A stretch of 64,000 bases of DNA from Muribaculaceae bacterium (GTDB taxonomy: Bacteria > Bacteroidota > Bacteroidia > Bacteroidales > Muribaculaceae): NCBI GenBank assembly GCA_023667285.1, contig JAMPAK010000001.1:380317-444316 (forward strand), read 5' to 3'. The first letter of the stretch is position 1. The number at the start of each line of letters is the position of its first letter. Under the pieces are notes generated by a model. It was not told the origin of the DNA. It did not search any database and saw only the letters and a list, made by a program, of their open reading frames with translations. This document shows positions 1-64,000 of the stretch, piece after piece. The position numbers were made by a program, and so were the translations under genes.

Positions 1-549
1 GAAATATCGGTCGTGCGTCACCATGAGGAGAGTGACACGCTGACGCGTCAGGTAGTTCTCAAGCCACTCCACCGTTGAGATGTCCAGGTGGTTGGTGGGC
101 TCATCGAGTATAAGAAGATCAGGTGCTGAGAGGAGAAGCCGCGCCAGGTCGACACGCTTCAACTGCCCGCCGGAGAGGGTGTCCACGCTCTGCGACATGT
201 CTGTCACTCCGAGCTGCGACAACATCTGGCGGACGCGATCCTCACGGTTCCACTCATCGTGGCCGCTCTCAGGAATTACCGGCAGGAGGTTATCCATCAA
301 TGACTTTGAGGGGTCGAGCACAGACAACTGCGAGAGGAAGCCCACACGGACACCGCTGCGGAATGTGATGGTGCCGCTGTCAGGACTCTCTCCTCCGGCT
401 ATGAGGCGGAGTAGGGTTGACTTTCCCGTGCCATTGCGCGCTATGATGCCTATCTTGTCACCCTCGCTGACACCGAAAGTGACATCGCCGAAGAGCAGAC
501 GGTCTCCATAGCTCTTGGTGAGATTGTCTACAAGGAGGAGCGGCTTCAT
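1..549 (-). CDS. ABC-F family ATPase, N-terminal part (gene runs off the left edge)
   Basis: The reading frame starts at 549 and is open to base 1, giving 183 residues of the first nucleotide-binding domain. Walker A (RNGTGKST), the signature (LSGGQLKR) and Walker B (LLILDEPTNHLD) followed by the switch histidine (THDRYF) are all visible. The EPTNHLD Walker B is typical of ABC-F proteins, soluble tandem ATPases that act on the ribosome and have no membrane domain (family knowledge). The start overlaps the stop of the CobW-like gene by ATGA, so the two are probably translationally coupled. Which ABC-F subgroup it belongs to (Uup, EttA, YbiT or an antibiotic-protection type) cannot be told because the linker and second domain are missing. 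Confidence 0.93.
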   Translation of the reverse strand, partial: MKPLLLVDNLTKSYGDRLLFGDVTFGVSEGDKIGIIARNGTGKSTLLRLIAGGESPDSGTITFRSGVRVGFLSQLSVLDPSKSLMDNLLPVIPESGHDEWNREDRVRQMLSQLGVTDMSQSVDTLSGGQLKRVDLARLLLSAPDLLILDEPTNHLDISTVEWLENYLTRQRVTLLMVTHDRYF

Positions 550-1844
550 TTGTCAAGACAGGCGTCCAGAGCCTTGGTGATGGCCTCGCGGTCCATGTCG
601 CGGCCGATAAAGACAATCTTTATCATGCGGTCGCCATACTCGTCGTCCCAGTCCTTCATCATGCCGGGATTCTCTTCGAGGAGCTGGCGGAACTCATCCT
701 CGGGTGCGGTTGCAAACCACAGGCCGGCCTCGCGCAGCTGCTTCTGACGCCCGGCACTCTCAAAGAGATAGCTCATGTCAGTGTTGTTGCTGAAATAGCA
801 GATGCCTTTGGCGCGGATGACCTCCTTGGGCCACTGACGGGCGCAGAACCAGTCAAACTTATTGAGATCGAAGGCCGGACGGCGATAGTAGACAAATGTC
901 CCGATGCCATATTCCTCAGCCTCGCCCTCCCCGTCGTGGTGGTGGTGATGGTGGTGATGTCCGCATGAGCACTCTCCTCCATGATGTGACTCGCACTCCT
1001 CATCGTGGTCGTCGTCATTATGGCCATGGTGGTGATGGTGGTGATGTTCATGCTCCTCCTCATCGTGGTCGTGGTGATGGTGGTGGTGATGCTCCTCTTC
1101 CTCGCGCTCTATCTCTGCATTGTCGCGGTCTATCTCGCGAATCCATGCAGCCGAGGTGGCCACGTCGTTGAAGACAAACTTGTGGGTGTTGATGATGCGG
1201 TCGAGGTCGACATCGGCATAATCACACTCTATTATCTCGGCCTGTGGCTGAAGCGCGCGGACCACGGCACGGATATGGGCAAGCTCCTCAGGCGTCACCT
1301 CAGACGCCTTGTTGAGAAGGATGATGTTGCAGAATTCAATCTGCTGGATAATAAGATTCTCTATATCCTCCTCGTCCAGATTCTCCTTCTTCAGTGAGTC
1401 TCCGGCGCCAAACTCGTCGCGCAGACGCAGAGCATCGACGACGGTGACAATGCAGTCAAGGCGAGGTGTCCCGTGCTTGGTGAAGTTCTCACCCATCTGC
1501 GGAATGGAGCAAATGGTCTGGGCTATCGGGGCAGGCTCGCAGACACCGCTGGCCTCGATGACGATATAGTCGAAACGGTCCATGGCCATGATGTCCTCAA
1601 TCTGTTTCACAAGATCCATCTTGAGTGTGCAGCAGATACATCCGTTCTGGAGCGCCACGAGGCTATCGTCCTTCGTGTCGACGATGCCTCCACGCTCTAT
1701 GAGGTCAGCGTCGATGTTGACCTCGCCGATATCGTTCACTATGACGGCAAATTTGATGCCGCGGCGGTTGGAGAGGATATGGTTGACAAGTGTGGTCTTG
1801 CCACTGCCGAGATAGCCGGTGAGAAGAAGTATGGGAGTGTTCAT
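546..1844 (-). CDS. CobW/COG0523 family GTPase with histidine-rich metal-binding stretch
   Basis: Residues 10-18 form the Walker A loop (GYLGSGKTT) and residues 68-72 hold the CxCC motif (GCICC) typical of COG0523 metallochaperone GTPases. A very His/Asp/Glu-rich stretch lies around residues 250-306, with several runs of seven or eight histidines and extra cysteines, followed by a CobW C-terminal domain. Family members insert zinc, nickel or cobalt into client proteins; the His stretch favours zinc or nickel (inference). It sits between folB (22 bases upstream) and an ABC-F gene that overlaps its stop. Neighbouring folB is notable because zinc-responsive COG0523 proteins elsewhere are linked to folate GTP cyclohydrolase. 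No zinc-repressor operator was recognised upstream. The length of 432 residues is normal once the His insert is counted. Confidence 0.92.
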   Translation of the reverse strand: MNTPILLLTGYLGSGKTTLVNHILSNRRGIKFAVIVNDIGEVNIDADLIERGGIVDTKDDSLVALQNGCICCTLKMDLVKQIEDIMAMDRFDYIVIEASGVCEPAPIAQTICSIPQMGENFTKHGTPRLDCIVTVVDALRLRDEFGAGDSLKKENLDEEDIENLIIQQIEFCNIILLNKASEVTPEELAHIRAVVRALQPQAEIIECDYADVDLDRIINTHKFVFNDVATSAAWIREIDRDNAEIEREEEEHHHHHHHDHDEEEHEHHHHHHHGHNDDDHDEECESHHGGECSCGHHHHHHHHDGEGEAEEYGIGTFVYYRRPAFDLNKFDWFCARQWPKEVIRAKGICYFSNNTDMSYLFESAGRQKQLREAGLWFATAPEDEFRQLLEENPGMMKDWDDEYGDRMIKIVFIGRDMDREAITKALDACLDK

Positions 1845-1866
1845 ATTTTTTGAATTGCTTGTGGTT

Positions 1867-2223
1867 TCACCATTCTAAAACGATGGCTACTGATGATAGT
1901 TCGGCGGGGACAGGAGGGGTTATCTTGGACACCCTGACCATTCCGCCTTCAATGAGAGGGAATTTCTTGAGAAGAGCCGAGCGGATGCGCGATGCCACAT
2001 GCTCCAGGAGGGCTGAGGGGATCTCCATCTCGAGTTTTATGACCTCTATGGCCTCCGCATAGTTGAGGGTCGAGCCAACATCATCTGTGGCGGCCGCCTC
2101 CTCGAGGGGATAGCGGAGCCTGACGGAGACCTCAAAGAGATTGCCCACACGGGTCTCCTGAGGGTCGACCCCATGGCGAGCCATCAGGCGCAGTCCGTTG
2201 ATCTCGATTGTTCCTGTCATCAT
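1867..2223 (-). CDS. folB: Dihydroneopterin aldolase
   Basis: The protein is a FolB-type aldolase that converts 7,8-dihydroneopterin to 6-hydroxymethyl-dihydropterin plus glycolaldehyde in folate synthesis. The N-terminal IEINGLRLMARHGVDPQE segment, the central TLNYAEAIEVIK and the LLEHVASRI segment match the family's substrate-binding pattern, and the length of about 118 residues is usual. Three ATGs lie close together (2229, 2223, 2220); I chose 2223 because it gives an ATGA overlap with the stop of the upstream glycosyltransferase at 2220-2222. The order glycosyltransferase, folB, CobW GTPase, ABC-F suggests one transcript starting near 3442. Confidence 0.93.
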   Translation of the reverse strand: MMTGTIEINGLRLMARHGVDPQETRVGNLFEVSVRLRYPLEEAAATDDVGSTLNYAEAIEVIKLEMEIPSALLEHVASRIRSALLKKFPLIEGGMVRVSKITPPVPAELSSVAIVLEW

Positions 2224-3419
2224 CCCCATGAGTAGTTTGACTTGCGGTTGCTCAGGCCTCGCAGCTTATAATAGAGGGTATAGAGAGGATGGATCGACAT
2301 GAACCACGGGAATGTGATGAAGATTCCGCGCGACCACAGGGCCACGGAGGTCTTCTTCCATGCAAACATCAGGATGAGCCATGTGGCCATGAGAAGCACA
2401 CATCCTGCTATCATCGGTATGTAAGACGGAAGCCCCACAATCGAGAGGGCCACTGTAGCTCCGATGGCTATCCACCAGGCCAATGTGCATGAGCTGAAGA
2501 AGGCCCGTGCGTGTCCGCGCACCTTGGAGGCGGTGAAGCCATAGCGGAGTTTGCGGGCGCGGTGAGATGCCGCCGGGTTCTCCTCGACAGCGAGCACCAT
2601 GGAGTCAGCCGACAGTTCTACGGCGGTATTGCGAGCCGTGGCCACCTGGCTGACAAATACATCGTCGTCGCCATACTTAAGGTCGAGCGAGCGTGAGAAT
2701 CCCTTGTTTCTGAAGAAGACATCACGGCGGTAAGCCAGATTGTGTGATGTTCCGCGATAGGGTCTTCCGGCTATTGCCCACGAGAGATACTCGATGGCAG
2801 TCCTGACATTGTCGAAAGCATGAAGCCGTTTGCGTGGCTCACGAGTCTCATCGGCAGCCGCAGCCGGGGCGGCATACCCTATCACCACATCTGTGCCTGG
2901 AGTGAAGCGGCGGCACATGGCACGGAGCCACAGACGCGAAGGTATCTGGCAATTGCCGGTAGTGTGGACCACGACATCATAACGCGCGGCCTTTATGCCC
3001 AGAGTCACCGCAAGTTTCTTGCGCGACAGGGAGCGGGAGTCGAGCGGGGTGAAGGTCATATATAGATTAGGGTGGTCGCGCTCAAGACGGGCTATCACAT
3101 CCTTGGTCGAGGCCATGGCTCCATCATTCACCACTATCACCTCAAATCTCCCCGGGTAGTCCTGGTCGAGTATCTGTGGTAGAAGCACCTCAAGATTAGG
3201 GGCGTCATCCTCCGAATAGACTATCACCGAGACTGAGGGATAGGCCATCTCGCCCTCCTCAGGAAGGGGGAGGCCGCTGTCGTCGCTGACGCGGCTGCTC
3301 ACCGTGGCCACATAGTGGCGGAAACCCAGGAGCAGAAACAGGATGGCCACTATAAGCACGGCAAAGAGAGCCAAGACGGTGGGTGTAAATGAAAGTTCAA
3401 ACATCGTGTTGAATTGCAT
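2220..3419 (-). CDS. Membrane-anchored family 2 glycosyltransferase
   Basis: The 399-residue protein has an N-terminal membrane helix (about residues 11-33), a cytoplasmic GT2 domain, and two or three C-terminal hydrophobic helices (about 310-375). The GT2 nucleotide-sugar fold is shown by SVIVYSEDDAPNLEVLLP, the DQDYPGRFEVIVVNDG segment and the later acidic YGDDDVFVSQ segment. This layout is common in Bacteroidetes enzymes that add sugars to lipid carriers or surface glycans, but donor and acceptor cannot be read from the sequence. It heads the minus-strand group with folB, with a promoter at 3446-3453. A second ATG at residue 6 is an alternative start. It is divergent from thrC. Confidence 0.85.
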   Translation of the reverse strand: MQFNTMFELSFTPTVLALFAVLIVAILFLLLGFRHYVATVSSRVSDDSGLPLPEEGEMAYPSVSVIVYSEDDAPNLEVLLPQILDQDYPGRFEVIVVNDGAMASTKDVIARLERDHPNLYMTFTPLDSRSLSRKKLAVTLGIKAARYDVVVHTTGNCQIPSRLWLRAMCRRFTPGTDVVIGYAAPAAAADETREPRKRLHAFDNVRTAIEYLSWAIAGRPYRGTSHNLAYRRDVFFRNKGFSRSLDLKYGDDDVFVSQVATARNTAVELSADSMVLAVEENPAASHRARKLRYGFTASKVRGHARAFFSSCTLAWWIAIGATVALSIVGLPSYIPMIAGCVLLMATWLILMFAWKKTSVALWSRGIFITFPWFMSIHPLYTLYYKLRGLSNRKSNYSWG

Positions 3420-3445
3420 TTCAGATATATCTCAAAAACAAAATG

Positions 3446-3453
3446 CAAAATTA
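3446..3453 (-). promoter_or_regulatory. Bacteroidetes -7 box for the glycosyltransferase/folB transcript
   Basis: TAATTTTG reads on the minus strand here, matching TAnnTTTG, with a predicted start near 3442 and a leader of about 22 bases. No clear -33 TTTG was seen at the right spacing. Confidence 0.5.
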
Positions 3454-3510
3454 AAGAATTTCCGCGAAATCTCACCACTTTGGACGCAGGAAAATCACAT
3501 GCATAGAATT

Positions 3511-3542
3511 TTTGGAGGATTGGAAAGTTATTGTTACTTTTG
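3511..3542 (+). promoter_or_regulatory. Promoter of thrC
   Basis: TTTG at 3511-3514, 20 bases, then TACTTTTG at 3535-3542: a full Bacteroidetes promoter. The predicted start near 3546 leaves about 16 bases before the ATG at 3562, which decides against longer upstream start sites in the same frame. Confidence 0.7.
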
Positions 3543-3561
3543 CGTGTGTAAACACTTTTGT

Positions 3562-4860
3562 ATGCAATTCTACAGCACAAACAGACAATGTCGGGAAGCG
3601 TCGCTGAAAGATGCGGTGATGGACGGGCTTGCGCCTGATGGCGGGCTGTTTATGCCTGAAAGGATTCCGGTGATTCCCGGTGCCTTTTTCAATAATATTG
3701 CCGACATGAGCATTCGCGATATCGCATATGTCGTGGCCGACCTCATGCTCGGAGACGACATCGACTCTGCCGACATAAAACGCATCGTAAACGAGACTTT
3801 CACCTTCGATGTCCCCCTTGTGAGAATCTCGGAGGGGGTCTATTCACTTGAGCTGTTCCATGGCCCCACACTTGCCTTCAAGGATGTGGGTGTCAGGTTT
3901 CTGGCCCGTGTCATAAGCCACTTCTCCTCACCCGGCAAAGGGGGCGTGAAGGTGCTTGTGGCTACGTCGGGAGACTCTGGGGGGGCCGTGGCCCGCGGTT
4001 TCGGCGGAGTTGCCGGAGTGGATGTCTACATCCTCTACCCTCAGGGGGTTCTCACGCCCCTCCAGCGCGCACAGCTGTCGCTCCCAGACTCCAACATACA
4101 CCCCATCGAGGTGCTTGGGACGTTTGACGACTGCCAGCGCATGGCCCGCGAGGTCATCCTCGACCATGACATCCGCAGAGTGGCCGCACTGACATCTGCA
4201 AACTCTATAAACATCTGCAGGCTGCTTCCACAGATGTTCTACTTCTTCCACGCCTACGCCCAGTTGATACACCGGGAATGGCCGGGCGACGGCGTGGTGA
4301 TATCCATCCCCTCGGGCAATCTCGGCAACCTCACAGCCGGACTTCTGGCATGGCGCATGGGGCTGCCTGTGAAGCGCTTTGTGGTGTCCAACAACTCCAA
4401 CAGCGTCACGGCTGACTATCTAAAAGACGGAGTGTTCCGTCCGCGCAAGGCAGTGAGGACGGTGGCTTGTGCGATGGACGTGGGCAATCCCTCAAATATC
4501 CAGCGGATCATGGATATGTTCGATGGAGACACCGGGGTTCTTTCACACCTGGTGGATGGTTACAGCATCCCTGACCGCGAGATTCTCGACACAATGTCGC
4601 AGACCCACTCCGCCAACGGCTATCTGCTCGATCCTCACGGAGCCACAGCCCTGGCCGCCCTAAAGCGCAGCCTGAAAGATGGGGAGAAAGGAATCTTCCT
4701 CGAGACGGCACATCCGTCAAAATTCCCCGCTCCGGTGGCTGAGGCTACAGGAGTCACCTTCAATCCGTCGGCCATCGCCGGACACCGCCCGTCCCACAGG
4801 AGAATCTCACCCTCGGCGGACGCAATGAAAAAAATTCTGATCTCCGATCTGAAACAATAG
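3562..4860 (+). CDS. thrC: Threonine synthase
   Basis: This PLP enzyme converts O-phosphohomoserine to threonine and phosphate, the last step of threonine synthesis. The N-terminal LKDAVMDGLAPDGGLFMPE segment is typical of threonine synthase, the PLP lysine is Lys107 in LAFKDVG, and SGDSGGAV and the IPSGNLGNL phosphate-binding loop follow. The length of 432 residues is normal for the bacterial class. I set the start at the ATG of MQFYSTNRQ because the frame upstream crosses the promoter at 3511-3542. The gene begins a plus-strand run that continues through a small conserved gene, an acyltransferase and a nitrilase. No threonine attenuator peptide was seen. Confidence 0.97.
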   Translation: MQFYSTNRQCREASLKDAVMDGLAPDGGLFMPERIPVIPGAFFNNIADMSIRDIAYVVADLMLGDDIDSADIKRIVNETFTFDVPLVRISEGVYSLELFHGPTLAFKDVGVRFLARVISHFSSPGKGGVKVLVATSGDSGGAVARGFGGVAGVDVYILYPQGVLTPLQRAQLSLPDSNIHPIEVLGTFDDCQRMAREVILDHDIRRVAALTSANSINICRLLPQMFYFFHAYAQLIHREWPGDGVVISIPSGNLGNLTAGLLAWRMGLPVKRFVVSNNSNSVTADYLKDGVFRPRKAVRTVACAMDVGNPSNIQRIMDMFDGDTGVLSHLVDGYSIPDREILDTMSQTHSANGYLLDPHGATALAALKRSLKDGEKGIFLETAHPSKFPAPVAEATGVTFNPSAIAGHRPSHRRISPSADAMKKILISDLKQ

Positions 4861-4914
4861 ACCAACGGCAAGCGTTGAATATATCAAAGAATTTAACACC
4901 TCACAATCATCAAT

Positions 4915-5280
4915 ATGGCTACGAACAAACGTATTCTCAAGAAAGAAATCCGCATGATCTGCGGCGCACTCGCCGGCGAGTGTGTGATAGCAAAAATCAC
5001 TGTCCCGGGCATCAACCCCGAGAAACTCAACGAGATCATCTATGACATAGCAGACCTCCAGAGCAACGCCATCCGCATGATCAGCGTCAAATTCCCTCAG
5101 ACAGAAAGCGCGTTTGCATCCAAGAAGGAGTATGCCGACGCCAAGCACAAATATTTCCATGCTGCCTTCCGCAAACTGAAAGGTGACTTCAACGCCCATG
5201 TAGACAAGATCCTCAAGGAGATGAACTCCGCCCTCCCCAAGGCTCAGAAGGAAGCCAATAAGGAGAAAGTTGAGAAGTAA
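4915..5280 (+). CDS. Conserved small helical protein of unknown function
   Basis: A 121-residue soluble protein rich in Lys, Glu and Ala with no signal peptide or membrane helix. It looks almost entirely alpha-helical: residues 1-20 and 85-121 are strongly charged and amphipathic, and a short hydrophobic segment (GALAGECVIAKITV) sits near residues 17-30. I do not recognise a named domain. It lies 54 bases after thrC and 11 bases before the PlsC-like gene, so it is probably co-transcribed with them. Well-behaved codon use and the tight position say it is a real gene. Confidence 0.8.
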   Translation: MATNKRILKKEIRMICGALAGECVIAKITVPGINPEKLNEIIYDIADLQSNAIRMISVKFPQTESAFASKKEYADAKHKYFHAAFRKLKGDFNAHVDKILKEMNSALPKAQKEANKEKVEK

Positions 5281-5291
5281 CCCCTCGGGAT

Positions 5292-5819
5292 ATGTTCAGC
5301 AGACTCATGCTCAAACTCTTCGGATGGCGGGTCATCTGCACGGTGCCTGACTATCCTAAGTGCATCATATGCGTAGCCCCTCACACCTCCAACTGGGATT
5401 TTGTCCTGGGGAAATTTGCCTACTGGTCTGTGGGGCGCAGGGCCGGATTCCTCATCAAGGATTCCTGGTTCTTCTTTCCTATGAGCCTGATTTTCAAGGC
5501 CCTGGGAGGAATTCCAGTGGCGCGGGGCAAGGGGAGCTCGCTGACACAGACTCTCGTGAAGAAGTTTGACGAGAGCACTCACCTCTCCATCGCCATCACT
5601 CCGGAGGGGACACGAAAGAAGGTTGCTGAATGGCACACGGGGTTCCTGCGCATCGCCACTGAGGCCCACATTCCTATTGTCCTCGGCGCCATTGACTCCG
5701 TCAACAAGGAGGTGCATCTCCAGAAGACATTCATCCCCACCGGCAACCTTGAGGCCGACATGAAGGCCGTACGCGAATACTATGCCCCATACAAGGGGAT
5801 AAAACCTGAGAATTCCTGA
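5292..5819 (+). CDS. 1-acylglycerol-3-phosphate acyltransferase-like protein (PlsC family)
   Basis: The 175-residue protein carries the acyltransferase block I motif HTSNWD (His31, Asp36) and the substrate-binding block ITPEGTR near residue 100. Family members move an acyl chain onto lysophosphatidic acid or similar glycerolipids at the inner membrane. It is shorter than classical PlsC (about 240 residues) and has at most one weak N-terminal hydrophobic segment, so it belongs to a compact subgroup common in Bacteroidetes whose true acceptor is uncertain. Its stop overlaps the next start (TGATG), indicating coupling to the nitrilase-family gene. Confidence 0.87.
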   Translation: MFSRLMLKLFGWRVICTVPDYPKCIICVAPHTSNWDFVLGKFAYWSVGRRAGFLIKDSWFFFPMSLIFKALGGIPVARGKGSSLTQTLVKKFDESTHLSIAITPEGTRKKVAEWHTGFLRIATEAHIPIVLGAIDSVNKEVHLQKTFIPTGNLEADMKAVREYYAPYKGIKPENS

Positions 5820-6613
5820 TGAAAATCTGTGCAATCCCCCTCGACATCTCTTATGAGAACCCTGAGGAGAATATAGTTTCCGCCGCTCATGCCCTGAGCA
5901 TGGTGGAGCCTGACACCGACATTGTGGTCCTTCCTGAGCTCTTCACCACAGCCTTTGTCCCTGACTCCAAGATGGTCGAGGCCCTGGCCGAGCCTAACGA
6001 CGGGAAGACAATGCAGGCCGTGAGACGATGGGCTGCCTTCTTCGGATTTGCCATTGCCGGTAGTTTCCTGGCAGTCGATCCTGACGGCCGGCGCTTCAAC
6101 CGCGCTTTCTTTGTAGAGCCGGGCGGCGACACAACCTTCTACGACAAGCGCCACCTCTTCCCCCTCTCCACTGAGGACAATGTGCTGACACCCGGACAGA
6201 AAATGCCCCCGAGAATCAGGTTCAGGGGATGGGACATCACCCTGGTGGTGTGCTTCGACATCCGTTTCCCGGTGTGGTGCAGGAACACTCCTCAACTTCC
6301 GGCCGATGTGATGCTCGTGCCGTCAAACTGGCCTCACTCCCGCATAGAGCAATACAAGATTCTCCTCAAGGCCCGCGCTGTGGAGAACCAGATGATAACC
6401 GTAGGCGCCAACCGCATCGGCCACGACCCATTCGGAGAGTATGAACAGATGGACACAGACATGTTCGACTACCTCGGCAACTCCATCAAGGAGACCCGCC
6501 GCAACGGACTTGTCTATACCCTGCTAGAGCGTCATGACCTCGAGGAGGCACGACGCCGTTTCCCGTTTCTTTCCGTCTCAGACAAGTGGGAGATTGAATT
6601 GGAAAATCACTGA
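5819..6613 (+). CDS. Nitrilase-superfamily amidohydrolase, omega-amidase type
   Basis: The carbon-nitrogen hydrolase triad is visible as Glu40 (LPELFTTAF), Lys110 (YDKRHLFP) and Cys145 (VVCFDIRFP). The length of 264 residues and the DKRHLF and CFDIRFP signatures match the omega-amidase/YafV branch, which deaminates 2-oxoglutaramate or 2-oxosuccinamate and acts in metabolite repair (family knowledge). No signal peptide, so cytoplasmic. The start overlaps the acyltransferase stop by one base and the GH28 gene follows after four bases. Confidence 0.9.
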   Translation: MKICAIPLDISYENPEENIVSAAHALSMVEPDTDIVVLPELFTTAFVPDSKMVEALAEPNDGKTMQAVRRWAAFFGFAIAGSFLAVDPDGRRFNRAFFVEPGGDTTFYDKRHLFPLSTEDNVLTPGQKMPPRIRFRGWDITLVVCFDIRFPVWCRNTPQLPADVMLVPSNWPHSRIEQYKILLKARAVENQMITVGANRIGHDPFGEYEQMDTDMFDYLGNSIKETRRNGLVYTLLERHDLEEARRRFPFLSVSDKWEIELENH

Positions 6614-6617
6614 CAGG

Positions 6618-8039
6618 ATGTCTATCAGAGGCTACCTCACTGCCATCGCCGTCATGATATGCTCATGGGGTTGTGGCGCCGTGATTCCCGACATAGACTC
6701 AGTCGGAGCGGCCTTGTGTCCTGAGGAAATCGCCCCTATAGGAGAGGCGCCATTCGCGATGGCTGACCTTGCGCGGCCCGTTTTCCCTGACCGCGTCATC
6801 GACATAAGCAAAGCCGGCGCCAAGCAGGGACGGCTCTGCACAAAAACCATCCAGCGAGCCATCGACAGACTCTCAGCCTCAGGGGGCGGCACTGTGCTTG
6901 TCCCCGCGGGCCAGTGGCTCACTGGGCGCATAATCCTTAAAGACAATATCAATCTCCGGCTCGCCAAAGGCTCCACACTGAGATTCTCAGACAAGATTGA
7001 TGACTATCTCCCCGTGGTCTTCACCCGCAATGAGGGAGTGGAACTGATGAGCCTCGGAGCCATGATTTATGCCAACGGCGCCAGGAACATAGCTGTGACC
7101 GGCGATGGAACCCTCATGGGATGCGGACAGACTGATGAGAGCGAGATATGGAGAGAGCAAGGAAAGAACAATCCGGCCATTGAGCAGAGGGTCGACTGGC
7201 GCAAACCTGTCTTTGAGAGAATCTATGACGGCGCCACAGACTCAACGCGCATCCATCTCCCCATGTTTTTCGCCCCCATCAACTGCAGCAATGTGCTTGT
7301 CGAGGGTGTCATCTTCAAGAATGCCATCTACTGGAACATCACCCCGACATACTGCGACTCCGTCATAATCCGCGGTGTAACGGTCGACTCCGAAGGGGGA
7401 CGTACCGACGGAATAGACATAGACTCGTCGAGCAACGTGCTGATTGAGTACTGCACCATCTCGAGCGGCGATGACAACTACACCCTCAAGGCCGGAAGAT
7501 GTGAGGACGGCGTGAGAGTAAACCGCCCCACTGAGAACGTAGTCATACGCCACTGCCTCTCGCTCAAAGGCCCCGGCGGGCTAACTATCGGGACTGAGAC
7601 AGCCGGAATGGTGAGAAACGTGTGGTGTCATGACTGTGTCATGGATGCCCCGAGCAACGGCTTCTACCTCAAGAGCAGGCGCACCCGTGGCGGAGGGTGT
7701 GAGAACATCACAGCTGAACGCATCAGGATGAAGAACGTGAAAAGCGTCCTCACCATCGACCAGCTCGGTAATCCCGCCTGGATTGGCCTCCTGGCTGAGC
7801 GAAGGCCCGTCCCTGAGACAACACCTCTTACCCCTGTGTGCCGAAACATCACCATGCGCGACGTCGAGGCCGAGCACTCTGTCAATGCCATCACCATCAA
7901 GGGCCTTGGCGAGACACCTGTGGAAGGCGTGAGGATAGAGCGCTGGAAGGTAAGATACCAGAACCCCATGAGGATTTTTGATGTCGGGGACCTCATAATC
8001 TCAGAGAGCGACTTCACACATATCCCGAATGAACTTTGA
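6618..8039 (+). CDS. Secreted glycoside hydrolase family 28 (polygalacturonase-like)
   Basis: Starting at ATG 6618 gives 473 residues with an N-terminal hydrophobic export signal and cysteines at the end of it (ICSWGCGAV), possibly a lipoprotein. A right-handed beta-helix follows. Family 28 landmarks are GRTDGIDIDSSSN and SGDDNYTLK (catalytic Asp pair), then GPGGLTIGTE and YLKSRRTRGG in place of the GHG and RIK motifs. GH28 enzymes hydrolyse galacturonan or rhamnogalacturonan. The usual histidine of GHG is proline here, see findings. The gene starts four bases after the nitrilase gene, with no carbohydrate-utilisation genes next to it, so pectin specificity is not supported by context. Confidence 0.88.
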   Translation: MSIRGYLTAIAVMICSWGCGAVIPDIDSVGAALCPEEIAPIGEAPFAMADLARPVFPDRVIDISKAGAKQGRLCTKTIQRAIDRLSASGGGTVLVPAGQWLTGRIILKDNINLRLAKGSTLRFSDKIDDYLPVVFTRNEGVELMSLGAMIYANGARNIAVTGDGTLMGCGQTDESEIWREQGKNNPAIEQRVDWRKPVFERIYDGATDSTRIHLPMFFAPINCSNVLVEGVIFKNAIYWNITPTYCDSVIIRGVTVDSEGGRTDGIDIDSSSNVLIEYCTISSGDDNYTLKAGRCEDGVRVNRPTENVVIRHCLSLKGPGGLTIGTETAGMVRNVWCHDCVMDAPSNGFYLKSRRTRGGGCENITAERIRMKNVKSVLTIDQLGNPAWIGLLAERRPVPETTPLTPVCRNITMRDVEAEHSVNAITIKGLGETPVEGVRIERWKVRYQNPMRIFDVGDLIISESDFTHIPNEL

Positions 8040-8089
8040 CAAAAGACACTTTGTTGAAATTCTATACGTTTCATCAATCTGTCTGAGTC

Positions 8090-9481
8090 ATGTCATCACA
8101 ACCAGGTAAAAACATTTTCTTTGCAGCGCGCAGGGCGCTGGGCCATCACGCCACCGGAGGCAATGTGCTGATGTGTGCCACCGTGCTCGCACTCATTGTG
8201 GCCAATATTCCGGGGGTCAACACCCTTTATAACGACTTCTGGTCTCAGGAGATGCGCCTGCAGATAGGCAGTTTCAATCTCTTCTCCCACGCCGGACACC
8301 CCATGACGGTCATCCAGTTCATCAACGATGCGCTGATGGCCATATTCTTCTTCAACATCGGACTGGAGATCAAACGCGAGGTCCTTGTGGGCGAGCTCTC
8401 ATCCTTCCGCCAGGCTCTGCTCCCCATAATGGCAGCGATTGGCGGAATGATAATCCCCGTAGGGATTTTCTGGCTCATGGCAAAGGGTACTGACTATGCC
8501 GGTGGCGCCGCAATCCCCATGGCCACAGACATAGCCTTCTCGCTTGGCATCATAGCAATGCTCGGCTCGAAAGTGCCTGTCTCGCTCAAGATTTTCCTGA
8601 CCACGCTTGCAGTGGTCGACGACATCGGCGGAATCATCGTGATAGCGGCCTTCTACTCCGGCCACATAGAGTCATCGTTCCTTGCCTTTGCAGCCATAGG
8701 GCTGTTGGTGCTACTGGCCGGGGGAGGATGGCTGAAAATCCAGTCCAAGATGTTCTATTTCATCATTGGAGGTGTGGTGTGGTTCCTGGTGCTCAACTCA
8801 GGCATACACCCCACGATAGCCGGTGTGCTGGTGGCTCTGTGTGTCCCGGCCGTCCCAGTCTATGCGCCCAACAAATATATCCGCATCATCCGCGACACTA
8901 TAAGGAACTTCAAGGAAGATGACGACTCCGACCTCGACTCGCGCACCATCCTGAGCCATGAGCAGCTCGACTGGCTCAAGGAGATTGAGTCTGCCTCTGA
9001 CCGTGTCATCTCTCCGCTGCAGGACATGGAAGACCAGCTCCACCCGCTCACTGACTATCTCATCATCCCGCTCTTTGCATTTGCCAACGCCGGGATCTTC
9101 CTCGGAGGGCTCGACCCCACATCCATCGTGAGCGGAATCAGCCTCGCAATTATCCTCGGTCTCGTCGTGGGTAAATTTGCCGGTATATTCACATTCTCAT
9201 GGCTGACCGTCAAACTTGGACTTGCGCCCATGCCTTCAGGGACAAACTGGAAGATGATTGCGGCCATCTCACTTCTGGGTGGCATAGGCTTCACGGTCTC
9301 ACTCTTCATTGCTGACCTCACCTTCGACAGTGGCGACCCCGCTCAGACAGCCATGCTCGACAGAGCCAAGCTCGGCATCATTGTCGGCTCCCTCATAGCC
9401 GGCCTCGGCGGCTACATCGGTCTCAGAAGCGTGCTTTCGAAAACCTCAGCTGGGTCTTCAGCAGAGGGAACGAAAGAGTAA
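8090..9481 (+). CDS. nhaA: Na+/H+ antiporter NhaA
   Basis: An inner-membrane exchanger of sodium for protons with about twelve helices over 463 residues. The paired ion-binding aspartates lie in LAVVDDIGGI (about residues 177-178), and the NIGLEIKREVL and PMATDIAFSLG segments are family hallmarks. A charged insert rich in Asp/Glu/Arg (about residues 265-315) sits between the two helical halves; such an insert occurs in many Bacteroidetes NhaA proteins. In this organism it would work beside the Na+-pumping decarboxylase encoded at 47-51 kb (inference). The last 59 bases overlap a gene on the opposite strand. Confidence 0.96.
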   Translation: MSSQPGKNIFFAARRALGHHATGGNVLMCATVLALIVANIPGVNTLYNDFWSQEMRLQIGSFNLFSHAGHPMTVIQFINDALMAIFFFNIGLEIKREVLVGELSSFRQALLPIMAAIGGMIIPVGIFWLMAKGTDYAGGAAIPMATDIAFSLGIIAMLGSKVPVSLKIFLTTLAVVDDIGGIIVIAAFYSGHIESSFLAFAAIGLLVLLAGGGWLKIQSKMFYFIIGGVVWFLVLNSGIHPTIAGVLVALCVPAVPVYAPNKYIRIIRDTIRNFKEDDDSDLDSRTILSHEQLDWLKEIESASDRVISPLQDMEDQLHPLTDYLIIPLFAFANAGIFLGGLDPTSIVSGISLAIILGLVVGKFAGIFTFSWLTVKLGLAPMPSGTNWKMIAAISLLGGIGFTVSLFIADLTFDSGDPAQTAMLDRAKLGIIVGSLIAGLGGYIGLRSVLSKTSAGSSAEGTKE

Positions 9482-10400
9482 GGATAGCACCCTCTGTCAC
9501 ATCCCCGTGAATATCGCGCACCGTCTCATCAAACTCCGCGTCAATCCACTCAAGGGTGTAATGATCCTTGAAGATTGTCGGGGTGAGGCGCCCCTTCCTC
9601 ATGAACGGCTTCCAACGTGAGGCATGAGTCTGCGCCCCACTGATATAGATAATGTCATATCCCCCACTCCCGTTCCTCACGAGAGCCAGACGATATCGTC
9701 CGCCCAGCCGTGCCAGATGAGGGTCATTCTCCCGGTCAAGATAATCCCAATACCCCTCTACCGGATCTGAGGAAGAGGCTAACTGTGAGTCAAGCGTGGA
9801 CTCATCCCACCCCGTCGAGAGCGCTGCCTCCATCTGCGGCTCAGTCTCCGAGACAAGCAGAGAGACAGTCCCGGCACCGGCCACTGTGACCGATGAGGAT
9901 GATGGCACAAATCCCTCTGGCAGCCTGAATGAACCAATCGGATTCACCCCACGGCTCCCGCCACTCACCTCCCCCACCCCATCGCCTACGGCAACAGCAA
10001 GAGTGCTGTATGTTCCTGAAGTCCCCACAAAGCCCTTGACCTCTTCGCTTGATATGACACTGTCTCCCAGCGATATGGTCATGAGCGTGAACCGGCGGTC
10101 AAGGATGTCGCCATAGGCCGTATTTCCCCACCTCAGAGACACCCTGAGTGTGTCAATCCCTTCAGTTGGATTCAGCGACAGAGACCATGAACCGCGCGAG
10201 AAAACCTCTTGCTCCCTGAGGTCACACAAGGCCACACGAGCCTCCACGCGGAATTTACCCCCCGGTGCAGCAACAGAGGGGAGAGTTATCACGGAATCAC
10301 ACAACTGGACAGGCGCCTGATGATAGACCCGCTCCGTTCCGTGCCCTCCACTCATTAGCAAGGGGAGGAGAAGGGCGAAAATAGCGAGGAGATGTCTCAT
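9423..10400 (-). CDS. Secreted protein of unknown function
   Basis: A 325-residue protein with a clear export signal (MRHLLAIFALLLPLLMSG). The rest is rich in Ser, Gly, Thr and Val with alternating hydrophobic residues, as in beta-sandwich periplasmic or surface proteins. The C-terminal third (WKPFMRKGRLTPTIFKDHYTLEWIDAEF) looks like a conserved core, and I do not recognise a named domain. It lies 18 bases downstream of the amidophosphoribosyltransferase gene on the same strand and probably shares its transcript, although a functional link is not evident. Its 3' end overlaps the nhaA 3' end tail to tail. Confidence 0.75.
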   Translation of the reverse strand: MRHLLAIFALLLPLLMSGGHGTERVYHQAPVQLCDSVITLPSVAAPGGKFRVEARVALCDLREQEVFSRGSWSLSLNPTEGIDTLRVSLRWGNTAYGDILDRRFTLMTISLGDSVISSEEVKGFVGTSGTYSTLAVAVGDGVGEVSGGSRGVNPIGSFRLPEGFVPSSSSVTVAGAGTVSLLVSETEPQMEAALSTGWDESTLDSQLASSSDPVEGYWDYLDRENDPHLARLGGRYRLALVRNGSGGYDIIYISGAQTHASRWKPFMRKGRLTPTIFKDHYTLEWIDAEFDETVRDIHGDVTEGAILTLSFPLLKTQLRFSKARF

Positions 10401-10418
10401 GAGCCGGTTTCCCTTCCC

Positions 10419-12308
10419 TTATCTTTTCTCTGTATTTCCCTCATAATAATTTATGAAGGCGCGGTTCACGAGGCGTGTTCCGCCGGGTGTGGGATAATTG
10501 CCTGAGAAATACCAGTCGCCAGGACACCCGGGTATGGCGTCATGAAGCCCCGCGATAGTCTGATAGACAAGTTCAACCTCAGCATTGATAGAGCCGTCGG
10601 CTGTCAGCATCTTGACAATCCTGGCTGAGATCTCCTCCTGAGTGAAAGCCGCATAGATGGCCTTGACACAGTTCTCAAGTTCAAAGTCCAGTCGTTTTTC
10701 CTGCTCGAGACACCTGCGATAGGTCTCATCCAGCACATTGGCCATCCCCTTTTCCTTGAGCAGGTCGACAGCCGCCCTGAAGGCAATGAACTCACCCATG
10801 CGCGACATATCGATGCCATAGTAGTCCGGATAGCGCACCTGGGGCGAACTGCTCACCACCACAATCTTGCGCGGATGCAGGCGGTCGAGCATCCTGAGGA
10901 TAGACTGCTTGAGAGTCGTTCCCCTCACTATACTGTCGTCGATGACTACCAGATTGTCCACATCATTGGCGATAATTCCATATGTCACATCATAGACATG
11001 AGCCGCGAGGTCATTGCGTGAGTCACCCTCAGCAATGAATGTGCGCAGTTTAATATCCTTGATGGCCACCTTCTCCACGCGCAGTTTCTCGGACATGATG
11101 GCCGACAGTGTCGACGGAGTGAGCGTCCCTGCACTCTGCGCCTCAAGAATCCGGGCTGACTTCACCTTGTCGAGTTGCTCCTCGAGACCTTCCACCATAC
11201 CGATGAAAGCGACCTCTGCCGTGTTGGGAATGAACGAAAAGACACTGTTGTGCAAGTCATTGTTGATGCTCCTCATTATGTCAGGCACAACATTTCGCCC
11301 CAGAAGTTTACGCTCCCTATAGATGTCGGCGTCACTGCCGCGTGAGAAATATATGCGCTCAAACGAGCAGCGCGAGTTGACACCCTCCCCCAGGACATCT
11401 GTCACCTCCACATGTCCCGACTTCTTGACTATGAGCGCGCTGCCTGGAGCAAGTTCGCTGACCTCCCTGCGCGCCACATTCATGACCGTCTGTATGACCG
11501 GACGTTCCGATGCCAGCACAACAATCTCATCGTCCATATAATAGAACGCGGGGCGGATGCCGTGGCGGTCTCTCAGCGCAAACATGTCGCCTGAGCCCGT
11601 AGCCCCACAGATGACATATCCCCCATCCCAAGACGGAGCCGTGGAGCGGAGGACACGTGTGATGTCGATATTATCCTCGATGGTGTGTGTGAGCTGTGGG
11701 TCAACCTGGCTATCCCTATACTGCCTGTAGATGCGGTGGTTCTCCTTGTCGAGAGCCTCGCCGAGCTGCTCGAGCAGGATGACGGTGTCTGAGTATATGC
11801 GCGGATGCTGACCGTGGTTCACGACACCCTGGAAAATCTCATCCACATTGGTCATGTTGAAGTTCCCACACATCAGCAGATTGCGCGAGCGCCAATTGTT
11901 GCGCCTCAGGAAGGGGTGGCAATATGAGATGCCGCTCTTACCGGTGGTCGAGTAGCGGAGATGCCCCATATATATTTCGCCCAGGAAGGGGGCATAGGTC
12001 TCCACCTCCTCTCTTGTCGCCGCTGATAGGTTGAAGTCGGCCAGGGTCGAGTTGACCGTGCCGAAGATTTCCTGGATGGCATCCTTGCCCAGGGCGCGCT
12101 CCCTGAAGACATATTCATGACCCGGTGTCCCGTGGAGTTTGACCACACCGATGCCGGCGCCCTCCTGCCCACGGTTGTGCTGCTTCTCCATCATCAGATA
12201 GAGCTTATTCAGACCGTAGCTCCATGTCCCATACTTCTTGCGGTAATAATCAAGTGGTTTGAGCAGGCGGATCATGGCCACGCCACACTCATGTTTGAGT
12301 ATCTCCAT
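10419..12308 (-). CDS. purF: Amidophosphoribosyltransferase, long Bacteroidetes type
   Basis: The enzyme transfers the glutamine amide to PRPP, the first committed step of purine synthesis. The N-terminal glutaminase cysteine is Cys8 (MEILKHECGVAM), implying a seven-residue propeptide that must be removed. HNRGQEGAGIGV and the GHLRYSTTG segment belong to the glutaminase, and the PRPP-binding loop VVIDDSIVRGTT sits near residues 457-468. At 629 residues it is about 130 longer than enterobacterial PurF, with extra sequence in the C-terminal half, a form common in Bacteroidetes. It may be a second PurF-like protein rather than the only one in the genome. The promoter is at 12345-12352. Confidence 0.9.
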   Translation of the reverse strand: MEILKHECGVAMIRLLKPLDYYRKKYGTWSYGLNKLYLMMEKQHNRGQEGAGIGVVKLHGTPGHEYVFRERALGKDAIQEIFGTVNSTLADFNLSAATREEVETYAPFLGEIYMGHLRYSTTGKSGISYCHPFLRRNNWRSRNLLMCGNFNMTNVDEIFQGVVNHGQHPRIYSDTVILLEQLGEALDKENHRIYRQYRDSQVDPQLTHTIEDNIDITRVLRSTAPSWDGGYVICGATGSGDMFALRDRHGIRPAFYYMDDEIVVLASERPVIQTVMNVARREVSELAPGSALIVKKSGHVEVTDVLGEGVNSRCSFERIYFSRGSDADIYRERKLLGRNVVPDIMRSINNDLHNSVFSFIPNTAEVAFIGMVEGLEEQLDKVKSARILEAQSAGTLTPSTLSAIMSEKLRVEKVAIKDIKLRTFIAEGDSRNDLAAHVYDVTYGIIANDVDNLVVIDDSIVRGTTLKQSILRMLDRLHPRKIVVVSSSPQVRYPDYYGIDMSRMGEFIAFRAAVDLLKEKGMANVLDETYRRCLEQEKRLDFELENCVKAIYAAFTQEEISARIVKMLTADGSINAEVELVYQTIAGLHDAIPGCPGDWYFSGNYPTPGGTRLVNRAFINYYEGNTEKR

Positions 12309-12344
12309 TGTCTTGAGAACCTATATGTGATATGATAATGGGTG

Positions 12345-12352
12345 CAAAGGTA
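12345..12352 (-). promoter_or_regulatory. -7 box of the amidophosphoribosyltransferase gene
   Basis: TACCTTTG on the minus strand; predicted start near 12341 and a 33-base leader. The nearest TTG (12375-12377) is 22 bases upstream, slightly long. Confidence 0.55.
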
Positions 12353-12522
12353 AGAACTTATCCAGTTAATTTGACAATATAAAAGTAATTTAAACAGAAT
12401 TTAACCAAACAGCCGTTTAAACCTATCGCAGACGCCGGAGTCAATAGTTATGTCTCGACCCCGAAAATGAGGGATGGAAAAAGAAATTTGAAACTCAAAA
12501 AACGTTTACAACGATACAAGAA

Positions 12523-15327
12523 ATGTCACGATTCACCCGCGTTCTCCTCACGCTCTTGTTCATATTGCTGTTTGTCCCGTCGCTCAAGGCCGTCAACATC
12601 ACCGGTCTGGTGAAAGATGTTGCCACCGGCGACCCCCTCATGGAGGCTTCAATCCGCCTGCTGGCCGCTAAGGACAGCGCTTTTGTCAAAGGAGTCTCGA
12701 CAAACATCAACGGACGGTTCAAGATTGAAGGCGTCAAGGCCGGAAAATATATCCTTGTGGCATCTTACATCGGCTATGCCGACACAAAGCAGGACATCAC
12801 CGTCGGAGCCTCAAACCTCCGCCTCGGCACGATTGAGATGAAAGAGACTTCAGAGCTCCTAGGCGTGGTCGAGGTCGTGGCTGTCAAGACCCCCATCAAG
12901 GTGATGGAGGACACCGTCGAGTATAACGCCGACTCATATCACACGCAGCCAAACGCCGTCGTAGAAGACCTCCTGAAGCGTCTCCCCGGTGTCGAGGTCG
13001 ACACTGACGGCTCGATTACAGCCAACGGCAAGACCGTCTCTAAAATCCTTATCGATGGCAAGGAGTTTTTCAGCGACGACCCGCAGGTGGCATCCAAGAA
13101 CCTCCCCGCCAACATGATTGACAAACTCCAGGTCGTCGACCGCAAGAGTGACATGGCACGTCTCACCGGCGTGGACGACGGTGAGGACGAGACCGTCATC
13201 AACCTCACATTCAAGCGGGGCATGAACCAGGGATGGTTTGGCACAGCCGAGGCCGGTTATGGAACCGACGAACGCTACATGGGCTCCTTCAACGTGAACC
13301 GCTTCTGGGATGGCAATCAGGTGACACTTTTGGGCAACTTCAACAACACCAACCAGATAGGCTTCACAGACTCTAACGGCAACAGATTCCGTCGCTTCGG
13401 CGGCAACAACGGAATCACCATCTCAAAGGCTCTCGGCCTCAACTTCAATGTAGGCAAAGAGGAGATTATCCGCATCGGCGGCGACCTGATGTGGAGCAAC
13501 ACCGATGCCAAGACCATCCAGCGCCAGGAGAGAGAGAACACATATGAGGACTATTCTACTTGGAACAAGTCCAGCAAGCGTGCCCGTGACAAGGGCAATA
13601 ACGTGCGCGGTGATTTCCGCATCCTTTGGAAGCCCGACTCATTCAATACCCTTGAGTTCCGCCCCAACTTCTCTCTCAACTTCAACCGTTCCACTGACAG
13701 CGAGGTCGAGTCATATTTCAACCGCGACTACACCAAGATGAGCGACAACACATCTGACGGAAACTCAAAGGGTGACTCATATGAGGCCGGAGGCCGTCTC
13801 ATATACTCCCACAGGTTCAATCAGCGCAGAGGACGGTCGTTCTCCGTGAGCGGTCAATATCGCTTCTCTGATGTCACTGAAAAGGAGACCTCCTACAACG
13901 ATTTCATCCGTTACATCACCGAGGAGGACCCTGACAACACTGAGGACGACAGCGAGCTGCTCAACCAATGGACTGACAACCACACCTGGAACAATCAGGT
14001 GATGGGACAGTTCACCTGGACCGAGCCTCTGGGAAATATCCAGAACGGCAACTACGTCATGTTCAGCTATCGCGCCAACTACCGTTGGAACAATGCCGAC
14101 AAACTCGTATATAACATCCCCGACCGCTACAACCTTGGCATCTACCCCCCCGTCGGCGAGGAGCCTGACATGGACTACTCAAACCGCTACCGCAACAACT
14201 ATTTCAACCAGAACATCCGCCTCGGATATCGCAAGGTCACAGCAAAGGCCAACCTTGAACTTGGCATGGCGCTCGTCCCCCAGATGTCCAAGTCAATCTT
14301 CCTTGACAACTCCGATAAGAACATCGACCGCTGGGTGTGGAACTTCGCTCCCTTCATGCGCTTCCGCTACAAGTTCAGCAAGCAGCGCTCTCTGCAGATG
14401 AACTATCGCGGCAACTCATCTCAGCCTTCCATGACTCAGTTGCAGCCAGTGCTCAACATCTCAAACCCCACAAACAAGATTCAGGGTAACCCCAACCTCG
14501 ACCCCTCCTTCAGCCACAACATCATGATGCGCTTCCAGGATTTCAACATCGAGAGCCAGCGAAGCATAATGCTCATGAGCCACTTCACCTTCACCCAGAA
14601 CTCCATCATCTCCAAGACAAGTACCGACGAGTATGGCGCCCGCCTCACAGAATATGTCAATGCCAACGGAGTCTGGAACGGCATGCTTATGAACATGTTC
14701 TCCATGCCTTTCAGAAACAAAAAATGGTCATTCTCAAACAACATCTTCATTAACGCCAACCGCAAAGTCGGCTTCAACAACGGCCTGCGCAACGCTTCGC
14801 TCTCATTCCGCATCAATGAGTCGCCCTCCATCACATTCCGCCCTGACAACTTTGAGTTTGAACTGCGTCCGCGCTACTCCATTCAGACAACCCACAACAC
14901 CCTCCAGTCTAGAAACGACCAGACTGTCCACACTTATGGCGGCCGCTTCGACGGAACATACTACACCCCCTGGGGCCTAACCCTGCAAACCGATGTCAAC
15001 TACTCGGCTACTGCCGGCTATGCCGCAGGCTTCAACACCAAGACCTGGATATGGAACGCCACCATCTCCCAGCAGTTCCTGCGCGACAAGTCTCTGACCC
15101 TAGCCATCAAGATATATGACATCCTCGACCAGCGCAGCTCCATCCGCCGCAGCGTCAGCGCCAACGCCATCACCGACTCGGAGTATAACACCTTGTCACG
15201 CTACGGAATGGTGACAATAAGTTATCGCTTCAACACGTTCGGCAAAGGCAATGAGCCTCAGAGCCGCAACGGATTTGGCGGTCCCGGCCGATTCGGTGGT
15301 CCCGGCGGTGGACGTGGTCCCAGATAA
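12523..15327 (+). CDS. Outer-membrane beta-barrel protein with carboxypeptidase-like N-domain (TonB-receptor type)
   Basis: 934 residues. An export signal (to about residue 24) precedes a carboxypeptidase D regulatory-like domain (NITGLVKDVATGDPLMEAS, residues about 25-110), a plug-like domain (PNAVVEDLLKRLPGVEVD and ISKILIDGKEFFSDDP, residues about 140-220), and a long barrel rich in aromatic residues and Asn. The tail is Gly/Pro/Arg-rich and low in complexity (GGPGRFGGPGGGRGPR). This is the OMP_b-brl_3 arrangement seen in many Bacteroidetes receptors without a SusD partner, so the cargo is unknown. No TonB-box or SusD gene was found beside it. A terminator hairpin follows at 15399-15442. 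Confidence 0.88.
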   Translation: MSRFTRVLLTLLFILLFVPSLKAVNITGLVKDVATGDPLMEASIRLLAAKDSAFVKGVSTNINGRFKIEGVKAGKYILVASYIGYADTKQDITVGASNLRLGTIEMKETSELLGVVEVVAVKTPIKVMEDTVEYNADSYHTQPNAVVEDLLKRLPGVEVDTDGSITANGKTVSKILIDGKEFFSDDPQVASKNLPANMIDKLQVVDRKSDMARLTGVDDGEDETVINLTFKRGMNQGWFGTAEAGYGTDERYMGSFNVNRFWDGNQVTLLGNFNNTNQIGFTDSNGNRFRRFGGNNGITISKALGLNFNVGKEEIIRIGGDLMWSNTDAKTIQRQERENTYEDYSTWNKSSKRARDKGNNVRGDFRILWKPDSFNTLEFRPNFSLNFNRSTDSEVESYFNRDYTKMSDNTSDGNSKGDSYEAGGRLIYSHRFNQRRGRSFSVSGQYRFSDVTEKETSYNDFIRYITEEDPDNTEDDSELLNQWTDNHTWNNQVMGQFTWTEPLGNIQNGNYVMFSYRANYRWNNADKLVYNIPDRYNLGIYPPVGEEPDMDYSNRYRNNYFNQNIRLGYRKVTAKANLELGMALVPQMSKSIFLDNSDKNIDRWVWNFAPFMRFRYKFSKQRSLQMNYRGNSSQPSMTQLQPVLNISNPTNKIQGNPNLDPSFSHNIMMRFQDFNIESQRSIMLMSHFTFTQNSIISKTSTDEYGARLTEYVNANGVWNGMLMNMFSMPFRNKKWSFSNNIFINANRKVGFNNGLRNASLSFRINESPSITFRPDNFEFELRPRYSIQTTHNTLQSRNDQTVHTYGGRFDGTYYTPWGLTLQTDVNYSATAGYAAGFNTKTWIWNATISQQFLRDKSLTLAIKIYDILDQRSSIRRSVSANAITDSEYNTLSRYGMVTISYRFNTFGKGNEPQSRNGFGGPGRFGGPGGGRGPR

Positions 15328-15398
15328 GAAATTGATTAAGGTATGATAAAGCATGATTTGTTTTACTATTTAGATAAGTTAGGTTAATTGTTCAGAAA

Positions 15399-15442
15399 GG
15401 GCCGTATCCCCGACGAGACGTCGCGGATGCGGCCCGACTTTT
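15399..15442 (+). terminator. Rho-independent terminator after the barrel gene
   Basis: A 16-base stem with one wobble and one mismatch (15399-15414 with 15420-15435), five-base loop, then TTTT at 15439-15442. Confidence 0.7.
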
Positions 15443-15471
15443 CCGGCTATATCTTCTGACTCCAAGTTTTA

Positions 15472-15503
15472 TTTGCATCAAAAATGAAAAATGTTTAACT
15501 TTG
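15472..15503 (+). promoter_or_regulatory. Promoter of the DUF1846 gene
   Basis: TTTG at 15472-15475, exactly 20 bases, TAACTTTG at 15496-15503. The predicted start near 15507 lies only about six bases before the ATG at 15513. Confidence 0.75.
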
Positions 15504-15512
15504 TGTCCCGTT

Positions 15513-16976
15513 ATGAAAAACGGATTTGACAATGAGCGCTATCTCAGAATCCAGTCTGAGCATATCATGGAGCGCATAGCACAGTTTGGCAACAAACTCT
15601 ATCTGGAACTCGGTGGAAAACTCTTCGACGACCATCACGCTTCGCGTGTGCTGCCCGGATTTCAGCCAGACAGCAAACTGCGCATGCTCTCGAAGATCGC
15701 TGACAAGGCTGAGATTGTCATAGTCATCAGCGCCGCTGACATCGAGAAAAACAAGGTGCGCAACGACCTGGGAATCACCTACGACATGGATGTGCTCAGG
15801 CTCCGCGGTGAGTTTGAGAAACGCGGCTTCCTGGTGAGCTCTGTGGTCATCACCCACTATAACGGCCAAAGCAGCGCCGACGCCTTCCGTGCGCGCCTCG
15901 AAAGGCTGGGCGTCCGCACATATGTCCACTATCTCATCGACGGCTATCCCACCAACGTCGACCTTATCGACTCAGATGAAGGTTTCGGCAAGAACGATTA
16001 TGTCGAGACCACACGCCCCCTTGTCATAGTCACAGCTCCCGGCCCGGGCAGCGGCAAGATGGCTGTATGCCTCAGCCAGCTCTACAACGAACACAAGCGC
16101 GGGATTGAGGCCGGATACGCCAAGTTCGAGACCTTCCCTGTATGGAGCCTGCCGCTCAAACACCCCGTCAACATAGCATATGAGGCCGCCACCGCTGACC
16201 TCAACGATGTCAACATGATAGACCCATTCCATCTGGAGGCTTATGGCAAGACCGCCATCAACTACAACCGCGACATCGAGATATTCCCCGTCCTCAACGC
16301 CCTCTTCGAGGGAATATATGGCGAGAGCCCGTATAAATCCCCCACTGACATGGGGGTGAACATGGTGGGATTCTGCATCTCAGACGATGAGGTGTGCTGC
16401 CGCTCATCTAAGGATGAGATCATCCGCCGCTACTTCACTGCCCTCAACCGCCTCGCCCAGGGCGACGGCAACGACAGTGAGGTAAACAAGATTGCCCTCC
16501 TCTTCAAGCAGGCCAAGATTGGGATTGCCGACCGCCGCCCCGTGGCCGCTGCCCGCGAGAGAGCCGAGAGAAGCGGTGTCCCTTGCTCGGCAATCGAACT
16601 GGCCGACGGCACCATCATCACAGCCGAGACATCGGCTCTGCTCGGGCCGAGCGCAGCCCTCATCCTCAACGCCATCAAGCATCTGGCAGGCATCGACCAT
16701 GACATCAAACTGATTCCTCAAGACATGATTGAGCCTATCCAGTTCACCAAGACCCACTATCTGCGCTCCCACAACCCGCGGCTCCACACCGACGAAGTCC
16801 TGGTGGCGCTCTCTGTCCTCTCCACCACAAACGAGAACTGCCACAAGGCTCTCGCCTGCCTGCCTCAACTCTATGGTTGTCAGGTCCACTCCACTGTGAT
16901 GCTTGGCGAGGTCGACCGAAAGATTTTCAAGAAACTCGGTGTGGGTCTAACCTGCGACCCCGCCAAGAAAAAATGA
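15513..16976 (+). CDS. DUF1846 family protein
   Basis: The 487-residue cytoplasmic protein matches the DUF1846 family along its length: FDNERYLRIQSEHIMERI at the N-terminus, the IVIVISAADIEKNKVR segment and the APGPGSGKMAVCLSQLYNE glycine-rich nucleotide-like loop near residue 175. The biochemical role is unknown; the GPGSGK segment suggests a phosphate- or nucleotide-binding site (inference). The start was placed at ATG 15513 because the promoter -7 box ends at 15503, leaving almost no leader. It converges on the HsdR_N gene with eight bases between stops and no terminator visible. Confidence 0.9.
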   Translation: MKNGFDNERYLRIQSEHIMERIAQFGNKLYLELGGKLFDDHHASRVLPGFQPDSKLRMLSKIADKAEIVIVISAADIEKNKVRNDLGITYDMDVLRLRGEFEKRGFLVSSVVITHYNGQSSADAFRARLERLGVRTYVHYLIDGYPTNVDLIDSDEGFGKNDYVETTRPLVIVTAPGPGSGKMAVCLSQLYNEHKRGIEAGYAKFETFPVWSLPLKHPVNIAYEAATADLNDVNMIDPFHLEAYGKTAINYNRDIEIFPVLNALFEGIYGESPYKSPTDMGVNMVGFCISDDEVCCRSSKDEIIRRYFTALNRLAQGDGNDSEVNKIALLFKQAKIGIADRRPVAAARERAERSGVPCSAIELADGTIITAETSALLGPSAALILNAIKHLAGIDHDIKLIPQDMIEPIQFTKTHYLRSHNPRLHTDEVLVALSVLSTTNENCHKALACLPQLYGCQVHSTVMLGEVDRKIFKKLGVGLTCDPAKKK

Positions 16977-16984
16977 CCTCCCGG

Positions 16985-17473
16985 TCACCCCAGATTCATA
17001 TCGGCATATGACGGGATCTCAGCCAGAAACTCACACCGACCCGCCTCATAGTCGACACGCACACAGTAGTGCGACAGCCCGTTGCTCACTATCAGATAGC
17101 GGACATGAAGCACCATGTTGTAGCGCACTATCTGGTCGAACACACCGCGTGTTATGGCCACATCCGGAGCCTTATACTCAACAATGGCAAGAGGCAAAAG
17201 CGAGCGCGAGTATACCACTGAATCACAGCGCTTCGTCGTGCCGTTAAGAGATATTGACTTCTCATTGGCCACAAGTGTCGGGGGAACCCCCAGGGTCCCT
17301 ATCATATAGCAGACAAAGTGCTGTCTCACCCACTCCTCGGGAGTCAGCACAAGCCAGCGTCCACGGCGCGGGTCATAGACCTCAGCTCCGTCTCCCGTGT
17401 GGCGCAGCCTGAGTGTGGCCGGCGGGAGATTGAGCGGCCGGGCTATGTGGGTAAAATCGCTCGATTGTGGCAT
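16985..17473 (-). CDS. Orphan HsdR N-terminal (PD-(D/E)xK nuclease-like) protein
   Basis: 162 residues covering only the type I restriction R-subunit N-terminal fold. The nuclease-type core is visible as KRCDSVVYS (Asp) followed by LAIVEYKAP (Glu-x-Lys), preceded by TPEEWVRQHFV, a hallmark of the HSDR_N family. No helicase motor, HsdM or HsdS lies nearby, so it is not a working type I system by itself. Proteins of this size are widespread as single genes in Bacteroidetes and may act in DNA repair or as a remnant (unknown). It stands between DUF1846 and holA. Confidence 0.85.
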   Translation of the reverse strand: MPQSSDFTHIARPLNLPPATLRLRHTGDGAEVYDPRRGRWLVLTPEEWVRQHFVCYMIGTLGVPPTLVANEKSISLNGTTKRCDSVVYSRSLLPLAIVEYKAPDVAITRGVFDQIVRYNMVLHVRYLIVSNGLSHYCVRVDYEAGRCEFLAEIPSYADMNLG

Positions 17474-17596
17474 AAGTGACGATTAAAAAATAACAGCAGG
17501 CAAAATTAAAGAATCGGCCTGAAAGTTCAAAAAAATTTGTCAGCCTTAGGGGTTTTTCGTAAATTTACACTGACTAATCCCATCAAATCGACATCT

Positions 17597-18637
17597 ATGG
17601 CCAAAAACGAGACACAGGATACATTCTCTCAACTCCGGCGCGACCTCGCGGCAGGCAAAACTGCGCCCGTCTATCTGCTCCACGGCGAGGAGGGCTACTT
17701 CATCGACGAGCTCGTCAAGGATTTCGAGAGACTTGTGCCTGAGGATGAGCGCGACTTCAACCTCTACACTCTCTATGCTCCGGAGTCAGGGGTGGAGACC
17801 GCCATGGACATCTGCCACCGCTACCCCATGATGGCAGACCGCCAGGTGGTCATCCTCAAGGAGTGTCAGGCCATCCGCGCCGACCAGCTGAACAAACTCC
17901 ACCACTATGCCTCGCGCCCCAACGAGAGCACCATCTTTGTGATATGCTCGAGAGGCGCGCTCGTGAAAGGAAAGGAACTCAACGCAGCCGTCAAGAAAAA
18001 CGGTGTCATCTTCACCTCAAACAAATTCAAGGAAAACCAGATAGGCCCGGCCATAGCCGCCATTGTCAAAGAGAAAGGCCTCAACATCGAGCCTAAGGCC
18101 ATGGTGATGTTGCGCGACTACATAGGCACTGACCTCTCCCACCTCTACAACGAGATAGACAAACTCAGCCTCATCCTCGGCAAGGGTGCCATGATCACCC
18201 CCGAGGCTATCGAGCGAAATGTCGGCATATCGAAGGACTACAACAACTACGAACTCATCGACGCCCTCAACTCGCGCAATGCCAACAGAGCCTTCGCCAT
18301 AGTGAGATATTTCAGCAACAACCCCAAGAGCAACCCCATGGTCATGACCGTCAATGTGCTCTTCAACCATTTTGCCAACATTCTCATCTACCACTACACG
18401 GCAGATAAGACAAAGTCGGGCTACATGGATGCACTGGGATTCCGAAACGACTGGCAGCTTAAGTTCTTTGAGCCGGCCCCCCGGAGCTACAACGTCAGGC
18501 AGACCATCGAGATCATAACTGCCATCAGAAAGTGTGACGCCATGTCAAAGGGAATAGGCTCACGCCAGGATGCATATGACCTCCTTAACGATCTCATCTT
18601 CCATATCCTCACGGCAAGAGGTGTGATCGAGGCATGA
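17597..18637 (+). CDS. holA: DNA polymerase III delta subunit
   Basis: The delta subunit opens the beta clamp within the clamp-loader complex. Residues near the N-terminus (APVYLLHGEEGYFIDELVKDF) and the middle (LRDYIGTDLSHLYNEIDKL) match HolA, and the length of 346 residues is normal. The frame is open further upstream through a TTG codon, but ATG 17597 gives the usual N-terminus (MAKNETQDTFSQL). No close promoter match was found; a TAAATTTA sequence sits about 30 bases upstream. The fur homologue follows with its own promoter. Confidence 0.93.
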   Translation: MAKNETQDTFSQLRRDLAAGKTAPVYLLHGEEGYFIDELVKDFERLVPEDERDFNLYTLYAPESGVETAMDICHRYPMMADRQVVILKECQAIRADQLNKLHHYASRPNESTIFVICSRGALVKGKELNAAVKKNGVIFTSNKFKENQIGPAIAAIVKEKGLNIEPKAMVMLRDYIGTDLSHLYNEIDKLSLILGKGAMITPEAIERNVGISKDYNNYELIDALNSRNANRAFAIVRYFSNNPKSNPMVMTVNVLFNHFANILIYHYTADKTKSGYMDALGFRNDWQLKFFEPAPRSYNVRQTIEIITAIRKCDAMSKGIGSRQDAYDLLNDLIFHILTARGVIEA

Positions 18638-18702
18638 ACGCCATCTGAGGCTACCGATAGCCACCGTAACAGTTGAGTCTGCCCTATTAGATATGTGAAA
18701 AA

Positions 18703-18733
18703 TTGCATATTTGACACAATCATTGTAACTTTG
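18703..18733 (+). promoter_or_regulatory. Promoter of the fur-family gene
   Basis: TTG at 18703-18705, 20 bases, TAACTTTG at 18726-18733. Predicted start near 18737, only about four bases before the ATG at 18741. Confidence 0.72.
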
Positions 18734-18740
18734 CAATGTC

Positions 18741-19175
18741 ATGAACGAGGAAAAACGCAAATCGGCCGCTCTCCGACTGCTCAACAAGCACCTGCAATCA
18801 CACAGGCTACGCACATCGTCAGAACGTCTTGCCATTCTCGACAAAGTGCTTCTGCTGAAACTCAACTTTACACCCGCCACTGTTGAGGACGGATTGAAGG
18901 ACGATGGTTTCAGAGTGAGCCGCGCCACCATCTACAATACCCTGCATCTTTTCGAGGAGGCCGGGATTGTGATGTGCAAAGACGGCGTGTGGGAACTCAG
19001 GGGCGAGGACCCGGTGAAGATTACCCTCGTCTGCTCCCGCTGCGGCCGAAGAAAACAGGTTCGCGACGCGGCTCTCTTCCGCGAGTTGGCGGCCAAGAGA
19101 TTTCCATCGTTCACGACATCAGGCATTGACATCACAGTGAGCGGCTCGTGTCTGCGCTGCCGCAAGAATGGATAA
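18741..19175 (+). CDS. Fur-family metalloregulator
   Basis: The 144-residue protein has an N-terminal winged helix (RATIYNTLHLFEEAGIV, typical of Fur recognition helices) and a C-terminal metal-binding half with two CxxC pairs (CSRCGRR near residue 96 and CLRCRKN at the end). These structural-zinc cysteines are typical of Fur, Zur and PerR. Which metal it senses cannot be told. It is transcribed with almost no leader, and purA begins 25 bases after its stop, so both probably share a message. Possible targets in this window include the PepSY/TonB locus and the metal permease (inference only). Confidence 0.9.
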   Translation: MNEEKRKSAALRLLNKHLQSHRLRTSSERLAILDKVLLLKLNFTPATVEDGLKDDGFRVSRATIYNTLHLFEEAGIVMCKDGVWELRGEDPVKITLVCSRCGRRKQVRDAALFRELAAKRFPSFTTSGIDITVSGSCLRCRKNG

Positions 19176-19200
19176 AAGAAATTTTAGAATAAACCAAGAT

Positions 19201-20469
19201 ATGAAAGTAGATGTGCTTCTCGGGCTCCAGTGGGGCGATGAGGGAAAAGGTAAGGTAGTCGATGTGCTGACCCCGCGCTACGACGTGGTGGCACGATTCC
19301 AGGGTGGTCCTAACGCCGGTCACACCCTCGAGTTTGAAGGTAAGAAATATGTGCTCCGCTCCATCCCGTCTGGCATCTTCCAGCACGGCCAGATCAACAT
19401 AATCGGCAACGGTGTCGTGCTCGACCCCGTCCTCTTCAAGCAGGAGGCCGAGGAACTCGAGAAGAGCGGCGTCGACCTGCGCTCCATTCTGCGCATATCC
19501 AAGAAAGCCCATCTCATCACCCCCACACACCGTCTGCTCGACGCCGCAAACGAGAAGGCCAAGGGAGGTAAGAAAATCGGCACCACAGGCAAGGGCATCG
19601 GCCCAACCTATACAGACAAAATCTCGCGCAACGGACTGAGACTCGGCGATGTCTTCCATAACTTCGACGAGAAATATGGCGCCCTCCGCGCCCTTCACCT
19701 CTCACGCCTCGAATCCATGGGCGCCACACCTGACAATCTCGACGATCTCGAGAAGACCTGGATGGAGGCCATCGAGTATATAAAGGGCTATGAGATTGTG
19801 GATTCCGAACATCTTGTCAACAACCTCCTCGCCGAGGGCAAGAGTGTGCTGTGTGAGGGCGCACAGGGCACCCTGCTCGACATCGACTTCGGCTCATATC
19901 CCTTTGTCACATCATCTAACACCATAAGCGCCGGAGCATGCTCCGGTCTCGGCGTGGCTCCCAACAAGATTGGAGAGGTCTACGGCATCTTCAAGGCTTA
20001 TTGTACTCGTGTGGGGAGCGGACCATTCCCCACAGAACTCTTTGATGAGACCGGAAAGACCATCCGCGACCTCGGACATGAGTATGGCGCCGTCACCGGC
20101 CGCGAGCGTCGCTGCGGATGGATTGACCTTGTGGCTCTCCGCTATGCTATCATGCTCAACGGTGTGACCCAGCTCATCATGATGAAGAGCGACGTCCTCG
20201 ACGGTTTTGATGAAATCAAAGCCTGCACCGCCTACAAGATTAACGGCGAGGAGACACGCCAATTCCCCTACTCCATCGAGGAGGGAATCGAGCCTGTCTA
20301 CACCACCCTCCCCGGTTGGAAGACAGACATGACCAAGATGCAGAGCGAGGAAGAGTTCCCCGCAGAGTTCAAGGCATACATCGACTTCCTCGAGAAAGAA
20401 CTCGCCACACCCATCACTATTGTCTCCATCGGCCCGGACCGCAAACAGACCATCCTCAGAAAAAAATAA
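19201..20469 (+). CDS. purA: Adenylosuccinate synthetase
   Basis: It joins IMP and aspartate with GTP to form adenylosuccinate, the first step from IMP to AMP. The N-terminal GTP loop LGLQWGDEGKGKVVDVL, the NAGHTLEFEGKKYVLRSIPSG segment and GTTGKGIGPTYTDK are diagnostic. I chose ATG 19201 (MKVDVLLGLQW), which gives the family length of 422 residues; an upstream in-frame ATG at 19168 would add eleven residues and overlap the fur stop. Confidence 0.97.
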   Translation: MKVDVLLGLQWGDEGKGKVVDVLTPRYDVVARFQGGPNAGHTLEFEGKKYVLRSIPSGIFQHGQINIIGNGVVLDPVLFKQEAEELEKSGVDLRSILRISKKAHLITPTHRLLDAANEKAKGGKKIGTTGKGIGPTYTDKISRNGLRLGDVFHNFDEKYGALRALHLSRLESMGATPDNLDDLEKTWMEAIEYIKGYEIVDSEHLVNNLLAEGKSVLCEGAQGTLLDIDFGSYPFVTSSNTISAGACSGLGVAPNKIGEVYGIFKAYCTRVGSGPFPTELFDETGKTIRDLGHEYGAVTGRERRCGWIDLVALRYAIMLNGVTQLIMMKSDVLDGFDEIKACTAYKINGEETRQFPYSIEEGIEPVYTTLPGWKTDMTKMQSEEEFPAEFKAYIDFLEKELATPITIVSIGPDRKQTILRKK

Positions 20470-20508
20470 CTCCATCGACAAAGAACCTACCTTAAACAAA
20501 ACACTGCC

Positions 20509-21756
20509 ATGGCTAAAGTAAAACCGTTCAGAGGCATACGTCCCCCTCGCGATCTTGTCACCCAAGTGGCCTCGAGGCCATACGATGTGCTCAACTCAGA
20601 GGAGGCTCGTGAAGAGGCTCAGGGAAATCCCAAGTCACTCTATCACATCATCAAGCCTGAAATCGACTTCACGCCCGGGACAGATGAACACGCCCCGGAG
20701 GTATATGACAAGGCCGTAGAAAACTTCACAGCCTTCCGCCGCAACGGATGGCTTGTCCAGGACAGCGAGGACAGATATTATATCTATGCCCAGACCATGG
20801 ACGGAAGAACCCAATATGGCATCGTCGTCGCCGCCAATGTGGAGGACTACATGGAGGGACGCATCAAGAAGCATGAACTCACCCGCCGCGACAAGGAGGA
20901 GGACCGCATGAAGCATGTGCGTGTCAACAACGCCAACATCGAGCCGGTGTTCTTTGCTTTCCCTGACAACCCCGTGCTCCAAAAGGTCATCGACCGCGTC
21001 ACCGCCGGAAAGCCCGAATATGACTTCACAGCCCCCGACGGATTCGGCCACCACTTCTGGGTAATCGACGACCCGGAGACAATCAAGACCGTCACCGAAG
21101 AGTTTGCCAAGATACCTTCGCTCTACATTGCTGACGGACATCACCGCTCAGCCGCCGCCGCTCTCGTGGGGCATGAGAGGACCCTGTCCAACCCCAATCA
21201 CAAGGGGGACGAGGAGTACAACTGGTTTCTCGCAGTGGCTTTCCCGGCCTCTCACCTCAACATCATCGACTACAACCGCGTGGTGCGCGACCTCAACGGT
21301 CTCACCCCCGATGAGTTCCTGCAGAAGGTGTCAGAACATTTCACAGTCGAGGACAAGGGGACAGACGAACCTTACCGTCCGCAGGCGCTCCACAACTTCT
21401 CACTCTATCTCGATGGCCACTGGTATTCACTGACCGCGAAGGAGGGGACATACAACGACTCCGACCCCATCGGTGTGCTTGATGTCACCATCTCGAGCGA
21501 CCTTATCCTGCGCGACATCCTGGGCATCACAGACCTCAGGTCAGACAAGCGTATTGACTTTGTGGGTGGCATCCGCGGTCTCGACGAGCTAAAGCGCCGT
21601 GTCGATTCCGGAGAGATGGCCGTGGCTCTCGCTCTCTATCCCGTCAGCATGAAGCAGCTCATGGACATCGCCGACTCCGGAAACATCATGCCCCCCAAGA
21701 CAACATGGTTTGAACCTAAGCTCCGCTCAGGCCTGGTGATCCACAGCCTAGACTGA
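20509..21756 (+). CDS. DUF1015 family protein
   Basis: A 415-residue cytoplasmic protein whose start (MAKVKPFRGIRPPRDLVTQV) and the SRPYDVLNSEEAREEA segment are typical of DUF1015. ADGHHRSAAA near residue 210 and the C-terminal KTTWFEPKLRSGLVIHSL are strongly conserved in the family. The DGHHR motif suggests a phosphate- or metal-binding site (inference). The biological role is unknown. In many Bacteroidetes it lies beside serine or purine metabolism genes; here it follows purA by 39 bases and ends in a strong terminator. Confidence 0.9.
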   Translation: MAKVKPFRGIRPPRDLVTQVASRPYDVLNSEEAREEAQGNPKSLYHIIKPEIDFTPGTDEHAPEVYDKAVENFTAFRRNGWLVQDSEDRYYIYAQTMDGRTQYGIVVAANVEDYMEGRIKKHELTRRDKEEDRMKHVRVNNANIEPVFFAFPDNPVLQKVIDRVTAGKPEYDFTAPDGFGHHFWVIDDPETIKTVTEEFAKIPSLYIADGHHRSAAAALVGHERTLSNPNHKGDEEYNWFLAVAFPASHLNIIDYNRVVRDLNGLTPDEFLQKVSEHFTVEDKGTDEPYRPQALHNFSLYLDGHWYSLTAKEGTYNDSDPIGVLDVTISSDLILRDILGITDLRSDKRIDFVGGIRGLDELKRRVDSGEMAVALALYPVSMKQLMDIADSGNIMPPKTTWFEPKLRSGLVIHSLD

Positions 21757-21785
21757 TCCGCCACTCTGAATTCACGACATCCACA

Positions 21786-21825
21786 CCCCGGCATAGGCCC
21801 CCCAAAAGTCTATGCCGGGGTTCTT
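21786..21825 (+). terminator. Terminator after the DUF1015 gene
   Basis: A perfect 11-base stem (21786-21796 with 21810-21820), 13-base loop, then a T-rich tail (TTCTT). Confidence 0.75.
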
Positions 21826-21973
21826 CATAAAGTCAAAATCCATATATTTCAATTTAGATTCTCGCGTCAATCGGCACAATTGTACCATCTATCAATCAAT
21901 CACTTGCAAATTATATAATTGAGATTCCATTTAGATTGGCCTCTAAACTATGGTTTCACCCCTGCGGATTGCA

Positions 21974-21981
21974 TAACTTTG
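21974..21981 (+). promoter_or_regulatory. -7 box of a candidate small RNA
   Basis: TAACTTTG at 21974-21981 in an intergenic stretch, with TGG and TTT elements about 17-20 bases upstream as a weak -33. Predicted start near 21985-21987. Confidence 0.5.
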
Positions 21982-21986
21982 TGGTG

Positions 21987-22113
21987 TGTAAAAAATCAAC
22001 AACCTGTTCAGAGGTCGACCAAAACGACTATAAGTAAGAATTTCATGTGACATGCAAAATTGCAAGTTCAAACCGGGCTGCCTCGCGATGAAGCAGTCCG
22101 GCATCATTTTTTT
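21987..22113 (+). ncRNA. Candidate intergenic small RNA of about 127 bases
   Basis: The 372-base gap between the DUF1015 gene and the Cof-type phosphatase holds a promoter box (21974-21981) and, about 90 bases on, a stem-loop (22073-22081 with 22093-22101, one wobble) followed by seven T bases (22107-22113). No reading frame of useful length with a plausible start lies between them on this strand. A separate promoter (22117-22124) then drives the next gene, so this terminator is not needed by a neighbour. I cannot assign a known RNA family. Confidence 0.45.
22073..22113 (+). terminator. Terminator-like hairpin before the Cof-type phosphatase gene
   Basis: Nine-base stem with one G-U pair, 11-base loop, then T7. 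It would end a transcript from the 21974 promoter or read-through from DUF1015. Confidence 0.65.
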
Positions 22114-22116
22114 CAT

Positions 22117-22124
22117 TAACTTTG
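22117..22124 (+). promoter_or_regulatory. -7 box of the Cof-type phosphatase gene
   Basis: TAACTTTG ending only four bases before the ATG at 22129, which predicts an essentially leaderless mRNA. No clear -33. Confidence 0.6.
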
Positions 22125-22128
22125 CACT

Positions 22129-22968
22129 ATGAAGACCCTCTTTGTTACAGATATGGACGGCACGCTGCTTTCGACGGACAGCCGTGTGAGCCGCAGAAGC
22201 GCTGAGATCATATCGACCCTCAGCCGCCGTGGTGCGTTGATAACCGTGGCTACCGCCCGCACACCGGCAACCGTTGAGCCGCTCCTCGCCGATACTCTCA
22301 CCCGTGTTCCGGCTATCGTGATGACCGGAGCAGCCCTCTGGGACAGAGACAGACATAAGTTCCTGAATCCTGTTCTGTTCCCTGCACAAATGGCGCGCGA
22401 GACTGCGGCAGCCATGACCCACCACGGAGTAAATCCATTTGTATACTCCCTCACCCCCGAAAATGGAATGCTAGTCCATCACTGCGGTCCCCTCACCCGT
22501 CGCGAGGACTCATTCTATCAAGAGCGTCGCAGCCTCCCTCTGAAAAAATTCATCTTTGACCCGGCCGAGGGATATGCTTCACCCTTCCCAGACACTATTC
22601 TATTACTGGGAATTGGAGAGACAGAAACAATCGGCCCCTTGGCCGACGACCTGCGGCAGAACCCCATGCTCTCTGTCTCAGCCTATAGCGACATCTTCAA
22701 CCCACGGATATCATACATAGAAGTCTTCTCAGCCGGAGTCAGCAAAGCCGGGGCCGTGATGAGACTCAAGGAGATGACAGGAGCAGACAGAGTGGTGGTC
22801 TATGGCGACAATCTCAACGACCTCCCCATGTTTGAGGTCGCTGATGAAAGCGTCTCACCCTCAAATGCCAGGCCTGAGGTGATTGAGAGAGCGACGAGGG
22901 TGATTGGCCCCAATACGGCTGATTCAGTCGCGCTCGACATGGCCGCTATTTTCCACACCCTTTCTTGA
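22129..22968 (+). CDS. HAD-superfamily phosphatase, Cof type
   Basis: 279 residues with catalytic Asp8 and Asp10 in VTDMDGTLL, a conserved Lys, and the C-terminal YGDNLNDLPMFEVA motif that binds magnesium. The large cap between residues about 85 and 190 is the Cof/type IIB arrangement. Family members dephosphorylate sugar phosphates, PLP or flavin precursors, so the substrate is open. The predicted transcript has almost no leader. The gene converges on the Nudix gene with a 23-base overlap. Confidence 0.9.
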   Translation: MKTLFVTDMDGTLLSTDSRVSRRSAEIISTLSRRGALITVATARTPATVEPLLADTLTRVPAIVMTGAALWDRDRHKFLNPVLFPAQMARETAAAMTHHGVNPFVYSLTPENGMLVHHCGPLTRREDSFYQERRSLPLKKFIFDPAEGYASPFPDTILLLGIGETETIGPLADDLRQNPMLSVSAYSDIFNPRISYIEVFSAGVSKAGAVMRLKEMTGADRVVVYGDNLNDLPMFEVADESVSPSNARPEVIERATRVIGPNTADSVALDMAAIFHTLS

Positions 22969-23524
22969 GCGCAAAATGCTTCCATAGGGGAGCAGCCATC
23001 AGAGCCTGTTTCAGATTGTCTGAGCGGAGCATCTCTAGCACCTCATCCTCTTCAAGAAGCTCAACCTTGATATCCTCAGTCTCATCAAGGTGCTGCTCAG
23101 TCTGGCGTGTCACACCGCGAGCAGTGAAACAATATGCCAGATTGTTCTGACTCCCCGGATTGGCTGAGATGACCATAGACAGTTCCCACTCTCCCCCTCC
23201 GAATCCGGTCTCCTCTAGAAGTTCGCGCTTGGCTCCATCGAGTGGATCCTCACCATCTTCAACCACACCAGCACAGAGTTCGGTAGCCACAATTCCGAGA
23301 CCGTGGCGATACTGCTTCACCATCACATACTTCCCTTCAGGGGTTATGGCAATGACATTTATCCACTTCGGATATTCAAGCACATAGTATTCAGGATGAA
23401 TCACACCGTTGGGAAGACGCACGGTGTCACGGCGCACAGTGAGCCACGGACGGTTAAAGAGATACTCGCTCTTCACAACCGTCCATTTCATCGAATCGTC
23501 TGAAGAATTTGAATCTGGAGCCAT
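22946..23524 (-). CDS. Nudix hydrolase, ADP-ribose pyrophosphatase type
   Basis: 192 residues. The Nudix box runs from Gly86 to Gly107 (GX5EX7REUXEEXG), ending RELLEETGF, and the preceding VKQYRHGLG segment is typical of the ADP-ribose pyrophosphatase branch (NudF-like). It would cleave nucleoside diphosphate sugars to monophosphates in the cytoplasm. A second in-frame ATG at residue 12 (MKWTVVKSEYLFNRPWLTVRRD begins there) is the more common family start. It is divergent from gpmA. Confidence 0.9.
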   Translation of the reverse strand: MAPDSNSSDDSMKWTVVKSEYLFNRPWLTVRRDTVRLPNGVIHPEYYVLEYPKWINVIAITPEGKYVMVKQYRHGLGIVATELCAGVVEDGEDPLDGAKRELLEETGFGGGEWELSMVISANPGSQNNLAYCFTARGVTRQTEQHLDETEDIKVELLEEDEVLEMLRSDNLKQALMAAPLWKHFALKKGCGK

Positions 23525-23548
23525 ATTTATGTTAATGATTATTAAATA

Positions 23549-23580
23549 TTTGAGAAAATTATGGTTAATCTGTATCTTTG
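23549..23580 (+). promoter_or_regulatory. Promoter far upstream of gpmA
   Basis: TTTG at 23549-23552, 20 bases, TATCTTTG at 23573-23580: a full-consensus promoter. Predicted start near 23584, about 230 bases before the gpmA ATG. Confidence 0.72.
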
Positions 23581-23583
23581 TAA

Positions 23584-23813
23584 TGATACATATTTGTACT
23601 CATATACTGACCTCAACATAAAAACGGTTGCCACTCAATCCATATTGCACAAAAGACCGTTCTCCTTCTCCCAAAGAGGTGAAATCTCACCCCCTCCCGG
23701 CAGCCGTGACGTCTCAGCATCCCCGTCCCATCCCCGGCGACGGGGATTCCTGTCAATAAACATTTATAACTCTCCGGACGTTAGTTTTTAAAACAACATC
23801 TGAAAATAGAGTC
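23584..23813 (+). other. Long structured 5' leader of gpmA
   Basis: About 230 untranslated bases between the promoter and gpmA. It contains a small hairpin GGTGA-AATC-TCACC (23678-23691) and a perfect nine-base stem ATCCCCGTC/GACGGGGAT (23719-23727 with 23739-23747). No known riboswitch core was recognised, and no T-run follows the second stem. Confidence 0.45.
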
Positions 23814-24500
23814 ATGAAACATCTCATACTACTCCGCCACGGCCAGAGCCAGTGGAACCTCGAAAACCTGTTCACAGGATGGACCGACGTCGAACTCTCC
23901 CCCAAGGGACGCGAGGAGGCAGCCGAAGCCGGCCGGAAGATTGCTGAGTCAGGCATCCTTCCACGCTATTGCTTCACATCTTATCTCAAGAGAGCTATCC
24001 ACACCCTCGACATAGCCCTCGACTCCATGGACAGGGTCTGGCTCCCGGTGGTGAAGGACTGGCATCTCAACGAGCGCCACTATGGCGCCCTACAGGGCCT
24101 CAACAAGGCTGAGACAGCGGCCAAATATGGCGACGAGCAGGTCCACATATGGCGCAGAAGTTATGACGTTTGTCCCCCCGCCCTTGAGCCAGGCGATGAC
24201 CGCTCCCCCATCCGCGATCTCAGATACAGTGAGCTCTCAGCCAACGAGCTCCCCCTTACAGAGTCGCTCAAAGATACCGTAGCCCGTGTCAAACCGGTCT
24301 GGGAAGAGAAGATAATCCCCGCTCTCCAGCTCTACGGCAAAGTGATTGTGGCGGCTCACGGCAACTCCCTCCGCGCGCTCGTGATGATGCTCAACCATCT
24401 CACCCCGGAGGCCATTGTCCACGAAGAGATCCCCACAGGCACCCCACGTGTCTTCACCCTGGACGACCGAATGAAAGTCGTCGAAGACAAGTATCTGTAA
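23814..24500 (+). CDS. gpmA: 2,3-bisphosphoglycerate-dependent phosphoglycerate mutase
   Basis: Interconverts 3- and 2-phosphoglycerate in glycolysis and gluconeogenesis. The phosphohistidine His9 lies in LLRHGQSQWN, NERHYGALQGLNK carries the acid-base glutamate, and AAHGNSLR (His about 182) completes the site. The length of 228 residues fits the short bacterial form. A 76-base gap without clear terminator leads to the HAD gene. Confidence 0.97.
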   Translation: MKHLILLRHGQSQWNLENLFTGWTDVELSPKGREEAAEAGRKIAESGILPRYCFTSYLKRAIHTLDIALDSMDRVWLPVVKDWHLNERHYGALQGLNKAETAAKYGDEQVHIWRRSYDVCPPALEPGDDRSPIRDLRYSELSANELPLTESLKDTVARVKPVWEEKIIPALQLYGKVIVAAHGNSLRALVMMLNHLTPEAIVHEEIPTGTPRVFTLDDRMKVVEDKYL

Positions 24501-24576
24501 GCCCCCCTGCTGAAAATGCAATATTCCCCTCCGATTCCTCGTTTTAATGTGTGGATAACAATAGAAGAAAAGCAAG

Positions 24577-25209
24577 ATGACACATAAGACAGGAATGCTG
24601 TTTGACCTTGACGGAGTCCTGGTCGACAGCGAGGGAGAGTATTCCGTTTTCTGGGGCTCTATCGGCGACCGCTACCAAAAAGGGTCCGACTTCAAAGACC
24701 GCATCAAGGGGACAACCCTAACTGAGATTCTCGAGAACTTCCCTGAGGATGACCGCGAGAAAATCAAGGATGAGCTCTATCAGTTTGAGAGCCGGATGGA
24801 CTATGTAGTCTATCCCGGGGTCAAGGAGTTCCTCGAGTCTCTGGCCGCCCACAACATCCCCACAGCCATCGTCACCAGCAGCGACAATGCCAAGATGGAC
24901 AAACTCTTTGCCCGCCGCCCAGAGCTGCGCAATGCCGCCTCTAAGATTGTCACCGCCGACATGGTGTCCAAGAGTAAACCCGACCCCGAAGGATACATCC
25001 TTGGAGCCGGGCTTATCGGTGTGCCCGTGAGCGATTGCTATGTCTTCGAGGATTCCATAAACGGACTTCTTGCCGCCCGCGCCTCTGGCGCCACAGCAGT
25101 GGGCATTGCCACCACAAACCCCATTGAGACCGTAGCCGAGCTCTCAGACATCTGCGTCAAGAGTTTCAGCGAACTGTCGTTGGAAATGCTCCTCGAATTC
25201 AGGGAATAG
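24577..25209 (+). CDS. HAD-superfamily hydrolase, beta-phosphoglucomutase/phosphatase type
   Basis: 210 residues with the catalytic DLDGVLVDSE (Asp10 and Asp12), a helical cap (residues about 16-85), TSSDNAKMDK (motif II), and KSKPDPEGYILGA (motif III Lys), then FEDSINGLLAARASG (motif IV). The cap and DSE signature place it with beta-phosphoglucomutase and sugar phosphatases; which one is unknown. Its stop is one base from the nadC stop on the other strand. Confidence 0.88.
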   Translation: MTHKTGMLFDLDGVLVDSEGEYSVFWGSIGDRYQKGSDFKDRIKGTTLTEILENFPEDDREKIKDELYQFESRMDYVVYPGVKEFLESLAAHNIPTAIVTSSDNAKMDKLFARRPELRNAASKIVTADMVSKSKPDPEGYILGAGLIGVPVSDCYVFEDSINGLLAARASGATAVGIATTNPIETVAELSDICVKSFSELSLEMLLEFRE

Positions 25210-25210
25210 A

Positions 25211-26059
25211 CTATTTCTTAGCCTTGAAACTCATGTCGAGCCCTTTGACTGAGTGAGTCAGGGCGCCGACTGAGATGAAGTCCACACCACACTCTCCATA
25301 GTCACGGAGGGTGTCGAGTGTGATTCCACCCGATGACTCGACCTCAACACGCCCGTTGATGAGTTTCACGGCCTCACGAGTCCGCTCAGGCGTGAAATTG
25401 TCGAGCATTATGCGGTCTACGCCGGCCTCGAGAGCCTGCTGAATCTCCTCAGTGTTGCGCACCTCGACCTCAATCTTCAGGCCCTTCCCCTTCTCCTTGC
25501 AGTAAGCCTTGGCAGCTTCCACGGCCTGCTTGATGCCACCGGCAAAGTCGACATGATTGTCCTTGATGAGAATCATGTCGAAGAGTCCGATGCGGTGATT
25601 GCATCCGCCGCCGATGCGGACAGCCTCCTTCTCGAGCATACGCATTCCCGGTGTGGTCTTTCGGGTGTCAAGCACCTTGGTCTTCAACCCCTCGAGACGC
25701 TCCTGATAGCGGGCCGTCTGTGTGGCTATGCCACTCATGCGCTGCATGATATTGAGCATCACACGCTCTGTCTGGAGCAGCGAACGGACAGTGCCCTCAA
25801 CCTCAAATGCCACATCGCCCGGCTTCACATGAGCGCCATCGTTGATATAGACGGTCATCTTGAGCTCAGGGTCAAACTTCTCAAACACCTTGCGCGCCAC
25901 ATCGACACCCGCAAGGATACCCTCCTCTTTGATGATGAGGCGCTGCACTCCGCGCTCGTCTGCCGGAATGGTGCTGAGAGTGGTGTGGTCACCGTCGCCC
26001 ACATCCTCGGCAAACGCCAGAGTGAGGAGGTCGTCAATGAGTTGGTCTTTAGTTTTCAT
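25211..26059 (-). CDS. nadC: Nicotinate-nucleotide pyrophosphorylase (carboxylating)
   Basis: Converts quinolinate and PRPP to nicotinate mononucleotide, carbon dioxide and pyrophosphate in NAD synthesis. Diagnostic segments are AEDVGDGDHTT, LDTRKTTPGMRMLEKEAV, GGGCNHRIGLFDMILIKDNH, and the C-terminal VESSGGITLDTLRDYGECGVDFISVGALTHS. I started at ATG 26059 (MKTKDQLIDDL), giving 282 residues; the frame reads further upstream, but that would run into the divergent rlmH. Only 28 bases separate the two starts, so at least one promoter must lie inside the other gene. nadA and nadB are not in the window. Confidence 0.95.
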   Translation of the reverse strand: MKTKDQLIDDLLTLAFAEDVGDGDHTTLSTIPADERGVQRLIIKEEGILAGVDVARKVFEKFDPELKMTVYINDGAHVKPGDVAFEVEGTVRSLLQTERVMLNIMQRMSGIATQTARYQERLEGLKTKVLDTRKTTPGMRMLEKEAVRIGGGCNHRIGLFDMILIKDNHVDFAGGIKQAVEAAKAYCKEKGKGLKIEVEVRNTEEIQQALEAGVDRIMLDNFTPERTREAVKLINGRVEVESSGGITLDTLRDYGECGVDFISVGALTHSVKGLDMSFKAKK

Positions 26060-26087
26060 ATCTGTTTGTATAAAATTATTTCTATCA

Positions 26088-26561
26088 ATGAAAATCGTTA
26101 TCATAGCCGTGGGCAAGACATCCACGCCATACATAGCCACCGCAGTCGACGACTACCTGCGCCGCGCCTCTCACCATGTCCCCGTCGAGATGACGATTAT
26201 ACCTGATCTCCGCTCCCCGCGCGGACTCTCTGAGGATGCCCAGAAGCAGCGCGAGGGTAAGTCCATACTGGCAGCTCTGCAGCCCGGCGATCTCGTGACA
26301 CTCCTCGACGAGCGTGGCGCCGAGTTGAACTCGCGTCAGTTTGCCGCAGAGATCGAGCGAGCCATGGTGAGCGGACTTAAGAGGATAGTCTATGTGATAG
26401 GCGGCCCCTATGGATTCTCTAAGGAGGTCTATGACCGCTCTGACCGTAGACTGTCCCTCTCCAGGATGACCTTCACCCACGAGATGGTGAGACTCTTCTT
26501 TGCAGAGCAAGTCTACCGAGCCACCACCATAATGAGAGGCGAGCCATATCACCACGACTGA
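26088..26561 (+). CDS. rlmH: 23S rRNA (pseudouridine1915-N3)-methyltransferase
   Basis: 157 residues, normal for RlmH, a SPOUT-fold methyltransferase that modifies pseudouridine 1915 of 23S rRNA. The knot region VIGGPYGFSKEVYDR and the C-terminal MTFTHEMVRLFFAEQVYRA are diagnostic. ATG 26088 gives the standard N-terminus MKIVIIAVGKT. It is divergent from nadC and converges on a small membrane-protein gene. Confidence 0.95.
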   Translation: MKIVIIAVGKTSTPYIATAVDDYLRRASHHVPVEMTIIPDLRSPRGLSEDAQKQREGKSILAALQPGDLVTLLDERGAELNSRQFAAEIERAMVSGLKRIVYVIGGPYGFSKEVYDRSDRRLSLSRMTFTHEMVRLFFAEQVYRATTIMRGEPYHHD

Positions 26562-26570
26562 CCCGACGGC

Positions 26571-26747
26571 TCACAAGAAAATCATAATCACATAGACTAT
26601 CGCCAGTCCCACGGCCGTGTAGGCCGCACTGCTCCTGAGCAGAGTGCGCCGCGCCCCCTTGCGCCGTGGCGACATCCACGTGTAGAGGCCCCCGGAAAAT
26701 ATCCCGAAGACGAAGGACGCCAGAATCCAGTAATACACGTTGCCCAT
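26571..26747 (-). CDS. Small two-helix membrane protein (58 residues)
   Basis: The frame starts at ATG 26747, ten bases after the ddl stop, and ends at TGA 26571-26573. Two hydrophobic segments (residues about 4-20 and 42-58) flank a strongly basic loop (SPRRKGARRTLLRS), so the loop is predicted to be cytoplasmic. The close spacing to ddl suggests the same transcript. I do not recognise a family. A helical hairpin of this kind could be a small accessory to a membrane enzyme such as the MurF-like ligase encoded upstream (speculative). Confidence 0.65.
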   Translation of the reverse strand: MGNVYYWILASFVFGIFSGGLYTWMSPRRKGARRTLLRSSAAYTAVGLAIVYVIMIFL

Positions 26748-26756
26748 ACCCTCACA

Positions 26757-27941
26757 TCAAGCCTTGGCACCCTTCACTCCACCCTTGGCTCCACAGGTCA
26801 TCGCAAAGATGTTCTGGTCATAGCTCACGGTTTTCTGTCCCTGCTCACGCTTGCGCTTGAGAGCCAGGCGCACCAGGCGGTCCATAAGTTCAGTGAAGGG
26901 GATGCCCGTGGCCTCCCACAGATAGAATGAGAGAGAACCTGGGATAGTGTTTATCTCGTTGACATATATCTCGTTCTTGTCATCATCTATGATAAAGTCG
27001 ATGCGGCTCACGCCATGACAGCCAAGCACCCTGAAAGTCTCGCCCGCCAGAAACTGTATACGCTTCGTGACATCGGCAGGAAGTTCGGCAGGGATGCGCT
27101 TCTGTGATGCCTGCATACCCTTGGCTCCCTTCGTGCCACCCATATACTTGTCCTCATACGAGAGAATCTCCGCACTCTTTATCGGCTCCTCGAGCACCGA
27201 CGACTGATACTCATCGCAGTCGCCCAGCACCGAGCAGTTGATCTCCTTTAGATTGTCCACCATGTCCTCCACAATGATGCGCGATGAATATTTCTCAGCA
27301 GTGTCGATTTTCTCAATGAGCTGTTCACGATCAGCCGCGCGCCCTATGCCCACACTAGAGCCGAGATTGGCGGGCTTGACAATCACCGGATAGCCAATCT
27401 TGCTCTCGATGCGCTCAATCAGCTCTTCGCGCTTCGCAAACCACTCCTTGTCTGTGAACCACACATAGTCAATCACCGGGATTCCACACTCGCGCAGAAT
27501 CATCTTCATTGTTATCTTGTCCATGCCGTTGGCGCTCGCCAGGGTGTTGCACCCGGCATAGGGAATCCCTATGGTCTCCAGCACTCCCTCAAAGATGCCA
27601 TCCTCAACGTTGGATCCATGAAGCACCGGGATGACCACATCGAGAGTAGTGACGACAGCCGAGCCGAACATAGGTTTCTTCACACGATAGAGGTTATAGT
27701 CGCCATAGCTTGGCTCCATGTAGACCTGTGTGCACTTATCGAGAAGAGCGGGGATATCCTTGTAGTTCTTGATGTCAAATAGAGCATCGCCTGTATAATA
27801 GCGTCCCTGCTTGGAGATATAGATGGGTGTCACGTCATATTTCTCGCGGTCGATGGCGGCCATGGCCTGCGAGGCCGAGATGACCGATATCTCATGTTCG
27901 GTGGAACGGCCGCCGAAGAACACTCCGATGTTTGTTTTCAT
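26757..27941 (-). CDS. ddl: D-alanine-D-alanine ligase family protein
   Basis: An ATP-grasp enzyme that joins D-alanine to a second D-amino or hydroxy acid for peptidoglycan. FFGGRSTEHEISVISA (N-terminal substrate loop), LHGSNVEDGIFEGVLETIGIPYAG, VKPANLGSSVGI and the C-terminal EIYVNEINTIPGSLSFY metal site are visible. The omega-loop region reads LSYEDKYMGGTKG, tyrosine rather than histidine, favouring dipeptide over D-Ala-D-Lac. At 394 residues it is longer than standard Ddl (about 310-330) and resembles the longer VanG-like forms. It pairs with a membrane MurF-like ligase 44 bases upstream; see findings. Confidence 0.9.
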   Translation of the reverse strand: MKTNIGVFFGGRSTEHEISVISASQAMAAIDREKYDVTPIYISKQGRYYTGDALFDIKNYKDIPALLDKCTQVYMEPSYGDYNLYRVKKPMFGSAVVTTLDVVIPVLHGSNVEDGIFEGVLETIGIPYAGCNTLASANGMDKITMKMILRECGIPVIDYVWFTDKEWFAKREELIERIESKIGYPVIVKPANLGSSVGIGRAADREQLIEKIDTAEKYSSRIIVEDMVDNLKEINCSVLGDCDEYQSSVLEEPIKSAEILSYEDKYMGGTKGAKGMQASQKRIPAELPADVTKRIQFLAGETFRVLGCHGVSRIDFIIDDDKNEIYVNEINTIPGSLSFYLWEATGIPFTELMDRLVRLALKRKREQGQKTVSYDQNIFAMTCGAKGGVKGAKA

Positions 27942-27985
27942 TCTGAGATAATGGGATTTGAAGGATTGACCTTACTTGTATTGGA

Positions 27986-29572
27986 TTATTTAAATGTGTC
28001 AGGGAGATCATTCTCATAGAGCACAGTGTCGCCGGGCTTGAGCATCCCGGCCAGCAATGTCTGCGACTCCGCAAACGACCCCACCGTATGAATCTTTGCT
28101 ATGCGCGGCTCCACACTCTCGATGCCAGAGACTATGGCGTCGCGGTTATACTCGCCCACAACGATGGCTATGTCGGCCGAGATGGCAATCCGTTTTCCGA
28201 ACTCACGGTTCAGTTCCTCCTGCTTGTCGCCGAGCTCAATCATGCCCGGGGTAACCACTATGCGTCTCCCCTTGTCCATCATGGCAAGCACATCCAAGGC
28301 CATCCCTGAGCCTGTGGGATTCGAGTTGAAGGCATCATCGATGATGGTGACTCCCATTGGCGTTCGCTTCATGTTGAGACGGTGCTCCACCTGCTCAATC
28401 TGCCCCACAGCATAGCGTATCTTCTGTTCGGGCACACCGAGCCTCAGCGCCACGATGATGGCTGCAAGGAGGTTGCTGACATTACATTCACCCACCAGGC
28501 GTGTCGAGAACTCCAGCCGGCTTCCGTCAGGAGTGACCACTGTGAATTTTGTGCCTGAGGGGGTATATCTCACATCTGTGGCCACGTATTGTGCTGCGCC
28601 TGTCGAGGTGACGGCATAGCGTATGCACTCCACATTCTCAACCTTCCGCGACGCTACATAGGGAAAGTCATCGTTGACCACTGCGAGGCCGTCGGCTGGG
28701 AGGGAGTCGACAAGCTCAAACTTGGTCTGCTGGACCCGCTCGATGGTCTTGAACGACTCAAGATGCTGCGGCCCAACGGCCGTGATTATTCCAATCTCCG
28801 GATGCACAAGGTCGCAGATTTCCTTGATATCCCCCGGCTGCTTGGCCCCCATCTCAACGATAAAGACCTCATTGTATGGCTTGAGATATTCGCGGACAGT
28901 GCGTATCACACCCATCGTGGTGTTATAGCTGCCGGGGGTCATCATCACATCGAAATGCTCCGCGAGTATGCGGTTGAGATAATGCTTTGTGCTGGTCTTG
29001 CCATAACTGCCTGTGATTCCTATCACCTTCAGTCCCGGCATCGAGCGCAGGATGCGCTCCGCATCGTTGTAATACCCCTTATTTATCTTCGTCTCCACAG
29101 GTTTCAGAAGCCAGTTGGCTATGAGTATGAAAAGGTGTGAGAAGCAATAGACACCCAGGGCGGTTACGGCCGCAATGCTCACTCCACACTCCCCCTGTCC
29201 GGCCAAGAAATATGAGCCGGCTATGACGACAATGGCCAGAAACGCGGTGACAGCATAGATGCGTTTTGCCCTCGGTGTCCAAACCAGCGGCTTCTTATAG
29301 CGCGCCGTGATGAGATTGATGATATTGAGTATCGAGACAAAGCACACAAGCCCCATGGAGACGAGGGGGAAACTGAGCGTTGAGAAGGAAGCCAGCACCA
29401 CTGCCCCGCTCACCAGTCGGCGCAGGGAGGTAGTGTCCTCCGAGGCAGTGAGCCATCGGCGATATCGCTCGTTTCGATAAGAATTCTGCTGCAGCATCAT
29501 CAAGCATCGCCTCAGTTCGTAGACTGCGCCGATAAGTGCTATAATCAGGGTGATATACGTGAACAGATACAT
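27986..29572 (-). CDS. Membrane-anchored Mur ligase (MurF-like)
   Basis: 528 residues in two parts. The N-terminal 160 residues carry about four hydrophobic helices (about 2-20, 53-90, 104-124 and 131-155). The rest is a Mur ligase: the ATP loop GITGSYGKTSTK (residues 185-196), VEMGAKQPGDI, the middle-domain GECNVSNLLAAI, and the C-terminal domain with DDAFNSNP and the YENDLPDTF end. DAFNSNP and the end motif point to MurF, which adds D-Ala-D-Ala to UDP-MurNAc-tripeptide. The usual N-terminal MurF substrate domain is missing and replaced by the membrane part, so this is not the housekeeping form. It lies between an alpha/beta hydrolase gene and ddl. Confidence 0.85.
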   Translation of the reverse strand: MYLFTYITLIIALIGAVYELRRCLMMLQQNSYRNERYRRWLTASEDTTSLRRLVSGAVVLASFSTLSFPLVSMGLVCFVSILNIINLITARYKKPLVWTPRAKRIYAVTAFLAIVVIAGSYFLAGQGECGVSIAAVTALGVYCFSHLFILIANWLLKPVETKINKGYYNDAERILRSMPGLKVIGITGSYGKTSTKHYLNRILAEHFDVMMTPGSYNTTMGVIRTVREYLKPYNEVFIVEMGAKQPGDIKEICDLVHPEIGIITAVGPQHLESFKTIERVQQTKFELVDSLPADGLAVVNDDFPYVASRKVENVECIRYAVTSTGAAQYVATDVRYTPSGTKFTVVTPDGSRLEFSTRLVGECNVSNLLAAIIVALRLGVPEQKIRYAVGQIEQVEHRLNMKRTPMGVTIIDDAFNSNPTGSGMALDVLAMMDKGRRIVVTPGMIELGDKQEELNREFGKRIAISADIAIVVGEYNRDAIVSGIESVEPRIAKIHTVGSFAESQTLLAGMLKPGDTVLYENDLPDTFK

Positions 29573-29605
29573 AGTTGGTTGAGCAGTGAGAGAAGAGAAT
29601 TTGAC

Positions 29606-30379
29606 TTACTTCAGAAAAGTTTCCAGCACAGCCTTGAAGCCCCTGGGATTGTCGAGAAAACTGTAGTGGCCACACCCGTCAAAGCTGACAAGACCTGCGT
29701 CAGGAACCAGGCTCTCCATCTTGCGCGCATCTGCCAGCGGTGTGGCGGTGTCGTCAGCGCCCCATATGAGGAGCGTGGGAGCCTTGATGAGCGGCAGCCG
29801 TGAGGTGAGGTCTTCGTTGACAACCTTTGATAGGATGCGCCTCATCATCGGGGTGGCCTGCGCATAGTCTGACGACCCGGCCTTTGCCCTCCGGGCATCG
29901 AGCCTCCGCTCAGCCTCCTTGCGTCCGAGAGCCAGATACATCAGCCACTTCATGGCCTTGAAGGCATACACCTTGCGATAATATGTAAATGTGCGCCGTG
30001 GCTTTATGCCGGCGGCGTCTACAAGTATGAGTTTGCCAACCTCAGGATGACGCGATGCATAGAGAATGCCCACTCGCCCGCCGAATGAATGTCCCAGCAA
30101 TGAGGGCCTCTCAATTCCCAGGGCTGAGACAAGGTCCTCGATGACCCGGGTGTACTCCTCGACTCCCCACACCTCCGGCGGCTCCTCAGAGCCTCCGAAA
30201 CCAGGGAAATCAACATTTATGACACGCCACCCCTCACTGAGCGCTACTCGCTCCACAGACGCCAGGGTGGTGTGGTCACAACCCCAGCCGTGCATCAGCA
30301 CGAGTGTCCGAGGCCCGGAGCCGTTGTCAGTGTAGTGGAGTCTTACTCCGCTTAGAGTGATATCCTTGTCCATACTCAT
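29606..30379 (-). CDS. Alpha/beta hydrolase
   Basis: 257 residues of a standard alpha/beta-hydrolase fold: the oxyanion HGWGCDHTT loop, nucleophile elbow GHSFGG (Ser about 98), the aspartate in IWGADDTATP (about 211) and the catalytic histidine in GCGHYSFLD (about 239). No signal peptide. Substrate unknown; related proteins are esterases or lactonases. It heads the minus-strand group followed 33 bases on by the MurF-like ligase and ddl, so a role with cell-wall precursors is possible. A second ATG at residue 3 (30373) is also plausible. Confidence 0.87.
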   Translation of the reverse strand: MSMDKDITLSGVRLHYTDNGSGPRTLVLMHGWGCDHTTLASVERVALSEGWRVINVDFPGFGGSEEPPEVWGVEEYTRVIEDLVSALGIERPSLLGHSFGGRVGILYASRHPEVGKLILVDAAGIKPRRTFTYYRKVYAFKAMKWLMYLALGRKEAERRLDARRAKAGSSDYAQATPMMRRILSKVVNEDLTSRLPLIKAPTLLIWGADDTATPLADARKMESLVPDAGLVSFDGCGHYSFLDNPRGFKAVLETFLK

Positions 30380-30391
30380 GAAATTGACCTA

Positions 30392-30422
30392 CAAAAGTAC
30401 ATAAATCCCCCCTCATCTCCAA
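30392..30422 (-). promoter_or_regulatory. Promoter of the hydrolase/MurF-like/ddl transcript
   Basis: Minus-strand TTG (30422-30420), 20 bases, TACTTTTG (30399-30392). Predicted start near 30388, about nine bases before the ATG at 30379. Confidence 0.7.
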
Positions 30423-30436
30423 CTTTTCCATCGAAT

Positions 30437-30467
30437 TTTGCCATGAGGAGTTTTTTGGTTATCTTTG
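30437..30467 (+). promoter_or_regulatory. Promoter of the merR gene
   Basis: TTTG at 30437-30440, 19 bases, TATCTTTG at 30460-30467. Predicted start near 30471 lies inside the first possible ATG (30469-30471), so translation should begin at ATG 30478 after about seven bases. Confidence 0.7.
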
Positions 30468-30477
30468 CATGTTATTT

Positions 30478-30813
30478 ATGCATCCGACCGACAAGCGATA
30501 TTACAAGATTGGCGATGTGGCAGAGATGCTCGGCCTGCCTCAGTCAACACTGAGATTCTGGGAGACTCAGTTTCCCACTGCCGTACCACACCGCAACGCC
30601 AAGGGGACCCGCCTCTACACTCCGCGCGACATCGAGAACCTGCGCATACTCAAGTTCCTGCTTCACGACAAGGGGCTGCGCATCGAGGCTGCACGCGAGG
30701 AACTGAAGGTGAACCGCGACGGTGTCATCAAGCGCGCTGAGGCTCTGGCCTCGCTCCGCGATGTCCGCGACAAACTCCAGTCGCTTCTAGACTCACTCCA
30801 TAAATTGAGATGA
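30478..30813 (+). CDS. MerR-family transcriptional regulator
   Basis: The 111-residue protein is almost only the MerR winged helix: YYKIGDVAEMLGLPQSTLRFWETQFP, then RLYTPRDIENLRILKFLL, followed by a short helix. It lacks the long dimer coil and the effector domain of classical MerR proteins. This short form recurs in Bacteroidetes beside mltG-like genes. Start ATG 30478 is chosen from the promoter position; an ATG nine bases upstream would fall on the predicted transcription start. It overlaps mltG by ATGA. Confidence 0.88.
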   Translation: MHPTDKRYYKIGDVAEMLGLPQSTLRFWETQFPTAVPHRNAKGTRLYTPRDIENLRILKFLLHDKGLRIEAAREELKVNRDGVIKRAEALASLRDVRDKLQSLLDSLHKLR

Positions 30814-31928
30814 CTGAACAGAAACCCACAGAAACTCCAAAATCCCCTGCTCCGCGTCCTAAAAAGCCAAAGACACCCGGGAGAAAAAAAGGGAAGAACA
30901 AGGAATCATGGCTTCACCGCCACTCCATGGGGGTGATGATAGCGGTGATTGCCTTCTTTGCCGTGATTTTCGGAGTGTTTTGCTTCGCCTTCATCCCCCA
31001 CACAGGTGCCGGTGATGATGGCGACTGGGTCTATATCCCCAAGGGTGCCGACCGGGATGCTGTGAAGGATAGCCTGAAGTCATCCCTGGGATCCTCGATG
31101 GGAACTAGGGTCTACATGATGTGGTCGCTTATTGGAGGCACCCCAGGCGGGAGCAACGGTGCATATAGGATAGACAATGGGATGACGGCTCTGAAGGCAG
31201 CCCGCAGGCTGTCTACAGGCAGGCAGACTCCGGTGACGCTGTCGTTCAAAGGCCCGAGGACTATGGACCTGCTCGCCGCCCGTATAGCCTCACAGCTTGA
31301 ATGTAGCCCCGAGGAATTTCTGGCTGCATGCGATGAGGTGCTTCCCGCAGAGGGATTCAACCGCGCCGGATATCCGGCCGCGTTCATCCCTGACACATAT
31401 GAGTTCTATTGGAATTCCTCAGCCTCCGGCGTGGTGAGACGCCTGCTTGACTATCGCAATCGCTTCTGGACACCCGAGCGTGTTGCCAAGGCCAAGCGGG
31501 AGGGTTTGACCAAGGTGCAGGCAGCCACGGTGGCTTCCATCATTGAGGAAGAGACAGCCAAGAGCGACGAGCGCCCCAAGGTGGCTCGCCTTTACCTCAA
31601 CCGCCTCCACAAAGGGATGAGGCTTCAGGCTGACCCGACGGTGAAATTTGCCACCGGCGATTTTTCACTGCGGCGCATCAAGGGTGAGCATCTCAAAGTC
31701 AACTCCCCTTACAATACCTATCTCCACGCCGGACTTCCACCTGGTCCCATCAGAGTGGCGGCGGCAGCCTCCATAGACGCCGTGCTTAATGCCCCTGACC
31801 ACCCCTATCTATTCATGTGTGCCAAGGAAGACTTCTCAGGCTACCACAACTTCGCCACTGACTTTGCGGCTCACCGCGAGAATGCCCGCCGCTATCAGGC
31901 TGAGCTCAACAGACGCAATATAAAATAA
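30810..31928 (+). CDS. mltG: Endolytic murein transglycosylase
   Basis: MltG cuts nascent glycan strands to end their polymerisation. A basic Pro/Lys-rich cytoplasmic tail (residues 1-30) precedes a single membrane helix (about 38-62), a LysM-like region and the YceG domain. The catalytic glutamate lies in ASIIEEETAKSDERPKVARLYLNRL, with LQADPTVKFA and NSPYNTYLHAGLPPGPI following. The length of 372 residues is normal. Coupled to merR by ATGA. The araC gene starts 35 bases after its stop. Confidence 0.95.
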   Translation: MTEQKPTETPKSPAPRPKKPKTPGRKKGKNKESWLHRHSMGVMIAVIAFFAVIFGVFCFAFIPHTGAGDDGDWVYIPKGADRDAVKDSLKSSLGSSMGTRVYMMWSLIGGTPGGSNGAYRIDNGMTALKAARRLSTGRQTPVTLSFKGPRTMDLLAARIASQLECSPEEFLAACDEVLPAEGFNRAGYPAAFIPDTYEFYWNSSASGVVRRLLDYRNRFWTPERVAKAKREGLTKVQAATVASIIEEETAKSDERPKVARLYLNRLHKGMRLQADPTVKFATGDFSLRRIKGEHLKVNSPYNTYLHAGLPPGPIRVAAAASIDAVLNAPDHPYLFMCAKEDFSGYHNFATDFAAHRENARRYQAELNRRNIK

Positions 31929-31963
31929 CACCAAAACACCATCCCCTATTCTCTCCAGTATAT

Positions 31964-32818
31964 ATGCAGATCCAAGACCCCAGACGCTCATTAGGATTCA
32001 GGCGTGACATCCATGTGTTTCGAACACTGAAAGAGATTCCGTTCATCTCATTTCCGGCCAAGCTCGACAGCATGATTCTGGCCGTGTGTGGCAATGGTGA
32101 GGTGTCGGCCGAGATTGATGTGACTCCGCGCAAGATGGGAAGCCATCATGTAATGGTGCTACGTCCGGGTCATGTCGTGGACCGATTCGAGACGAGCAAC
32201 GACTTCAAGGGCTTTTTCATCACAGTGACCGAGGAGTGTCTACACCACATGCTCCCATCGCTACAATACGTCATCCCCTACAGCCTCATATATAACGGTG
32301 ACCCGATGATTAAGATCACATCTGAGGAATATGAGTCGCTCTCTCTGATTTACGACATGTTCAAGCGTCAGCTCCGCGATGTCGACCGTCCCTTCGGCAC
32401 CATGGCTCTTGAGAGCCTGTGCGAACTGCTGTTCTACAATGCTCTGGGCATCTACGCGCTGCGCACAAGGGATCTGGGCCACAAGTCGCGCCGCGAAGAA
32501 CTGCTCTCTCAGTTCATTGAGACGCTGGAGAAGAATTTCAAGAACGAGCGGTCTGTGAATTTCTATGCCGACAGGCTGTTTGTGACCCCCAAGCACCTAT
32601 CGTCGGTGCTAAAGGAGGTGAGCGGACGCACCGCGGGCGACTGGATAGACCAGAGGGTCATACTCGAGGCCAAACTGATGCTACGGTCCACCGGCATGAA
32701 CATTCAGGAGATCAGTTCGTCGCTCAACTTCTCCAACCAGTCGTTTTTCGGCAAGTATTTCAAGCATCTCACGGGTATCTCACCGCGAGAATACCGCACT
32801 AATCTCTCCGACATATGA
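31964..32818 (+). CDS. AraC-family transcriptional regulator
   Basis: 284 residues. The N-terminal half resembles the cupin-like sensing domain of AraC proteins (IDVTPRKMGSHHVMVLRPGHV). The C-terminal 100 residues hold two helix-turn-helix units: SVNFYADRLFVTPKHLSSVLKEVSGRTAGDWI and MNIQEISSSLNFSNQSFFGKYFKHLTGISPREYR. The ligand is unknown. Its stop overlaps the next start by ATGA, so the TPR protein gene is translated with it. Confidence 0.92.
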   Translation: MQIQDPRRSLGFRRDIHVFRTLKEIPFISFPAKLDSMILAVCGNGEVSAEIDVTPRKMGSHHVMVLRPGHVVDRFETSNDFKGFFITVTEECLHHMLPSLQYVIPYSLIYNGDPMIKITSEEYESLSLIYDMFKRQLRDVDRPFGTMALESLCELLFYNALGIYALRTRDLGHKSRREELLSQFIETLEKNFKNERSVNFYADRLFVTPKHLSSVLKEVSGRTAGDWIDQRVILEAKLMLRSTGMNIQEISSSLNFSNQSFFGKYFKHLTGISPREYRTNLSDI

Positions 32819-33627
32819 GAAACTGCATCACCTTGGCACTCATGATGCTGTCAATGCTGAGTGCATTGGCCGAGACACCCTACATGGAGGCTGTCGGTGA
32901 GGCCGACAAGGCTTGCGCTAAGGGTGAGTGGCTCAAGGCTCTCGCAGCCCTCGACCGCGCCATGACTCTGGAGCCTGAGAATCCGGGCAACATAATGCTG
33001 CTGTGCAATGTCGGGCTTATACAGTTCAATCTGGGCCAAGACAGTATTGCCCTGGCCACTCTGGATGAGGCTCACACTCTCGCACCACGCTCTGTCACCA
33101 TTCTCACCAATCGCGCCCGTGTCCAGGCTGCCCTCGGAAATGACCGTGAGGCCATGAAGGACTATGAACTCATCATGCAACTTGACTCCGTCGACACAGG
33201 CTCGCGCTTCAATCATGCCCTGCTCTCACTGCGCCACCGCAAGTTTGCCGCAGCCAGAGCCGACACCGAATGGCTCAATCTTCACGCCCCCGACAGCGAT
33301 GAGACCCACATAGTCTCTGCGGCATTTCTGTGCTCCATGGGCAAATATGAGGAGGCGATTCCACTCTATACACAGATTCTTGACACCTACAAAGTGCCTG
33401 AGTATTATGGGGCGAGGGCTTACTGCAATCTCATGACCGGACGTCTTCAGGAAGCGTCAGATGATATAGCCATCGCCTTGGAGATGGCTCCTGACGATGG
33501 CGAGCTCTATCTCTACAGAGCCGCACTCAACAAGATGCGCTTCCGTCCTGAGGACGCCAAGGCCGATGCCCGCCGAGCAGTAGAGCTCGGCGCCGACCCA
33601 CGCCGCGCCGCAGAGTTCATGAAATAA
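32815..33627 (+). CDS. Exported tetratricopeptide-repeat protein
   Basis: 270 residues with a signal peptide (MRNCITLALMMLSMLSALA) and a chain of about six TPR units, recognisable by alternating W/L/G/Y and A/F/P positions such as GEWLKALAALDRAMTLEP and GKYEEAIPLYTQIL. TPR proteins in the periplasm act as protein-binding scaffolds. The gene is coupled to araC by ATGA, an unusual partnership, which suggests it may be a local product or a sensor accessory (inference). It converges on fabD with 230 bases between. Confidence 0.88.
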   Translation: MRNCITLALMMLSMLSALAETPYMEAVGEADKACAKGEWLKALAALDRAMTLEPENPGNIMLLCNVGLIQFNLGQDSIALATLDEAHTLAPRSVTILTNRARVQAALGNDREAMKDYELIMQLDSVDTGSRFNHALLSLRHRKFAAARADTEWLNLHAPDSDETHIVSAAFLCSMGKYEEAIPLYTQILDTYKVPEYYGARAYCNLMTGRLQEASDDIAIALEMAPDDGELYLYRAALNKMRFRPEDAKADARRAVELGADPRRAAEFMK

Positions 33628-33695
33628 TTCCATCCCCCGATTGGGGCTTCAACGCAAAGATTTATATCCCTTGGTTTGGTCATTTGCAAAAGCCT

Positions 33696-33765
33696 TCGGG
33701 AAGGTAATTCAGCGGCCCGCGGGCGCCGTTTGCGGCCTGCGGCTGCGGAATTCCGCATACTTTTA
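33696..33765. repeat. GC-rich imperfect inverted repeat between the TPR gene and fabD
   Basis: A local palindrome-like stretch of GC-rich sequence, with AATTC...GC.GCC on the left and GGC.GC.GAATT on the right (about 33708-33755). It looks like a small REP-like element. No coding frame crosses it. Only one copy was noticed in the window. Confidence 0.35.
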
Positions 33766-33789
33766 GATTTGTCATTGGGCTTAGGGGAA

Positions 33790-33834
33790 AAGAAAAACCA
33801 CCCTGCGACCTTCGGGGGAAGGAGCGGGGTGGTT
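33790..33834 (-). terminator. Terminator of fabD
   Basis: Read on the minus strand, an eight-base outer stem (33827-33834 with 33796-33803) holds an inner CCTTC/GAAGG hairpin and is followed by a run of T. It lies 24 bases after the fabD stop. Confidence 0.75.
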
Positions 33835-33857
33835 GTGTGGGTTGTTCAGGGGTATCT

Positions 33858-34736
33858 TTATTGACGGCCTGAGGTTGCAGCCTCGGGGGCTATCTTGGCC
33901 ACCAGTCCCTGCAGCACCTTGCCGGGACCTACTTCGATGAACTCTGTTGCACCATCGGCCACCATGTTCTTGACACTCTGTGTCCAACGCACGGGGGCTG
34001 TGAGCTGAGCCACGAGGTTGGCCTTGATTTCAGAGGGATCGGTGTGGGGCTTGGCATCGACGTTCTGGTATACGGGCACAGAGGGTGTGTGGAACTCTGT
34101 CTTCTCGATGGCCTCTGCGAGCTCTGCGCGGGCAGGCTCCATGCAGGGTGAGTGGAAACCGCCACCAACCTTGAGTTTGAGGGCGCGCTTCGCACCGGCA
34201 GCCTTGAGCTGCTCGCATGCAGCGTCGATAGCCTCGACCTCGCCTGAGATGACGAGCTGTCCGGGACAGTTGTAGTTGGCGCAAACGACTGTGCCGTCAA
34301 TGCCGGCGCAAATCTCCTCAACCTTCTCATCTGGAAGGGCGAGGACAGCAGCCATTGTCGAGGGGTTCATCTCGCAAGCCTTCTGCATGGCCTGCGCACG
34401 GGCTGACACCAGGCGCACACCATCCTCAAAGCTGAGGGCTCCGGCTGCCACGAGAGCAGAAAACTCACCGAGCGAGTGGCCGGCCACCATCGAGGGGTCA
34501 AACTCATCGCCCATGGTCTTGGCGAGAATAACGGAGTGCAAGAATATGGCGGGCTGTGTCACCTTGGTCTGACGAAGGTCCTCGTCAGTACCCTCAAACA
34601 TGAGGTCTGTGATGCGGAAGCCGAGGATATCGTTTGCTTTCTCAAACATCTCCTTAGCCACGGGGTTATTGTCATACAGGTCCTTGCCCATACCAACAAA
34701 CTGGGCACCCTGTCCGGGGAATACAAATGCTTTCAT
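33858..34736 (-). CDS. fabD: Malonyl-CoA:ACP transacylase
   Basis: Loads malonyl groups onto acyl carrier protein for fatty-acid elongation. FVFPGQGAQFVGMG at the start, catalytic Ser88 in GHSLGE, and the histidine in GGGFHSP (about 197) are visible; the C-terminal EVGPGKVLQGL is normal. Start at ATG 34736 gives 292 residues; an upstream in-frame start at 34775 lies within the promoter. No other fab gene is nearby. Confidence 0.96.
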   Translation of the reverse strand: MKAFVFPGQGAQFVGMGKDLYDNNPVAKEMFEKANDILGFRITDLMFEGTDEDLRQTKVTQPAIFLHSVILAKTMGDEFDPSMVAGHSLGEFSALVAAGALSFEDGVRLVSARAQAMQKACEMNPSTMAAVLALPDEKVEEICAGIDGTVVCANYNCPGQLVISGEVEAIDAACEQLKAAGAKRALKLKVGGGFHSPCMEPARAELAEAIEKTEFHTPSVPVYQNVDAKPHTDPSEIKANLVAQLTAPVRWTQSVKNMVADGATEFIEVGPGKVLQGLVAKIAPEAATSGRQ

Positions 34737-34772
34737 ATCTGTGTGAATGATTAGTTTCGTGATTTTCGGCTG

Positions 34773-34780
34773 CAAAGGTA
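34773..34780 (-). promoter_or_regulatory. -7 box of fabD
   Basis: TACCTTTG on the minus strand; predicted start near 34769 with a leader of about 33 bases. It shows that fabD is transcribed separately from the fucose genes upstream. Confidence 0.6.
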
Positions 34781-34798
34781 AGAAATTTTTGCCAATTA

Positions 34799-36100
34799 TC
34801 AGTCATTCACACGCCTTATTCCGTAGAGAGTCACCACAATGAAGCAGATGAGGGGGAGGACAAACGAGAAATTCACGGCTGGGAACCCGGCCACAGAGCC
34901 ACAGTCGATGATGCGGGCCTGGAGAGGTGGAAGCACTGAGCCTCCCAGAATAGCCATGATCAGTCCGGCCGCGCCAAATTTGGCATCGTCGCCCAGGCCG
35001 TTGAGGGCTATGCCATAGATGGTGGGGAACATGAGCGACATGCAGGCTGAGACAGCCACCAGGCAGTACATGCCCACACGGCCATCGCTGAAGATGACTC
35101 CCAGGGTGAGAATGGCTCCGGCTATGGCGAGGATAGCGAGAAGACGCCCGGCATTGACAAATCGGAGCAGGTAGGTGCAGATGAAGCGGCTGCAGCAGAA
35201 GATAGCCATGGCCACAATATTGTAGCGCTGAGACAGCACCTCCGCACTCTTCTCGTCCATCCCCTCGAGCATGAAGACCCTTGTCCCATACTGGATGATG
35301 AAGGTCCAGCACATTATCTGTGCGCCGATATAGAAGAACTGGGCTATGACACCCTCGCGATAGCGGGGAATGGAGAATATGCGCTTGATGGAGTGGAAGA
35401 AGTGGACATCGTGGCTCTTGTCGCCATTGTGAGGCATGCGGGTCATGGCGATGACGGCAAAGATGACAAGCACCACCAATCCTATGAACATGTAAGGTTC
35501 GATGAGGACTCCGAGATCATAGTCTCTCACGGCCTCAAACTCAGCGTCAGAGAGTGAGGCGCGCCCGGCGCTGTCCATGGGGTTGAGTCGAGCCTGGATA
35601 AAAGTCATGGCCACCCACATTCCGGCCAACGATCCCACGGGATTGAACGACTGCGCCATGTTGAGGCGGCGTGTGGCCGTCTCCTCCGAGCCCATCGAGA
35701 GGATGTAAGGGTTGGCGCTCGTCTCCAGGAAGGAGAGTCCGCAGGTGAGAATGAAGTAGGCCAGCAGGAACGGATAGTAGGTGCCCGTCATCATGGCGGG
35801 ATAGAACAGGAACGCACCCAAGGCATAGAGGCCGAGGCCCAGAAGGATGCCAGCCTTGTAGGAGTAGCGGCGGATAAAGATGGCGGCCGGGAAGGCCATG
35901 GCGAAATAACCGCCATAGAAGGCCACCTGGACAAGACTCCCCTCCGTGACACTCATTCGGAATATCTTGGAGAAGGCCTTCACCATGGGGTTGGTGATGT
36001 CATTGGCAAATCCCCAGAGGGCGAAACAACTCGTGATGAGAATGAACGGAAGGAGATAGTTCACGCCATTGTAGCGGAACATTGACTGTGACTCTTTCAT
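34799..36100 (-). CDS. fucP: Major-facilitator fucose permease (FucP family)
   Basis: 433 residues with about twelve helices. LPFILITSCFALWGFANDITNPMVKAF is the FucP signature at helix 1, and ETSANPYILSMGSEETATRRLNMAQSFNPVGS is typical of fucose/hexose-proton symporters. It would import L-fucose with protons across the inner membrane. The start overlaps the mutarotase stop by ATGA, and fucI precedes the mutarotase, so function follows from context as well as sequence. Confidence 0.93.
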   Translation of the reverse strand: MKESQSMFRYNGVNYLLPFILITSCFALWGFANDITNPMVKAFSKIFRMSVTEGSLVQVAFYGGYFAMAFPAAIFIRRYSYKAGILLGLGLYALGAFLFYPAMMTGTYYPFLLAYFILTCGLSFLETSANPYILSMGSEETATRRLNMAQSFNPVGSLAGMWVAMTFIQARLNPMDSAGRASLSDAEFEAVRDYDLGVLIEPYMFIGLVVLVIFAVIAMTRMPHNGDKSHDVHFFHSIKRIFSIPRYREGVIAQFFYIGAQIMCWTFIIQYGTRVFMLEGMDEKSAEVLSQRYNIVAMAIFCCSRFICTYLLRFVNAGRLLAILAIAGAILTLGVIFSDGRVGMYCLVAVSACMSLMFPTIYGIALNGLGDDAKFGAAGLIMAILGGSVLPPLQARIIDCGSVAGFPAVNFSFVLPLICFIVVTLYGIRRVND

Positions 36101-36474
36101 GGTGTGTCCTCCAGTGTGTCTGCATCATAAAGGTAAAACATCCTCTCCATGGGCTGCCATTTGTCTGCCGACGAAGCTCCGGGACCTGACTGCTGGAAGA
36201 GGGACATATAATCTTCCCACTCCTGCTGACGTGGGAGAGTGGCAAGCCGCTCCATGGCGGCGTCAAGGTCGAGAGAGGCGGGAGCCTCGAGAATCATCAC
36301 CAACCGTGTGTCACGGATGTAGATATCCATCCCGAGGATCCCCACCTCACGGATGCCCGCGATGACCTCTGGCCATACATTGCCCCGGGCATGGCGCCGA
36401 CGATATTCGGCTATCAGGGCAGCATCGTCGCGCAGGTCAAGAGTGCGGACATAACGTGTGGTCTTTTCTTCCAT
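36097..36474 (-). CDS. L-rhamnose/L-fucose mutarotase (RhaM family)
   Basis: 125 residues starting at ATG 36474 (MEEKTTRYVRTLDLRDD). RRRHARGNVWPEVIAGIREVGI and LVMILEAP are diagnostic of the RhaM-type mutarotase, which interconverts anomers of 6-deoxysugars. Because it lies between fucI and fucP it probably acts on L-fucose here (inference). An earlier in-frame start would overlap fucI. Four bases separate it from the fucI stop. Confidence 0.88.
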   Translation of the reverse strand: MEEKTTRYVRTLDLRDDAALIAEYRRRHARGNVWPEVIAGIREVGILGMDIYIRDTRLVMILEAPASLDLDAAMERLATLPRQQEWEDYMSLFQQSGPGASSADKWQPMERMFYLYDADTLEDTP

Positions 36475-36478
36475 CGGC

Positions 36479-38257
36479 TCACTTGTATATGGGGCCGTAG
36501 GCAGCGCAGGCGCGATAGTCTGAGCCTTCCTTGTCCATTCCGAAAGCGTTCCAGGCAGCGGGGCGGAAGATGCCCTCGTCCTCGATGTTGTGCATGCACA
36601 CAGGGATGCGCAGGATTGAGGCGAGAGTGATGAGGTCGCGCCCGATATGGCCGTATGAGATGGCCCCATGGTTTGCGCCCCAGTTGTTCATCACTGAGTA
36701 GACATCCTTGAAAGCGTCACGGTCAGGGCAGAGACGGGGAACGAACCATGTGGTGGGCCATGTGGGGTCTGTGCGCATGTCGAGCACCTTGTTTATCTCA
36801 GGGTCGATCTCCACAGTCCATCCCTCAGCTATTTGGAGAACCGGTCCGAGACCCTTGACAAGGTTGAGCCTCATCATGGTGACAGGCATGCCGCCCTTAG
36901 TGAGGAAGTTGCTTGAGAAGCCCCCTCCGCGGAAATAGTCGCGGTCAGCTGGATACCATGTTGTGGCCTTGAGGCAAGCCTCCATGTCCTGTTCAGTCAT
37001 CTCCCATGAGGGCTTCATGCAAGGCTCACCCTTGGCATTGACGCTGGCGCCGGTGGCATCGAGAGTCGTGGCGCCTGAGTTGATGAGGTGGATGATGCCA
37101 CCTGAGGCACGTCCTGTGAGTTCCTTGCCGGTGACACGCTTCACGGCCTCAGGGCTCCAGTAGGTGCGCACGTCGGAGAACATTTGGCCACACCCGGTGA
37201 GGAGATGGCCGAAAAGCATCGCGACACCGTTGCAGGCATCGTTCTCAGTGGCCAGCACAAAAGCCTCGCGGATGCCGTTCCAGTCGAATGAAGTGTTCAT
37301 GAGAGCCTCGGTGTAGTCGCCGTTGGGCTTCCAGTCTGTCCACTGGCGCTGGCCCTGGAAACCGGCTGCGATAGCGTTGTGGCCGTTGGCTTCCTCCTTG
37401 AATCCCATCTCGAGCAGACGGGGATTTCCCTTCATGAGGTCGCGGACAATGAGAGTCATCTTCACGATGAACTCCCAGTCAGCATCCTTCTGCTCGCGGG
37501 TCTTCTTCTTCTCTGGGCGGTTCTTGAAGTCCTCACCCTCGTTGGGCTTGCAGTATTTCTCGGTCCAGGCCATAGCCCTGGCATACTCCTCATGGTCATA
37601 GATGCCCTCGTCCATGCGGCGGAGAATCTCGGTCTCGTCGACGCTCTCGTTGCGCATGCCCAGGTATTCCTGGAAGAAGTCAGGATTAACAATCGAGCCG
37701 GCAATGCCCATGCACATTGAGCCTATGGAAAGGTATGACTTGCCTCTCATGATAGCCACAGCCATAGCAGCGCGTGCGAACCGGAGAAGTTTCTCAGCTA
37801 CATCGGCAGGTATGGTGTTGTCATCGAGATCCTGGACATCGTGGCCATAGATGCCGAATGCGGGGAGGCCCTTCTGGGCGTGGGCGGCGAGGACTGCGGC
37901 CAGATAGACGGCTCCGGGGCGCTCAGTGCCGTTGAAACCCCACACGGCCTTTGGCCAGTGAGGATTCATGTCCATGGTCTCGGCGCCGTAGCACCAGCAG
38001 GAGGTGACGGTGATGGTGGCGCCTACTCCCTCGCGCTCGAACTTGGCTGCGCAGGCGGCTGTCTCGGGAACACGGCCAATAGTGCCGTCGGCTATGACAC
38101 ACTCGACGGGGGTGCCGTCAGGGTAGCGGAGGTTTGTGGAGATGAGGTCGGCCACGGCATGGGCCAGACACATTGTTTTTTCTTCGAGGCTCTCGCGCAC
38201 GCCACCCTGGCGCGCGTCGATGACAGGACGGATTCCAATCTTGGGATATTTGTTCAT
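36479..38257 (-). CDS. fucI: L-fucose isomerase
   Basis: Converts L-fucose to L-fuculose in the cytoplasm. 592 residues, normal for the family. The N-terminal [36 protein letters not shown], the metal-binding [13 protein letters not shown] segment and C-terminal [17 protein letters not shown] are diagnostic; metal ligands include Glu and Asp in the middle and His near the end. It is first in the minus-strand fuc group. Fuculokinase (fucK) and fuculose-phosphate aldolase (fucA) are not in the window; see findings. Confidence 0.95.
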
Positions 38258-38290
38258 GGTAATTTAAGGTTGATTCGTGAATGATAATCG

Positions 38291-38298
38291 CAAAGTTA
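38291..38298 (-). promoter_or_regulatory. -7 box of the fucI operon
   Basis: TAACTTTG on the minus strand; predicted start near 38287, leader about 30 bases. No clear -33 element, which would suit an activator-dependent sugar operon. Confidence 0.6.
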
Positions 38299-38353
38299 AG
38301 AATTTTTTGTCTATTTTTAGAACCTAAAACGCCGGTTTGAGTGTAAAAATGGC

Positions 38354-38361
38354 TAACTTTG
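38354..38361 (+). promoter_or_regulatory. -7 box of the tatA operon
   Basis: TAACTTTG at 38354-38361; predicted start near 38365, about 31 bases before ATG 38396. A TTTG at 38336-38339 is too close (14 bases) to be a standard -33. Confidence 0.55.
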
Positions 38362-38395
38362 TGTCTGATATTACTCAAAGAGAACCAAAAACACC

Positions 38396-38590
38396 ATGAT
38401 ACCCTGCATATTCAACCTTGGCACAGGCGAGATAATAGTGATTCTCGTAGTTGTGCTTCTGTTATTTGGCGCTAAGCGCATCCCTGAGCTGGCTCGCTCG
38501 CTCGGTAAGGGGGTCAGTTCCTTTAAGGAGGGCCTGAACGATGCCAAAAATGAGATAGAACGGCCAATAGAAGCCGACAAAGAGAAATGA
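38396..38590 (+). CDS. tatA: Twin-arginine translocase subunit TatA
   Basis: 64 residues with the Tat topology: a short N-terminal membrane helix ([15 protein letters not shown], about 11-25) followed by the [17 protein letters not shown] hinge and amphipathic helix, then a charged tail. It forms the pore that exports folded proteins. The stop overlaps the tatC start (ATGA), so both subunits are made together. Confidence 0.94.
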
Positions 38591-39372
38591 ACCGGTCTAC
38601 CTTCTGGGACCATGCCGAGGCCCTGCGCGGAGTGTTGCTCCAGGCAGTTGCCGCTGTTGTCGTGCTCACAGGAGTGTGTTTCGCGGCGATGCCGCGGCTG
38701 TTCGACCGTGTCATCCTAGCTCCGTGCCATCCGGATTTTCCGCTCTACGGGGTGCTTGGAATAGGCATGGAGGAGGTGAACCTCATTAATATCCGGCTCG
38801 CGTCACAGTTTTTCGTCCATGTCTCCACGTCGGTGTGGCTGGGTGCGGCGCTGTCATTTCCAATCATCATATTCCTGCTGTGGGGATTCGTGTCACCGGG
38901 GCTTTATGACCATGAGAAGCGTGGAGCCGTCCCGGCCTTTACAGGTGGATGCCTGATGTTCTTCCTGGGGATGGCCACTGGCTATTTCCTGGTCTTTCCG
39001 CTGACGCTGCGCTTCCTGGCAGACTATCAGCTGAGCGCTCTCATCCCGAATCAGATATCACTCGACTCATATATAGACACCTTCATGATGACGGTGCTGG
39101 TGATGGGGATTGTCTTTGAGCTCCCCGTGGTGGCGTGGCTGCTGGGGAAGGCCGGGGTGTTGAGACGGGGTGTGTTCAGCCTGTACAGGCGCCATGCCAT
39201 TGTGGCGCTCCTCATCATCGCGGCGGTGGTGACTCCGTCGGGCGACCCTCTCACTCTCCTGGTGGTGTTCACTCCGGTCTATATCCTCTGGGAATTGTCG
39301 GCTCTGACTGTCCCACGTGAGTCCGGGCGCTGGATGATAAGTGAAAGAGACAATAGACAACAAAACAATTAA
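38587..39372 (+). CDS. tatC: Twin-arginine translocase subunit TatC
   Basis: 261 residues with six membrane helices. It starts with [11 protein letters not shown] (the TatC F.DH.EELR motif), has the [20 protein letters not shown] helix segment and [22 protein letters not shown] near the end. TatC recognises the twin-arginine signal. tatB is not seen, so this is a two-component TatA/TatC system as in many Bacteroidetes. Confidence 0.95.
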
Positions 39373-39398
39373 ACGATAACCTCTACATAAATCCAACT

Positions 39399-40076
39399 GT
39401 GAGAATTGCTATAATCGTGGCGATGAGCAAAGAGCTCCGCCTAATACTCCCTCTCCTCGACAATCCCGTGGAAGAAACACGCGGAGCCACGACATTTCAC
39501 CGTGGCACTATAGGGAGCCACACCGTAATAGTGATGGAATGTGGCATAGGCAAGGTGAACGCTGCCATGGGCGCCACCCTGATGGCTGACCATTACAGCC
39601 CTGACCTGGTCATCAACACGGGTGTGGCAGCCGGCGCGGGGCCTGAGGTGGCCGTGATGGACACCGTGATTGCCACAGCGCTGGCCCATCATGACTTCTG
39701 GTGTATAGGCGAGGAATGGGGACGTGTCCCCGGCTCGCCACGCATGCTCCCGGCCGTGACGTTTGAGGAGGTCCTCGAGGGGCCTTCGGTGAAGAGGGGC
39801 ATGATTGTCTCCGGTGAACTTTTCATATCGAAGCGCGAGGAGGTCGACCTGATACGCTCGCGGTTTCCCGGAGTGCTTGCTGTCGACATGGAGAGCGCGG
39901 CCATCGCCCAGGTGTGCGAGCGGCTCTCCATCCCATATTTCTGCATGCGCGTCATCAGCGACTCACCCTGGTGCTCTCACGACAACTCACGCCAGTATGC
40001 CGACTTCTGGGAGGACGCCCCGCGCCACTCCTTCTCACTCGTGAGGAAACTCCTTGAATCCCTGCCTGAGAAATGA
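39399..40076 (+). CDS. mtnN: 5'-methylthioadenosine/S-adenosylhomocysteine nucleosidase
   Basis: Hydrolyses S-adenosylhomocysteine and methylthioadenosine to adenine and the thioribose. The gene starts at GTG 39399 (MRIAIIVAMSKEL). Glu12 (AMSKEL), VDMESAAIAQV (about Glu174) and the RVISDSPW aspartate form the active site. The luxS gene overlaps its stop by ATGA, so the product S-ribosylhomocysteine is passed to LuxS. The GTG start and lack of a promoter suggest it is read from the tat transcript or a weak internal site. Confidence 0.93.
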   Translation: MRIAIIVAMSKELRLILPLLDNPVEETRGATTFHRGTIGSHTVIVMECGIGKVNAAMGATLMADHYSPDLVINTGVAAGAGPEVAVMDTVIATALAHHDFWCIGEEWGRVPGSPRMLPAVTFEEVLEGPSVKRGMIVSGELFISKREEVDLIRSRFPGVLAVDMESAAIAQVCERLSIPYFCMRVISDSPWCSHDNSRQYADFWEDAPRHSFSLVRKLLESLPEK

Positions 40077-40558
40077 AGAAGATAGCAAGTTTCACCATCG
40101 ACCACAACCGGCTGCTGAGGGGGATATACGTCTCGCGCCGCGATGTCACCCCTGCGGGCGACACCCTCACCACCTTCGATATCCGCATGACAGAGCCTAA
40201 CCGGGAGCCGGCGCTGCCGCCTGAGGCTTTCCACGCCATGGAGCATCTCGTGGCCACTTATCTGCGCAATCACCCAGTGTGGGGGGACAGGATAGTCTAC
40301 TGGGGGCCCATGGGATGCTGTACGGGCAACTATCTCATCATCCAGGGCCAGGTGAAGAGCGAAGAGATACTTCCGCTCATCAAGGAGGCAATGGAGTTTG
40401 TGGCCGGATTTGATGGGGATGTCCCCGGAGCCACCCCGCGCGACTGCGGCAACTACTCGTTCATGGACCTAGCCGCGGCAAGGAATGCCGCCAGAAGATA
40501 TGCGGATGAGGTTCTCGCCCACCCTACTCCCGACAATCTCAACTATCCGCAGAACTGA
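40073..40558 (+). CDS. luxS: S-ribosylhomocysteine lyase
   Basis: Splits S-ribosylhomocysteine into homocysteine and DPD, the precursor of autoinducer-2. Iron ligands His54 and His58 and Glu57 lie in HAMEH; the catalytic cysteine is in GPMGCCTGNY (Cys82), and Cys125 in DCGNY is the third metal ligand. 161 residues is normal. It follows the nucleosidase gene by ATGA. Note that a second cysteine (Cys83) takes the place of the usual Arg/Gln after the catalytic Cys. Confidence 0.96.
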   Translation: MKKIASFTIDHNRLLRGIYVSRRDVTPAGDTLTTFDIRMTEPNREPALPPEAFHAMEHLVATYLRNHPVWGDRIVYWGPMGCCTGNYLIIQGQVKSEEILPLIKEAMEFVAGFDGDVPGATPRDCGNYSFMDLAAARNAARRYADEVLAHPTPDNLNYPQN

Positions 40559-40584
40559 GCCGTTAATCTCATAAAGACTCCACG

Positions 40585-41250
40585 ATGAAAGATCTCCGCG
40601 GCATAAAAGGCTCACACTATATAGCCTCGCTCATAGAGCAGGGTGAGCATGAGCGGCAGGATTTCAAGTTTGCCATCCCTGACTCGCGCAAGATAGCGCG
40701 GTCGCTCTCGGCGTTTGCCAACCACTCGGGGGGACGTCTCCTCATCGGGGTCAAGGACAACGGCGTGATAGCCGGTGTGCGCTCTGAGGAGGATGTCTAT
40801 ATGGTCGAGCAGGCTGCGGAGATGTTCTGCGTTCCGCCTCAGAAGGTTGATGTGACGCCGTTCAAGGTTGACGGGGGAGTCCTAGTGGTGAGAGTCGAGA
40901 TAGCCCCTGCGCTCAGGCGTCCGGTGTGTGTCCGCGAGCAAGGGGGTGAGCTCAAGGCATATTTCAGAGTAAAGGATGAGAATATCCTGGCGTCGTCACT
41001 GATGGTGAGGGCGTGGCAGAAGGCTTCTGACCCTGAAGGCACTCCCCTGCTCCAGCTCGACTCGACGGCCCGGACACTCCTCAGTCTCGCCTCGCGCCCG
41101 GAGGGGACAGACATCAATGAGGTGATGCTGAGGGGCCATCTGTCCACGGCCGCAGCCGAGGAGCTGGCCATAACTCTCCACGCCATGGGGCTGATAGATT
41201 TCAAATATATCTCCGGCCGGTTCAAACTAACAGCCTCCGATATTGGTTGA
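40585..41250 (+). CDS. AlbA_2/Schlafen-type ATP-binding domain protein
   Basis: 221 residues. The N-terminal domain (ERQDFKFAIPDSRKIARSLSAFANHSGGRLLIGVKDNG) is the AlbA_2 (PF04326) fold, often called a divergent AAA_4 or Schlafen-like domain. The C-terminal 80 residues look like a winged helix (TDINEVMLRGHLSTAAAEELAITLHAMGLI). Such proteins may bind nucleic acid or regulate; roles in defence have been suggested for related domains. It is 26 bases after luxS and 31 bases before the zeta-like gene. Confidence 0.82.
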   Translation: MKDLRGIKGSHYIASLIEQGEHERQDFKFAIPDSRKIARSLSAFANHSGGRLLIGVKDNGVIAGVRSEEDVYMVEQAAEMFCVPPQKVDVTPFKVDGGVLVVRVEIAPALRRPVCVREQGGELKAYFRVKDENILASSLMVRAWQKASDPEGTPLLQLDSTARTLLSLASRPEGTDINEVMLRGHLSTAAAEELAITLHAMGLIDFKYISGRFKLTASDIG

Positions 41251-41281
41251 TATTATATAACACCATTAATGTCCAACCAAG

Positions 41282-41845
41282 ATGACCCCAAAACTCTACA
41301 TAATAGCGGGCTGCAACGGAGCCGGAAAGACCACCGCTTCGTTCACTGTGCTCCCTGAGGCTCTCGACTGCCGCGAATTTGTCAATGCTGACGAGATTGC
41401 CAAGGGGCTCTCGCCTTTCTGCCCTGAGGAGATGGCCATCGTGGCCGGACGTCTGATGCTCATGCGCATACAGAAACTGATATCCATGCGCCAGACGTTT
41501 GCCATCGAGACCACTCTCGCCACCCGCTCTTATCGCAACACAGTGCGCCGCGCACATGCTGCAGGCTATGAGGTCGTCCTGCTCTATTTCTGGCTCCCCT
41601 CGCCTGAACTTGCCATCTCGCGTGTGGCCCAGCGAGTCCGCAACGGGGGCCACAACATTCCTGACGACACTGTGCGTCAGCGTTACTACCGCGGTCTCCA
41701 CAATTTCTTTGAGATTTTCATGCCCATCGTAGACTATTGGACCATCTACGACAACTCACGCTATCCTGTGGAGATTGCAAACTCCGACAAAGTATCACAA
41801 CCTAAAGTCTTCCGCCATATAGCCAGTCATGTCACCCAAGGATAA
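41282..41845 (+). CDS. Zeta-toxin-like P-loop kinase
   Basis: 187 residues. Walker A is GCNGAGKTT (residues 10-18), then FVNADEIAKGL (a zeta hallmark Asp/Glu segment), AIETTLATRSY, and a C-terminal basic region with RVAQRVRNGGHNIPDDTVRQRYYRGL, the lid of zeta/PezT and related kinases. Zeta enzymes phosphorylate UDP-N-acetylglucosamine and poison cell-wall synthesis; single-gene relatives in Bacteroidetes are untested. A 62-residue gene overlaps its 3' end by 17 bases. Confidence 0.88.
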   Translation: MTPKLYIIAGCNGAGKTTASFTVLPEALDCREFVNADEIAKGLSPFCPEEMAIVAGRLMLMRIQKLISMRQTFAIETTLATRSYRNTVRRAHAAGYEVVLLYFWLPSPELAISRVAQRVRNGGHNIPDDTVRQRYYRGLHNFFEIFMPIVDYWTIYDNSRYPVEIANSDKVSQPKVFRHIASHVTQG

Positions 41846-42017
41846 ACAGACCCTCCGCTCGCGTCTCGGCAAGAGCCTGCTCCACGCCCACGAGAAGATG
41901 TTGCGGGACAAAGCCCTGCACGGCGACACAGTAATCTACTGTGACCGCCAGGGGGACCCCATCATAGTGCCTGCCACGCAGGCTCTCGAGGATTTCCAAG
42001 CACGCTATCCGGCCTGA
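41829..42017 (+). CDS. Small partner of the zeta-like kinase (62 residues)
   Basis: The product starts MSPKDKQTLRSRLGKSLLHAH and has a hydrophobic C-terminal half with DTVIYCDRQGDPIIVPATQAL. It overlaps the kinase gene by 17 bases in another frame, so both are made from one message. The position suggests an antitoxin or cofactor, but I recognise no antitoxin domain and the gene order (enzyme first) is opposite to the classic epsilon-zeta operons. Helical N-terminus, short strand-like middle. Confidence 0.72.
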   Translation: MSPKDKQTLRSRLGKSLLHAHEKMLRDKALHGDTVIYCDRQGDPIIVPATQALEDFQARYPA

Positions 42018-42035
42018 GGGGCGACAGAACATACA

Positions 42036-42083
42036 GAAAAAAAGAAGGAGAGAATGTGTCTCGTCTGAAACTACATTCTCCCC
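42036..42083 (-). terminator. Terminator of the rubredoxin gene
   Basis: Minus-strand stem of 11 bases with one wobble (42083-42073 with 42056-42046), 16-base loop, then seven T bases (42042-42036). It lies 11 bases after the rubredoxin stop. Confidence 0.75.
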
Positions 42084-42093
42084 ATGGTTTCTG

Positions 42094-42255
42094 TCAATCG
42101 ATTTTTGAGAATTGGTCCTTGCCTACGCCACAGATGGGACAAACCCAGTCGTCAGGGATATCCTCAAATTTTGTACCGGGCTTTATGCCGCTGTCGGGGT
42201 CGCCTTTGGCGGGGTCATATATCCACCCGCAAACGTCACATACGTACTTATCCAT
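42094..42255 (-). CDS. Rubredoxin
   Basis: 53 residues starting at ATG 42255. The four iron cysteines are Cys6, Cys9, Cys39 and Cys42 ([12 protein letters not shown] and WVCPICGVG), with [20 protein letters not shown] between, the classical rubredoxin layout. It carries single electrons in the cytoplasm of anaerobes, often to rubrerythrin or superoxide reductase, neither of which is in the window. The gene has its own terminator, stands between the zeta pair and metK, and is divergent from metK. Confidence 0.93.
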
Positions 42256-42381
42256 AATTCATGAGGGTTTTAGATAGTTGAATCTTTACACTAACTAACC
42301 ATTTTCTCCTCAAGATGGTTCAGAGGAGAGTGTGAAATGGGAGTTCAACGAGACTCGACGTATGTGGGTTTTTGATGTAGG

Positions 42382-42413
42382 TTTGGTATTTTCGGGTAAA
42401 AGGTGTAACTTTG
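42382..42413 (+). promoter_or_regulatory. Promoter of metK
   Basis: TTTG at 42382-42385, exactly 20 bases, TAACTTTG at 42406-42413. Predicted start near 42417, just before the riboswitch. Confidence 0.75.
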
Positions 42414-42432
42414 CATGGATTTTTCGAACAAT

Positions 42433-42480
42433 AGTGGACAAATTTGGCTGCTTGCAACCACTTCAAAAAATGCTAAAAAT
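42433..42480 (+). promoter_or_regulatory. SAM-II-like riboswitch (H-type pseudoknot) over the metK start
   Basis: P1 is AGTGG (42433-42437) with CCACT (42458-42462). The L1 loop (42438-42457) contains TTTGGC (42443-42448), which pairs with GCTAAA (42472-42477) to form P2, giving an H-type pseudoknot. This matches the SAM-II layout including the conserved GCUAAA and adenine-rich L2. The 3' strand covers the end of ATG 42470-42472 and abuts ATG 42479, so SAM binding would block translation of metK. A search with the SAM-II (SAM_alpha) covariance model would decide. Confidence 0.75.
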
Positions 42481-43801
42481 GAAGACTTACCTTTTCACAT
42501 CGGAGTCAGTCTCCGAGGGCCATCCCGATAAGGTGGCCGACCAGATTTCAGATGCCGTCCTCGATGAGTTTCTTGCGCGCGACCCCAAGAGCAAGGTGGC
42601 TTGCGAGACTCTTGTGACGACAGGACAGGTGATCCTCGCAGGCGAGGTCAAGAGCAACGCCTACATCGATTTGATGGATGTGACACGCGAGGTTATCAAG
42701 AATATAGGTTATGACCGTTCCGAGCTTAAGTTTGACGGCGAGGCTTGCGGTGTCTTCTCAGCCCTTCACGAACAGAGCGCCGACATCAACCGCGGCGTGG
42801 AGCGGGAGGAGGCCGAGAGTCAAGGTGCAGGAGACCAGGGCATGATGTTTGGTTATGCCTGTGACGAGACTCCTGACTATATGCCTTTGACACTCGATCT
42901 CTCTCACAGGCTGCTCATAGAGCTAGCCGCCATCCGCCGTGAGGGAAAAGAAATGACCTATGAGGCCGACGGGAAGAGGCGCACTTATCTGCGCCCTGAC
43001 TCGAAGAGTCAGGTGACTGTGGAGTATGACGAAAATGGACGCCCTCTGAGGGTGGACACCATCGTCATCTCGACTCAGCACGATGAGTTTATCCTCCCCA
43101 CAGACTCTACTCCCGAGGCTCAGGCCAAGGCCGACAGTGAGATGCAGCGCATCATCACTGAAGACATTGAGCTGGTGTTGATTCCGCGTGTCAAGGCCCA
43201 ACTCCCTGAAGATGTGGCCCGGCTGATAGATGGCTACAGACTGTTGGTCAACCCGACGGGCAAGTTTGTCATCGGTGGCCCCCACGGGGACACGGGTCTG
43301 ACGGGTCGCAAGATTATCGTGGACACCTATGGTGGACGTGGAGCCCACGGCGGCGGTGCATTCTCGGGCAAGGACCCATCGAAGGTTGACCGCTCGGCAG
43401 CATATGCCGCCCGTCATATAGCCAAGAATCTTGTGGCTGCAGGTGTGGCGCGCGAGGTGCTTGTGCAGGTGGCCTATGCCATCGGTAAGGCTGAGCCTGT
43501 TAGCCTCTGCATAGATACCCGTGGCTCTTCGAAGGTGCCCTTCACGGATGCTGAGATAGCGGAGAAGGTTCTGGCTATGCCTTGTTTCTCGATGACCCCA
43601 TATGCAATTGAGCAGCGTCTCAAACTCCGCAATCCTATATACAGGGAGACAGCAAGTTATGGACACATGGGTCGTAAGCCCCGTGTGGTGACGAAGCGCT
43701 TCCACTCCAAGTATGAGCCGGAGGTGGTGCGTGAGGTTGAGCTTTTCACATGGGAGAAGCTCGATGCCGTCCCCGATGTCAAGAAGGCATTCGGACTCTG
43801 A
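42479..43801 (+). CDS. metK: S-adenosylmethionine synthetase
   Basis: Makes SAM from methionine and [66 protein letters not shown] and the C-terminal [28 protein letters not shown] are diagnostic; [19 protein letters not shown] follows. ATG 42479 gives 440 residues; ATG 42470 would add three. The start lies under the riboswitch pseudoknot and the gene ends in a strong terminator. Confidence 0.97.
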
Positions 43802-43822
43802 AACCGCAGGTCATAGAAATTG

Positions 43823-43859
43823 CAGAAGCGTCCTTGAACGGGGACGCTTCTGTTGTTTC
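43823..43859 (+). terminator. Terminator of metK
   Basis: Perfect 11-base stem (43823-43833 with 43842-43852), eight-base loop, then a T-rich tail (TTGTTTCT). Confidence 0.78.
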
Positions 43860-43875
43860 TATGTGTGTCAGGTCA

Positions 43876-45123
43876 TTATTTCAGGTCGAACCCAGCAGCC
43901 TCGACGGCCTGGCGGACAGCCTCAGGTGAGACATCTCCCTCGACGGTGGCGGTTCCGGAAGCGAGGTCGACGGTGACGGCTGTGGCGCCCTGCAGACGTG
44001 TGAGAGCCTTCTCGACTGTGGCGCGGCAGTGGGGGCAGGCCATGCCTGCAATCTGATATTCTTTCTTCATATATTCTGTAGTTAATGAGTGGTCGTGGTG
44101 ATGGTGGTGATTTGTGAAAAAGGCATAGATTAGGAGCACGAGGAGCAGGCCCGAGCAGAGAGTGGGGAAGAACTGGAAGCCTCCGGCAGCCTCGGCACCA
44201 TGGCAGGCTGCATGGACGGCGCCCGATGGAATGAACCATGAGGCCGGGAGCAGATAGTCAATTAGCAGTCCAAATGCGATGGCGGTCAGAGCCACAGACC
44301 CGACATAGATGGCGGTGGCACGGCGCCCTATGGTCTTGCCGAGAATCATCACTGAGGCAAAATTGGCGGCGGGTCCGGCCATGAGCAGGACAAAGGCCAC
44401 GCCGGGGGTAAGCCCTTTGAGCATCAGCGACATGGCTATGGGAATCGACCCTGTCGCACATATATACATAGGTATAGCCACCAGAATCATGACAAGCATT
44501 GCCAGGATGGGGTAGCGGCTCAGGGAGACAAACAGCGTGTCAGGAACAAGCACGGTGATGAGAGCGGCCACTACAAGACCAATGACAAGCCATTTCCCTA
44601 CACTCGCCACCATGTCAACAAGGCCATAGCGCAGGGACTCGACGATTTTCTCGCCAAAGGTCATTGAGGCTAGCCTTTCATCGTCGGCATCCTCTATTTG
44701 GCACTCCCTGGCAACGGCATCCCTATCTGAGGAGCCGACAGCCATGCCTCCGAAGACTGAGCCTACAAGGGCCGCTATGGGACGGACCACTGCGAAGACG
44801 GGGCCGAGGAGCGAGTAGGTGGCGGCTATCGAGTCTACGCCGGTCTGTGGGGTGGCTATCAGGAATGATGTTGTGGCGCCCTTGGAGGCTCCGTTGCGTC
44901 TGAGGGAAACGGCCGTGGGAAGCACTCCGCATGAGCAGAGTGGAAGGGGGATGCCAAACAGGGCGGCCTTGACGACAGGGCCCATGCCGGGGCCGGAGAG
45001 GTGGCGCACCATTGCCGAAGGTCTTATGAAGACATGAAGCGCTCCGGCCAGGATGAATCCCAACAGGATGTATGGCGACATCTCGTTGAGAATGGTGAAA
45101 AGGGAATTTAAGAAATGTTCCAT
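43876..45123 (-). CDS. SO_0444-type metal permease fused to a heavy-metal-associated domain
   Basis: 415 residues: about eight membrane helices (FILAGALHVFIRPS, FGIPLPLCSCGVLPTAVSLRRNGASKGATTSFLIATPQTG, and later helices), then a His-rich linker (NHHHHHDH), then an HMA domain (about residues 345-415) with GMACPHC. The CSCG motif and TPQTG are hallmarks of SO_0444/YraQ permeases, proposed Cu/Zn exporters. The HMA domain would collect metal and hand it to the permease through the histidines (inference). It has its own promoter at 45146-45153 and is read separately. Confidence 0.9.
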   Translation of the reverse strand: MEHFLNSLFTILNEMSPYILLGFILAGALHVFIRPSAMVRHLSGPGMGPVVKAALFGIPLPLCSCGVLPTAVSLRRNGASKGATTSFLIATPQTGVDSIAATYSLLGPVFAVVRPIAALVGSVFGGMAVGSSDRDAVARECQIEDADDERLASMTFGEKIVESLRYGLVDMVASVGKWLVIGLVVAALITVLVPDTLFVSLSRYPILAMLVMILVAIPMYICATGSIPIAMSLMLKGLTPGVAFVLLMAGPAANFASVMILGKTIGRRATAIYVGSVALTAIAFGLLIDYLLPASWFIPSGAVHAACHGAEAAGGFQFFPTLCSGLLLVLLIYAFFTNHHHHHDHSLTTEYMKKEYQIAGMACPHCRATVEKALTRLQGATAVTVDLASGTATVEGDVSPEAVRQAVEAAGFDLK

Positions 45124-45145
45124 CTTGTTATCTGTTTTTCTGATG

Positions 45146-45153
45146 CAAAGGTA
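45146..45153 (-). promoter_or_regulatory. -7 box of the metal permease gene
   Basis: TACCTTTG on the minus strand; predicted start near 45142, leader about 19 bases. No clear -33, which would fit metal-dependent activation. No metal-regulator box was recognised. Confidence 0.55.
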
Positions 45154-45262
45154 GTTACAATCCGGGGTTCGTGCATTACACCATTCGGGAGAAAACTTAC
45201 AGAATATCGGAGGCGAATGAGGACTTCGGCATTATCACACCTCTCCGAGGTGGTGAGATGCC

Positions 45263-45270
45263 TAAATTTG
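45263..45270 (+). promoter_or_regulatory. -7 box of the amidase gene
   Basis: TAAATTTG at 45263-45270; predicted start near 45274, about 23 bases before ATG 45297. This supports the downstream start. Confidence 0.5.
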
Positions 45271-45296
45271 CGCTGTCAAACCAAAAAATTATATCA

Positions 45297-45707
45297 ATGC
45301 GTAACATCAACAAAATTATTGTCCACTGCACGGCTACACCTCCTGGCCGAAACGTCACAATCGCCGATATAGACCGCTGGCATCGCAACCGCGGATTTGA
45401 CTGCATCGGTTATCACTATGTTGTCTATCTTGACGGCAGTGTCCACCAGGGACGCCCGATGGAGCGTGCAGGCGCCCACTGCCGCGGCTATAACGCCACA
45501 TCTATAGGTGTCTGCTATGTGGGTGGAGTTGCTGATGACTGCCGCACACCTCTCGACACGCGCACTGAAGCACAGAAGGCATCGCTGCTCAGTCTGCTCA
45601 AGGAGCTGAAGGGGCGTTTCCCCCTCGCTGAGATTCATTCCCACTCAGACTATGCAAGGAAGGGTTGTCCGTCGTTTGACGCCACGGGTGAGTATGCCGA
45701 TCTCTGA
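45297..45707 (+). CDS. N-acetylmuramoyl-L-alanine amidase, T7-lysozyme type
   Basis: 136 residues, no signal peptide. The zinc ligands and catalytic residues of T7 lysozyme are preserved with the same spacing: His10 (VHCTAT), Tyr39 (GYHYVV), His116 (HSHSDY), Lys122 and Cys124 (RKGCPSFD). It cuts the bond between MurNAc and L-Ala in peptidoglycan. The N-terminus MRNINKIIVHCTAT is the usual start; an open frame upstream (from 45171) is not needed. Without a signal peptide it resembles a phage gene; see findings. Confidence 0.9.
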   Translation: MRNINKIIVHCTATPPGRNVTIADIDRWHRNRGFDCIGYHYVVYLDGSVHQGRPMERAGAHCRGYNATSIGVCYVGGVADDCRTPLDTRTEAQKASLLSLLKELKGRFPLAEIHSHSDYARKGCPSFDATGEYADL

Positions 45708-45714
45708 GGCTGAC

Positions 45715-46494
45715 TCAATCTTCTCGGGCGATGATGTCACGGATGGCAAGTGAGGCTAGTGTGAGTCCGAATGTGGCCGTGATGTGCATGAGGGAGCCGT
45801 TTGTGGCAACTTTGCCGTAGGTATTCGAGCCGTCAGCCCCACCGTCAGTGCGGGGATTGTAGAGAGGGTGCTGACCGACAAGCTCATCGGAGTATACACA
45901 GGTGAACTTGCGCGAGGGATAGACTCCGCTCTTTTTGAAGCGACGGCGCAAGGCGGCTGCAAGAGGACACCCCTTCACTTTCCAGAACTCGGCCGTGGAG
46001 ATGCGTGTGGGGTCCATCTTGAGCGCGGCTCCCATCGAGGAGTAAAACCGTGTGGCTCGCGGCGAAGCGGTGGCGTTGAGAATCAGGAGCGCCTTGTCAG
46101 AGAGGGAGTCGATGCAGTCGAAGATATATCCGTAGGAAGCCAGGTCAAATTCGGGAGCCGTCTCTGGATTATACAAGCCATGGATAGAGGTTATCTCTGC
46201 CTGAGGGTTGATGTCAAGCAGGCGCTCCTTGACCACGTCGACCTTGCTTCTACCCATTGTCGAGCGAAGTGCCGGCATCTGGCGATTGATATTTGTAGGG
46301 GCCACAGAGTCGGCATCTACGATTGTCAGCCGGGCAAATCCCGTTCTGACCAGCGCCTCGGCTGTCCAGGAACCAACTCCGCCAACGCCAAAAATAATGA
46401 CCGGCGCAGATTCCATTCTCTCAAGGGCCGCATGGCCTGTGAGACGTGCTGTCCGGTCAAATGAAAGATTACGGTCGTGTGTGAGTGGGGCCAT
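45715..46494 (-). CDS. tcdA: tRNA threonylcarbamoyladenosine dehydratase
   Basis: Cyclises the t6A37 base of ANN-decoding tRNAs to ct6A. 259 residues with the E1-like nucleotide site IIFGVGGVGSWTAEALVRTG, TNINRQMPAL and DCIDSLSDKALLI. It follows a small unknown gene on the same strand with two bases between, so the two form an operon. It converges on the amidase gene with seven bases between. Confidence 0.93.
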   Translation of the reverse strand: MAPLTHDRNLSFDRTARLTGHAALERMESAPVIIFGVGGVGSWTAEALVRTGFARLTIVDADSVAPTNINRQMPALRSTMGRSKVDVVKERLLDINPQAEITSIHGLYNPETAPEFDLASYGYIFDCIDSLSDKALLILNATASPRATRFYSSMGAALKMDPTRISTAEFWKVKGCPLAAALRRRFKKSGVYPSRKFTCVYSDELVGQHPLYNPRTDGGADGSNTYGKVATNGSLMHITATFGLTLASLAIRDIIARED

Positions 46495-46496
46495 CT

Positions 46497-46850
46497 TTAT
46501 CCTTTCCTGAAGACACCTGAGAGTCTGTTCCAGAACGAGGGTGTGTCGTCGTCAAGACGCAGATGTATGTGGACATCAGAGTTTTCCTTATTCAGGAAGA
46601 TGATGGAGGAGGGTAACACTATGGCTATACATGACTCAAACTCCACAATCTCATGAATGCGCGACAACTGTAGGGTTGCAAATGGTGACGAAGGGTCGAC
46701 ACTTCCAATATAGAGGTTATCCTCGTCGATGAAGATGCCATGATTTTCCATGGCATAGTCAAAGAGCAAGGCGATGTTGAGTTCGTCAGTCGACTGAGGC
46801 GGCTTGTTGAACTGCTTGTATAGTGTCTGGATGACTTTTTTCGTTACCAT
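46497..46850 (-). CDS. Conserved protein of unknown function (117 residues)
   Basis: A soluble protein with no signal peptide. It appears to be a mixed alpha/beta fold: an N-terminal helix (KKVIQTLYKQF), a hydrophobic core (NIALLFDYAMENHGIFI), strands near residues 40-100, and an aromatic C-terminus (SFWNRLSGVF). I do not recognise a domain. It is in front of tcdA with a two-base gap; its role may be related to tRNA modification or simply share a promoter. Confidence 0.7.
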   Translation of the reverse strand: MVTKKVIQTLYKQFNKPPQSTDELNIALLFDYAMENHGIFIDEDNLYIGSVDPSSPFATLQLSRIHEIVEFESCIAIVLPSSIIFLNKENSDVHIHLRLDDDTPSFWNRLSGVFRKG

Positions 46851-46952
46851 ATCAATCGGTGTGTGCGATGAATGTTGAGGAGAGTGACATGCTTATGCAT
46901 AGTTTAAACAACCTGTATCCTGACTAAGTTTTAGACAAAGTAAGAAAAAGGC

Positions 46953-46988
46953 GAAAATTATGGCCGCCCCATTGAACGAGACGGCCAT
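46953..46988 (-). terminator. Terminator of the decarboxylase operon
   Basis: Minus-strand stem ATGGCCG/CGGCCAT (46988-46982 with 46966-46960), 15-base loop, followed by AATTTTC. It lies 16 bases after the last gene of the operon. Confidence 0.65.
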
Positions 46989-47003
46989 ATTTCGTAGGAA
47001 TTG

Positions 47004-48161
47004 TCAAGCGAGGAATCCGAGCAGGACACCGGCTGCGACAGCCGAGCCTATCACGCCGGCAACGTTCGGGCCCATGGCATGCATGAGCAGGTAGTTGCTG
47101 GGGTCATATTCGAGACCGAGGTTGTTGGATATACGCGCTGACATGGGCACAGCCGAGACGCCGGCATTGCCGATGAGCGGGTTGATCTTCTTTGACTTTG
47201 GCAAGAACAGATTGAATATCTTGACAAATATCACGCCGCTCGACGAGGCGATGACGAAGGCCATGAATCCGAGCAGGAAGATGCGGATTGTCTCTGAGGT
47301 GAGGAACTCCGAAGCCTGAGTGGAGGCGCCCACAGTCATGCCAAGCAGGATGGTGACAATGTCGGTGAGGGCATTGCTGGCAGTCTTGGCAAGACGGTTT
47401 GTTACGCCACACTCGCGCAGAAGATTGCCGAAGAAGAGCATGCCGAGCAGAGGGATGCCTGAGGGCACCACGAAGCAGGTGAGAATCATGCCCACGATGG
47501 GGAAGATGATCTTCTCGTTCTGCGACACGGCGCGTGCGGGCTTCATCTTGATGAGGCGCTCGTTCTTTGTGGTGAAGAGGCGCATCAACGGGGGCTGAAT
47601 CACTGGCACGAGTGCCATATATGAGTAAGCCGACACGGCGATGGCGCCCATAAGGTTGGGCGCGAGCTTGGACGAGAGGAAGATGGCTGTGGGGCCGTCG
47701 GCGCCGCCGATGATTGCGATTGCACCGGCCTGGTCAGGGGCGAAGCCGAGAAGAAGTGCCACCATGTAGGCACCGAAGATACCAAACTGGGCGGCAGCTC
47801 CGATTAGCATGAGCTTCGGGTTGGCGATCAGGGCAGAGAAGTCGGTCATGGCGCCGATGCCGAGGAAAATCAGAGGTGGATACCAGCCGGCGCTCACACC
47901 ATTATAGAGGATGTTGAGCACCGAACCCTCCTCATAGATGCCAATCTCAAGCCCGGCGGTGGTGTTGAAGGGGATATTGCCTATGAGAATGCCGAAACCG
48001 ATTGGCACCAGGAGCATAGGCTCAAAATTCTTCTTGATGGCGAGCCAGATGAAGAAGAGGCCCACTACAAGCATAACGAGATGCTCCCATGTGGCATTAT
48101 AGAATCCTGTCAGATGCCAGAATTCCTGCAGGTTCTGAAATAAGAAATCACTGAAAGTCAT
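47004..48161 (-). CDS. mmdB: Na+-translocating decarboxylase beta subunit
   Basis: 385 residues, about nine helices. It pumps two sodium ions outward when methylmalonyl-CoA is decarboxylated. GGADGPTAIFLSSKLAP is the family hallmark (ion-binding Asp), with NVLNILYNGVSAGWYPPLIFLGIGAMTDF early and the C-terminal NYLLMHAMGPNVAGVIGSAVAAG. Last gene of a five-gene operon; the biotin subunit gene is 21 bases upstream. Confidence 0.95.
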   Translation of the reverse strand: MTFSDFLFQNLQEFWHLTGFYNATWEHLVMLVVGLFFIWLAIKKNFEPMLLVPIGFGILIGNIPFNTTAGLEIGIYEEGSVLNILYNGVSAGWYPPLIFLGIGAMTDFSALIANPKLMLIGAAAQFGIFGAYMVALLLGFAPDQAGAIAIIGGADGPTAIFLSSKLAPNLMGAIAVSAYSYMALVPVIQPPLMRLFTTKNERLIKMKPARAVSQNEKIIFPIVGMILTCFVVPSGIPLLGMLFFGNLLRECGVTNRLAKTASNALTDIVTILLGMTVGASTQASEFLTSETIRIFLLGFMAFVIASSSGVIFVKIFNLFLPKSKKINPLIGNAGVSAVPMSARISNNLGLEYDPSNYLLMHAMGPNVAGVIGSAVAAGVLLGFLA

Positions 48162-48182
48162 GTCCTGGAATCTCTAAAGGGA

Positions 48183-48617
48183 TTATTCAAGAGTGATGAG
48201 GACAGCGCCGTCGAGCACAGAGTCTCCGACGGAGACAGCGATAGAGGCAACGCGGCCATCGTGGCCTGCATGGATGGCGTTCTCCATCTTCATGGCCTCG
48301 AGCATCAGCACTGTGTCTGAAGCCTTGACGGTGTCGCCGACCTTGACGGGGATGCTCATGACGACGCCGGGGAGGGGAGCCTTGACCTGGAAGCCGCCGG
48401 CAGCCACCTGGGGCTTGGCAATAACTTTTGCGCCTGTGTCAGTGCGCGGGGCGGCTGAGGGACGGGGCTTCTGCACGATTGTGACAGGCTTCTCCGATTT
48501 CTCGAGTTCGACCTTGTAGGGCATACCGTTTACTTCGACCTTGGCGATATTGCTTTCGATGTCGCCCACCTTCACCGAGTAGAGGTTGCCGTTGATGCGA
48601 TACTTATATTCTTTCAT
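48183..48617 (-). CDS. mmdC: Biotin carboxyl-carrier subunit of methylmalonyl-CoA decarboxylase
   Basis: 144 residues. The C-terminal 75 residues form a biotinyl domain with the biotin lysine Lys110 in LEAMKMENAIHAG. A Pro/Ala-rich hinge (KPRPSAAPRTD, residues about 50-60) joins it to an N-terminal OadA-like segment (MKEYKYRINGNLYSVKVG). It carries carboxyl from the alpha subunit to the pump. Gap of 59 bases to the OadG-like gene. Confidence 0.94.
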   Translation of the reverse strand: MKEYKYRINGNLYSVKVGDIESNIAKVEVNGMPYKVELEKSEKPVTIVQKPRPSAAPRTDTGAKVIAKPQVAAGGFQVKAPLPGVVMSIPVKVGDTVKASDTVLMLEAMKMENAIHAGHDGRVASIAVSVGDSVLDGAVLITLE

Positions 48618-48676
48618 TCTGATGATGAATCGTTAGAAGGGGAATTGTGTGATGATGAATGGGGAGTGAGGCTCTC

Positions 48677-49600
48677 TCAACGTTTGGGAAGCTCGCGCAT
48701 GGAGTAGATCTTTGAGCTCCAAGGAGAGTATGAGCGGCGCACCTTATTGATGGTGAGCACGGCGGTCTCTTTGTCGTGGGCTTCGAGGTGGTCTCTGAGA
48801 GCCATGGCGATGGCGGCGATGACCTCGCCGGAGTCCTGCTCGTGGGCGTGGTCAACGTCGGTCTCCTCATCGGCAAACGCCTTGATCTTGCGGCGACGCG
48901 ATGATCTCTCGCCTATCATGCTGATGATCTTGAAGCAGATGGCCAGCACGAGGAGCGCGGTGAACACGATGCACATGGCCATGATGGCCATGCCGAATCC
49001 GTTCTCATCCTGCTCGGCAAACATGTCGACCTTTGAGTTTGTGCTCTTGATGATGTTGTTGCTCGAGGGGGTGATGTACTTCTCAGGAGAACCGTCGCGC
49101 ACCTCCCAGTCGTCGGGGTTGCCTGTCCCGCCCTCGCCGTCGGCCTTGCGGGCATAAGACTGTCCGGGCTTCAGCGAGCCGGGGATGATTATCTCGTCAA
49201 TGAGGCTCTTTCCGTCGGCATCATAGATGGCGATATAGTTGTCGACTCCGGGGGTGAAGGTGAAGTTCATGTGGAACGTGCCCTTGTTAGGCTCGCCGTC
49301 GGCCCAGAAGATGACATGCTGGCGCGTGGGAACCTCGGTGTTCACATCGCCGAGTGGCACGGGATACATGGTGTGGTCAGTGCTATCGTTTGTGAGATAG
49401 ACACTTGAGATTTCAAGCGGTCCGAATGTAGAGTTGAAGAGCTCGACCCAGGCGGAATACTGTCCAAAGTCGTCGACAACACTGCTCGAGTCGTTGGCCA
49501 CCATCACCTCGTTTATCCTTAGCCCGCGCCTTCCCTGGGCCGAGAGCGTTGCAATGCCGGCCACGGCCACAAGGATAAGGGTTAATATACGATGTCTCAT
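48677..49600 (-). CDS. Lamin-tail domain fused to OadG/MmdD-type membrane subunit
   Basis: 307 residues. A signal peptide (about 1-20) leads into a lamin-tail domain (about 27-170; LRINEVMVANDSSSVVDDFGQYSAWVELFNST), then one membrane helix (GMAIMAMCIVFTALLVLAICF, about 203-226) and an OadG-like acidic cytoplasmic tail with EEVIAAIAMALRD-type helices near the end. In classical decarboxylases this gamma/delta subunit is only the helix and tail, about 80-115 residues. The fused domain would face the periplasm. It is third in the mce-mmd operon, so it is the missing small subunit. Confidence 0.88.
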   Translation of the reverse strand: MRHRILTLILVAVAGIATLSAQGRRGLRINEVMVANDSSSVVDDFGQYSAWVELFNSTFGPLEISSVYLTNDSTDHTMYPVPLGDVNTEVPTRQHVIFWADGEPNKGTFHMNFTFTPGVDNYIAIYDADGKSLIDEIIIPGSLKPGQSYARKADGEGGTGNPDDWEVRDGSPEKYITPSSNNIIKSTNSKVDMFAEQDENGFGMAIMAMCIVFTALLVLAICFKIISMIGERSSRRRKIKAFADEETDVDHAHEQDSGEVIAAIAMALRDHLEAHDKETAVLTINKVRRSYSPWSSKIYSMRELPKR

Positions 49601-49623
49601 TTAGTTCGGTGGGGTTGATGGGG

Positions 49624-51177
49624 TTAGAGGGGAATGTTGCCGTGTTTCTTGGCGGGATTGACAACCTTCTTGGTGGCAAGCTGCTGCAGGGCGCGGATGA
49701 CGCGGAAGCGTGTGTTTCGCGGCTCGATGACGTCATCGATATATCCGTAGCGGGCTGCATTGTAGGGGTTGCAGAAGAGTTTGTTGTATTCTTCCTCCTT
49801 CTCCTTGAGCACCTTGGCGGGGTCGTCGGAAGCCTTGGCCTCCTTGGCATAGAGGACCTCGACAGCACCTGCGCCACCCATCACAGCAATCTCAGCGGTG
49901 GGCCATGCATAGTTCATGTCGCCGCGGAGCTGCTTGCACGACATCACGATGTGTGATCCGCCATAGCTCTTGCGCAGAGTCACAGTCACCTTGGGGACAG
50001 TGGCCTCGCCATAGGCATAGAGGAGCTTGGCGCCATGGAGGATGACGCCGTTATATTCCTGGCCTGTGCCGGGAAGGAACCCGGGGACATCGACGAGAGT
50101 GACAAGGGGAATGTTGAAGGCGTCGCAGAAGCGGACGAAGCGCGCACCCTTGCGCGAGGCGTTAGAGTCGAGCACGCCGGCGAGATATTTGGGCTGGTTG
50201 GCCACAATGCCTACGGCCTGGCCGTTGAAGCGGGCGAAACCGATGATGATGTTCTTAGCATAGTCGCGCTGAATCTCAAGGAACTCGCCGTTGTCGATGA
50301 TGGCTCCGATGACCTCATACATGTCGTAGGGACGGTTTGCCGAGTCAGGGATAATCTCGTTGAGGGAGTCCTCGAGACGGTCGATTGGGTCGTTGCACTC
50401 CACCAACGGGGGCTCTTCGAGATTGTTCTGAGGAATGTAGCTGAAGAGTTTGCGGATAATAGAGAGTGTCTCCTCGCCATCCTCGGCAGCGAAGTGAGCC
50501 ACACCGCTCTTCTGTGAGTGGACGGCTGCACCGCCGAGGGCTTCCTGGGTGACATCCTCGCCTGTGACGGTCTTGACCACTTTGGGGCCGGTGAGGAACA
50601 TGTAAGAAATGCCCTTGGTCATGATAGTGAAGTCTGTGAGGGCGGGTGAGTAGACGGCGCCGCCTGCACAGGGGCCAAGTATAGCAGAGATCTGGGGGAT
50701 GACACCAGAGGCAAGGATGTTGCGCTGGAAAATCTCAGCATATCCGGCGAGGGCGTTGATGCCCTCCTGGATGCGCGCGCCGCCGGAGTCGTTGAGGCCG
50801 ATGACAGGTGCGCCCATCTTCATGGCCATGTCCATGATCTTGCAGATCTTGAGAGCCATGGTTTCGCTGAGCGAGCCGCCGAAGACGGTGAAGTCCTGGG
50901 CGAATACATAGACAAGACGCCCTTCGATGGTGCCGTAGCCTGTCACGACGCCGTCGCCGAGGAAGCTCTTCTTCTCCTGGCCGAAGTTGTGGCAGCGGTG
51001 GCGCACAAACATGTCGATTTCCTCGAACGAGCCTTCGTCGAGGAGCTGTGCGATGCGCTCGCGTGCTGTATACTTGCCGCGCTCGTGCTGCTTCTGGATG
51101 GCTTTCTCGCCGCCACCCAGACGGGCCTCCTCGCGCAGGGCTATAAGTTCTTTTACTTTTTCAAGTTGAGTGCTCAT
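49624..51177 (-). CDS. mmdA: Methylmalonyl-CoA decarboxylase alpha subunit (carboxyltransferase)
   Basis: 517 residues, full length of the acyl-CoA carboxyltransferase family. [33 protein letters not shown] at the start, [38 protein letters not shown] (oxyanion) and C-terminal [39 protein letters not shown] are diagnostic. Decarboxylates (S)-methylmalonyl-CoA and gives the carboxyl group to biotin. It follows the epimerase gene by 20 bases. Might be called propionyl-CoA carboxylase beta, but the Na+ pump subunits in the same operon settle the role. Confidence 0.95.
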
Positions 51178-51197
51178 ATGTGAATCTTGTCTATTTC

Positions 51198-51617
51198 TTA
51201 TTTGTTGGGGTCCTCACAGAGTTCGATGAGCGTTCCGCAGGTTGACTTGGGGTGAAGGAAGGCGATGTTGAGTCCCTCAGCGCCCTTGCGGGGAGCCTTG
51301 TCGATGAGGGCGCAACCCTTGTCGCTCACCTCAGCGAGAGCGTTGGCCACGCCGTCCTCGATGGCGAGAGCGATGTGCTGGATGCCGCCGCGGCCGCCGT
51401 TTTTCTCAATAAACTTGCTGATGGCGCTCTCAGGGGCTGTGCCCTCGAGGAGCTCGATTTTGGTCTGGCCGACTTTGAAGAAAGCTGTGCGCACTTTCTG
51501 GTCAGCCACTTCTTCGATGGCAAAGCATTTTAGGCCGAGAGTGTTCTCGTAGAAGGCGATGGCCTCCTCAAGGTTGGGCACTGCGATGCCCACATGTTCG
51601 ATATGTGAAATATCCAT
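51198..51617 (-). CDS. mce: Methylmalonyl-CoA epimerase
   Basis: 139 residues of the glyoxalase/VOC fold. Interconverts R- and S-methylmalonyl-CoA. [23 protein letters not shown] (metal His), [34 protein letters not shown] (metal His and Glu) and the C-terminal [14 protein letters not shown] are diagnostic. It is the first gene of the operon, so the order of the operon follows the order of the pathway. Its leader holds a short hairpin. Confidence 0.95.
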
Positions 51618-51672
51618 GGTTATGAGATTGTTATGTGTATTGATTGATCATGTAGTTACATACGGCATAAGG

Positions 51673-51691
51673 GCGCGGAATGAGTCCGCGC
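51673..51691 (-). other. Hairpin in the mce leader
   Basis: Seven-base stem GCGCGGA/TCCGCGC (51673-51679 with 51685-51691) within the 84-base leader of mce. No T-run follows, so it is not a terminator; it may stabilise the mRNA. Confidence 0.4.
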
Positions 51692-51704
51692 TCCTAACCG
51701 TGTG

Positions 51705-51735
51705 CAAAGTTAGCCAAAATTATCCTAACACCCAA
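51705..51735 (-). promoter_or_regulatory. Promoter of the mce-mmd operon
   Basis: Minus-strand TTG (51735-51733), 20 bases, TAACTTTG (51712-51705). Predicted start near 51701, leader about 84 bases. It sits directly after the rplI terminator. Confidence 0.7.
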
Positions 51736-51748
51736 GCCATAAGCCGAC

Positions 51749-51782
51749 AAAAAAAACGCTGTCGGCCATAAAGGCGACAGCG
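51749..51782 (-). terminator. Terminator of the rpsF-rpsR-rplI operon
   Basis: Minus-strand stem CGCTGTCG.CC / GGCGACAGCG (51782-51773 with 51767-51757, one bulged base), then eight T bases (51756-51749). It lies 25 bases after the rplI stop. Confidence 0.8.
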
Positions 51783-51807
51783 CTTTGTGTGGGTTCGTGG
51801 ATTTGAA

Positions 51808-52248
51808 TTATTCAGCCACAACCTCGAAGGGAACCTTGACGGTGACGTCGCGGTGGAGATTGATGGTGGCCTCATAGTTTCCGACTTCCTTGACGGGGTC
51901 AAGGGAGATGTACTTGCGGTCAATGTTGTGGCCGAGTTTCTCGAGGGCCTCAGCAATCTGGATGGCGTTGACAGAACCGAAGATAGTTCCGGTGCTTGAC
52001 ACCTTGGCGCCGATTGTGAGTTTAACGTCCTTGAGGGCTTCAGCCTGAGCCTCTGCCTCTGCCTTGATGCGCTCGAGTTTGTGGGCGCGCTGGCGCTGGT
52101 TCTCAGCAAGCACTTTAAGAGCAGAATCAGTGGCGATCACAGCCTTCCCGAAGGGGATGAGGTAGTTGCGGCCATAACCGCTCTTCACTTCGACCACGTC
52201 GTCCTTATAGCCGAGGCCGGAGATATCTTCTTTGAGAATGATCTTCAT
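51808..52248 (-). CDS. rplI: 50S ribosomal protein L9
   Basis: 146 residues, normal for L9. The N-terminal domain MKIILKEDISGLGYKDDVVEVKSGYGRNYLIPFGKAV is diagnostic, followed by the long central helix and the C-terminal 23S-binding domain. Last gene of the rpsF operon, followed by a strong terminator. Confidence 0.97.
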   Translation of the reverse strand: MKIILKEDISGLGYKDDVVEVKSGYGRNYLIPFGKAVIATDSALKVLAENQRQRAHKLERIKAEAEAQAEALKDVKLTIGAKVSSTGTIFGSVNAIQIAEALEKLGHNIDRKYISLDPVKEVGNYEATINLHRDVTVKVPFEVVAE

Positions 52249-52270
52249 AATTACTGATAGCTTTTAAAGT

Positions 52271-52537
52271 TTATTTCATCAGGTCGGTGACGTAGGGCAG
52301 GAGAGCCAGATGGCGGGCGCGTTTAACGGCCTGGGCCACACGGCGCTGGAATTTGAGCGATGTGCCGGTGATGCGGCGGGGGAGGAGCTTGCCCTGCTCG
52401 TTGAGGAACTTCTTGAGGAACTCAGGATCCTTGTAGTCGACATACTTGATGCCGCTGCGCTTGAAGCGGCAATATTTTTTCTTCTTCACGTCCACCGACA
52501 GGGGAGTGAGATAGCGGATTTCAGATGCTTGTGCCAT
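52271..52537 (-). CDS. rpsR: 30S ribosomal protein S18
   Basis: 88 residues with the S18 core [51 protein letters not shown]. It pairs with S6 in the 30S platform. Three bases after rpsF and 22 before rplI. Confidence 0.97.
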
Positions 52538-52540
52538 GGT

Positions 52541-52912
52541 TTAGTTCTCCTTTGCTTCTTCGGTTGCTACTGTGGTTGCGTTGTTCTTGACGCGATTGCG
52601 GCGCTTCTCGGCATACTCTGCGGCATACTTGTCGAGACGGAACACGAGGAAGCGGAGCACACGCTCGTCACGGCGGAATGCGGTCTCGATTTTCTTGACG
52701 ATAGTGGGATCGCCGTCAAACTCCACCAGCGAGTAGAAGCCGGTCGACTTCTTCTGGATTGGATAGGCAAGTTTACGAAGGCCCCAGAGCTCTTCGTTGA
52801 CGATAGTGGCGCCGTTGTCGGTCAGCACCTTCTCGAACTTTTCTACCGCTTCCTTCATCTGCTGGTCAGACAAAACGGGAGTTAAAATGAAAACGGTTTC
52901 GTACTTATTCAT
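52541..52912 (-). CDS. rpsF: 30S ribosomal protein S6
   Basis: 123 residues: [60 protein letters not shown] and [14 protein letters not shown] are the S6 core. The C-terminal basic/acid tail ([23 protein letters not shown]) is longer than in E. coli. It is first in the operon; the leader (52913-52969) may bind S6/S18, but I could not draw the known motif. Confidence 0.97.
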
Positions 52913-52972
52913 TTTGGTGAATTATGTTGATTGATTGGTGAACGGAAAGAACCGTGCAGGTTTTTCCGGCCG

Positions 52973-53003
52973 CAAAGTTACGGTTTTTCTCCGAATCCAC
53001 AAA
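52973..53003 (-). promoter_or_regulatory. Promoter of the rpsF operon
   Basis: Minus-strand TTTG (53003-53000), 19 bases, TAACTTTG (52980-52973). Predicted start near 52969, leader about 57 bases. Confidence 0.7.
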
Positions 53004-53052
53004 ATCTCGGAGATGGATTTTTCAAGGATTTTTCAAGCATGGCGTCAGAAAG

Positions 53053-53084
53053 TTTGTCGGTCTGAGAGATAATTTATAATTTTG
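53053..53084 (+). promoter_or_regulatory. Promoter of the cobalamin-switch transcript
   Basis: TTTG at 53053-53056, exactly 20 bases, TAATTTTG at 53077-53084. Predicted start near 53088, at the 5' edge of the riboswitch. Confidence 0.75.
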
Positions 53085-53091
53085 CGGCGGA

Positions 53092-53290
53092 TTTCAGTGC
53101 CTAACCGTGAGAGCGGGGAGGCTCAAAAGGGAATCCGGTGAGAATCCGGAACAGTACCCGCTGCTGTAAGTTCCTGCCATCCAGCACATCTCCGTGTCTT
53201 ATTGCCACTGGACGCCTCATGTCCGGGAAGGCGCACGAGAAGATGGGAACAAGTCAGAAGACCTGCTGAGACCCATTGTAAAGACGAGGC
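53092..53290 (+). promoter_or_regulatory. Cobalamin riboswitch
   Basis: The conserved core is easily read: AAAAGGGAATCCGGTG (53125-53140), then GTACCCGCTGCTGTAA (53154-53169), GCCACTG (53204-53210), GGGAAGGCGCACGAGAAG (53225-53242) and GTCAGAAGACCTGC (53253-53266). These are the segments of the B12-box aptamer. The region from 53270 to the ATG at 53443 forms the expression platform and holds a short CCTG/CAGG hairpin followed by TTTTTG (about 53290-53320). High B12 should reduce expression of the TonB receptor and PepSY genes. Confidence 0.93.
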
Positions 53291-53442
53291 CTGCGGGAAA
53301 ACAGGATGTTTTTGTGTTTCATGACGGGAAAAGGTGTGTCCACTACACCCGATGCCCCGCTCTGACACACTTTTTGTTCATTTTCCTCATGGCCCGACGT
53401 CACGACGAACTGTGAGACCAATCATTTTTCTATAATACGACA

Positions 53443-55713
53443 ATGAACAAAAAGTATTTTCTGACGCTATTGGCCGCACTGCCGGGTTTTGCAGGAGCTC
53501 AGGCCACAGAACAAGTCGATACTGTCTCCCTCAATGAGGTTGTGGTCATCGACGACTATGGAAAAAATGCCGGAGTGGGCAAGCTCGATGTCCCTGCTTG
53601 GGAGGCACCGATGTCCATCTCTATCATGCCGGCCACAGAGATTTCAAACATTGGAGCGATGAGCCTCAACACGCTCACCCGCAATGCCACAGGCATACGC
53701 CCCAACAACACTTATGGCGGCTTCATGACCTTCAACATCCGCGGCTTCAATGCCTTTGTGCTCCTCAACGACGGCATCCGCGATGAGCGCCATAATCTTT
53801 ACGGCTCGGCGCCAAACACCTCCCTCGCCTCAGTCGAGAAGGTTGAGATTCTCAAGGGAGCCTCGTCTGTGATGTATGGCCACTCAGCCCTGGGCGGCAT
53901 CGTCAACATCGTGCACCGTCAGCCCACCAAGGAGACGCATGTCAACACCACCATGACTATGGGAAGCTGGGGACGATATTCAGTCTCCGGAGGCGCTGGA
54001 GGAACAATCGTCAACTCGCTGACCTATCGCGCCGACTTCGAGATGACCGGCGGCAAGGGATGGCGCGACACTGACAACCGCACACGCAATGCTCGCATCG
54101 CCCTGAAGTGGAAGCCCACTGACTCTGACATGTTTGACTTTGTGCTGATGGGCAAGAACGACATCTATGGGACAGATATGGGCGAGCCTCACTTCGACCA
54201 CGACATCTATTCTTCGAAGACAGATGCCCTCGCCTATCTCAAAGGCTCACGGCCCGCCGGCATGAAACTATCCACCAGATATGCCGACCCAAAGGATCAT
54301 CTCTATGACAAGGATATTCTGACCTCGCTGAGATATGAGCACAGTTTCAAGGATGGGATATGGAAATTCTCAGACTATCTGTCGTGGTATTTCAACAAAC
54401 TGGACTACTACGCATCTGAGAAACTGACCTATCTCACATCTTCAGAGCCCATCTACGACCACTATTATATGAACGGCAATAACCGTACATATATATGTAC
54501 CGACTCTATCCAGCGTGCCGGGTATGCATTTGCCTACAAGACCAACCTCACGCAGAACCAAGCTGAAATCCAAGGCCGCTTCAACACCGGAAGCGTGAAG
54601 CACAACTTCCTGGGCGGATGGTCATTCTCCTACAATTACACTCCGCGCTACACCACTAACTATAACCGCGACGCCACCGGCCCGGGCAAGAACTCGCACG
54701 TCTCCGTAGTGGATCCCGTGCTCAACCAGGGGAATGTCTCACTCCCATTCTCCGGCCTCAACCGGGCCCATGAATATATGAACGGCGTCTATGTGCAGGA
54801 CTGGATCAATATCACGCCCCAACTCTCAGCCCTCGCCAGTCTGCGCTTTGACCGCTATGACCGCAAATATCAGCAGGATGTGGTGAACAACACCACCGTT
54901 CTCTCGACCGGAGAGGAGTCGAAGACTCACGACAATGCCTTCACTTATCGTTTCAGTCTCCTCTATCAGATAGACAAGCGTGTCAATGTCTTCGCATCGA
55001 CCAGCAACTACTTCAAGCCCACACGCACCGTGGCCGCTCCCGGTTATATATACGTGGGGAGCGACGGCAAGGAAATCACACCTGACGGCAAGAATGTGTT
55101 CAGCCCCGAGAAGGGCTATCAATATGAGGTGGGCTCACACATGCTCATCCCCAATGTCATCGACGCCAATCTCTCGGCGTTCTATATCTTGAGAACAAAT
55201 ATGGTGCAGTCGCTCGGGACATATGAGGGCAGCACCGTGTCGGGGCAGGTGGGCAAGAACGACTCCAAAGGTCTTGAGTTTGACTTCAATGTCTATCCGC
55301 TACAGGGTCTGACCATATCAGGCGGCTACACCATGACATTTGCCAAAATCAAGGAATATAAGGAGAACATCTATGCCCAGAACACTCAGGCGGGGAACTA
55401 TCTGAATCTCGTTCCACGCCATATGGGCTACGGATGGGTATTCTATGACTTTCACGGAGCAGCCACAGGGCTTAAGGTGGGCGTGGGGTTCAACGCCTCG
55501 AGCAAGTGTTATGTCAACACCGCCAACACCCTTGAGTTCCCGGGGTGGGCAGTGGCAAACGCCATGGTCGGATATAAATTCGACAACTGGCGTCTGCAGT
55601 TGAATCTCAACAACATTTTCGACAAGACATATTACATGACCTCTGTCAACACCATCGGCTTCATTCCTGAGGAGAAGCGCAACGTGATGTTCACCGCATC
55701 GTTTGAAATCTGA
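53443..55713 (+). CDS. TonB-dependent receptor, siderophore-receptor type, under B12 control
   Basis: 756 residues with a signal peptide (MNKKYFLTLLAALPGFAGAQ). The plug domain has VSLNEVVVIDDYGK, NIRGFNAFVLLNDGIRDERHNLYG and VEKVEILKGASSVMYGHSALGGIVNIVHRQP; the barrel is full length and ends KRNVMFTASFEI with a terminal aromatic residue. The plug looks like FhuE/FhuA-type ferric-siderophore receptors rather than BtuB. The riboswitch upstream argues for corrinoid or a corrinoid-regulated cargo. No carboxypeptidase-like N-domain. It overlaps the PepSY gene by one base (TGATG). Confidence 0.9.
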   Translation: MNKKYFLTLLAALPGFAGAQATEQVDTVSLNEVVVIDDYGKNAGVGKLDVPAWEAPMSISIMPATEISNIGAMSLNTLTRNATGIRPNNTYGGFMTFNIRGFNAFVLLNDGIRDERHNLYGSAPNTSLASVEKVEILKGASSVMYGHSALGGIVNIVHRQPTKETHVNTTMTMGSWGRYSVSGGAGGTIVNSLTYRADFEMTGGKGWRDTDNRTRNARIALKWKPTDSDMFDFVLMGKNDIYGTDMGEPHFDHDIYSSKTDALAYLKGSRPAGMKLSTRYADPKDHLYDKDILTSLRYEHSFKDGIWKFSDYLSWYFNKLDYYASEKLTYLTSSEPIYDHYYMNGNNRTYICTDSIQRAGYAFAYKTNLTQNQAEIQGRFNTGSVKHNFLGGWSFSYNYTPRYTTNYNRDATGPGKNSHVSVVDPVLNQGNVSLPFSGLNRAHEYMNGVYVQDWINITPQLSALASLRFDRYDRKYQQDVVNNTTVLSTGEESKTHDNAFTYRFSLLYQIDKRVNVFASTSNYFKPTRTVAAPGYIYVGSDGKEITPDGKNVFSPEKGYQYEVGSHMLIPNVIDANLSAFYILRTNMVQSLGTYEGSTVSGQVGKNDSKGLEFDFNVYPLQGLTISGGYTMTFAKIKEYKENIYAQNTQAGNYLNLVPRHMGYGWVFYDFHGAATGLKVGVGFNASSKCYVNTANTLEFPGWAVANAMVGYKFDNWRLQLNLNNIFDKTYYMTSVNTIGFIPEEKRNVMFTASFEI

Positions 55714-57071
55714 TGGGGCTGCTGAAAAAGTCACTATATCTTCACAAGGTACTCGGGTATAGCCTGGGTATCTTGTTTTTGATGTGGTTTGTCAGCGGAA
55801 CCGTGATGATATTCAACCGCTATCCACGTGTCACTCCCGGGATGACAGTGGAGCATGGGCGCAATCTGAGCAGCGGCATCTCACTGCCAGACAGCATCCT
55901 TCCCAACGGTAAGGCCGTCAGCATCAGTGTGGAGGATTATGGCGCCGGGCCGGTGGCCAATATCGACGGCCGTAAGCATCCACTTGATGTCAATCATTTA
56001 GATGCTCAGGGTGTCCCCGCAAGGTGGGGAGAGTCGGTGATCGCCACAGACACTCTCATGGGCATGGATGTGTGGCTCCTCGGACGTATGCCTAAAGGAA
56101 GTGATTTTCCCATAGCGAGATACACTTATGCCAACGGTGATGAACTGTATGTGTCACAAACCACTTCTGAGCCGATGCAGTTCACCGGAAGCCGTGAACG
56201 TGCGGGGGCCTGGATGGGGGCTGTCCCTCACTGGCTCTACATCACTCCTCTCCGCAGTCTGGGGCGAGAGCCTTGGGCATGGGTCATCATCACAATCTCT
56301 CTGGCAGGGGTGGTCATGGTGCTGGTGGGGTTTGTGGCAGGTCTGATTTTGGCGGTGAAATCCTCACGCCATCAGGGATATCTGTCGCCATACCGGACCC
56401 GTTTAGCCAGGTTTCATCATCTCTCGGGATGTCTGTTCGGCATTTTCATCCTGGGGTGGATATTCAGCGGCTATATGTCGATGGTTCAGATTCCTGACTG
56501 GCTTGTGGGGAAAGCCGAGCGTCCTTCATGGGCCGACTCATCCAAGGTGACCCCGTCGAAATTCACACTCCATCCGGACAGCGCACTGGCTCAGGTCTCC
56601 AATCCACGCTCGCTGACATGGCTTGAGATAGCAGGGTGTCCTGTCTATCGGATTACCTCGGCTGATGGAGACAATCATCTGATTTATGCGTCAGGACACG
56701 ATGCGGGTAAACGGCTTGTGATAGACCGCGATGTTTGCCGACTCATCGGAGGGGCAGGATGTGCCGTAGACCTTCTTGAGGAGTACGACGATGGATATCT
56801 CAGTCTTCGCGGCGAGCTTCCCCTACCCGTCTATCGTATCATTGTCCCGTCAGATGACGGTCTGACCCTGTATGTCAGCCCCTCAGATGGCGTTATCAAG
56901 AGCGTAGACACCAACAGTCTGACCCGGAGCCTCCTATATAGGGGACTTCACTGCCTCGGATTTCCGGTCATGGCCCGACATCCAGAGCTGCGCATCACGC
57001 TGATGCTCATATTCATGATGCTCGGGCTGATGGTAACCCTTTCCGGAGTGGGACAAGCATTCAAGAAATGA
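55713..57071 (+). CDS. PepSY-associated membrane protein (putative reductase/uptake partner)
   Basis: 452 residues with four main helices (about 13-33, 188-215, 232-255 and 425-448) and PepSY domains in between. The pattern KSLYLHKVLGYSLGILFLMWFVSGTVMIFNRYPRVTPGM and RFHHLSGCLFGIFILGWIFSGYM is typical of PepSY_TM proteins, some of which (FoxB and PiuB type) reduce or process ferric siderophores at the inner membrane. The paired histidines (His15, His239 or so) could bind haem (inference). It is coupled to the receptor by TGATG and a terminator follows. Confidence 0.87.
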   Translation: MGLLKKSLYLHKVLGYSLGILFLMWFVSGTVMIFNRYPRVTPGMTVEHGRNLSSGISLPDSILPNGKAVSISVEDYGAGPVANIDGRKHPLDVNHLDAQGVPARWGESVIATDTLMGMDVWLLGRMPKGSDFPIARYTYANGDELYVSQTTSEPMQFTGSRERAGAWMGAVPHWLYITPLRSLGREPWAWVIITISLAGVVMVLVGFVAGLILAVKSSRHQGYLSPYRTRLARFHHLSGCLFGIFILGWIFSGYMSMVQIPDWLVGKAERPSWADSSKVTPSKFTLHPDSALAQVSNPRSLTWLEIAGCPVYRITSADGDNHLIYASGHDAGKRLVIDRDVCRLIGGAGCAVDLLEEYDDGYLSLRGELPLPVYRIIVPSDDGLTLYVSPSDGVIKSVDTNSLTRSLLYRGLHCLGFPVMARHPELRITLMLIFMMLGLMVTLSGVGQAFKK

Positions 57072-57083
57072 CTCTACACGATA

Positions 57084-57117
57084 GATGCCAGTTCTGAAGG
57101 ACCGGCATCTTTTATTT
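57084..57117 (+). terminator. Terminator of the receptor/PepSY operon
   Basis: GATGCC/GGCATC outer stem (57084-57089 with 57104-57109) with an inner GTTC/GGAC stem, followed by TTTTATTT. Confidence 0.75.
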
Positions 57118-57178
57118 CCCACGCTTAAGTTTTATCAACAAATATTTGCATTTTTGGTAGATAATGCTTAAATTAGCC

Positions 57179-57254
57179 GTCGGAATTGCTGCGGCAACCC
57201 GACACTGAATATTTTTTACCGATCCCCTTCGGTCACTCGCCATCACCTATGGCG
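57179..57254 (+). other. Three successive hairpins in the DUF349 leader
   Basis: GTCGG...CCGAC with inner TTGC/GCAA (57179-57203) followed by a T6 run (57212-57217), then ACCGA/TCGGT (57218-57233), then CGCCAT/ATGGCG (57238-57254). All lie between the PepSY terminator and ATG 57302. The first is terminator-like; the row resembles an attenuator or a protein-binding leader. No known RNA motif was recognised. Confidence 0.45.
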
Positions 57255-57301
57255 CTGTGACAGAAGCATTTTATCACATCCCACACCCCCTACGAACTGT
57301 T

Positions 57302-59179
57302 ATGGAACAGCGTGACCCGTCGACAGAGCCTGCAGAGGTTCAGTCAACTACCTTGAACAATGAGACCGCCAAGGCGGCCGAGACCGTGAAAACCGAGACT
57401 ACTCAAGAAACCACTGAAGAGACCACTGCCGACGCCGCTCTCTCTGAGGAAAACGAGCCTATGGCTACTCAGCGCCCCCACACCAAGGAGGAACTGACCG
57501 CTACCCTTGCCGAACTGTCAGGCAAAGAGGCGGCTGAGATTTCGAACGATGAGGTGGCTCACCTCAAACAGCAGTTCTATGCCCTGCGCAACGAGGAGCA
57601 GCGCGCCGAGCGCGAGGCTTATGTCGAGGCCAACGGCTCAGACGAGGGCTATGCCCCTGCCACTGACCGGGCCGAGGAGGCTTTCAAGGGCCTTCTGGCC
57701 ATAATCAAGGAGAAGAAGGCTGCATATCGCGCTGCCGTCGAGGCCGAGCAGCAGGCCAACTATGAGAAGAAGAAGGCTATCATCGATAAGCTCAATGAGC
57801 TCAGCGGCGACACTGACAATGTGAACCGTGCGTTCCCCACCGTGCGCGAGCTCCAGGCTCAGTTCAAGGAAATCGGCGAAGTGCCTCAGACCGTCTCATC
57901 TGAACTCTGGAAATCTTATCAGGACGCCGTGGAACGTTTCTACGACCAACTGAAAATCAATAAAGAGCTCCGCGACTACGACTTCAAGAAGAATCTCGCC
58001 GAGAAGCAGGCCATTATCACCGAGGCTGAGAAACTCAAGGATGAGGAGGATGTGATTGTGGCGTTCAAGCGCCTGCAGGAATTCCATGACCAGTGGCGCG
58101 CCATCGGCCCCGTCCCCAAGGATGTCAGGGAAGAGATCTGGGGCCGCTTCAAGGAGATCTCAACTGAGATCCACAAGCGCTATCAGGACTTCTTTTTGGA
58201 GCGCAAGAACCGTGAGCGCGAGAACGAGGAGGCCAAGACTGCCCTCTGTGAACGCATCGAGGCTCTCGACTGGCACGACCTTAAGACATATGCTGCCTGG
58301 GACAATATGACAAAGGAGTTCATAGCCGCCCAGGAGGAATGGAAGAAACTCGGATATGCCTCAAGGAAGTCGAACAACGCACTGTTCAACCGCTTCCGCA
58401 GCGCATGCGATAAGTTCTTCTCTGCCAAGGCCGAGTTCTTCAAGAAGATGAAGGATGTCCTCTCAGAGAATCTTGAGAAGAAGATAGCCCTCTGTGAGCG
58501 CGCCGAAGCCCTCAAGGAGAGCACAGACTGGCGCGCGACAGCCGAGGAACTTGCCACCCTCCAGAAGGAATGGAAGACCATCGGCGCCGTGGCCAAGAAA
58601 CACTCAGACCAGGTGTGGCGCCGCTTCCTTGACGCCTGCGACTATTTCTTCGACCGCAAGAAGAAAAATGCCTCAGGCACCCGCCGCAACGAGCGTGCCA
58701 ACCTTGAGCAGAAGCAGGAGATAATAGAGAAACTCAAGGCCCTAGCCGAGAATCCCGGCGACGACCGCGAGACCACCATAAAGACACTCAAGGACCTTCA
58801 GGCAGAGTGGCAGAGTGTGGGCCATGTCCCCTTTGCCGAGAAAGACAAGGTCTATACGGAATATCGCGCCGTCGTCGACGCGCTCTACGCCTCACTCTCC
58901 ATGGGACGCAGAGGCTCGAGGATGGAAGCGTTTGAGAACACACTCTCAGACATGGAGGGCGACTCACAGCGCCTCTATCGTGAGCGCGAGCGCCTGCTGC
59001 GCGCCTATGAGCAGCGCCGCAACGAGCTCCAGACCTATGAGAACAACATGGGCTTCCTCTCAGCGCGCTCGAAGAACGCCGAGTCAATGCTGCGCGACAT
59101 GCAGCGCCGTGTGCAGCGCCTGCGTGACGACCTGGCAGACCTGGAAACAAAAATCAAATCTATTGACAGCAAACTCTGA
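57302..59179 (+). CDS. DUF349 repeat protein
   Basis: 625 residues starting at ATG 57302 (MEQRDPSTEPAEVQ). An acidic, Thr/Glu-rich N-terminal stretch (residues 1-75) leads to about five DUF349 units, each with the pattern ...W...G.V.......W..F. (for example QWRAIGPVPKDVREEIWGRFK and EWKTIGAVAKKHSDQVWRRFLDAC), and then a C-terminal coiled coil. No signal peptide. Function unknown; conserved throughout Bacteroidetes. A long hairpin at 59191-59298 ends the transcript. Confidence 0.9.
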   Translation: MEQRDPSTEPAEVQSTTLNNETAKAAETVKTETTQETTEETTADAALSEENEPMATQRPHTKEELTATLAELSGKEAAEISNDEVAHLKQQFYALRNEEQRAEREAYVEANGSDEGYAPATDRAEEAFKGLLAIIKEKKAAYRAAVEAEQQANYEKKKAIIDKLNELSGDTDNVNRAFPTVRELQAQFKEIGEVPQTVSSELWKSYQDAVERFYDQLKINKELRDYDFKKNLAEKQAIITEAEKLKDEEDVIVAFKRLQEFHDQWRAIGPVPKDVREEIWGRFKEISTEIHKRYQDFFLERKNRERENEEAKTALCERIEALDWHDLKTYAAWDNMTKEFIAAQEEWKKLGYASRKSNNALFNRFRSACDKFFSAKAEFFKKMKDVLSENLEKKIALCERAEALKESTDWRATAEELATLQKEWKTIGAVAKKHSDQVWRRFLDACDYFFDRKKKNASGTRRNERANLEQKQEIIEKLKALAENPGDDRETTIKTLKDLQAEWQSVGHVPFAEKDKVYTEYRAVVDALYASLSMGRRGSRMEAFENTLSDMEGDSQRLYRERERLLRAYEQRRNELQTYENNMGFLSARSKNAESMLRDMQRRVQRLRDDLADLETKIKSIDSKL

Positions 59180-59190
59180 ACACTGACTAA

Positions 59191-59298
59191 AGCGCCAGGC
59201 CCGGCGTTCACACCCCGGCGCGGATCCTACGCATGAGGAGAGAGGAGAGGTCCGCGCATCGGGGGTGTACGCACTCCAAACGGGCTTGGCGCTCTTTT
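59191..59298 (+). terminator. Long hairpin terminator after the DUF349 gene
   Basis: Outer arms AGCGCCAGGCCC (59191-59202) and GGGCTTGGCGCT (59282-59293) pair with one wobble; inner arms ACACCCC/GGGGTGT and CGCGGA/TCCGCG extend the stem. T4 follows. At over 100 bases this is larger than an ordinary terminator. Confidence 0.6.
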
Positions 59299-59326
59299 GC
59301 CCACAACGCTGTAACACTGCGGAGAC

Positions 59327-60712
59327 ATGTTCCAAAGGGGAAAATACGGACGATTCATACATTCGATTTTCGCACTGGTTGACTTTATTGTGCTCAACCT
59401 GTCGTTTCTCGTGCTTGTGATGGTCCACGTCGGCATCGACGACCTCCACACACGCATGATATGGCTGCTTCTCAACGTGGCCTATATCCCCTCAGCCCTG
59501 TGGCTGAGCGATGTCTATAAGGAACGCCCCATGATGATGGAGAGCGTGATGCGGTCGACGCTGCTTGCAGTCGGCTCACACGCCCTGTGCTTCATCATGC
59601 TGCTGTATGTGATGGAACTGGACGACATTCCTTGGAAGGTGCTTGTGGAGTACTATATCCTGCTGACGGCAGCCATGCTGGTGTGGCGCATCACCGGCCA
59701 GACCATGCTCAAGCGCTTCAGGCGCATGGGAGGCAACAAGCGCCGCGTAGTCATAATAGGGTGTGGCAACACGGGGCGAAGGCTATATGACGAGATGAAT
59801 GTCCATCCCGGATTCGGCTATGAGGTGATAGGGTTCTTCGACATATATTGTCCGCCGGATTTTCCATATAAGGACCTGTACAAAGGCAATATCCGTGACC
59901 TAGCCGAATTTGCGGCTGCGATGCATCCCGATGAGCTCTTCTATGCTATCTCCGGCGAGGACCGCGAGACGGTCCAGCTGGCGGTGAATGTCTGCGACTC
60001 TGGGATGACAAAATTCTATTATGTCCCCCAGCTCTCACCTTATCTGACACGCAATTTCCGGCAGGCTCAGATTGGAGCCATCCCGGTGATGGGTGTGCTC
60101 AACAATCCGCTTGAGTCTACAGTAAACTCAATGATGAAACGCGGATTCGACATTCTCTTCTCAGCCTTCTTCCTGCTGATTTCGCCGCTGGTATTCATCC
60201 CGGTGGCCATCGCCATCAAGTTGACATCTCCGGGGCCTATCTTCTTCCGTCAGAAGCGCACGGGATATATGGGAAATGAGTTCTGGTGCTATAAGTTCCG
60301 CACCATGCACGTCAACGCCGATGCAGACTCGCTGCAGGCCAGCAAGGACGACCCGCGCAAGACCCGTCTGGGCGATTTTCTGAGGCGCACAAGCATCGAC
60401 GAGCTTCCCCAGTTCTACAATGTGCTGAAGGGAGACATGTCCGTGGTGGGACCGCGCCCTCACATGCTCAAGCACACCGAGGACTACAGCCGTTTGATAG
60501 GGAACTACATGGTGCGCCATTTCATCAAGCCGGGCATCACCGGCTGGGCCCAGGTGATGGGATATCGCGGGCAAACCGAGGAACTGTGGCAGATGGAGAA
60601 GCGTGTCGAGCACGACATCTGGTATATCGAGCACTGGAGTTTCCTGCTTGACGTGAAGATTATCATCCGCACCATCATCAACGCCCTCCACAAGGACCAA
60701 AATGCGTTCTGA
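59327..60712 (+). CDS. Undecaprenyl-phosphate sugar phosphotransferase (WcaJ type)
   Basis: 461 residues. Four or five N-terminal helices (about 12-135), a nucleotide-binding-like CoA_binding_3 domain (VVIIGCGNTGRRLYDEM), a helix (FDILFSAFFLLISPLVFIPVAIAIKL, about 270-300), and the cytoplasmic catalytic domain: SPGPIFFRQKRTGYMGNEFWCYKFRTM, RRTSIDELPQFYNVLKGDMSVVGPRPHM and PGITGWAQVMGYRG. Adds glucose-1-phosphate or another sugar phosphate to the lipid carrier and starts exopolysaccharide. No glycan cluster is next to it. Overlaps recQ by 11 bases. Confidence 0.93.
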   Translation: MFQRGKYGRFIHSIFALVDFIVLNLSFLVLVMVHVGIDDLHTRMIWLLLNVAYIPSALWLSDVYKERPMMMESVMRSTLLAVGSHALCFIMLLYVMELDDIPWKVLVEYYILLTAAMLVWRITGQTMLKRFRRMGGNKRRVVIIGCGNTGRRLYDEMNVHPGFGYEVIGFFDIYCPPDFPYKDLYKGNIRDLAEFAAAMHPDELFYAISGEDRETVQLAVNVCDSGMTKFYYVPQLSPYLTRNFRQAQIGAIPVMGVLNNPLESTVNSMMKRGFDILFSAFFLLISPLVFIPVAIAIKLTSPGPIFFRQKRTGYMGNEFWCYKFRTMHVNADADSLQASKDDPRKTRLGDFLRRTSIDELPQFYNVLKGDMSVVGPRPHMLKHTEDYSRLIGNYMVRHFIKPGITGWAQVMGYRGQTEELWQMEKRVEHDIWYIEHWSFLLDVKIIIRTIINALHKDQNAF

Positions 60713-62846
60713 CACCATGAAGCGAGTGCAGGAGAAGGCGACAGCACTTCTGAAGCGATTCTATGGCTACGGCTCGTTCAGGCCGCTGCAGATGGAGATA
60801 ATCGAGAATACCGTCAACGGCCGCGACTCCGTGGTGCTGATGCCGACCGGAGGGGGAAAGTCTGTGTGCTATCAGATTCCGGCCCTTCTCTCTGAGGGAG
60901 GGGTGGTTATAGTGGTCTCCCCCTTGATAGCCCTGATGAAGGACCAAGTCTCCGCGCTGACCTCCAACGGGATACCTGCGGCGGCCGTCAACTCCATGCA
61001 GACAGAGGAGGAGAACGAGCATATCCTTCGCCAACTCTCCACGGGACGTATCAAACTTCTCTACATCTCGCCCGAGAGGCTCCTGATGGAGATAGACAGA
61101 TGGTCGAGAGACCTTCCCATTGCCCTCTTTGCCATAGATGAGGCTCACTGCATCTCGCAGTGGGGCCATGACTTCCGTCCGGGCTACACCCGGCTGACAC
61201 GTATAAAGGAGGTGTATCCCCATGTGCCAGTGATGGCTCTGACCGCCACTGCTGACCGCATCACACGCGAGGACATAGCAACCCAACTCAGGCTACAGAA
61301 TCCGGCCCTTTTCATCGGGTCGTTTGACCGCCCCAACCTCTCGCTCAAAGTGCTTGTGAATCCCGGCAAGAGCCAGCGACTTAATATAATATCGGCTCTC
61401 ATCGACCGACACCGGACCGATGCCGGGATAGTCTATTGCATCTCACGCAAGACGGCAGAGGACACCGACCGCCAGTTGAGAGAGCGGGGCTACCGCTCGG
61501 CCGTCTATCATGCCGGGCTCTCCACTGACGCCCGCAACGAGGCCCAGGAGCGTTTCATCAACGGCGACCTGCAGGTGATATGTGCCACAGTGGCCTTCGG
61601 GATGGGAATTGACAAGAGCAACATCCGCTGGGTGGTCCACAACAATATGCCACGCAACATCGAGAGCTACTATCAGGAGATAGGCCGCGCGGGTCGTGAC
61701 GGCGCCCCGGCCGAGACCGTGATGTTCTACTCGTATGCCGATATCGCCACCCTCCAGAGTTTTGTGGATGAGAGCGGGCAGCAGGCGCTAAACGCTGAGA
61801 AACTCTCGCGCATGAAGGAGTATGCCGAGGCATCGCTGTGCCGCCGGCGCATACTGCTGAGTTATTTCAATGAGAGCATGGACCACGACTGCGGCAACTG
61901 TGACGTCTGCCTCAATCCACCCGAGCGCTTTGATGGCACCATCGCAGTCCAGAAAGCCCTCAGCGCCATCATCAGAATCAACGGAGGGGCCGGCATAACC
62001 ATGCTCATCGACATCCTGCGCGGAGCCTCAAGACAGGAACTCATCCAGCGCGGCTATCACACCATCAAGACTTATGGGGCAGGAAGAGACCTGAGTTTCA
62101 GCGAATGGAACGCCTATATTACCCAGATGATCCAACTCGGACTGATAGACATAGCCTATAATGAGGGAAATCATCTGAAAGTGACCCCCTACGGCCATGA
62201 GGTGCTGTCAGGGCGTCTGCCGGTCGAGCTGGCGCTCTACAGGCCCACGGACCGCCGCAAGAGCGGCCGCAAGGAGGATGCGCTCAAGAAGGTGCTCTCT
62301 CCTGCAGAGATGCTCATGGAGACTCTCAAGGAGGTGCGTCAGAAACTGGCGCGCCAGGAGAAAGTGGCGCCATACCTTGTTTTGAGCGACAAGACGCTGC
62401 TCGAGCTTGTCAGAACCGAGCCGCTGACAATGGAGGATTTCTCACAGACCGAGGGCATTGGTGAACGCAAGGCCGTGAGATACTGGAAACCCTTTGTCAC
62501 AGCCATCCGCAAGCACAAGGGGATAAAGGAGAACATGGGGCGTGGATTCTCGTCGCGCGAGACCCTGCTGCTGCTCCGTTCGGGATATGACATCCCGGCC
62601 ATCGCGGAGGCCAAGGGAATCAAGGTCCAGACGGTCTACGGCCACATAGCTGAGCTCATAGACTCAGACATGCTCTCTGATTTCTCCGGCATCATCACAC
62701 GCCAACAGTATCTGAGGGTCATGCAGGTGGCCAAGGAGCAGCCCATGTCGCTCTACGAAATCCTGTCCACAGAGATGCCTAAGGGGCTACCCAAAGTGGC
62801 TCTCGCCATCAGCGACTTTCTGCTCAGGCATAAGGCGAAAAGTTGA
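60702..62846 (+). CDS. recQ: ATP-dependent DNA helicase RecQ
   Basis: 714 residues. Walker A is MPTGGGKSV (residues 47-55), the DEAH box is IDEAHCISQWGHDFRP (near 147), and FGMGIDKSNIRWVVH and the zinc-site cysteines (CRRR...CGNCDVC, about 380-403) follow. RQC and HRDC (about 535-605) domains are present, then a C-terminal helix-turn-helix domain (620-714) common in Bacteroidetes RecQ. It unwinds DNA forks. Start ATG 60702 overlaps the previous gene; ATG 60717 is the alternative. Its end overlaps dapA tail to tail. Confidence 0.95.
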   Translation: MRSDTMKRVQEKATALLKRFYGYGSFRPLQMEIIENTVNGRDSVVLMPTGGGKSVCYQIPALLSEGGVVIVVSPLIALMKDQVSALTSNGIPAAAVNSMQTEEENEHILRQLSTGRIKLLYISPERLLMEIDRWSRDLPIALFAIDEAHCISQWGHDFRPGYTRLTRIKEVYPHVPVMALTATADRITREDIATQLRLQNPALFIGSFDRPNLSLKVLVNPGKSQRLNIISALIDRHRTDAGIVYCISRKTAEDTDRQLRERGYRSAVYHAGLSTDARNEAQERFINGDLQVICATVAFGMGIDKSNIRWVVHNNMPRNIESYYQEIGRAGRDGAPAETVMFYSYADIATLQSFVDESGQQALNAEKLSRMKEYAEASLCRRRILLSYFNESMDHDCGNCDVCLNPPERFDGTIAVQKALSAIIRINGGAGITMLIDILRGASRQELIQRGYHTIKTYGAGRDLSFSEWNAYITQMIQLGLIDIAYNEGNHLKVTPYGHEVLSGRLPVELALYRPTDRRKSGRKEDALKKVLSPAEMLMETLKEVRQKLARQEKVAPYLVLSDKTLLELVRTEPLTMEDFSQTEGIGERKAVRYWKPFVTAIRKHKGIKENMGRGFSSRETLLLLRSGYDIPAIAEAKGIKVQTVYGHIAELIDSDMLSDFSGIITRQQYLRVMQVAKEQPMSLYEILSTEMPKGLPKVALAISDFLLRHKAKS

Positions 62847-63744
62847 GAGACTTGAGTTCCTCAGCCTCAGCCCTGAGACCGCGGCGAACCACATCGCCAA
62901 CAGGAACCAACGGGAGGCGCAGCACCTCATGATAGGCCGGGAAGAGAGCGTGGAGCAAAGCCTTGATGCCGGCAGGATTGCCATCCTTAAAGAGAAGCGA
63001 GTAGAGGGCAGAGAAACGCTGATGGAGACGCGATGCCTCGTCGTGGCGCTCAGGATCGAGACTCAGATGAATCATCTCTGAGAATTCCTTGGGAGCGGCA
63101 TTGCCAAGCACAGAGATAACCCCGTCGCCGCCAAGGCCTATCATGGTGTGGGCCAGCGAATCGTCGCCTGAGATGACAAGAAAGCCTTCAGGGCGGCGTG
63201 TGATTACCAAAGATGCCTGCTCCATATTGCCTGAGGCTTCCTTGATGCCGATGATCTTGCCATAGTTCTCACTGGCAAGACGGATTATGGTGTCGACACC
63301 CATGTTGACGCCTGTGCGCCCGGGGATGTTATAGAGAATCACCGGGATAGGACATGCGTGTGCGACTGCAGTGAAGTGGCAGTACATGCCCTCCTGTGTG
63401 GGCTTATTATAGTAAGGCACCACTGAAAGAATGGCATCAAACTCCTCTAGTCTGGGCATGACGCGGATTTCCTCGATCAGACAGTTGGTGCAGTTGCCCC
63501 CCATCCCCAGTACGACAGGCACCCTGCCCGCCACACGGTCGAGGATATGTAGTGCAAGTTTGTGGCGCTCAGGTTGCGTGAGGGTCGGTGTCTCGGCGGT
63601 CGTTCCGAGCGCGACTATATAGTCTGTGCCACCGTCGACAAGAAAATCGATGTGAGCATCGAGGGCATCATAGTCTATGGATTCATCAGCCTTGAAGGGG
63701 GTTGTGAGCGCGACCCCCATGCCGCGCAGTCGTGAGGTAGTCAT
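62824..63744 (-). CDS. dapA: 4-Hydroxy-tetrahydrodipicolinate synthase
   Basis: Condenses pyruvate with aspartate semialdehyde in the lysine and diaminopimelate pathway. LRGMGVALTTPFK at the start, GTTAETPTL, VVPYYNKPTQEGMYCHF, ILYNIPGRTGVNM (tyrosine) and IIGIKEASGN (Schiff-base lysine) are diagnostic. ATG 63744 gives 306 residues; the frame extends upstream over the promoter. Makes the precursor of the cell-wall peptide cross-link. Confidence 0.96.
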   Translation of the reverse strand: MTTSRLRGMGVALTTPFKADESIDYDALDAHIDFLVDGGTDYIVALGTTAETPTLTQPERHKLALHILDRVAGRVPVVLGMGGNCTNCLIEEIRVMPRLEEFDAILSVVPYYNKPTQEGMYCHFTAVAHACPIPVILYNIPGRTGVNMGVDTIIRLASENYGKIIGIKEASGNMEQASLVITRRPEGFLVISGDDSLAHTMIGLGGDGVISVLGNAAPKEFSEMIHLSLDPERHDEASRLHQRFSALYSLLFKDGNPAGIKALLHALFPAYHEVLRLPLVPVGDVVRRGLRAEAEELKSLNFSPYA

Positions 63745-63810
63745 GGGAATGGAACGTGAGTGAAACTTTCTAACGGTATAACGCGCCGGCGCCCCCGTCT
63801 GTTCGCACGG

Positions 63811-63818
63811 CAAAGTTA
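63811..63818 (-). promoter_or_regulatory. -7 box of dapA
   Basis: TAACTTTG on the minus strand; predicted start near 63807, leader about 63 bases. It decides against the longer open frame upstream of ATG 63744. No clear -33. Confidence 0.55.
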
Positions 63819-63877
63819 CGAAAAATAACCGTGAGAAAACCTCGATTTGATTCTGTGGTGAAAAAAATGCACGAAAA

Positions 63878-63909
63878 TTTGCACAAATCGAAAAATGTTT
63901 CTACCTTTG
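63878..63909 (+). promoter_or_regulatory. Promoter of the tRNA gene
   Basis: TTTG at 63878-63881, 20 bases, TACCTTTG at 63902-63909. Predicted start near 63913, about 37 bases before the tRNA. Confidence 0.72.
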
Positions 63910-63949
63910 CAACGTCAAAACGAGAACACCACCTTTTGACACAAAAAAT

Positions 63950-64000
63950 TGCCTTGTGGTGTAATGGTAGCACGTCGGATTCTGGTTCCGCCTGTGAGGG
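63950..64000 (+). tRNA. tRNA-Gln (anticodon CUG), cut by the window end
   Basis: The acceptor 5' strand (TGCCTTG), D arm (GTGT, loop AATGGTA, GCAC) and anticodon arm (CGGA, loop TTCTGGT, TCCG) are visible; the anticodon is CTG, Gln. The T arm and acceptor 3' strand lie beyond base 64000. The first pair of the anticodon stem is a T-C mismatch. Confidence 0.88.

Follow-up and report, generated by a model that had tools for sequence, protein, structure and literature searches.

A SAM-II long-loop aptamer adjoining the metK start codon in a Muribaculaceae bacterium, a probable translational OFF switch

Introduction

How might a riboswitch control translation where ribosomes make no use of Shine-Dalgarno sequences? 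Textbook translational riboswitches hide such a sequence, but the Bacteroidia, which are abundant in the gut, skip this pairing, and that is what raises the question of translational control by their riboswitches. According to PMC9976891, Bacteroidia ribosomes do not recognize Shine-Dalgarno sequences, the 16S tail being sequestered. The locus considered here is the leader of metK in a Muribaculaceae bacterium. It lies in a stretch of 64,000 nucleotides (the window, from whose first letter all positions are counted) for which a preliminary description, made from the letters alone, had proposed a SAM-II-like pseudoknot reaching the metK start codon. As set out below, the unusual part of this locus is the adjacency to the start codon, not the aptamer.

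Results

The SAM-II assignment, which the preliminary description had made for 42433 to 42481, is borne out by an independent Rfam model. A covariance-model scan, suggested there as a check, matched RF01726 (SAM-II long loop) end to end at 42428 to 42486 of the forward strand, scoring 59.9 bits (curated cut-off 44) at an E value of 5.4e-9 (computed for 64 kb, both strands, and 4,227 families). An independent match of this strength excludes chance. The sole other match at E values up to 10 within 42300 to 42600 was the older, alphaproteobacterial SAM_alpha model (RF00521), at 19.1 bits under its cut-off of 36, so that the SAM-V and SAM/SAH models have no match there. The genome carries one copy of RF01726, and it adjoins a SAM/methionine gene, metK (TIGR01034), which lies downstream; we infer that the aptamer of the metK leader binds SAM.

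The aptamer itself is ordinary, because the SAM-II long-loop family is already published, Bacteroidetes included. Weinberg et al. 2010 named RF01726 "SAM-II long loops" and gave Bacteroidetes and marine sources in the table (PMC2864571, in excerpt), and Corbino et al. 2005 had already recorded SAM-II occurrences in the Bacteroides group (PMC1273637, in excerpt). Carriers of RF01726 made up 188 of 198 sampled genomes in the window's family, 197 of 295 in the order, and 45 of 296 in the phylum, and 60 of 80 named metK loci passed the Rfam cut-off. We read the window's family as Muribaculaceae because most named Muribaculaceae metK genes on our trees fall among its members, although L003 does not.

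Several other riboswitches turned up in the course of the survey. The window also holds a cobalamin riboswitch (53078 to 53284, 109 bits). Four Bacteroidota loci (L045, L072, L050, and L079) have both SAM-I (RF00162) and SAM-II (RF01726) within a few kilobases around metK, and two of the four belong to named isolates, Euzebyella saccharophila and Flavobacterium frigoris; a 2007 survey (PMC2258182) had found none in which the two occur together. In two Bacteroidetes metagenome-assembled genomes (L062 and L071), SAM-I/IV (RF01725) precedes metK instead of SAM-II.

The five-base stem P1 of the preliminary description, AGTGG/CCACT, is present at 42433 to 42437 and 42458 to 42462 (forward strand), and the covariation among relatives that the description had named as a further check was found for this stem. 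In an alignment of 80 aptamers chosen from 97 sequences, 98.7% of P1 cells are paired and two of its pairs show compensatory changes; changes on both sides of a pair fall in 12 cells, every one of which belongs to P1, whereas shuffles yield 1.6 over the entire structure. Across 227 distinct sequences, the outermost P1 pair is paired in 72% versus 43% in shuffles; the short-leader loci introduced below, taken alone (27 sequences), give 56% against 50%, with no excess. The second stem, described as six pairs between TTTGGC (42443 to 42448) and GCTAAA (42472 to 42477), has its sequences where they were placed, but only UUUG:UAAA (42443 to 42446 with 42474 to 42477) is conserved. A six-pair P2 as a conserved feature was rejected, as pairs five and six are kept in 28/80 and 76/80 aptamers. 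The four-pair P2 is paired in 99.1% of cells, the two exceptions at its outer pair being, per the alignment, the rows of one genus (g16); it is nearly invariant, which makes covariation uninformative, and the pairing thus rests on the family model. The nested fold of the region, pseudoknot excluded, is not unusually stable (z 0.83).

Upstream of the aptamer, a promoter-like element consisting of TTTG (42382 to 42385), 20 nucleotides, and TAACTTTG (42406 to 42413) ends 20 bases before P1, just as first described. This TTTG-N20-TAACTTTG element (42382 to 42413, forward strand), read from the sequence, recurs at the same place in the sister species (L186), and we take it to be the usual Bacteroidota promoter type.

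Downstream, metK (methionine adenosyltransferase) runs from 42479 to the end of its open reading frame at 43801 on the forward strand, and its product matches the TIGR01034 equivalog with 479.2 bits (cut-off 309.4). Both ATG codons noted in the preliminary description, at 42470 and 42479, are there, and GCTAAA begins on the last base of the first. The ATG at 42479 to 42481 is the homologous metK start, since the starts of relatives correspond to it, and one base separates it from GCUAAA, which puts the start 2 nt past the last base of the strand. The ATG at 42470 to 42472, 9 nt before the homologous start and in frame with metK, is part of the aptamer, because 253 of 259 loci have an ATG directly before CTAA, and most of these start metK far downstream. 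From P1 to the start there are 16 bases, UCAAAAAAUGCUAAAA, in which no Shine-Dalgarno-like stretch is present, and none is held in the pseudoknot.

In Flavobacterium johnsoniae, A at positions -3, -6, -12, and -13 together with low structure from -20 to +20 favors initiation (PMC6847099, in excerpt). The window's start has A at three of these four positions: the A at -3 comes from the UAAA strand (42474 to 42477), and those at -12 and -13 come from the loop's A-tract ahead of GCUAAA (42465 to 42470, covering -9 to -14), with C at -6.

To place this arrangement among its relatives, leader length was taken as the spacing, by pattern, from the end of GCUAA to a conserved 11-residue MetK motif. 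The distribution has two peaks, with 13 of 234 loci at 20 to 36 nt, 221 at 69 nt or more, and none between. Another 30 genomes of the family, taken largely from short-form genera and therefore a biased sample, contributed 20 further short loci and 5 long ones. The combined count is 33 short among 259 classified loci, a figure that includes short loci partly sought on purpose and two repeats, in each of which a named record and a second genome give the same locus (L008 = L279 and L025 = L298, checked among the short loci), all within six genera of one family; no classified locus outside the window's family is short. In the remaining 226 of 259, metK starts about 50 nt or more past the aptamer, and blocking of the start codon as a general mode for Bacteroidota metK was accordingly rejected. 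Two of the named loci counted by pattern (L055 and L069) score under the Rfam cut-off. The 45 loci uncounted for spacing have no aptamer pattern with a metK motif within 400 nt. Some of them do bear RF01726 (L045, L052, L059, L072, L073, L079, L081, and most of L151 to L170), the first seven being not short by their Rfam and metK coordinates. L263 and L088 are long by eye, L172 has a terminator-like hairpin with no metK start within 420 nt, and L176 has no aptamer pattern.

Within the window's genus (g1), short leaders are confined to the window and L186, of 22 loci classified and 24 with a match. The other five genera are short throughout their readable loci: 2/2 in g12, 10/10 in g20, 3/3 in g26, 12/12 in g22 (plus L302, short by eye and left out of the count), and 2/2 in g16, where both aptamers score under the Rfam cut-off (40.5 and 38.8 bits). 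The geometry varies among them. Starts in g12 and g26 have A at the same three of four positions as the window (-3, -12, and -13); those in g22 lie 7 to 8 nt past GCUAA with A at one or two of the four, and those in g20 lie 12 to 19 nt past it with A at one to three. In L316 (g16), the final base of GCUAA is already part of the start codon.

The surroundings upstream differ as well: of the long-leader loci, 194 of 224 have TANNTTTG in the 60 nt preceding P1, compared with 8 of 33 short ones. The short aptamers lie 10 to 37 nt past the end of a same-strand open frame in 7/10 g20 and 3/3 g26 loci; in g22 short loci with a visible same-strand frame, that frame ends at least 151 nt away. Separately, two SAM-II matches have a tRNA gene directly upstream (L019, 1655 to 1794, and L024, 1694 to 1863, with 7 and 37 nt between), because of which metK in these loci may be transcribed through from the tRNA.

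In 23 short rows, among which two sequences each occur twice, the aptamer-borne AUG lies 6 to 15 nt before the metK start. At these distances of at most 15 nt, the frame that it opens either is in phase with metK or closes at the metK ATGA, and the third phase does not occur; among 220 long loci, every phase is represented (65, 83, and 72). The aptamer AUG of the short rows may initiate translation or feed re-initiation. Could AUG 42470 then be the real metK start, with the pseudoknot holding the start codon itself and MetK three residues longer? The shared frame at a distance of 9 nt and the avoidance of the third phase would suit such a start, but the frame bias carries little weight given that the short rows are related to one another, and the AUG belongs to the aptamer in 253/259 loci regardless of where metK starts. 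We regard this as unlikely, and blocking would in any case operate much the same way from AUG 42470.

The long-leader relatives suggest a different mode of control. Under a strict detector, 17 of 20 long-leader congeners have a terminator-like hairpin with a U-run before metK, and the remaining three have a similar hairpin by eye; in most, the 5' arm starts TGTTGAAGC. Across the family's long loci the hairpin is found in 67/125 versus 8 to 16 in shuffles, compared with 1/43 in other families (0 to 2 shuffled) and 9/53 in named loci (0 to 4 shuffled). These are predicted terminators, and in several congeners the 5' arm could, by inspection, pair with the aptamer loop GGCUGCUUGC as an antiterminator. 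A strict count of exact loop complements of at least 7 nt gave 10/42 in other families versus 1.8 in shuffles, 7/125 in the window's family versus 2.1, and 2/51 in named loci versus 1.0, the shuffles ignoring kinship; 13 of the 67 family loci with a detected terminator hold a loop complement of at least 6 nt inside it. We consider an anti-aptamer strand likely for the other families; in the window's own, such a strand, or an antiterminator pairing, is weakly suggested. A swapped-partner energy test (own spacer better in 25/125 family, 18/42 other-family, and 32/51 named loci, p 0.04) was left unused owing to its poor design, with most family loops identical and spacer lengths differing. Outside the family, long leaders often contain CAATCA-like loop complements (as in L113, L117, L120, L123, L129, and L130), which are likely anti-aptamer strands with no terminator detected.

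With such hairpins following the same aptamer in congeners, the riboswitch of the window might act on transcription or mRNA stability (through Rho, RNase access, or pausing at the start) and not by blocking the ribosome; SAM-II of Sinorhizobium meliloti alters mRNA stability besides translation (PMC9373788, in excerpt). However, no intrinsic-terminator-like site was found in 42150 to 42600, and with a single nucleotide between the pseudoknot strand and the start codon, a hairpin could not fit ahead of metK. The g20 and g26 aptamers that closely follow a same-strand open frame also speak against this reading, as their position suits control of a single gene within an operon. Action on transcription or stability consequently seems improbable here.

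The short form has more than one origin. On a full-length metK tree of 103 rows, 30 of them short, parsimony requires six changes, and the window and L186 are sisters nested among long-leader congeners (support 100/98 and 100/99); L175 and L187, which adjoin the pair, are both long and both have a detected terminator. A single origin was rejected, since forcing the 30 short rows into a single clade worsens the score by 261 log units (p-AU 9e-58). On a 600-nt metK tree (148 rows, 13 short), parsimony gives four changes and a single clade is not rejected (p 0.586); the tree constrained to one clade even surpassed the quick free tree by 15 log units. We prefer the full-length tree, which was searched more fully and draws on more sites and a larger number of short rows, even though its row total is smaller; it left out L178, L309, and L313 for length, all loci from 1,000-base stretches, and loci of other families. 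Holding the window's two rows with each short genus in turn gave p values of 0.0117 for g16, 0.0044 for g20, 2.5e-7 for g22, 0.0022 for g12, and 0.0086 for g26, in tests chosen after the tree was known and uncorrected for their number. As these are trees of metK only, transfer of metK between species could mimic part of the multiple-origin pattern.

Between the window and L186, the aptamer (42434 to 42477) is identical at 44/44 positions while four-fold sites of metK agree at 116/220, which argues that the aptamer is still selected; the 100 nt upstream agree at 33/100 ungapped, a count that understates their likeness. That the aptamer is a relic, left without a regulatory role when the spacer and its terminator-like hairpin were lost by deletion, is very improbable and was rejected because of this conservation; moreover, five other genera retain the short form in all their readable loci, and it arose more than once.

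Discussion

We consider it probable that the SAM-II riboswitch of the window is an OFF switch for metK at high SAM that acts on translation; its open and closed states and the direction and level of control are inferred. Direct blocking of initiation, which the preliminary description had proposed in place of hiding a Shine-Dalgarno sequence, gains support as the simplest reading, given the lack of any Shine-Dalgarno-like stretch and a start 2 nt past the pseudoknot strand. Transcription would begin just upstream of P1. Without SAM, P1 would form while GCUAAA and the A-tract stay open, and the 30S subunit would load on AUG 42479. With SAM, UUUG would pair with UAAA, placing a closed pseudoknot inside the ribosome landing site, where it would cover -2 to -5 and pin the A-tract, so that initiation would fail. 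The aptamer would double as its own expression platform, in an arrangement probably derived from a leader that was longer and had an intrinsic terminator of the kind predicted to persist in congeners. Because Bacteroidia ribosomes work without Shine-Dalgarno pairing, the switch would hide the start codon's own surroundings, and because the UAAA strand and the A-tract supply the A's, the SAM-closed pseudoknot would cover a landing site that has no Shine-Dalgarno sequence.

We offer more tentatively, as possible rather than probable, a broader proposal: that the aptamer repeatedly became the ribosome-recognition element of metK in Muribaculaceae, with SAM hiding its A's and the start codon. In g1, g12, and g26, the A's at -12, -13, and -3 would stand in for a Shine-Dalgarno sequence, and this state would have been reached several times (at least six changes on the tree), replacing the terminator in the window's genus. 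The idea of the aptamer as an initiation signal holds best in g1, g12, and g26, whereas every short-form genus fits the idea of an occluded landing site. What makes the locus valuable is that one genus provides matched cases, most of its species having a terminator-like hairpin after the aptamer and two having the same aptamer right at the start codon, so that the question of translational control is directly testable. The expression platform appears to have been swapped while the sensor remained nearly unchanged.

Among known systems, the SAM-II long loops (RF01726; PMC2864571, in excerpt) share sequence and structure with the window, which passes the family model; in 226 of the 259 classified loci, however, metK starts about 50 nt or more downstream, not 2 nt from the strand. 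In the open-licence literature, a start-adjacent SAM-II in Bacteroidota is undescribed in the titles and abstract beginnings of the matches listed. Alphaproteobacterial SAM-II elements with predicted terminators (PMC1273637 and PMC2258182, in excerpt) and the congeners of the window alike have the same kind of aptamer but predicted intrinsic-terminator control. The metA element of S. meliloti is likewise a SAM-II with a nearby start codon and translational control (PMC9373788, in excerpt), but it hides the Shine-Dalgarno sequence GAGG with the start 74 nt downstream, whereas the window has no such sequence. A further parallel is the metX SAM-II (PDB 2QWY), which a review assigns to a "direct occlusion" group (PMC10907184, in excerpt). 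Like the window's aptamer as the family model pairs it, this is an H-type pseudoknot whose 3' strand lies in the ribosome landing site, and in the window that strand overlaps the landing site 1 nt before AUG 42479. The metX element hides a Shine-Dalgarno sequence; in the window, what the strand would cover is instead the bases just before the start codon.
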